From a virus: 23,833 nt of DNA. Below the pieces are notes generated by a model. The model worked only from the letters and a program-made list of their open reading frames with translations. It was not told the origin of the DNA and made no database searches. The stretch is from the IMG/VR virus record IMGVR_UViG_3300046011_009979, positions 1 through 23,833 of that record; one strand, written 5' to 3'. Below, in pieces: positions 1 to 23,833 of this stretch. The translations under genes and the position numbers were made by a program. Numbering within the stretch: the first letter of the stretch is position 1; each line of letters begins with the position of its first letter.

Positions 1-455
1 TAGGCGTTGATGACGAGCAACATGGATTTTTGCCGGGTACACTAAATCAAAAGATGGAGCCATGGACTAGACCCATCTTTGATATCATAGAGGAGTATTA
101 TAGACCACAAGAGGTATCGCGTCTGCTAGAAGAAAAATATATTGAGATTGCTCCACTAGCATACATGCGAGGGCGGACATTTAAAAATTCGTGGATTATT
201 GCAGACGAAATGCAAAACGCGACACCAAGTCAGATGAAGATGCTGCTAACTCGACTAGGCGAAAACTCCAAGATGGTCGTAACAGGTGATACGCAGCAGG
301 CCGACCGTAGGGCCAAGGACAACGGATTATTGGACTTTCAAAGACTAATTAAAAACTTTGACAGCCAATACATTGCTGGCGTGGAATTTGCAGTCAAGGA
401 TGTTCGTAGGCATCCTGCTGTAGCTGAAGTTCTTAAACTTTACGGGGAGGATTAA
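1..455 (+). CDS. phoH: PhoH-like ATPase, 3' part (5' end outside window)
   Basis: C-terminal part of a PhoH-family P-loop ATPase; the open frame runs back to base 3 without a start, so the N-terminus and Walker A motif lie outside the window. Visible are the family blocks GFLPGTLNQKMEPWTRP, then APLAYMRGRT, the Walker B-like region IIADEMQNATPSQMKMLLTRLG, and VVTGDTQQAD followed by KDVRRHPAV near the end. PhoH proteins are RNA/ATP-binding proteins of unclear role that are very common in marine T4-like phages. The gene is the only plus-strand gene at this end, and its stop overlaps the stop of the leftward HAD gene by four bases. A start call at the TTG at 30 would be an artefact of the window edge. 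Family assignment is secure, role in phage is not. Confidence 0.93.
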   Translation, partial: GVDDEQHGFLPGTLNQKMEPWTRPIFDIIEEYYRPQEVSRLLEEKYIEIAPLAYMRGRTFKNSWIIADEMQNATPSQMKMLLTRLGENSKMVVTGDTQQADRRAKDNGLLDFQRLIKNFDSQYIAGVEFAVKDVRRHPAVAEVLKLYGED

Positions 456-934
456 TACAGCTTAAAAAGTTCATATAGTGTAGAATCAAAACCAACATGA
501 TGAATGGCGATGCCACCTGCTGCACGCCATTCATCTATATTGCTTGATCTATCATCTATTAGAATGTCTCCCGGAAAACAGTGTTGCCACTTGTCTTTGC
601 TGTAAGGACCAAACATCACAGGTATACCCGGAAAATAGGTTTGTGCCCATATGACTTTGTCATAAAAGGCCCATGTAATGTCGTTGGCCTTAGGGACCGC
701 GGTCAAAAAACGCAAATCAAATTCTTTAGTTAAAGTTAAATCTTTACACTCATCAACCAATTGATCTGCGTAGATAGTTTTCTTTAAATCTCGATAAATT
801 CTTTTATTTTCAGCTAAAATTTGCCATTGATCATCGGGATAAATGCCGGCACTAGGAGGCAATCCCAAAGTTCGATGGGCATACTCGTCGAAGTCTGCCA
901 CAACTCCGTCCATATCTAAATACAAAGTTGTCAT
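452..934 (-). CDS. HAD-superfamily 5'(3')-deoxyribonucleotidase-like phosphatase
   Basis: 160-residue HAD hydrolase of the deoxyribonucleotidase (NT5C-like) type. Motif I is DMDGVVADF with nucleophile Asp7 and acid/base Asp9; motif II is probably Thr78 in LTAVPK; Lys113 or Lys115 fits motif III; motif IV is Asp127-Asp128 in ILIDDRSSNIDEW. All catalytic positions are therefore present. The family dephosphorylates (deoxy)nucleoside monophosphates, so a role in adjusting host nucleotide pools during phage DNA synthesis is a reasonable inference. It is the last gene of the leftward operon; its ATG overlaps the stop of the coiled-coil gene (ATGA), and its own stop overlaps the convergent phoH stop. 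Substrate cannot be read from sequence. Confidence 0.85.
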   Translation of the reverse strand: MTTLYLDMDGVVADFDEYAHRTLGLPPSAGIYPDDQWQILAENKRIYRDLKKTIYADQLVDECKDLTLTKEFDLRFLTAVPKANDITWAFYDKVIWAQTYFPGIPVMFGPYSKDKWQHCFPGDILIDDRSSNIDEWRAAGGIAIHHVGFDSTLYELFKLY

Positions 935-1170
935 TGTTTTCTTAGTTTATTGTGTAATGCGTCAAGATAATTTGTTTGATTAAACAGTTTGTTTTCTAAT
1001 CTTCTTACAGTATCTTTCAGATAATGCACTTCTCTGTTCATTCTATCAATTATCTCGTCTTGTTGTTTGAGCTTGACATCGTGTCTCATGAGATTGGGTC
1101 GCGGAGGAGCATTAGGATCAATTTCCCGCTTTCTTTTTTGACGCATGGCTTTAAGCATTTTGGGGTTCAT
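931..1170 (-). CDS. small basic coiled-coil protein, unknown
   Basis: 79-residue protein. The first 30 residues are strongly basic (KAMRQKRKREIDP), and the rest is a predicted amphipathic coiled coil (DEIIDRMNREVHYLKDTVRRLENKLF). No enzymatic motif is visible. Start and stop both sit in ATGA overlaps with the cupin gene upstream and the HAD gene downstream, which supports it as a real, translationally coupled gene. A nucleic-acid-binding or oligomerising role would fit the composition, but that is only inference. Confidence 0.75.
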   Translation of the reverse strand: MNPKMLKAMRQKRKREIDPNAPPRPNLMRHDVKLKQQDEIIDRMNREVHYLKDTVRRLENKLFNQTNYLDALHNKLRKQ

Positions 1171-1490
1171 ACGTAATATTTATCGTCAGGAATGCTGGGA
1201 AATTTAACTGCAACAACTTCAGTATCCTCTAAATATTCTGCATAGTATGATTCACCTGGTTCAGAAACATAAATGTCTCCTGGACCAAATTCTATGCCAT
1301 TGATAATCATACGACCTCGAGTAATCAATTGAACTTCGGTAATTATTTTATGTACATGCGGACGATCTTTTGCGCCAGCTGGATTGGATTGCCAACAGCA
1401 TTCAAAGTCTTGAGTACGTACTACAGCGTTAGGGAAGTTGCCAATAAACCAACCTCTAGCACCGCTTTCACTAAGCTTGAACTTCTTCAT
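1167..1490 (-). CDS. cupin-domain protein
   Basis: 107-residue single-domain cupin. Motif 1 is seen as HVHKIITEV followed by LITRG (His-x-His, then Glu, then Gly), and motif 2 as GPGDIYVSEPGESYYAEY; the usual metal-binding His of motif 2 is replaced by Tyr. Two His and one Glu of motif 1 could still bind a metal. Cupins cover many functions, so none is assigned; small stand-alone cupins in phages are often annotated as sugar-isomerase-like or dioxygenase-like without proof. The N-terminus overlaps the previous gene by 20 bases in another frame, and the stop overlaps the next start (ATGA). Confidence 0.82.
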   Translation of the reverse strand: MKKFKLSESGARGWFIGNFPNAVVRTQDFECCWQSNPAGAKDRPHVHKIITEVQLITRGRMIINGIEFGPGDIYVSEPGESYYAEYLEDTEVVAVKFPSIPDDKYYV

Positions 1491-1845
1491 TCTTTTCAGC
1501 GTCTACTTCTGCCTGTAGTTCGTCTAACATTGAACTAAAATATTCTGCGTCAAGTTGGACCATGATGTCTGTGATGTATTTGTGATAACCCTTGAAAAAA
1601 TACTTGAACAATTCGTTAAAGTCTTTGTTGTGATTGAAATTGTTCACCTGGACAACCTTGTCGCTCAAGTTCATAATTATTTTAGCACTAGTAATATCTT
1701 TTGGTCTCAGTTTTGTACTAATGTGTACCTGTTCATCATAACGCACATTTGCAGGATCTTTCATGTATCCTTTGATATGTGTTTTTGCAGGATTTTTTGG
1801 TTTAGCAGTATAATTTGCTACTAGATAAATTGATTGTTTTTTCAT
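1471..1845 (-). CDS. conserved T4-like phage protein, unknown
   Basis: 124-residue protein directly downstream of the gp44-like gene, coupled to it by an ATGA overlap. The N-terminal half is beta-rich with a distinctive block (YTAKPKNPAKTHIKGYM), the C-terminal half is helical, and the tail is acidic (AEVDAEKNEE). In T4 the small clamp-loader subunit gp62 follows gp44, so position would suggest gp62, but I see no sequence signature that proves it, and the protein is shorter than T4 gp62 (187 aa). Left as a conserved phage protein. Confidence 0.72.
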   Translation of the reverse strand: MKKQSIYLVANYTAKPKNPAKTHIKGYMKDPANVRYDEQVHISTKLRPKDITSAKIIMNLSDKVVQVNNFNHNKDFNELFKYFFKGYHKYITDIMVQLDAEYFSSMLDELQAEVDAEKNEEVQA

Positions 1846-2762
1846 ATTTGACTTAATTCAACAAATGTGGCAGAAAGATTGATTTCATGATCTGCTACTA
1901 AAGAATGAGTTGCTGCACCTTTACGTATAATCTTGATTGCTTCGTCTTGACCTTCGGGCGTGGATGCCCAGAGATCTAGATTTTGATACATCCAAGTAAA
2001 TACACTTTCGCATTCATCAGCAGACGTATTTGAACAAAATAATGTTCTAGCTTCGCGAATTTTTCCTTGCTTGAATAAGTTAACTACATCAAGTTTATAA
2101 TCGGTACTGCCAGAATTGCTTGAACTTCGTGATATTGAGAGTGTGCCTGATATACTATTTGTTTGAAGCAATTTTAAACAACTACGTAAGTCTGGATAAG
2201 TTGCTTTAACATAGCTGTCAAGAGTATCTAAGTCAAATTCAATACCTTCGGTGATTAATACTGTTGCTGCTCTACTAGTAAATTCAGTTTGATCTGTTTT
2301 GTCAATGACAATTTGCTGACAACGACTTTTTAAAGGACCAATAATTTTGTGAGCAAGATTGGCAGTGAGAATAAATCTTGCTTGACTCTGATAAGTCTCC
2401 ATTAGTCCACGTAGGATGGCCTGTGCATTATGCGACAGATAGTCTGCTTCATCTAGTAGCACAATTTTTAAATCACCAAATGGCAACGTACTAACAAAGC
2501 CTTCAATTTTGCTTTTTAAAAAGTCAACACCGTTATCTCGACTGGCATTCACTTGTAAAAAGTCATAAGGATCAATGTTTAAACTATTGACTAAAATTTT
2601 AGCCAATGTGGTTTTTCCTGTACCAGCTGGTCCAGTAAACAACAAATGAGGAACACTTTTTTCTTGAACAAAATGTTCTATTTGTTCACGTTGTGCAGGA
2701 TCAGTGAACACGTATCCATCTAGTGTTTGTGGGCGATACTTTTCAGTCCAAAGTTCTTTCAT
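1842..2762 (-). CDS. 44: sliding-clamp loader large subunit (gp44-like AAA+ ATPase)
   Basis: 306-residue AAA+ ATPase of the clamp-loader family, close to the 319 aa of T4 gp44. It opens with LWTEKYRPQTL, the conserved clamp-loader N-terminus. Walker A is GPAGTGKTT at residues 44-52, Walker B is IVLLDEADYL with DEAD at 104-107, sensor 1 is the FILTANL block near 130-136, and the SRC arginine-finger motif is at 146-148. In T4-like phages gp44 forms the gp44/62 complex that opens the gp45 ring and places it on primer-template DNA. It overlaps its neighbours on both sides by ATGA. The region after residue 200 contains a Ser-rich stretch (SISRSSSNSGSTD) before the helical collar domain. Very secure. 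Confidence 0.96.
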   Translation of the reverse strand: MKELWTEKYRPQTLDGYVFTDPAQREQIEHFVQEKSVPHLLFTGPAGTGKTTLAKILVNSLNIDPYDFLQVNASRDNGVDFLKSKIEGFVSTLPFGDLKIVLLDEADYLSHNAQAILRGLMETYQSQARFILTANLAHKIIGPLKSRCQQIVIDKTDQTEFTSRAATVLITEGIEFDLDTLDSYVKATYPDLRSCLKLLQTNSISGTLSISRSSSNSGSTDYKLDVVNLFKQGKIREARTLFCSNTSADECESVFTWMYQNLDLWASTPEGQDEAIKIIRKGAATHSLVADHEINLSATFVELSQI

Positions 2763-3559
2763 AGATTATCTTTGTGTAAACATAATAAATCTTCACTGCG
2801 AATTTCTACATCTGCTTCTTCCATTGTATAAGGATTCAGTGCAACATAGCCTGCATCGTTGATTACTCGAAATAGTTCTTGAGAATCTGCTTGACTATAC
2901 TGAGCGAACCATTCTGTAAACAGCACAGGTTTATATTGTACAAGAATATCACGTATATTGCGAATAATTTCTATATCATGTCCTTCTGTATCTGTTTTGA
3001 TAAAGCCAATGTTAGCTATTTCGTCGTTGGTTAGATATTTTTCTAGCATGGATTCCAAAGTCATGCCTGAAACTTGAATACTGTCGCCACTCATTCCGGC
3101 CATTTTGGCCTGTGTTTCTGCATCCCAATTTTCGCCAATTAGTCCTCCGTTACACATGCCATTATGATGATCCTTGAAAGTTAAATTATCTGCATTCTTG
3201 TCAGTGACAGCTTCCGAGGCAACAACAAAAGTACCACCCAAGTGCCTGTTAATATGACAGTTTAGTTCCAAGTAGGGTCTGATAGTAGGGTTTGGCTCAA
3301 CTGTTAATACTGTGCCACGACTGTATACCATCATAGGAATAGCAGTATCACCCGAATGTCCCCCAATATCTATACAAGTCATACCCGGAGTAATCCATTT
3401 ACTCCAATAATTTTTTACTGCATAGTAATCAAAAATTTCTTTAAAACTAGGAACACGTTCAAATTGATGATCCATTTCTAACCAAATGCAATGGTCTTCA
3501 TGGCCGTAATCAGTCAGCTCAAGTCTATGAGCTCTTCGCAATGGTAATGTTGATATCAT
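2759..3559 (-). CDS. FkbM-family SAM-dependent methyltransferase
   Basis: 266-residue methyltransferase. SAM-binding motif I is CIDIGGHSGDT (62-72), with the acidic end of strand 2 at TVEPN (86-90), and the FkbM signature FIKTDTEGHDIEIIR near 186-200. FkbM enzymes O-methylate sugars or small molecules; in phages they are usually explained as modifiers of glycans, lipopolysaccharide or capsid decorations, but the substrate here is unknown. Its place between a co-chaperonin and a clamp-loader gene, with ATGA overlaps on both sides, means it is made together with early replication and folding functions rather than with tail proteins. Confidence 0.9.
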   Translation of the reverse strand: MISTLPLRRAHRLELTDYGHEDHCIWLEMDHQFERVPSFKEIFDYYAVKNYWSKWITPGMTCIDIGGHSGDTAIPMMVYSRGTVLTVEPNPTIRPYLELNCHINRHLGGTFVVASEAVTDKNADNLTFKDHHNGMCNGGLIGENWDAETQAKMAGMSGDSIQVSGMTLESMLEKYLTNDEIANIGFIKTDTEGHDIEIIRNIRDILVQYKPVLFTEWFAQYSQADSQELFRVINDAGYVALNPYTMEEADVEIRSEDLLCLHKDNL

Positions 3560-3978
3560 TCGTATTGTTCTCTTGTGCGACGTTCTGCGTGAACTGCTGT
3601 TGAAATTGAATCTACGTTATCTGGTTCAGTGTCTGAAACAAAAATAATGGCTTCGGGGTCTGCACGACGGATTACAATTTCTTCACCGTCTTTTAAAATT
3701 TTTACGCCTCGACTCCATCTACCATGTTCTATAAGCACCCATTGGTCTACTGCAACATCTTGTTGTTCTGGACCAACAGCATATACCTTGCCCCAACGTG
3801 GACGTATGCCGTCAGTTTTACCATCATCGCCTAATAACACTATACCGCTAGATAATTGTCTAGCTTCGAAACTCATGTCTGAAACAATAATACTATCATG
3901 CAACGGTTTAATTTCGCCGTTAATTTCCAAGCCAAATTGATATCCTCGTTTTTGATCAAACGGATTGTCTAATTTCAT
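3556..3978 (-). CDS. GroES/gp31-like co-chaperonin
   Basis: 140-residue protein with a Cpn10-like fold: the first core strand is IKPLHDSIIVSDM (residues 23-35), followed by a segment in the mobile-loop position (EARQLSSGIVLLGDD), then RWGKVYAVGPEQQDVAVDQWVLIEHGRW and a closing EIVIRRADPEAIIFV strand. T4 gp31 (111 aa) replaces GroES so that GroEL can fold the major capsid protein; this is the expected role here. The protein carries about 20 extra residues at the N-terminus and a hydrophilic tail of about 25 residues. The start at 3978 has a good AGAGG ribosome-binding site; the stop overlaps the FkbM start (ATGA). Confidence 0.85.
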   Translation of the reverse strand: MKLDNPFDQKRGYQFGLEINGEIKPLHDSIIVSDMSFEARQLSSGIVLLGDDGKTDGIRPRWGKVYAVGPEQQDVAVDQWVLIEHGRWSRGVKILKDGEEIVIRRADPEAIIFVSDTEPDNVDSISTAVHAERRTREQYE

Positions 3979-3990
3979 TATAACCTCTTA

Positions 3991-4395
3991 TTAAATTCTT
4001 GATGGACCAGTTTTTTTAACTTCAGTTTTTTCAACTACTTTTGATTGTGATACAGAATCTGCTAGTTTACCACGTAAACTAGGTTTTGAATCTGTTGCAG
4101 TCGGAGCACTTTCAAAATCTGTATCACTAGTTGGTTCTACCCAATCGTCGGTTAGATCTTTTGACTTTTTGGATTGATGGGGTTGCGGTGGTGTGTCTAC
4201 TGCAACCGGAGTGTTTAGTTTATAATACTCTTTCATAATTTGTTCTTTAGTCTGTTCAATTTTACCACCAGGTCCTAGTTTGTCTCCCCGGGCATTGACT
4301 TTCATGTTTCCTACTGCGATAGTTTGCTCATTGTCTGAAATGAGTGCGTCAAGATTAACTTGCTTACCATTTGCTGTTGTGTATACCTTTTTCAT
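3991..4395 (-). CDS. conserved T4-like phage protein with disordered tail, late box upstream
   Basis: 134-residue protein. The first 65 residues are the conserved part (KKVYTTANGKQVNLDALI, then VGNMKVNARGDKLGPGG and EQIMKEYYKLNTPVA); the remainder is Ser/Thr/Pro/Lys-rich and probably disordered. I recognise the N-terminal block as a recurring protein of marine T4-like phages but know no function. It is the only gene inside the presumed early chain with its own late-type promoter box (GATAAATA at 4413-4420) and a strong AAGGAG site just upstream of the start, so late expression and a virion or assembly role is a fair inference. Confidence 0.78.
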   Translation of the reverse strand: MKKVYTTANGKQVNLDALISDNEQTIAVGNMKVNARGDKLGPGGKIEQTKEQIMKEYYKLNTPVAVDTPPQPHQSKKSKDLTDDWVEPTSDTDFESAPTATDSKPSLRGKLADSVSQSKVVEKTEVKKTGPSRI

Positions 4396-4412
4396 CTAAA
4401 TCTCCTTGTACC

Positions 4413-4420
4413 TATTTATC
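4413..4420 (-). promoter_or_regulatory. T4-type late promoter box
   Basis: Reads GATAAATA on the minus strand, one base from the T4 late consensus TATAAATA. It lies across the stop codon of the DnaE-like gene, 17 bases before the next ATG, with an AAGGAG ribosome-binding site in between. It would give the downstream gene late transcription independent of the mazG promoter. Confidence 0.6.
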
Positions 4421-4934
4421 GTAAAAATTCGGCTATGTCTAAATCATAATATATGCTGTTAATTTTATGAACTCCAATTAAATATAGCACATAACTAGCC
4501 ACACTTGATCCGCGACCTACTCCCCAAACTATATTGTATTTTCTCCATGTATCTACTACATATTTCAGTTGTTTGAGCAGCGGGAATAAATTTCTTTCTT
4601 GATATAAAAGTAACTCTTGGCCTACACGCTGTAATTCCTCTTGAGTGTTGCATTGATCTAATATCCATTGTGCTATGTCTAATGTAGCATAGTCCTCGGG
4701 CATGTTCCATGTTGTTTGGTTTGTATTATGAAACATATCTAAGGAATAGTTGCCTGGTAATGGATGATACTCTTTAACTAAAGGTAAATTGGAAAACGTT
4801 GTTTTAACGGAACTATTGTATTGATCCCAATCTTCTACGAAAAATTGGCCTATATCAATTTCTGGTTGTGTATATAAAATATCACAAAGCTCTTTACTTG
4901 ATACGTAAACTTGACCAAAATTGTCTGATTTCAT
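4416..4934 (-). CDS. DnaE-like (DNA polymerase III alpha) fragment protein without catalytic aspartates
   Basis: 172-residue protein that matches only a middle slice of bacterial DnaE/PolC-type alpha subunits. The clearest block is WGVGRGSSVASYVLYLIGV (137-155), the counterpart of the DnaE block around PGRGS-AGSLVAYALGI at the start of the palm; the preceding YQERNLFPLLKQLKYVV resembles the helix leading into it, and the N-terminus (VYVSSKELCDIL) resembles the segment just after the PHP domain. The protein stops at LDIAEFLR, just before where DnaE carries the catalytic PDxDxDF motif, so polymerase activity is not expected. There is no room downstream for the missing part: the next gene starts 21 bases later. 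It is joined to the upstream gene by ATGA. A role as a decoy, clamp-binding or regulatory protein is conceivable but unproven. Confidence 0.75.
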   Translation of the reverse strand: MKSDNFGQVYVSSKELCDILYTQPEIDIGQFFVEDWDQYNSSVKTTFSNLPLVKEYHPLPGNYSLDMFHNTNQTTWNMPEDYATLDIAQWILDQCNTQEELQRVGQELLLYQERNLFPLLKQLKYVVDTWRKYNIVWGVGRGSSVASYVLYLIGVHKINSIYYDLDIAEFLR

Positions 4935-5167
4935 TGAATATCAATTATACCTTTAAATTTATTATTTTTTTGTTCAATTTCTTCAAGTGTTTTGCGATTA
5001 CGTTTTTCCATTTCAAACTTGTAGTTTTCTAGTATCAACTGCATTTGTGGAATCACACTAGTTGGACCATGTCTATGAGCTTGATTAAACTTCGCCATTA
5101 AATCATTATATTTTTTGTGCAATTCTTCGTTTGAAAGTTCTTCTAAGTTTCCTACTAGTGGATGCAT
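4931..5167 (-). CDS. small conserved helical protein, unknown
   Basis: 78-residue, mostly helical, charged protein beginning MHPLVGNLEELSNEELHKKYNDL, with a second helix rich in Glu, Lys and Arg (FEMEKRNRKTLEEIEQK). No membrane segment or catalytic motif. Its ATG shares a base with the mazG stop (TAATG), with a GAAGGAG ribosome-binding site inside the end of mazG, and its stop overlaps the DnaE-like start (ATGA). Position in the coupled chain supports it as real. Confidence 0.75.
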   Translation of the reverse strand: MHPLVGNLEELSNEELHKKYNDLMAKFNQAHRHGPTSVIPQMQLILENYKFEMEKRNRKTLEEIEQKNNKFKGIIDIQ

Positions 5168-5601
5168 TACAAGTCTCCTTCTCTCCTATTTTCGGAGTGA
5201 TGTACATCAAATTCGCCGCCCGGGTAACGTGCTTTCAATTTATTTACGTTCTCTTCAATGACATCGTTAGGATCTAAATTTAAAGCACGGCAAGCATTGG
5301 CCCAATACCACATGATGTCGCCCAATTCACGCTTCATATGAAAAACATTTTCTTCAGTTAAAGGCTTACCTTGAAAGTATATCTTTTTTGGTATTTCGCA
5401 AAATTCGCCTGTTTCGGCCGCTAGTCCTAGTGCTGCTGTAAGCAATAAAGGAACATTTATATCCGGGCCATGAGCATCTTTATCGTAATCAAAGTTAGCA
5501 TCTAGGGTATCCAACCGATTGATAAATGTGGTAAGATTGTTTGAGGGTTTGGAAGTTACTGCTTCGACAAATTCTTTGTATCTATTCAAATCTACAGTCA
5601 T
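5167..5601 (-). CDS. mazG: MazG-like nucleoside triphosphate pyrophosphohydrolase
   Basis: 144-residue all-alpha NTP pyrophosphohydrolase. The metal-binding signature is complete: ExxE at Glu63/Glu66 in AAETGEF and ExxD at Glu92/Asp95 in RELGDIMWYW, with 25 residues between. The closing helix NVNKLKARYPGGEF is typical of phage MazG proteins. MazG enzymes cleave (d)NTPs to monophosphates; in marine phages the cellular effect (ppGpp control or nucleotide clean-up) is debated. It is the first gene of the leftward chain behind a near-consensus sigma70 promoter. The AGGAG ribosome-binding site, six bases before ATG, lies in one arm of a hairpin, so translation may depend on which transcript carries it. 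Confidence 0.9.
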   Translation of the reverse strand: MTVDLNRYKEFVEAVTSKPSNNLTTFINRLDTLDANFDYDKDAHGPDINVPLLLTAALGLAAETGEFCEIPKKIYFQGKPLTEENVFHMKRELGDIMWYWANACRALNLDPNDVIEENVNKLKARYPGGEFDVHHSENRREGDL

Positions 5602-5648
5602 AAAAAACTCCTAGTTTGCACAATTATAAACTATGCAAAGCTAGGAGT
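5602..5648 (-). terminator. terminator-like hairpin enclosing the mazG promoter and ribosome-binding site
   Basis: On the minus strand an upstream arm (5634-5648, starting ACTCCTAG) pairs with a downstream arm (5607-5620, ending CTAGGAGT): 14 base pairs with one bulged base (5640) and a 13-base loop, followed by a run of T. For transcripts arriving from the tail-fibre genes this has the form of an intrinsic terminator. The downstream arm contains the AGGAG of mazG, so any read-through RNA would also hide the ribosome-binding site. Confidence 0.6.
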
Positions 5649-5651
5649 CAA
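5623..5651 (-). promoter_or_regulatory. sigma70-type promoter for the mazG-to-HAD operon
   Basis: Minus strand: TTGACT at 5646-5651, 17-base spacer, TATAAT at 5623-5628, one base from consensus. Expected start point is about 5616, so the transcript begins after the left arm and loop centre of the surrounding inverted repeat and keeps the mazG ribosome-binding site free. Confidence 0.75.
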
Positions 5652-5663
5652 CTTTTTAGAATA

Positions 5664-7667
5664 TTAGTATCCTACACCACCTGCCCATGGTGCACCCATT
5701 GAAGTACCAATAGCTATGTTAGCTGCTGTACCAACTGGGGTCCACTTTATGTAACTACCTGCTAGAGTGGCTATAGTTTGAGTACTTTGAGCTACACCAA
5801 AGTTTAACGTAGGACACAATGTTCCTTGACCGTTGATTCTAAAAATTCCTTTAGCTCTAATCATGAAATTGGAAGGTGTACCAGCTGCTGCTATAGTTGT
5901 TGCCGCAGCACCATATCCTTGTAAAATTCCTGTGTTGTAGAAATGTGTAGTCGAAGCCGCAGTTGATGTTGTACCGCGAGCAGGTACAAACACTGTATCA
6001 TATTGCAGATAACTTACTGTTGCGTTTCCTAAGAATTTTAACGCAATGTTCGAACTGGTAAGAGCTGCACTTGCTTCACAATGAATTTTCATATCCATTT
6101 CGTAAGTTGTGCCAGCAGCTAACATTACGTTACCAATCCATAAACCTGCATTTGATTCAGGAGAGCCCGCAGCAAGATTTCCGAACAATGGTATCTCTGT
6201 GATTGAATTGACTCTATTTAATTGAGCTTTGCCCCATAAGTCTATATTACCACCTAACACATAATAATGTGTAGCTGGAATTAAAGCTTCTCCGGACGAT
6301 GTAACATTGGTTGGTGCAAAGTATAAAACGTTGGAGGCTGTTCCTGTGGCACCCACGCCAAGATTGGCTTCAAATGCACCTTGTTGTACTCCGGTAATGT
6401 TACCGCCAGTGGCACCTACACCAAAACTAATTGGGACTATACTAGTAGATCCGGCTGGTAAATTTAAATTACCTGCAATACCAACACCGCCACTGACTAC
6501 CAAAGCACCTGTTGTAGTTGATGTTGACGTGGTAGTAGCTGCAACAACCACATTGCTAGTTGTTGATGAGCCTAGTACTGCATTGCCAGTACTAAAAATA
6601 TTTCCAGCAATACCAATACCGCCACTGACTACCAAAGCACCTGTTGTAGTTGATATTGATGTTGTAGTAGCTGCAACAACCACATTGCTAGTTGTTGATG
6701 AACCTAACACTGCATTGCCAGTAACAAACAAATTGCCACTTACGCCGGCACCCCCTACTACTACCAAAGCACCAGTTGTAGAACTTGTAGAATCCGTACC
6801 GCTTGGAGCAACAACGTTACCTCCAACACCAGTACCAACAAAAGAAGTGGCATAAACTGTACCGCCCACTCTTATATCACCGGTAATACCTGCTCCACCT
6901 CGAACAACTAATGCACCTGTAGTAGTTGTACTAGAACTGGTATTTGAGTTGGCTAATATATTTCCTTCAAATATACCTGTGCCACTAGCAGATAAACTTC
7001 CACTAGCAGTTACATTGTCTAATGATAAATTGCCACTGATTGTAAAACCTGATAAATCTACATCACGGTTTCTAATTAAATCTTTAATACCAATTGTGGT
7101 TCCACCATCAACTGTAAAGAATTCAAACAAATAATTGGTATTATTTGCTATTTCAGCTGATGTAAAAGTTATTATAGGAGGGCTCGTGCCGCTTAATCCT
7201 GCGATAGTGTCAGGATCTCCTAAAGTTACTGCACTAGGCAATGTAAGTGTATAACTTGCACTTGGATTTACTATCCATAATTTAATTGATGCAAGCTGAT
7301 TATTGGTATTTGCTGGAAAACTAAAGGATAGTGTCATTGCCCCTGCCATTGTAATTTTTTGAAAATTACCATTGGCAAAATTAACAGTTACAGATCCGCT
7401 TGCACTTCCGATATTATTATAAGTTTCTCTCCACGCAGTTAAAGATGGATTTGAAATAATATTACCTGCAAATTCATTATCTAAGGTAGTGTTATTAAGT
7501 GCAGTTTTAAAGATAGCTTTGTTTTGAATATCTTCTATTTCTGCTTTAACAAATGTTAAATTGTTTCTAATATTAGTAAAATTGTCGCGGAAACCTTGAC
7601 TATCATTGTCTTGCCCGGCTACAGGGTAGGTACCGTCGATATTGTTTGGATTAACTTGGCTTGTCAT
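5664..7667 (-). CDS. tail fibre protein with GALVV-x-GG repeats
   Basis: 667-residue fibre protein. The N-terminus (NIDGTYPVAGQDNDSQGFRDNFTNIRNNL, split here as two motifs: NIDGTYPVAGQDN and SQGFRDNFTNIRNNL) is a recurrent start of T4-like marine phage fibres and is related to the N-termini of the 640- and 674-aa proteins. Residues about 90-200 form a beta-rich domain. Four repeats follow, each centred on TTGALVVxGGxGIxGN, two of them near-identical 44-residue units. The C-terminal 200 residues look like a globular beta tip, probably receptor-contacting. It is the last gene of the tail block; its ATG directly follows the stop of the 1176-aa gene, with a late box at 7702-7709. Confidence 0.85.
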   Translation of the reverse strand: MTSQVNPNNIDGTYPVAGQDNDSQGFRDNFTNIRNNLTFVKAEIEDIQNKAIFKTALNNTTLDNEFAGNIISNPSLTAWRETYNNIGSASGSVTVNFANGNFQKITMAGAMTLSFSFPANTNNQLASIKLWIVNPSASYTLTLPSAVTLGDPDTIAGLSGTSPPIITFTSAEIANNTNYLFEFFTVDGGTTIGIKDLIRNRDVDLSGFTISGNLSLDNVTASGSLSASGTGIFEGNILANSNTSSSTTTTGALVVRGGAGITGDIRVGGTVYATSFVGTGVGGNVVAPSGTDSTSSTTGALVVVGGAGVSGNLFVTGNAVLGSSTTSNVVVAATTTSISTTTGALVVSGGIGIAGNIFSTGNAVLGSSTTSNVVVAATTTSTSTTTGALVVSGGVGIAGNLNLPAGSTSIVPISFGVGATGGNITGVQQGAFEANLGVGATGTASNVLYFAPTNVTSSGEALIPATHYYVLGGNIDLWGKAQLNRVNSITEIPLFGNLAAGSPESNAGLWIGNVMLAAGTTYEMDMKIHCEASAALTSSNIALKFLGNATVSYLQYDTVFVPARGTTSTAASTTHFYNTGILQGYGAAATTIAAAGTPSNFMIRAKGIFRINGQGTLCPTLNFGVAQSTQTIATLAGSYIKWTPVGTAANIAIGTSMGAPWAGGVGY
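6489..6752 (-). repeat. two tandem 132-bp intragenic repeats
   Basis: Two consecutive, nearly identical 132-base units (6489-6620 and 6621-6752), each coding for 44 residues including SSTTSNVVVAATTTS and TTGALVVSGG. They differ at only a few bases. A diverged third copy continues up to about 6790. Such repeats can shorten or lengthen a fibre by recombination. Confidence 0.8.
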
Positions 7668-10600
7668 TTATACAAAAACTCCATTTTGTGGGAACTTGAT
7701 ATATTTATCCTTAGTTTCGGGTTTGACATATTTGTCCCTGTTGGTGCTAAAGTTAGTGCCACCACGTACACCTTTTGCTCCTCTTTGAATATCACGCTCA
7801 CGCACACAACAGGTGCCTCCGTCAAACGTGGTTTCGGCTGTTCTAATTGTAGTAATTACTGGAATAAAATATGGAATAGCACTGCCTTGGCTAGTGGTGT
7901 ATGTTAATATGCTTGTTGGATAGCTTTTACCCGACCTTATGTAAACTTGCTGATTAAATACAATTTCGTTTTGGAACAATAATTTAACTTCGGCATCTCC
8001 GCTTTGATCAAAGTACCCATTTACTAAATCCCCCGAAGGCGCATCAAATCCTACGTCGTCACCATCAAATCCAATTTCGGTTAATTCTTCCCAGGTAATC
8101 TTCCATGCTCCGCTGCGTTTGTTAATAACAGAAGAATTTGAAATTTTTTCCAAATAACCTGGTATTATATTACCGTTTTGATCTACCCAACCGTCGTTGT
8201 CGACTCCAACAAAACCTTCTTGAATTTTAAATATAAGAGTTTCACCCTCTAAGAAATTTACTACACCATCAATGTAAAAACTAGCTCTCAGTCTGCTTAA
8301 AAGTGTATTGTTGATACTATTAAACGGTACGCTAACTGCATAATCTACTTTTGTTTCCCCATTAATTTTTATCAGTGCACCAGCCGTAGCAGATACATTT
8401 GACGAAAGTCCTAAAACTGTTGATATTGCATTAGTTGTAGTAGAAATCACTTGCACATTTGCTTCTATAATTGACTCGTCGTCGAGACTTGAAACTAACC
8501 AACCATATGCAACTTTCACCGAATTTGGAACAATCATAGTTGTAGAATTTACAGTTGTGGTTATAACCGAAGTCCTTACTATATCGCCTGTGGTTGATTG
8601 ATTAATATACTTGTCAAAAGTGGTTTGCACACTTGGTTCAAATTTGGCTGTTTCTGGGTTGTAAAATTCTGACAGATAATTGTCCCATTGATATCTATCA
8701 GCGACGAAACTAAAGTTAACTTCGCTTGTTTTTAGACTTTGCTTTAGTCTGTAAGCAATAAGTTTGCTAGCACCTGGTTTAACATATGCTAAAACTATGG
8801 CTCTTGTTAGTCCCGGAATCCTGCCATTTTCTTGCACGGTAAGCATCCATGTAGGGAGAGCGCCTCTATTGGAATACCCAAGTGCTCTTTCTACTCTCAG
8901 CTGCATGTTGTTAAAACTGTTTGGATAAATTGTGCGGTACTCGGTGTCATCAAGCACGAAACCATTTGCAATATCTAAATCAATAACTAAATCTGGTCCT
9001 AGTGTGTCGTATGCTTGGCTGTCTTGTGCATCAACATAAACAACTTCGTAAACTATCTCGCCATCTTCATTTTTAGCAAGAGCCGTTTTTACTTCTCCAA
9101 AATTGATTACTTTATTGTAATGGTTGAATCTTATTGCATTTATAAATGATTCTGCTGTACTAGGTAGTAATCCGGCCAAGAATAAAAATTTAAAAGATTT
9201 TACTACACCAAAGTTTGCATCATCAGGTCTATAAATCAACGAAGGAGTAAAAATTTCTTCGTTTGTAGTAAGTGAACGTAATAAATTTCTATCTTGCTCT
9301 GACGGCAATGATCTTAGGTAAATGTTTTCAAATGGTGACAAATTCCTTGGTCTCACCATTACGGTGAATTCTTTTTTAGCAGAAGAAGTACCATCTGTTG
9401 TTGTAGCGAGCACAGTAAATCTTGCTAATTGGTCAAATGTAGTTCTGCCATTATCAATGGTAATAGATACTGCATTTGTTGTTGTTGATTTTGTTATTGT
9501 TTGATCTAAATTAAAAAATGTTAAAAGAGTTCCTTGTTTAACATAGATTGCAGGCCTTACTTCAATTGAGGTAGCACTTGTAATTGCAATGATTCTACTG
9601 CCTGATGATATATTGGGCCCGGCTACCTGCATACCTACTTCTAATCCTGTCGTATTAATCAGGTTTAAAATAGCATTAGTGCCATCTAAAGAAAAGTACC
9701 TAAAGGTAGTTCTTCCTACCAATCTTCCAGAAGGTAAAAATTTGGTTCCTTGTGGTAGTTTTTTGTAAGGGTCGTCATATGAAAACGAATATGTAAGCTC
9801 TTTCCCTAAAGTATTATAAGCTTGCACAGCTAGTTCACTAACTGTGCCATTATCAATATAACCAAGGAAACTAGGTGATTCCCACACTATTTCCTCATTT
9901 AAAGTTCTTTGAACAGTTAGATTAAATGTAACCGCATCACTTTTTAATGTTGGGTCGGCGGTTCTAAAGGCAGTAATTCTAAAAGTATAAGTTACAAACT
10001 CAGATACCTGTGCTGGTAAAGTACCAAAAATCCATCCTGTACGCTCATTAATGGATAATCCAGACGGTAGACCTGACGCTCCCTGATCAAATAACAATGT
10101 ATCGAAACCAGAATCAACTTCAATGAATAAAATTTGTATAGTGTCTGTTAACTGGGGAGTAGCACCAGTAAAAGTAAGTTGATCACCGGCTGTGGTATAA
10201 TCAGTATATGCTGTCAACAAAATATCGTTTAATCTTACAACTATTCTTGCAGCATTGATTGGAACTATAGATAAAGTATAAGGGCCTCCTGTGCCATTGC
10301 CGTTTAATATTTGTTCAAGTGGATAATCTAAATCGTCTAATCCGCTAAAAGCCAATTCGTCAATTTCCCAGGATACATCTTCGTCATCAGGATCATACGC
10401 TAAAAATCTATATGCAAAGACACTTCCGGAAGTTAAAACTGGTAAACTGTCTGGAGAATTAATTATTGTAGGTCTATAATTGTTGTCCGCATCAATGTTA
10501 ATAAAACTATTGTTAATTAATGTAATATCATTATCAGCTGTAAAGTTTCTTTTACTTACAATTAACAATGTAACATTTTTTGTTTCGTATTTTAAACCGT

Positions 10601-11198
10601 CAGATATTTGTAGTTGAAAATTATAGTATCTGTCGGTGCTTTTTGTTTTTGGATCATATATGTTGCTGTCGTTACTTAAACCATCATAACCTGTTTGTGT
10701 AATATCTTGACTAATAATTTCTACGTAACCTTGCAACAATCCTGAACTTGAAATTGACACCCCCGGTGGCAACGATCCCGACACAACTTGAAATACTGGA
10801 ACCGAATTAGGATTATCAACTGTGTATTGAAACTGATATTCTAAATATGTTCCATCAAACCACGCACCAATTAGATCTGAAGGCAGTGTAATTGAAGGAC
10901 CAGAATTGTTTGTTACTGTCACGTAAAACGTTCTGTCGGCTACTCGTCCTTGGGGATTAGTTGCTCTTACTGTGAATGAAAAAATTTGTGTTGAATCATA
11001 ATTGCTGAGAAGTATCGGAGTTCCTCGCAAAAAACCTTGTTGGGTCACATATAGGCCGGCTGGTAAACTGCCACTTATAAAACTGTAGAAGAGAGGTTGT
11101 TGATCACTATCAATCGCTTCTAAATTATAGGAAAAAAATTCTGATTCTGGTATAGTTCCTAAATTGCCACGTGGAGTTGACCAAGTAATAGTGCTCAT
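7668..11198 (-). CDS. large tail/baseplate fibre protein with putative Ig-like repeats
   Basis: 1176-residue, beta-rich structural protein. Repeats of the putative Ig (He_PIG) type are visible as YSFISGSLPAGL..GFLRGTP (38-61), FQVVSGSLPPGVSISSSGLLQG (split across 136-158), ASGLPSGLSINERTGWIFGTLP (about 375-395) and a weaker copy LPQGTKFLPSGRLVGRT (about 475-490). Such domains form strings of adhesive modules on virion surfaces. The second half (about 620-1100) is different and not recognised; the C-terminus contains a Cys-Cys pair (GGTCCVRERDIQ). The start shares a base with the 640-aa stop (TAATG) and the stop touches the 667-aa start. Being the largest gene in the window, it is likely a long fibre or baseplate-attached component; exact place unknown. 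Confidence 0.82.
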   Translation of the reverse strand: MSTITWSTPRGNLGTIPESEFFSYNLEAIDSDQQPLFYSFISGSLPAGLYVTQQGFLRGTPILLSNYDSTQIFSFTVRATNPQGRVADRTFYVTVTNNSGPSITLPSDLIGAWFDGTYLEYQFQYTVDNPNSVPVFQVVSGSLPPGVSISSSGLLQGYVEIISQDITQTGYDGLSNDSNIYDPKTKSTDRYYNFQLQISDGLKYETKNVTLLIVSKRNFTADNDITLINNSFINIDADNNYRPTIINSPDSLPVLTSGSVFAYRFLAYDPDDEDVSWEIDELAFSGLDDLDYPLEQILNGNGTGGPYTLSIVPINAARIVVRLNDILLTAYTDYTTAGDQLTFTGATPQLTDTIQILFIEVDSGFDTLLFDQGASGLPSGLSINERTGWIFGTLPAQVSEFVTYTFRITAFRTADPTLKSDAVTFNLTVQRTLNEEIVWESPSFLGYIDNGTVSELAVQAYNTLGKELTYSFSYDDPYKKLPQGTKFLPSGRLVGRTTFRYFSLDGTNAILNLINTTGLEVGMQVAGPNISSGSRIIAITSATSIEVRPAIYVKQGTLLTFFNLDQTITKSTTTNAVSITIDNGRTTFDQLARFTVLATTTDGTSSAKKEFTVMVRPRNLSPFENIYLRSLPSEQDRNLLRSLTTNEEIFTPSLIYRPDDANFGVVKSFKFLFLAGLLPSTAESFINAIRFNHYNKVINFGEVKTALAKNEDGEIVYEVVYVDAQDSQAYDTLGPDLVIDLDIANGFVLDDTEYRTIYPNSFNNMQLRVERALGYSNRGALPTWMLTVQENGRIPGLTRAIVLAYVKPGASKLIAYRLKQSLKTSEVNFSFVADRYQWDNYLSEFYNPETAKFEPSVQTTFDKYINQSTTGDIVRTSVITTTVNSTTMIVPNSVKVAYGWLVSSLDDESIIEANVQVISTTTNAISTVLGLSSNVSATAGALIKINGETKVDYAVSVPFNSINNTLLSRLRASFYIDGVVNFLEGETLIFKIQEGFVGVDNDGWVDQNGNIIPGYLEKISNSSVINKRSGAWKITWEELTEIGFDGDDVGFDAPSGDLVNGYFDQSGDAEVKLLFQNEIVFNQQVYIRSGKSYPTSILTYTTSQGSAIPYFIPVITTIRTAETTFDGGTCCVRERDIQRGAKGVRGGTNFSTNRDKYVKPETKDKYIKFPQNGVFV
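7702..7709 (-). promoter_or_regulatory. candidate T4-type late promoter box
   Basis: GATAAATA on the minus strand, 34 bases before the ATG of the 667-aa fibre gene and inside the end of the 1176-aa gene, where it codes for DKY. Because it is also coding sequence it could be chance. Confidence 0.4.
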
Positions 11199-13120
11199 TA
11201 CAAAATTACCGCCTCAATTATTTTAGTTCCATTTCTATAATCTTCAGTGAGACTTTTTGCAAATACAGCCAAACCGTAACTGTTATCTCTACCTACACTT
11301 TTAGCATAACCAGGTATAGTTGATGTTACCAACAAATCACCCTTGGATACTGGACCTGTTATACGAACTGGTACTCGTCCTCGCAGAGCAACAGGCAGAC
11401 CTTCTGCAGAATTATTCATGAGATACGCTGGATTTTGACTTATGACTCCTGCTACTCTAACATCTGCTTGTTCGTTTGTTGTAGTAATTTCCTCTGATCC
11501 ACCAAAAATTACAACTGTGCCATATTCGTAGGGCACGTCTGATTTATAAATTTCGGCTAAGTCGGCATATCTCGCCGTAACAGATTCGCCTCTGAAGGTA
11601 CCAGCATAAACATTATTCCACCATGCTGTTGTACTACCTAAGCTATGAGTTAAATTTCCGTTTGTGGGTAAAATGCTTCCACCTACTATTATATTACCTG
11701 TAGCTGTTAAACTTGTTCCAGCTGAGCCTGATATAAACAAATTGCCACTGGCAATGGACATGCCGCCGCGAATTCTTACTGCTCCGGTTGAGGTACTTAC
11801 AGCCTGAGAGTTGCTGTTGAATTCGGTAATCCCTCCGCTGCCAATTCTTATTGTGGTTGCTGCACTATTAAATATTTCTGCAATCGGGGTAGTAGTTTGT
11901 ATTCCTATAACTGATGCTCTATTAAGATTTATGTTAGCAGTTGAGGTTACCTCACCTGCCAAAGTCATTGCACCACTGAAATCAGTATCAAACGCCCAGA
12001 TTTTATTGTATCTAGTAGAATTACTTGAACCGATATTGTAAGTTAAATTTGTGTCTGGAACAATATCACGACTGTTAATTTGACCCTGAACTGATAAACC
12101 TGTAAGTGTTCCTAGGCTAGTTATAAATGGTTGAGCTGAAGTAAAAATATTGCCTTGAATATTTGCTCTTACGTTACCGCCAATGTTAGCATGAATATTT
12201 CCTGCCCATATGTTACCGGCTACGCCAAGTCCGCCTCTGATTTGTACTGCACCAGACACAGCCGATGTTGATTGTGTGACATCATTGAATATAGTAGCTA
12301 GACCAATTGTTCCACCATTAAATGCAGTTGCCGCTGTTTGCACTGGACTACCATTTATGTAAACTGTATCCGCTCCTGCAAAGTACATGTTGCCAACATG
12401 ATAACCAGTTACAGCAAGATTAGCTACATTGGCAAAAGTTGAAACCACATTGCCTGCCACATATAGGTTACCTCCTACACTCGCTCCACCTGTAACATTT
12501 AGAGCTCCTGAAACATTGCTGTTAGCAACTGTTGAGTTAGCTATCAGTAAGGAGCCAATTTGCACGTTCCCTGGAGTACCGGCTGTGATAACATTAGAAA
12601 TGTTTTCTGTAATGTTATCCAAATAAACTAAACTTTCAGTTGAATTTTGCCAGCCTAGAAAAGCTTTTTTTTCTGGTCCTGTAGTGTAGTACTGCCAAAC
12701 TAAACCAATGTCTCTACTATCATTTAAAAGGAATGGCGAAGCAGAGTAATGTAAATTTAACAACGAAGCAGTTGATGATTGGGCCTGTGCCGCTGCTTGT
12801 GTTCCTGATACATTTAAATTACCAATGATGTTGACGTTACCAATTATGTAAGCACCATTACTTTGAACAAATAAATTGCCTCCTAGTGCACCAGTAACCA
12901 CTACACTATTAGATGTAGTAGAATTGGCAGTAACTGATGTATTAGATACTATTACTCCGCCGGTGACACTGACTGCACTAATAGTGGTAGCTTCTGATCC
13001 TGCAAATAAGCCGCCATTTACAAAATCAAAATTATTGTTTACAGTTTGAAATGCAGCCCGGATTGAATCTCCTGATCCATCGTTGGCAGTTGCACCTACA
13101 TCAATTAAATCTATAGCCAT
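11198..13120 (-). CDS. tail fibre protein with C-terminal ADLAE-type domain
   Basis: 640-residue fibre protein. The N-terminal motif NDGSGDSIRAAFQTVNNNF (13-31) aligns residue for residue with the 674-aa protein, suggesting the same attachment site or N-terminal fold. The middle is a series of short beta repeats (TGGASVGGNLYVAGNV, RGGLGVAGNI, RGGMSIASGNLFISG). Two copies of the common fibre motif (NLTYNIGSSNSTRYNKIW; NLTHSLGSTTAWWNNVY) precede a C-terminal domain at about 519-640 that starts ADLAEIYKSDVPYEYGTVV and ends KIIEAVIL. That domain recurs at phage fibre ends and resembles self-cleaving or intramolecular-chaperone modules; cleavage is not demonstrated. The ribosome-binding site is weak (ACGGA). 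Confidence 0.84.
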   Translation of the reverse strand: MAIDLIDVGATANDGSGDSIRAAFQTVNNNFDFVNGGLFAGSEATTISAVSVTGGVIVSNTSVTANSTTSNSVVVTGALGGNLFVQSNGAYIIGNVNIIGNLNVSGTQAAAQAQSSTASLLNLHYSASPFLLNDSRDIGLVWQYYTTGPEKKAFLGWQNSTESLVYLDNITENISNVITAGTPGNVQIGSLLIANSTVANSNVSGALNVTGGASVGGNLYVAGNVVSTFANVANLAVTGYHVGNMYFAGADTVYINGSPVQTAATAFNGGTIGLATIFNDVTQSTSAVSGAVQIRGGLGVAGNIWAGNIHANIGGNVRANIQGNIFTSAQPFITSLGTLTGLSVQGQINSRDIVPDTNLTYNIGSSNSTRYNKIWAFDTDFSGAMTLAGEVTSTANINLNRASVIGIQTTTPIAEIFNSAATTIRIGSGGITEFNSNSQAVSTSTGAVRIRGGMSIASGNLFISGSAGTSLTATGNIIVGGSILPTNGNLTHSLGSTTAWWNNVYAGTFRGESVTARYADLAEIYKSDVPYEYGTVVIFGGSEEITTTNEQADVRVAGVISQNPAYLMNNSAEGLPVALRGRVPVRITGPVSKGDLLVTSTIPGYAKSVGRDNSYGLAVFAKSLTEDYRNGTKIIEAVIL

Positions 13121-13141
13121 TTTTTATTCCGTTTTCTTTAT

Positions 13142-14008
13142 TTAACCACCTAAATTTTTAATTCTTTCTGCCAACTGATCTAGTGCCGACGATATGGTTG
13201 TTACATTACTTGTCCAGTTTTGATAATTGCCCATGGTGTATAATTCTGCACCTACATTAGCGTCTAAAGAAGCCAGGTCTGTTGTCAAAACTCCTACATT
13301 GGCATCTAGTGTCAACAAAGAAGTTGCCTGTGTAGCGGCATTTGAAATTAAATTAGTTATTTCCAAATTGGCTGCTGTAACATTTGCATTAATTATGTCA
13401 ATTGATGTAGCTTGAGCTGCTGCATTATTTGTCAGAGCTGCTAAATTAGCAATATGACTTGAAGCTATAGAATTCAATATAGTCAGTGAATCTGCCTGAG
13501 CCGAGGCATTCGAATACAAAGTGTTTAGATCATTTGCTTGTGATGCTGCATTGGCAGTTAATGTTGACAGTGTTGTAGCTTGTGTAGCTGCGTTAGCAGT
13601 TAACGTTACTAATTCTACACTTTGTGTTGCTGCGTTAGCAGTTAATGTTACTAATTCTACACTTTGTGTTGCTGCGTTGGCAGTTAAAGTATCTAATGTT
13701 GTTGCTTGACTAGCTGCATTAGCAAACAAACTAATTATGTCACCACCAGCAGAAGTCAAATTTGCTAATGTACCTACTAATCCAGACGTTAAAATATTAC
13801 CGCCTAGGTCAATAACTCCAGGAGAACTTATAGTTAAATTTCCTACAGTAATATTTCCGCTTGCAGTAAGTGCAACTGGATTTCCGCCCGGGGTACTTCC
13901 GTCGCCTATATAAATTTGATTAGTATCTGTTGTGAAAATTATTTCACCAGCAGCCGGTGTTATTGAAGTTCTATTTGCTGCCAATCCGCGGCGTATTTGT
14001 AATGCCAT
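13142..14008 (-). CDS. fibre protein: tropism-determinant-like N-terminus plus 14-residue coiled-coil repeats
   Basis: 288-residue protein. The first 45 residues (LQIRRGLAANRTSITPAAG, then IYIGDGSTPGG) are the common N-terminal domain of many phage fibres, similar to the region named after major tropism determinant proteins. From about residue 94 to 253 the protein is eleven consecutive 14-residue units of the form TLTANAATQSVELV, that is two heptads each, predicting a long trimeric coiled-coil shaft. A short C-terminal part (NYQNWTSNVTTISSALDQLAERIKNLGG in two helices) closes it. The start at 14008 has a strong AGGAG site. It is probably a fibre shaft or an attachment connector for neighbouring fibres. 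Confidence 0.83.
   Translation of the reverse strand: MALQIRRGLAANRTSITPAAGEIIFTTDTNQIYIGDGSTPGGNPVALTASGNITVGNLTISSPGVIDLGGNILTSGLVGTLANLTSAGGDIISLFANAASQATTLDTLTANAATQSVELVTLTANAATQSVELVTLTANAATQATTLSTLTANAASQANDLNTLYSNASAQADSLTILNSIASSHIANLAALTNNAAAQATSIDIINANVTAANLEITNLISNAATQATSLLTLDANVGVLTTDLASLDANVGAELYTMGNYQNWTSNVTTISSALDQLAERIKNLGG
13250..13729 (-). repeat. 42-bp intragenic repeat array (14-residue heptad pairs)
   Basis: Eleven 42-base units encode the coiled-coil shaft of the 288-aa fibre protein. Units at 13605-13646 and 13647-13688 are almost identical at DNA level, the others are diverged. The spacing is exactly 14 codons throughout, so gain or loss of units keeps the reading frame. 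Confidence 0.85.
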
Positions 14009-14017
14009 TATATTCTC

Positions 14018-16042
14018 CTAAAACGTTCCTAAATCTAGTGTGTAATTTATTGGTGAACCAAAAGTTCCAAAATCAAATGCAGGTGTAGAATAATTAATCT
14101 GATTACCGTTGACTAACAAATTACCACTTTGTATTGTTAATGCAGCACCTCCAATATATATTGTGTTACTGCTAACCCATAAATCTTTCCATTGTCTTGA
14201 TTGACTACCAAGGCTATATGTAACATTAGCACTAGGTAATACATTGCTAGAAACTGCTTGTAAATTTGGTCCAGATGCAATAGCCAAATTCATTGCAATG
14301 ATATTTGCATTTATGGTGTTTATTGCAATTTCTTGAACAGCGGCATTGGCATTAGCATATAATTGGTACGCACCTAAATTAGCCTGTGTGGTAGCATTTA
14401 TTGCATTAGCATATATTTGATATGCACCAAGATTGGCCGAAAACAGTGGCAGATTAGGGATCTGGATATTAGCCCAGGTCTGGTATGCACCAATATTTGC
14501 ACTTAAGGTGTTTAACGAAGCGCCTTGTGTAGCCGCATTTGAGATCAAGTTATCTATAGCCTGCGCTTGTATAACTGCATTAGAACTTAAAGTGTTTAGA
14601 GTTGCTGCTTGCGCAGCCGCATTAGCGTTTGCAAAAGTTTGATATGATCCAATATTTGCATTCAATGAATTAATAGAAACAGCCTGTGACCCTGCATTAG
14701 ACTGTAATGCGGTAATATTGATTGTGGCTGTGCCTAAATTTGCACTTAAATTATTAACAGTTGTTTCTTGCGTAGCTGCGTTAGACAACAAAATATCCAA
14801 TGATTGTGCCTGTGTTACTGCATTGGCTGTTAATGTAATTAATACGGATGCCTGGCTAGCTGCGTTACTATTCAAAGTAGCTAGATTGGTTGCTATTAGC
14901 CCGATGTTGGCATCTATAGAATTTATTGTTGATGTGTAAGAAGCACTATTAAAAGCAGAAGTTTGACTAGAACCATCGCCAAATTGCAGCGTTACACCGG
15001 AGGATAATTTTAAAATATTTGATTGTGTAAGAACAACCTGTGGTGTGGAAATATTTCCTACTAATAATTCTATATTGTCTTCGCGTGATACTAGTTGTAA
15101 ATTTCCCCCTGTAATCCACAGATAACCATCTCCCGGCGAACCCATTGGATAATTAGGATCAGCCCATCCGGTATTATTGATACCCATGGCTATAAAATGT
15201 TCGCCATCGGCTCCGTCGTCGGCTGTGACTACTAGATCTCCGCTACCGGTTGAGGCTATATTTTGTAAATTTAGTTGATAATAGTCGCTAGCGTTGCCAT
15301 AAAATAATGCTGCTGGATTAGCAAACGGTTGACCTAGATCATTTGAGGGACCTACTTTAAGAAATTCGTCTGTTTCAATATGATTACTGGCAAGTAGGTA
15401 AGTCGCCTGAACATTACCAGTAAAGGTAGCACCAGATAGGCTAGCTTTGTTAAGTAATGCCAAGTTAGCCGCTGCAATGTTTGCGTTAACTGTGTTTATT
15501 GCAATACTTTGAGCAGCAGCATTTGTTTCCAAGGATGCTATTTTAGCGTTAGCTGCTGTAACATTTGCGTTAATTGTGTCAACGTTTAGTAAAATTGCAT
15601 TGCTACTGAGAGCAAGAGAAATGCTGTCATCGACGTAGGAAATTGTAGCTTTTGTGCTAGATAAATTTGAAATGGCCAATGACTGAGTCGCAGCATTGGC
15701 TTCTAGTGTTGTTATTCGTGCAGAGTGATCACTTATATTAGAATTTGCAGCAGTTATATTGGCTCTTAACGAGGCAATATTACTATTAACTGCTGATATA
15801 TTAGATGCTATTGAAGTGTTGACGTATGACTTGGCCGCTGCTTGAGTGACATCATTTACTGTCAACGTCACATTACCAGTTCGACCTGCTACAGTATAAA
15901 CCTGAATATTAGCAGCCGCGACCTGCACATTACCGCTGTAAAGTTCGGTAAAATTTTCGTTTATCTTTGTAAATGCGTCTCGTAACTGATCACCGGTGCC
16001 ATCACCAGCTACGTTGCCTACAGTGACAAGTTGTTGTGCCAT
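14018..16042 (-). CDS. tail fibre protein with long coiled-coil shaft
   Basis: 674-residue fibre protein, first gene of the tail block. The N-terminal motif GDGTGDQLRDAFTKINENF (13-31) matches that of the 640-aa protein at identical positions. Coiled-coil segments of the AxxATQxxxLxxLxANI type cover about 85-220 and 390-600. Between them (about 225-380) lies a globular domain with NDLGQPFANPAALFYGNASDYYQLNLQN-like beta sequence (block DLGQPFANPAALFYGN), a module that looks like a carbohydrate-contacting or structural insert. The C-terminus has NVTYSLGSQSRQWKDLWV, a motif shared with the 640-aa protein. A late box at 16063-16070 and an AGGATGA site precede the start. Likely a long-fibre shaft. 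Confidence 0.85.
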   Translation of the reverse strand: MAQQLVTVGNVAGDGTGDQLRDAFTKINENFTELYSGNVQVAAANIQVYTVAGRTGNVTLTVNDVTQAAAKSYVNTSIASNISAVNSNIASLRANITAANSNISDHSARITTLEANAATQSLAISNLSSTKATISYVDDSISLALSSNAILLNVDTINANVTAANAKIASLETNAAAQSIAINTVNANIAAANLALLNKASLSGATFTGNVQATYLLASNHIETDEFLKVGPSNDLGQPFANPAALFYGNASDYYQLNLQNIASTGSGDLVVTADDGADGEHFIAMGINNTGWADPNYPMGSPGDGYLWITGGNLQLVSREDNIELLVGNISTPQVVLTQSNILKLSSGVTLQFGDGSSQTSAFNSASYTSTINSIDANIGLIATNLATLNSNAASQASVLITLTANAVTQAQSLDILLSNAATQETTVNNLSANLGTATINITALQSNAGSQAVSINSLNANIGSYQTFANANAAAQAATLNTLSSNAVIQAQAIDNLISNAATQGASLNTLSANIGAYQTWANIQIPNLPLFSANLGAYQIYANAINATTQANLGAYQLYANANAAVQEIAINTINANIIAMNLAIASGPNLQAVSSNVLPSANVTYSLGSQSRQWKDLWVSSNTIYIGGAALTIQSGNLLVNGNQINYSTPAFDFGTFGSPINYTLDLGTF

Positions 16043-16062
16043 AAATCATCCTATATACTAGG

Positions 16063-16070
16063 TATTTATG
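16063..16070 (-). promoter_or_regulatory. T4-type late promoter box for the tail-fibre block
   Basis: CATAAATA on the minus strand in the 54-base gap before the 674-aa fibre gene, 20 bases from its ATG. It is noncoding here, which makes it one of the best late-box candidates. No terminator is seen between the Fe-S carrier gene and this box. Confidence 0.65.
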
Positions 16071-16096
16071 GCATTTAGGATTTAAGTTGTTTTGGG

Positions 16097-16423
16097 TTAG
16101 TAAGGATTGAAACTGCTTCCGCATCCGCAAGTGGTTTGTGCTTGTGGATTATCGATGCTAAAGCTTGCGCCCATGGAATCTTCTGAGTATTTGATTTTTG
16201 CTCCTTGTAGATACTGGGCACTCATCGAATCTACTAGAAGTTTTACACCATCATATTCCAGATCAAAATCGTCCTCATTTTGCATTTCGTCAAATGTAAA
16301 ACCATATTGCATGCCCGAACATCCACCACCTTGTACAAATACACGCAGTTTTAAATCCGGGTTGCCTTCTTCTGCTATTAATTCTTTTAGCTTAACTACT
16401 GCTGATTCATTTAAATCAATCAT
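16097..16423 (-). CDS. A-type Fe-S cluster carrier (ErpA/IscA/HesB family)
   Basis: 108-residue protein, normal length for A-type carriers. The three cluster-binding cysteines are all present: Cys35 in [12 protein letters not shown], and Cys99 and Cys101 in TTCGCGSSF. The order of conserved blocks ([43 protein letters not shown]) follows ErpA/IscA without gaps. These proteins pass assembled Fe-S clusters to apo-enzymes. Its ATG overlaps the SOD stop (ATGA) and has a GGAGA site inside the SOD gene, so the two are coupled. In a phage it may support Fe-S enzymes such as ribonucleotide reductase partners, or cope with oxidative damage; this is inference. The intact motif argues for activity. Confidence 0.93.
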
Positions 16424-16971
16424 GCTCGATCTCCTGCATAAATTCTTCTGTTAACATAATCCCAATTTATAATACGCCATATGTTTTTTAGATATCGTTT
16501 TTTATCTGCACCATAGTCATTAACCCAGGCATGCTCCCACCAATCTATTAGCAAAGCAATATCATTGCGTTTGGCATGGTTTTTTATTGTTTTTATTTTA
16601 CCTTGCCGACTGAGGTATATCCAGTTTGAACCTTGAAGTTTCATGGCTTCTTCTTCGAAGTCCCGTTTAAAATCTGTAAAATTTCCGAAGTGTCTGTTAA
16701 TTAAAGCAAGACTAGCACCAGTTGGGCTATTGCCGTTTTTGGGTGCTCTCAATTGAGGAAAAAATATATTGTGCAAGTATGCGCCAGCTTCATTAAATGC
16801 AGCATCACCCTCGCTTTTGTTGTATCTATCCACATAACCACGAGCTAGTTTACCATAATGATTTTCAATAGTGGTTTTGCTCATTACTGGTGCCAGCCCG
16901 CCTTCGCTGTAAGGCAATTTTTTCAATTCTAGTTTTTTATCTTCTTCTAGCAGGACAATTATGTTACGCAT
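16420..16971 (-). CDS. sod: Fe/Mn superoxide dismutase
   Basis: 183-residue Fe/Mn-family SOD, slightly short. All four metal ligands are seen: His38 (IENHYGK), His67 (AYLHNIFF), Asp143 and His147 ([10 protein letters not shown]). The gateway Tyr46 is kept; the usual second-shell His four residues after the first ligand is Leu42. The outer-sphere Gln position of the Fe type is Gly63, as in Mn enzymes, and the position that holds Gln in Mn enzymes appears to be His132, as reported for some His-type SODs, so the metal cannot be called. No signal peptide, so it acts in the host cytoplasm, removing superoxide. It starts five bases after the IF-1 stop with a poor ribosome-binding site and overlaps the Fe-S carrier gene. 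SOD is rare in phages. Confidence 0.92.
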
Positions 16972-16975
16972 GTAT

Positions 16976-17194
16976 CTATTTAGTGCGATAAACTATGCGA
17001 CCTCTATGTAGATCATATGGACTCATTTCTATCTCTACACTGTCGCCAGCTAATATGCGTATATTATTTTGACGTAGCTTACCAGCAATGGTAGCTATAA
17101 TTTGATGATTGTTATCTAATGTAACACGAAACATTGCACTAGGTAGTAATTCGTCTACTACGCCAGTCATTCTAATTAAATCTTCTTTGCCCAC
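16976..17194 (-). CDS. infA: translation initiation factor IF-1
   Basis: 72-residue S1/OB-fold protein, exactly the length of bacterial IF-1 and alignable to it without gaps; against E. coli IF-1 recalled from memory I count about 41 identical positions. Landmarks are [30 protein letters not shown] and [17 protein letters not shown]-1 binds the 30S A site and works with IF-2, IF-3 and fMet-tRNA in initiation. The start is GTG, with AGAGGA six bases upstream; a late promoter box precedes it at 17215-17222. The conserved RNA-binding face looks intact, so it could function in the host ribosome. I do not know infA as a usual T4-like phage gene. Recent capture from a bacterium is possible, yet it sits in frame with phage spacing and promoters. 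Confidence 0.95.
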
Positions 17195-17214
17195 AAATCC
17201 TCTTATAAAGTACC

Positions 17215-17222
17215 TATTTATC
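17215..17222 (-). promoter_or_regulatory. T4-type late promoter box for the IF-1/SOD/Fe-S cassette
   Basis: GATAAATA on the minus strand, 20 bases before the GTG of infA and overlapping the stop of the preceding gene. The AGAGGA ribosome-binding site lies between. It implies late transcription of infA, sod and the Fe-S carrier. Confidence 0.6.
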
Positions 17223-17595
17223 TACGCATTGAACTGATATCTTTGGCTTCTTGGTCCGAAAAGATAGGAACTGCATTGCTCTTGTGCATAGTGCCAATGC
17301 CTACAATATTGTCTCCGGTATATTGCATTGGTTTACGAACAGTAACCGCACCTTGTACGCCTGTGTCGAGACTGGGAATACGTGGCTTATCTGCATCACG
17401 ACGCAAAGGCTTGGGCGCTACAAAACTTTTACGCTCAAATTTTATTTTAGATGTTGGTGCATACTTGTCTTTGAGTTTTTGCCACTCTGACTCTAGCCAC
17501 TCTGCTTGACGTTTTTGTTCAGCACTTGCAAATTTTTTCTTGCCCTTGCGTTTACCCGTTAGAGACAGCCAAGGACCTTCCATGTGCATACTCAT
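17218..17595 (-). CDS. conserved marine-phage protein ending in [14 protein letters not shown], unknown
   Basis: 125-residue basic protein. It has a helical Lys/Glu/Trp-rich N-terminal half ([19 protein letters not shown], then [18 protein letters not shown]) and a conserved C-terminal block [20 protein letters not shown] ending in SSMRR. I recognise this architecture as a widespread protein of tailed aquatic phages, without known function. The basic composition and lack of membrane segments suggest an intracellular nucleic-acid- or protein-binding role. It starts at 17595 behind a near-consensus sigma70 promoter with a GGTGA ribosome-binding site, so it is probably early. Confidence 0.82.
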
Positions 17596-17625
17596 AGTGT
17601 CACCTATAATTTAGTACAGAGTTGT

Positions 17626-17654
17626 ATTATAGCACTAAACGGATTTAGCGTCAA
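17626..17654 (-). promoter_or_regulatory. sigma70-type promoter
   Basis: Minus strand: TTGACG at 17649-17654, 17-base spacer, TATAAT at 17626-17631. The -35 box lies inside the 3' end of the 119-aa gene. Drives the 125-aa gene and, by read-through, possibly infA. Confidence 0.75.
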
Positions 17655-17994
17655 CCGGATCTAAAATTTTTGTAATTGTTGCTTTTTCGTTAACAATTAG
17701 TATTTGATGCCGTGGATAGTAAAGTTGAATATTTTTAGCCGCATCGTCTTCGGTTAAACCTTGGCCTAGAAACTTGTTGTTTTTGCCATAAGCAAGAACT
17801 ACTCGATGGCCATTTTCTTCCACATGTTCAAATCGTAGTGCTAGCACCTGTTTTTCTGCTTCCCTAAGCAATTCTGCTTCTTCTATGGCATCGTTCATTT
17901 TATGTTTAAGTTGTTGCACAAATACCCAAGAACGTAACAACTGCCACATCAAGTAAAAGAAAACAGCCCAGCCAAGAATGTCCAAAAAGTTCAT
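17635..17994 (-). CDS. N-terminally membrane-anchored protein, unknown
   Basis: 119-residue protein with one N-terminal transmembrane segment (FLDILGWAVFFYLMWQLL), then a basic, coiled-coil stretch (QLKHKMNDAIEEAELLREAEKQV) and a soluble beta-alpha domain (HRVVLAYGKNNKFLGQGLTEDDAAKNI, blocks HRVVLAYGKNNKFLGQG and TEDDAAKNIQLYY). Charge distribution predicts an inner-membrane protein with its C-terminal domain in the cytoplasm. It starts one base after the Trp-rich gene. No family recognised. Confidence 0.75.
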   Translation of the reverse strand: MNFLDILGWAVFFYLMWQLLRSWVFVQQLKHKMNDAIEEAELLREAEKQVLALRFEHVEENGHRVVLAYGKNNKFLGQGLTEDDAAKNIQLYYPRHQILIVNEKATITKILDPVDAKSV

Positions 17995-17995
17995 A

Positions 17996-18823
17996 TTAAG
18001 TCCAAAGTGATTGACGGATTTTAATTAGACGAATCATCATTTCTTCGTCCTCTCGATTATACTTATCTTCTATTTCATTTGAAAGGTCGAGTGCTTTTTT
18101 ACTTTGTTCCTGTTCTTCATCAGTACGATCTTCAAAGTCTAAAAAGTCGCGACCGGACTGTCGGCGCTGTTCGCAGAATGCACTCCACCCACTTGCATCC
18201 ATGGGATCTGGACGGTTAGGATACACTTCAGTCCACCATTTGTATAGTTCAAGTATTTCCGTGGCAGTTTTAGCTTGTTGACTTGGTTTGTGTCTGTCAG
18301 GATGGTCGTCATCTAGCCAATCATTTGTAAGACCCATTTGCCATGCTAAGTTGTCAAGTCCGGCTTGAGCACAACGCCAAGTGCGCCAACGAAACCAACC
18401 AGTTGCCCAAAATGGCGGATTATATTTCTTTCTGAATTCCTGACCTTCCCAGGCTATATGCCACCAAGCAAGCTCCACCTCAACAAAGTCTCTAAGTTCA
18501 TTAAACAGACATGGAAGAAACCTGCTGCCAACATCACGCCACTGGCCGCGAGGAATATCGCTTGCACTAGCAGTAAGAGCGTGGGTACAAGTGACCCAAC
18601 GATTGTTGATATAGTATTTGAGATCATACAGTTTGTCTGGTATGTAGAAAAAAAAGCGTTGAAGATAATCTAGCCCTTCTTCGGCCAACCAATAGCGCAC
18701 AGGATGCCGTGCTTCAGCTTCTGCACGCCACTCTTTCCAACCACGGTGTGTTAAGGCACCGGGACTGGGTGTACCACGCAGCCAATCGGCAAATGGTCCA
18801 ATTGTCCAATAATGATTACGCAT
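17996..18823 (-). CDS. Trp-rich conserved phage protein, unknown
   Basis: 275-residue soluble protein with 20 tryptophans (about 7%). Trp-rich blocks include TIGPFADWLRG, HRGWKEWRAEAE, ELAWWHIAWEGQEF and PPFWATGWFRWRTWRC; the last 80 residues are acidic and helical (FEDRTDEEQEQSKKALDL). There is no signal peptide. Proteins starting TIGPFADWLRG-P-G-T occur in many aquatic phages, but I know no function. It shares the TAATG junction with the 67-aa gene upstream. The aromatic richness may indicate a ligand-binding or capsid/peptide-binding scaffold, which is speculation. Confidence 0.78.
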   Translation of the reverse strand: MRNHYWTIGPFADWLRGTPSPGALTHRGWKEWRAEAEARHPVRYWLAEEGLDYLQRFFFYIPDKLYDLKYYINNRWVTCTHALTASASDIPRGQWRDVGSRFLPCLFNELRDFVEVELAWWHIAWEGQEFRKKYNPPFWATGWFRWRTWRCAQAGLDNLAWQMGLTNDWLDDDHPDRHKPSQQAKTATEILELYKWWTEVYPNRPDPMDASGWSAFCEQRRQSGRDFLDFEDRTDEEQEQSKKALDLSNEIEDKYNREDEEMMIRLIKIRQSLWT

Positions 18824-19026
18824 TATTCTTTAAAATATTTGTTAATAACTTCAAGTTTATCTTCGTATTCGGCAATGGCTGCAATTTCTGCTTCCATGGC
18901 TGTCATCCAGTCTGTATGGTCGTGTATGGCAATAGGATTGCCCAACATTACTTCTACATTCATGCGATGTTTTTCTATATTGCTAACGAAATAGGCTCTT
19001 GCTGTATTAAGTAATTGCTGTCTCAT
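18823..19026 (-). CDS. small conserved helical protein, unknown
   Basis: 67-residue, largely helical protein: RQQLLNTARAYFVSNIEKH, then VEVMLGNPIAIHDHTDWM and EIAAIAEYEDKLEVINKYF. The pattern (two helices around a loop with His-Asp-His) recurs in small proteins of T4-like marine phages, function unknown. It starts immediately after the phosphoesterase stop and its stop shares a base with the next start. Confidence 0.75.
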   Translation of the reverse strand: MRQQLLNTARAYFVSNIEKHRMNVEVMLGNPIAIHDHTDWMTAMEAEIAAIAEYEDKLEVINKYFKE

Positions 19027-19866
19027 TTAAATCTCCACATATTTAAGTTGAAAATGATCGGCACGATCTTCGTGCCCATCGTACCCACGAGGATTACAAA
19101 CAATTCTAGTAGTACCAATCATGTAGTCGAAATCTTCGTGTGTGTGACCGTGTGTCCATAGTCGAATTTGCCTACGGTCTAATATATAATTATCTAAATT
19201 AGAGCTATATGCACCATTCATTACAATTTCATTTTTGTAACGTGGATGCGTACTGGCTCTGCTTGGGGCATGATGTCCTACTACAACCACAGGCAAGTCA
19301 GGATGCTTTTCAAGTACAGCATCTAGATCACTTAGAAAAGCTCGATGATCCTCTACTGCATCTTCGGGCATAAAAACTTGTTTGCCTTCTTGGCCGGTAT
19401 TTTTTACACAATTAAAGTCATTCATCATCATGCGAATACGGTGCATGGTGGTGGGATCTTCCGAATTCATATCAGTCCATAATGTGCCACCGTAAAACAA
19501 CACGCCGTTGATGATACGCCATTCTTTGTCTAGAAAATATACATTTTCCAAAGGATTAAAGGCATCACGGATAATTTTATCACTTTTAGCAAAGTCTCCG
19601 TGATAATGTTCATGATTTCCCATAATAAAGATAACATAAGGAAAACGCTCCGAGCAACGACTAACAAAATTTACATAACGTTCAGCACGGGCACGAGCTC
19701 TACTTAATACAGGAATAACCAATCCACTATCGTCGTATAGGAAATCTTTTAGATCTGATGCAATAAAAATATCGCCGCCCAGGATCAGAACATCAGCACC
19801 CTCTGTGTTTTCTAATTCTAGGTCCCCAAACTCTAAGTGGAGGTCTGAGCAAACTGCGATTTTCAT
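19027..19866 (-). CDS. calcineurin-like metallophosphoesterase
   Basis: 279-residue metallophosphoesterase with the full set of motifs: SDLHLEFG (Asp8, His10), LILGGDIF (Asp32), FIMGNHEHYH (Asn84, His85), VVVGHHAPS (about 195-203) and LWTHGHTH (about 236-243). These ligands hold the two-metal centre of the family. No signal peptide, so cytoplasmic. Substrates in this family range from nucleic acids and cyclic nucleotides to phosphoproteins; this single-domain protein resembles phage and bacterial phosphohydrolases of unassigned substrate. It starts two bases after the 67-aa gene. A role in degrading host nucleotide signals is possible but not shown. Confidence 0.88.
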   Translation of the reverse strand: MKIAVCSDLHLEFGDLELENTEGADVLILGGDIFIASDLKDFLYDDSGLVIPVLSRARARAERYVNFVSRCSERFPYVIFIMGNHEHYHGDFAKSDKIIRDAFNPLENVYFLDKEWRIINGVLFYGGTLWTDMNSEDPTTMHRIRMMMNDFNCVKNTGQEGKQVFMPEDAVEDHRAFLSDLDAVLEKHPDLPVVVVGHHAPSRASTHPRYKNEIVMNGAYSSNLDNYILDRRQIRLWTHGHTHEDFDYMIGTTRIVCNPRGYDGHEDRADHFQLKYVEI

Positions 19867-19867
19867 A

Positions 19868-20071
19868 TCACATCCATTTCATTATAAAAAGTTCTGCATC
19901 TCTGGATCTTTTAAAATAGAAATCCATGTAGTCTATATTGGTTCTATAATACCAATCTTGGCCCAATTCACCAGGCATGCCGAATTGATGTAGGCACCAT
20001 TCGGCAATTTCATCCCAAATAGCGATATCCTCATTTTTAGCAACATATCTGCGTATCTTAATCACATCCAT
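19868..20071 (-). CDS. small protein, one of a tandem pair, unknown
   Basis: 67-residue protein (DVIKIRRYVAKNEDIAIWDE ... MDFYFKRSRDAELFIMKWM). Its end, FYFKRSRDAELFIMKWM, resembles the end of the next gene upstream (HFRFDQPEQASLFALRWM), and both reading frames finish with the same codons TGG ATG TGA, so the two may be paralogues. It overlaps that upstream gene by ten bases and is separated from the phosphoesterase start by one base. No motif of known function. Confidence 0.72.
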   Translation of the reverse strand: MDVIKIRRYVAKNEDIAIWDEIAEWCLHQFGMPGELGQDWYYRTNIDYMDFYFKRSRDAELFIMKWM

Positions 20072-20229
20072 CTTAATGCAAATAAACTGGCCTGTTCGGG
20101 CTGATCAAATCTAAAATGATACTTGTTGTCGGGCATCATGTGCTGTACTTCAAATGATTTAAAACCTTGGGTTTTGGCCCAAACAATAGCCTCATGGGCG
20201 CGGTTTACAGGTACAGTAATAGTATTCAT
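20062..20229 (-). CDS. 55-residue protein, first of the tandem pair, unknown
   Basis: Short gene (55 codons): starts MNTITVPVNRAHEAIVWA, ends in FRFDQPEQASLFALRWM. The C-terminal pattern FxFx(5)AxLFxx[KR]WM is shared with the downstream 67-aa protein. It fills an otherwise unexplained 160-base interval, overlaps the next gene by ten bases, and has a weak -35/-10 pair upstream. The ribosome-binding site is not obvious. Confidence 0.68.
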   Translation of the reverse strand: MNTITVPVNRAHEAIVWAKTQGFKSFEVQHMMPDNKYHFRFDQPEQASLFALRWM

Positions 20230-20235
20230 GTATAT

Positions 20236-20264
20236 AGTGTAGCAAAAAAATCATTTACTGTCTA
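20236..20264 (-). promoter_or_regulatory. weak sigma70-type promoter candidate
   Basis: Minus strand TAGACA (20259-20264), 17-base spacer, TACACT (20236-20241). It would drive the 55-aa gene and the run down to the 119-aa gene. The -35 box shares two bases with the late box of the divergent plus-strand genes. Confidence 0.4.
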
Positions 20265-20270
20265 TAAATA
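20263..20270 (+). promoter_or_regulatory. T4-type late promoter box (perfect TATAAATA)
   Basis: Perfect T4 late consensus TATAAATA, 16 bases before the ATG at 20287, with AAGGA between. Noncoding. Best late box in the window together with 16063-16070. Confidence 0.7.
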
Positions 20271-20286
20271 TTCAAAAAGGATCTGT

Positions 20287-20484
20287 ATGTGGTTGTTGCT
20301 CATTATTGTTTTAAGTTCCGAACCACCTTACAATCATCGAGGTACAGTACAAAACTTTTACATTTCCGAAAGTGAATGTCGATCAGAACTGTCTAAGGCA
20401 TTGCCGGCGCTATATTTAAAAGGCACACAAGTGACAGGTAGTTGTGAATTTAGAGAATACTTGACACCCAAACGGACCTTTTAA
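20287..20484 (+). CDS. small exported or membrane-anchored protein, unknown
   Basis: 65-residue protein with a short hydrophobic start (MWLLLIIVLSSEPP) and a hydrophilic rest with two cysteines (SESECRSELSKAL; TGSCEFREYL). The open frame extends upstream, but the ATG at 20287 is chosen because a late box and an AAGGA ribosome-binding site lie directly before it. The hydrophobic start may be an uncleaved anchor or signal; the two cysteines could form a disulfide outside the cytoplasm. Its stop is followed at once by the next ATG. Confidence 0.72.
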   Translation: MWLLLIIVLSSEPPYNHRGTVQNFYISESECRSELSKALPALYLKGTQVTGSCEFREYLTPKRTF

Positions 20485-20694
20485 ATGAAAACTCATATTG
20501 CATCATTACTAGAAAAATTTGATTCTGTACCCAAATATCAACCCAAAGATAGTGAGAAACAAATCGAAGCAGTGGCAATGATTGTAGCACTTGATATTTT
20601 AAAATCTATACTGCAAGATAAATCTTTAGGTAAGGCTAGAATCGATTTAGTCAAACGTATAGCAGCAACATACGAAATAGACTTGCAACTTTAA
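20485..20694 (+). CDS. small helical protein, unknown
   Basis: 69-residue, helical, soluble protein (THIASLLEKFDSVPKYQP; EAVAMIVALDILKSILQD; KARIDLVKRIAATYEIDL). ATG follows the stop of the preceding gene without gap, so the two form a late plus-strand pair. Its stop overlaps the convergent 112-aa gene by four bases. No recognised family. Confidence 0.68.
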   Translation: MKTHIASLLEKFDSVPKYQPKDSEKQIEAVAMIVALDILKSILQDKSLGKARIDLVKRIAATYEIDLQL

Positions 20695-21029
20695 CTTTTT
20701 TTAAGTATATCAAACACCCTTTGCTTTGCTAGCAGCTCGCGTTCTAGTTCAACATACTTCATTCTTAACTCGGCCAATTCTGACCATTCTGCTTCCAATT
20801 CAGGATTTGGTTTAAGAATAGCCAATCTTGATTCTACACTTTCAAACCATTCACGCATGTCGCGATCTTGCCAGGTAATATTACCTTCAAATACAGCATC
20901 GCCTTGCACATGGATTTTGGCACCGTTTTGAGTCATAGTCGGACTCGACCAGGAGTAGGTACTGCCTGAGCCACCAATGATAGCATTACCGTATGTTGCT
21001 GGATTGAGTGGATCGTATTGACTGCTCAT
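20691..21029 (-). CDS. conserved phage protein with C-terminal coiled coil, unknown
   Basis: 112 residues from the chosen ATG at 21029, which forms an ATGA overlap with the 59-aa gene and has AAGG five bases upstream; a longer start at 21062 would lie inside that gene. The protein has a Gly/Ser-rich N-terminus, a beta strand block (AKIHVQGDAVFEGNITW), and a helical part (RDMREWFESVESRLAIL, then NPELEAEWSELAELRMKYVE and KQRVFDILKK). I recognise this last part as a widespread, uncharacterised family in aquatic T4-like phages. Confidence 0.8.
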   Translation of the reverse strand: MSSQYDPLNPATYGNAIIGGSGSTYSWSSPTMTQNGAKIHVQGDAVFEGNITWQDRDMREWFESVESRLAILKPNPELEAEWSELAELRMKYVELERELLAKQRVFDILKKS

Positions 21030-21205
21030 TTGACCTTGACCGTGCTGTCTCTGCGTATCCAATTTACCCTACGATGTGGATCTGCTTCACGCCACACACC
21101 AATGAACTGTTCGCCATCTATGTCTTTTTCGTAAACGGTACTGGTAGTAAACACTTCGCCAGTTCTTAAATTTTTAACCTTGTAAATTCGTTCAGGTTTA
21201 CGCAT
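21026..21205 (-). CDS. 59-residue basic protein, unknown
   Basis: Short gene below common length cut-offs: MRKPERIYKVKNLRTGE ... VWREADPHRRVNWIRRDSTV. It has an AGGTGA ribosome-binding site seven bases before ATG, a near-consensus sigma70 promoter just upstream (21224-21251), and an ATGA overlap with the following conserved gene. Basic and beta-rich; no family recognised. Promoter, RBS and coupling together make it convincing. Confidence 0.8.
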   Translation of the reverse strand: MRKPERIYKVKNLRTGEVFTTSTVYEKDIDGEQFIGVWREADPHRRVNWIRRDSTVKVK

Positions 21206-21223
21206 ATTATCACCTCATACATA

Positions 21224-21251
21224 ATTATAACACTACACTTGCTAAAGTCAA
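21224..21251 (-). promoter_or_regulatory. sigma70-type promoter
   Basis: Minus strand TTGACT (21246-21251), 16-base spacer, TATAAT (21224-21229). Directly after the terminator that closes the tRNA-containing operon; drives the 59-aa and 112-aa genes. Confidence 0.75.
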
Positions 21252-21253
21252 TA

Positions 21254-21279
21254 AAAAACGGGCCATAGACCCGTTTTTG
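21254..21279 (-). terminator. intrinsic terminator, possibly bidirectional
   Basis: Seven-pair stem AAACGGG/CCCGTTT with a seven-base loop (arms 21256-21262 and 21270-21276), followed by T runs on both strands. It lies three bases after the tRNA-Met 3' end and ends the leftward tRNA operon. Confidence 0.8.
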
Positions 21280-21281
21280 TT

Positions 21282-21358
21282 TGGTTGCGGAGAACAGGAA
21301 TCGAACCTGATGTCTTCAGCTTATGAGACTGACGAGTAAACCGTTTCTCCCCTCCGCC
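21282..21358 (-). tRNA. tRNA-Met(CAU), initiator-like
   Basis: 77-base tRNA with encoded CCA. Anticodon loop CTCATAA gives CAU. With CCA as the end, position 1 (G) faces A72 and does not pair, and the D-stem has A11-U24; both are hallmarks of bacterial initiator tRNA rather than elongator Met or Ile2. The segment CTCGTC before the anticodon arm and the end CCGCAACCA also match fMet tRNA. The third hallmark, three G-C pairs at 29-31/39-41, is missing (A-U, G-C, U-G). So it is initiator-like but not canonical. Confidence 0.9.
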
Positions 21359-21363
21359 ATTGT

Positions 21364-21441
21364 TTATCGAAAACGTTTCATGAATTGTTGAAAACGCCAT
21401 TTGATATAATATGGAATTTCACGCAACGGAATATGAAACAT
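21364..21441 (-). CDS. tiny 25-residue ORF between membrane gene and tRNA-Met
   Basis: MFHIPLREIPYYIKWRFQQF followed by MKRFR. The ATG shares a base with the preceding stop (TAATG), as for accepted genes in this window, and the peptide is strongly basic and aromatic, like a membrane-surface peptide. No ribosome-binding site of its own is evident, so it would rely on re-initiation. The length makes chance possible. Confidence 0.4.
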   Translation of the reverse strand: MFHIPLREIPYYIKWRFQQFMKRFR

Positions 21442-21632
21442 TATACAACATCCTTGTTCATGTATTCTTTAGTATAGAAAAACACTTCATCTACAGCAAT
21501 GGCCAACCATCCACAAAGAGCTGTAATGTTTGCATGAACGGCTGGCATGTTGTCAACACCATATGCTGCCACTGCATTAAATATTACCGCCAAAACTACA
21601 AAAATTGGAACACCTACTCTTAGATATTTCAT
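21441..21632 (-). CDS. small membrane protein, unknown
   Basis: 63 residues with an N-terminal transmembrane segment (VGVPIFVVLAVIFNAVAAYG) and a second, less hydrophobic one (ANITALCGWLAIAVDEVFFY). An AAGGA ribosome-binding site lies upstream. It lies between tRNA-Trp and tRNA-Met and is co-transcribed with them. Size and topology would suit a holin-like or host-membrane modulator protein, but no lysis gene is adjacent to support this. Confidence 0.68.
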   Translation of the reverse strand: MKYLRVGVPIFVVLAVIFNAVAAYGVDNMPAVHANITALCGWLAIAVDEVFFYTKEYMNKDVV

Positions 21633-21664
21633 TGCTTTTTCCTTGAAAATTAAATGTAAAATAA

Positions 21665-21738
21665 TGGCCCAGGACCAGGGAATTGAACCCCGTCCAGCAG
21701 GTTTGGAGTCTGCTGTGCTACCGTAACACTTGTCCTGG
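21665..21738 (-). tRNA. tRNA-Trp(CCA)
   Basis: 74 bases with encoded CCA and G73. Anticodon loop CTCCAAA reads CCA. Acceptor stem CCAGGAC/GTCCTGG is fully paired, the T-arm CGGGG-TTCAATT-CCCTG has one wobble pair, and the anticodon stem has one A-C mismatch at 31-39. It sits between two small membrane-protein genes. Confidence 0.9.
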
Positions 21739-21747
21739 GAGTTGAGA

Positions 21748-21984
21748 TCACTTCAATCGCTCATCAATACGTTTTTGAATCTCGTCAATTTCTTCATCCA
21801 TTTTTAACTTACTTAACATCAATTCATAAACGGTCCATACCAGACATGCACCTATAATAACAGTAAATATCAGTGTGGGATCAACCCCACCAAGTAAGGA
21901 CAAAGCAACAACTGCTGACGCACCTGCAAATATACAGGCAAACATACCAATTGTGTGCAATACTGCACGAAGTCGAATGTTCAT
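21748..21984 (-). CDS. two-transmembrane protein with charged C-terminal helix, unknown
   Basis: 78 residues: two hydrophobic segments (TIGMFACIFAGASAVVALSL and TLIFTVIIGACLVWTVYEL) and an acidic/basic coiled C-terminus (KMDEEIDEIQKRIDERLK). Topology resembles small class II holins, but nothing else supports lysis. The start has an AGGAG site six bases before ATG, in a context (CTAGGAGTTTTTTATG) identical to that of mazG, and a sigma70 promoter lies at 22016-22044. Early expression is therefore more likely than a late lysis role. Confidence 0.72.
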   Translation of the reverse strand: MNIRLRAVLHTIGMFACIFAGASAVVALSLLGGVDPTLIFTVIIGACLVWTVYELMLSKLKMDEEIDEIQKRIDERLK

Positions 21985-22015
21985 AAAAAACTCCTAGTTA
22001 GTTAATGTACTTAAC

Positions 22016-22044
22016 ATTTTACTTGAAGTTCTAATTTGTGTCAA
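22016..22044 (-). promoter_or_regulatory. sigma70-type promoter
   Basis: Minus strand TTGACA (22039-22044), 17-base spacer, TAAAAT (22016-22021). The -35 box overlaps the stop codon of the HExxH gene. Drives the two-TM gene, tRNA-Trp, the 63-aa gene and tRNA-Met, up to the terminator at 21254. Confidence 0.72.
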
Positions 22045-22367
22045 TGGTAGTTGCCTTGAAAACAATGCCTTAATTCGTGTCCCAGTTCGTGTAGTGTGGA
22101 TTTATTTCTAGTTATAATTGTGCATTCGGTTCCGCTCAAGTTCCAAAAACTACAAGCCTCTACACCAAATCCGAATCCACCATTTCCTCTACGCCTGCTT
22201 TCCTGTTCACATGCCTGTTGCACATTGTCTACTGTGCGCCAGGTTAATGTTATAGTTTCGGACATTTTTTTACGTGCATCAAATTTGGCATTTGGATCTT
22301 GCCAGTTATCTGCTGCTGCATTTGTTGCAAAAATAGCAATTGCAAAAATAGCAATTGTATTTTTCAT
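22041..22367 (-). CDS. secreted small HExxH protein, putative metallopeptidase
   Basis: 108 residues. An N-terminal signal peptide (KNTIAIFAIAIFATNAAA with an AAA-D cleavage site near 19/20) sends it to the periplasm. The mature protein has four cysteines (53, 72, 82, 102), enough for two disulfides, and ends with TLHELGHELRHCFQGNYH: HExxH at 93-97 followed by HExxH-like spacing to His101. HExxH is the zinc-binding motif of gluzincin/metzincin peptidases; with His101 only three residues after Glu98 it is not a standard metzincin. At about 89 mature residues it is smaller than known HExxH peptidases, so activity is uncertain. It is transcribed from a near-consensus sigma70 promoter with an AGGAG site. 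Confidence 0.8.
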   Translation of the reverse strand: MKNTIAIFAIAIFATNAAADNWQDPNAKFDARKKMSETITLTWRTVDNVQQACEQESRRRGNGGFGFGVEACSFWNLSGTECTIITRNKSTLHELGHELRHCFQGNYH

Positions 22368-22397
22368 AACACACTCCTAGTTGTTTACTGTATAGCA

Positions 22398-22426
22398 ATT
22401 ATAGCAAAATTAGGATTTTTGGTCAA
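22398..22426 (-). promoter_or_regulatory. sigma70-type promoter
   Basis: Minus strand TTGACC (22421-22426), 17-base spacer, TATAAT (22398-22403). Drives the HExxH gene. Confidence 0.75.
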
Positions 22427-22441
22427 CCATAATTAGTTGTA

Positions 22442-22732
22442 TCAGCGGACAATATCGTCTTTGTCATAGTGATGAAATTTGTCCTGCATAAACTTTTTTT
22501 CTTGTATGGTAATTTCTTTAAACCAGCGCCTTGGGTTGCCACACATAGAACAATTGGAATCACCGCAGTTTAAAATATGTTTTTTATGATTACGGTGTGG
22601 TTGCGTTATATACTTCCACTTTGTGTTTTGGTGCATATGATAATCTTTGGCAATTCTTATTTGTCTTTCAATTGCTGTATCATCACGATGTCTACGAGTG
22701 CTATTTTTAATTTTATCGTTAGTGTTTGACAT
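22442..22732 (-). CDS. small zinc-ribbon-like conserved phage protein, unknown
   Basis: 96-residue basic protein. The core is HRNHKKHILNCGDSNCSMCG followed by NPRRWFKEITIQEKKFMQ: three cysteines (CxxxxCxxC) with nearby histidines could bind one zinc. I recognise this CG-x-C-x-x-CGNPR pattern as a small protein found across aquatic T4-like phages, function unknown. It lies just after the oxygenase gene, three bases from its stop. Nucleic-acid binding is a reasonable guess from the basic ribbon. Confidence 0.75.
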   Translation of the reverse strand: MSNTNDKIKNSTRRHRDDTAIERQIRIAKDYHMHQNTKWKYITQPHRNHKKHILNCGDSNCSMCGNPRRWFKEITIQEKKFMQDKFHHYDKDDIVR

Positions 22733-22735
22733 GTT

Positions 22736-23401
22736 TTAAAACTCCAATAGATCTGGTATTGTAATATGTATTTGTAAAAGTTCTCTATACTCATACTCTC
22801 CATATTTTTTCCAGTTTGAAGTGGCGTGCATCTTTCTAGCATTAAAAAGACAGCCACTTCCTTGTTTATACACGTATTCGCCCTCGAAATCAAAATAATC
22901 CATCATATAGTCATCATTCATTTTTGGAGTATGTTCAATGTCCTCAATTGAATGTAGTTTTGTCATGTTGTTAATATTTTTTTGCCAATCTTTAAAAACT
23001 TCTAATAGTTCTTTATTACCATTTTGGCATATACGTTTCCAAACTAGTGTTTTGTGTTTGTCATACGAATCAAATGAAATTATGTATGTGTAAGCAGGGC
23101 GATCATCTACAAAACAGTCATCAATATGTAACAGGTGTGGCAGAACAGCTCTTTGCAACGCACTCCAGAAAAAAACATTTGACTTAGCACTTCCGTTTGA
23201 TTGCATATATTGCGGAAAATCCTTTTTAATTATTTTTCTAATTATATTAAATTCTGGATCTTGTTCTTTGATGTCTAATCTATAGTCCTGGATATTATCA
23301 CCTTGATAACCATTAACATAGACTTCTTCCTTGTTGTTTTCCCAATAACTTCTTAAAATTGCAATTTCTTCTTCTGATAGTAAATTTTCATGAATACGCA
23401 T
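22736..23401 (-). CDS. putative 2-oxoglutarate/Fe(II)-dependent oxygenase
   Basis: 221 residues. The iron facial triad is visible as His92-x-Asp94 (LLHIDDC) and His192 (ARKMHATSNW), with Arg206 (YEYRELLQIH) fourteen residues later at the place of the 2-oxoglutarate-binding Arg. The N-terminus (ENLLSEEEIAILRSYWENN) is typical of the phage prolyl-4-hydroxylase-like family, which is frequent in marine T4-like phages with unknown substrates. A hydrophilic insert (about 125-165) separates the two halves. The gene follows tRNA-Ser with an AAGGAAA ribosome-binding site. Family call good, substrate unknown. Confidence 0.78.
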   Translation of the reverse strand: MRIHENLLSEEEIAILRSYWENNKEEVYVNGYQGDNIQDYRLDIKEQDPEFNIIRKIIKKDFPQYMQSNGSAKSNVFFWSALQRAVLPHLLHIDDCFVDDRPAYTYIISFDSYDKHKTLVWKRICQNGNKELLEVFKDWQKNINNMTKLHSIEDIEHTPKMNDDYMMDYFDFEGEYVYKQGSGCLFNARKMHATSNWKKYGEYEYRELLQIHITIPDLLEF

Positions 23402-23420
23402 AGACTTTCCTTGTATAAAC

Positions 23421-23511
23421 TGGCGGAAGCGGACGGAGTCGAACCCTCAAGGCGCTATTAACGCTCAACTGTTTTCAAGACAGGTACCATCGCCAATTGG
23501 TTTGCGCTTCC
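23421..23511 (-). tRNA. tRNA-Ser(UGA)
   Basis: 91-base class II tRNA with encoded CCA and G73. Acceptor GGAAGCG/CGCTTCC is perfectly paired, anticodon loop reads UGA in CTTGAAA, and the long variable arm (GAGCGTTAATAGCGCCTTG region) forms a short stem. Its 5' end touches the late box of the divergent plus-strand gene. Confidence 0.92.
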
Positions 23512-23519
23512 TATAAATA
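23512..23519 (+). promoter_or_regulatory. perfect T4-type late box abutting tRNA-Ser
   Basis: TATAAATA immediately beside the tRNA-Ser 5' end and only five bases before the ATG at 23525. With the usual late spacing, transcription would start at or next to that ATG, giving a leaderless message. Confidence 0.5.
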
Positions 23520-23524
23520 AAAAT

Positions 23525-23785
23525 ATGTTTACTGCTATTGTACTTAGCCTCGCACTTGCTGTTGAAGAACTACCCGTAGCTGCTTTAGAAAAGTACTATT
23601 GGGATTGTGATGCACTATTCATGAAAGGCGAAATGGGCGGACAAGATGTTGTAAGTTGTTTGGCTATTACAGATCAATTCATCCTTAAAAAGTTCAAGAA
23701 CGATCGTAAAAAGTTCCGTCAATATTGGGAAATCAACAAACACCGCGAATGGAACCATCGCGGATTCAGTCCTAAACAAGTGTAG
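23525..23785 (+). CDS. small exported or membrane-associated protein, unknown
   Basis: 86 residues: hydrophobic N-terminus (MFTAIVLSLALAVEELPVAA) resembling a signal or anchor, then YYWDCDALFMKGEMGGQDVV and a basic helical C-terminus ending in WNHRGFSPKQV. Two cysteines (WDCD and VSCLAIT) could form a disulfide. There is no ribosome-binding site before the ATG; either the message is leaderless from the late box at 23512-23519 or the gene starts further in. Similar in design to the 65-aa plus-strand protein at 20287. Function unknown. Confidence 0.68.
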   Translation: MFTAIVLSLALAVEELPVAALEKYYWDCDALFMKGEMGGQDVVSCLAITDQFILKKFKNDRKKFRQYWEINKHREWNHRGFSPKQV

Positions 23786-23833
23786 TGGAGCAACGGGTGA
23801 GATTCGAACTCACGGTTTTAAGGTTTTGCATTT
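23786..23833 (-). tRNA. partial tRNA, isotype not determinable
   Basis: The 3' half of a tRNA with encoded CCA: T-arm GTGAG-TTCGAAT-CTCAC, acceptor 3' strand CCGTTGC, U73. The window ends in or near the anticodon arm. GCA visible in ATGCAAA, together with U73, would suggest Cys, but the anticodon stem bases then mismatch; a class II tRNA with a longer variable region is the alternative. Confidence 0.8.

Follow-up and report, generated by a model that had tools for sequence, protein, structure and literature searches.

Within about 50 nucleotides of a viral genome, a sigma70-type promoter, the ribosome-binding site of a mazG gene and both arms of a strong hairpin overlap one another. The question raised by this locus is what becomes of mazG when RNA reads in from the fibre genes upstream instead of starting at the gene's own promoter. 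We analysed the whole 23,833-nucleotide stretch that contains the locus (IMG/VR record IMGVR_UViG_3300046011_009979), referred to below as the window, and compared the element with its counterparts in other viral contigs.

From 5651 to 5599 the minus strand reads TTGACT CCTAGCTTTGCATAGTT TATAAT TGTGCAAACT AGGAG TTTTTT ATG (Table 1). The promoter scores 11 of 12 against the consensus with a 17-nt spacer, and both the boxes and AGGAG lie where a preliminary description of the locus had placed them, TTGACT-N17-TATAAT being inside an inverted repeat to which the -35 hexamer itself contributes. That repeat had been described as 14 bp long. Its core is indeed present (ACTCCTAG/CTAGGAGT plus TTTGCA/TGCAAA, with C5640 bulged), while its true extent is larger: the predicted stem has 20 pairs, joining 5649-5641 and 5639-5629 with 5625-5606, and this single bulge. 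AGGAG is separated from the mazG ATG by 6 nt. The predicted transcription start falls within the right arm, so that RNA from the promoter would be without the 5' arm, with a 15-nt leader and the Shine-Dalgarno (SD) sequence only ~4 nt from its 5' end.

Table 1. Coordinates of the mazG element and of the genes around it in the window.
Feature	Position	Strand	Remarks
-35 hexamer TTGACT	5651-5646	-	its ACT opens the left arm of the hairpin
-10 hexamer TATAAT	5628-5623	-	at the hairpin top
Hairpin left (5') arm, ACTCCTAG-c-TTTGCATAGTT	5629-5649	-	from folding; only in read-through RNA
Hairpin right (3') arm, SD included	5606-5625	-	from folding
Predicted transcription start	~5616	-	inferred from the -10 position, ~7 nt past -10
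Shine-Dalgarno AGGAG	5612-5608	-	predicted to be fully paired in read-through RNA
T6 run separating SD from ATG	5607-5602	-	possible intrinsic-terminator tail; varies in relatives
mazG start codon ATG	5601-5599	-	
mazG, MazG-like pyrophosphohydrolase	5167-5601	-	PF03819 E 4.7e-9; phrog_229 E 2.7e-49
78-aa ORF	4931-5167	-	start overlaps mazG stop (TAATG); own AAGGAG
ORF of 172 aa	4416-4934	-	PF07733, phrog_11127
Fibre-type gene directly upstream of mazG	5664-7667	-	weak structural-protein match
TAAATA, T4-type late-promoter core	7702-7707	-	precedes the 5664-7667 gene start by 40 nt

Folding predictions agree with the expectation that RNA reading in from upstream would hide AGGAG and that RNA started at about 5616 would leave it free. 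The read-through hairpin has a minimum free energy of -24.0 kcal/mol compared with -7.1 ± 2.2 kcal/mol for dinucleotide shuffles (z -7.84; 0/200), and with upstream context the predicted probability of an unpaired SD at the mazG site is ~0.00; RNA from 5616 to 5599 does not fold (0 kcal/mol). Folding is weak at four other strong sigma70-like promoters of the window (z -1.5 to +0.6), two of which share the ACTAGGAG ribosome site. Since the same ACTAGGAG is used elsewhere, the mazG SD is ordinary for this phage, and the special part is the complementary left arm. Over its whole length the window has no excess of sigma70-like matches of at least 9/12, and the case for the mazG promoter is therefore made by its quality, position and conservation.

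A protein search with MazG yielded 80 viral contigs, to which pattern scans added more; after deduplication 70 distinct mazG upstream regions were obtained, all from uncultivated contigs, some of them fragmentary. Promoter and hairpin occur together in 39 of these regions, and the other 31 are without such a hairpin. Loci fetched by pattern presuppose SD pairing, but those from the MazG search do not, and the latter show the same split as the full set. All 39 elements carry a TTGAC...TATAAT-type promoter with invariant TTGAC and a 17-nt spacer, and their hairpins range from -15 to -27 kcal/mol. The four GGAG bases are all paired in every element (39/39) in a neutral register, which scores Watson-Crick pairs only and penalises all mismatches equally. 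The mean predicted probability of an unpaired SD is 0.007 in read-through RNA versus 0.64 in RNA from the promoter, the SD being partly paired in some predictions for longer promoter-start RNA.

The preliminary description had held that relatives keeping the promoter boxes without the pairing would speak against it. The opposite was seen: beside the 39 regions with strong SD pairing, two non-hairpin regions still have a promoter at the mazG site, one with a weaker hairpin that still involves the SD (L035, -14.3 kcal/mol) and one in which a strong terminator immediately precedes the promoter in place of the hairpin (L040/L041). Among mazG regions, the hairpin was found only where the internal promoter is present. 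A looser scan (SD paired, at least 8 pairs spanning -10) proved unselective, with 104/253 real against 286/1265 shuffled sequences, and an energy threshold of about -15 kcal/mol was therefore adopted. Pattern scans of whole records gave approximately one good element per 100-350 kb genome, and in a promoter-wide scan of a 144-kb relative (G001) the mazG element was the only SD-occluding one at such strength (z -8.0; next -3.9). With the window as query, megablast matched only a tRNA-Ser and no related named phage; blastn with the element returned no copy in named isolates, and the named isolates that we examined are without it.

Several other promoters on the minus strand of the window deserve mention in their own right. 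At 21278-21251 a TTGACT-16-TATAAT promoter comes immediately after the end of an 11-bp terminator (AAAAACGGGTCTATGGCCCGTTTTTT), another way of insulating a promoter, like that of L040/L041 before mazG. A weaker candidate of like construction lies at 22044-21984 before a 78-aa membrane-type ORF; there AGAACTTC, between -35 and -10, pairs with GGAGTTTT at -9.8 kcal/mol, which is not significant alone (z -1.5). A recurrent early-promoter type, TTGACC-A(A/T)AA(A/T)TCCC-TATTTTGC-TATAAT-ATGTNTATAG, contains a weak CTAT...ATAG repeat and stands before small ORFs both in the window phage (22426-22398, minus strand) and in G001 (139927, 139316, 139084, 119361, 142750 (-)).

Could the hairpin be a plain intrinsic terminator that ends the late fibre mRNA, its overlap with the next promoter and ribosome-binding site being incidental and the hiding of the latter a by-product? 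In the window the stem contains GC and is followed by T6, 25 of the 39 elements have a T-run of at least five between GGAG and ATG, and the promoter of L040/L041 has a strong terminator before it. The longest T-run is, however, four in 7 elements and at most three in another 7 (for example L030, GGAGATCAACATG; L051; L074), although the SD is paired in all of them, and a terminator alone has no need for an SD within its stem. A U-tract after the stem, expected of intrinsic terminators in all members, is thus present in the window and missing in a minority of relatives. SD pairing being universal and a long T-run not, the conserved property is occlusion, and we regard termination as the sole function as unlikely; it may add to occlusion in many members, the window element included. 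Of the two effects that the preliminary description had ascribed to the read-through hairpin, the predicted hiding of AGGAG is universal in the set, and termination is not. One of the elements with a short T-run, L074 (record G014: 94512-94571), is a near-perfect palindrome: TTGACTCC...GGAGT...ATG can be read on either strand, and each has a potential promoter.

Palindromes over promoters are also typical of DNA operators, and the repeat could be a site at which a repressor or activator dimer controls the sigma70 promoter; a promoter palindrome without SD occlusion does exist in G001 at 131255. What argues against such a site is that the half-site sequence is unconserved. The arms are wholly different between lineages (for example TTGACTCCTTATATAAACTAGCGTATAGTTAGTTATATAAGGAGT in L010 versus TTGACTCTTGGTCCAGTTAGTGTTAAACTAACTGGACTGGAG in L026), yet still paired. 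Across 32 clusters whose interiors share at most 65% identity, the pairing energy is -6.3 kcal/mol for cognate arms versus -1.8 kcal/mol for non-cognate ones; swapping right arms among the clusters gave -1.96 ± 0.31 kcal/mol, and 0/20,000 permutations reached the cognate value. The arms co-vary. Among 14 close relatives the pair of columns 10/39 is seen as A-U, G.U and G-C, the compensatory signal within these closest relatives being modest (141/500 shuffles reach the pair count). When all 39 elements were aligned with MAFFT and passed to RNAalifold, no consensus structure emerged, the arms having diverged beyond what a sequence-based alignment can handle; per-element folding, the neutral pairing register and arm permutation were used instead. 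With pairing retained despite total sequence turnover, selection on pairing is easy to see.

The mismatches also tell RNA from DNA. The 39 elements contain 50 GT, 6 AC and 19 other mismatched cells, where composition predicts a GT share of 56% of GT plus AC (p 6e-8); after clustering (23 clusters) the ratio is 31:5 (p 1e-4), both p-values disregarding remaining relatedness. A bias for G-T over A-C points to an RNA helix on the mRNA strand, since a double-stranded DNA site would have no reason for it, and the SD is always included in the pairing. We consider an operator very improbable here. The palindrome at G001 131255 (minus strand, in L245) is itself possibly a true DNA operator: 13 perfect bp, ATACTCTAACACT/AGTGTTAGAGTAT, lie at the promoter (z -6.2), the SD is free, and the gene that follows encodes a 471-aa secreted-type protein. 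SD-sequestering hairpins can also act as switches opened in trans by a protein, small RNA or temperature, as riboswitches or thermosensors do, but we give this reading even less credence, as neither loop nor arms are conserved in sequence as a ligand site would be, there is no Rfam match, and the open form is already supplied by the internal promoter, where alone the hairpin occurs.

An occluding hairpin matters for mazG if late transcription enters the gene. The ORFs upstream of mazG encode fibre-type proteins, and the nearest of them would be the source of the read-through RNA. Unbiased word enrichment in G001 identified ATAAATA as the most over-represented heptamer upstream of genes (13 versus 0.8 expected), with a TAAATA peak 23-30 nt before start codons, as in T4 late promoters. 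Of the five fibre-type genes in the window, three are preceded by TAAATA, among them the immediate upstream neighbour of mazG, and mazG itself has no late-promoter core; neither exact TATAAATA nor CTAAATA, tried as late-promoter motifs, was enriched on the window minus strand. TAAATA lies at most 70 nt from the start of the upstream gene in 30/33 hairpin loci, usually at exactly 40 nt, versus 1/26 non-hairpin loci. Eight upstream proteins were examined in full; those of L033 and L036 depart from the usual fibre type, and neither locus shows TAAATA. A gp55-like late sigma factor was detected in 6 of the 10 records examined (E ~1e-23) and not in G001, G003, G006 and G012, which may be incomplete. 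Late read-through from the fibre genes, a premise of the preliminary description, is thus independently supported by the upstream TAAATA and by the gp55-like sigma in this clade.

The neighbourhood of mazG is different in the non-hairpin loci, where the gene mostly overlaps or closely follows genes for recombination, chaperonins or other metabolic functions. A metabolic context is also found in cyanophages P-SSM2, Bellamy and P-HM1, methylophage Melnitz has an equivalent DNA-metabolism cluster, and mazG inside metabolic operons has no hairpin. Together with the TAAATA upstream of hairpin loci, this indicates that the hairpin sits where late transcription is expected to enter mazG. The third gene after mazG (4395-3991) has its own TAAATA at 23 nt, and the protected unit would therefore be mazG and the two ORFs behind it.

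Other features of the window are recorded here as side observations. TAAATA is seen at about 7702, 13144, 16068, 17220 and 4418 (minus strand), in each case 23-40 nt ahead of a start; the genes concerned are those for fibres, for an IF-1-like protein (17194-16976) and the 134-aa ORF at 4395-3991. The 172-aa ORF resembles the NTPase domain of bacterial DNA polymerase III alpha, as a fragment-sized homologue in a separate gene. An IscA/ErpA-like iron-sulfur protein (16097-16423, by eye), an Fe/Mn superoxide dismutase (16420-16971; PF02777/PF00081) and the IF-1-like protein (16976-17194, by eye) are encoded in a row on the minus strand. Three tRNA genes on the same strand (21286-21357, 21665-21738 and 23424-23511) are those for Met, Trp and probably Ser, the last with 84% identity to tRNA-Ser of Erwinia phages.

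The reading that we favour on the sequence evidence, with good though not full confidence, is that of a read-through-proof early promoter, by which late transcripts would be kept from translating mazG. Early in infection, polymerase with the host sigma factor would start inside the right arm, leaving AGGAG free, and MazG would be made. Later, polymerase from the apparent late promoters of the fibre genes (gp55/TAAATA) would cross the element and include both arms in the RNA, which would fold before the ribosome site becomes available and so hide AGGAG. Where the T-run is long, some of the late polymerases would probably stop there, and the remaining RNA would carry a silent mazG. The expected outcome is that mazG is translated early in the infection and stays silent on late transcripts.

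The preliminary description took mazG as the target; the target is not fixed, as the same architecture stands before other genes elsewhere. Like elements precede, behind a fibre gene, the 78-aa or a 126-aa ORF (L110, L130, L176, L120), a DexA-like exonuclease (L107, L181; phrog_255), a 53-aa protein (L149, L183 and others) and gp44 (L168). The homologue of the window's 78-aa ORF in other phages lies directly behind the fibre gene and bears the element itself. The upstream genes of the DexA-like and 53-aa elements have no obvious late-promoter core, and read-through-proof is therefore the safer general term for these. The 53-aa membrane-type protein (PQTAGIGTTGATGIALMILHITGYLTGWAWPLLYVFLIISG) is conserved and element-bearing in many contigs (L149, L183, L157, L153 and others); it has no PHROG relative, and tblastn gave no named phage.

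We lean, with noticeably less assurance than for mazG itself, towards a wider interpretation. Large T4-like phages of uncultivated hosts may possess, about once per genome, a modular, sequence-free device, placed where late transcription enters an early cassette, whose sigma70 promoter forms part of a hairpin that hides the ribosome-binding site, so that the early gene is off on late mRNA; elsewhere the device would guard the DexA-like exonuclease, the 78-aa ORF and the 53-aa protein. It would mirror the T4 arrangement and be the first phage example of its kind; a search of the open-access literature turned up no account of an early phage gene concealed on late RNA. The silence of early genes of T4-like phages on late read-through RNA is usually put down to promoter shut-off and RegB-type mRNA decay (PMC3014915). 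If the interpretation is true, a cis-acting, protein-free hairpin at the 5' end would be a second route to it. At ~50 nt the element is small enough for direct tests in E. coli reporters and for use as an insulated promoter part.

Comparison with known systems places the element beside several of them. Promoter-proximal intrinsic terminators and attenuators share the stem and T-run with many of its members, but here the T-run is unconserved and SD pairing is conserved. In lambda int retroregulation, as would be the case here, an RNA structure lets a gene be expressed from one promoter and silences it on a read-through transcript from another, but sib does so from the 3' side, by way of RNase III decay rather than by hiding the ribosome-binding site. 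The transposases of IS10/Tn10, IS50 and IS200 are reportedly protected from external promoters, as Davis, Simons and Kleckner are said to have described in 1985 and Beuzon et al. in 1999; both papers are listed in PMC2965389. As in the IS10/IS50 fold-back, read-through mazG RNA is predicted to hide the ribosome-binding site and own-promoter RNA to be without the outer arm; unlike there, the gene encodes MazG and not the transposase of a mobile element, and IS10 guards against accidental promoters where the mazG element would guard against a programmed late transcript.

The closest relationship is with the T4 type. In T4 e, soc, 49, I-TevI, I-TevII, I-TevIII and segB, and in Aeh1 mobE, the SD is sequestered only in upstream-initiated RNA; the genes with T4-type hairpins are late and are silenced on early/middle read-through RNA (PMC3014915, PMC2988022). 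The mazG element has in common with T4 e, soc, 49 and I-TevI the sequestration of the SD only in upstream-initiated RNA, as far as prediction goes, and with the T4 type a promoter inside the hairpin whose own RNA, from the predicted start, is without the 5' arm. Our fold of the T4 e leader, with TATAAATA within the hairpin, shows the mirror-image layout that the preliminary description had drawn. The mazG promoter is a sigma70-type TTGACT-17-TATAAT and not T4 late TATAAATA, its -35 forms part of the stem, and the read-through RNA is apparently late, the late core being on the upstream gene and not on mazG. By these feature tests the mazG element is a member of neither the T4 hairpin family nor the IS10 family.
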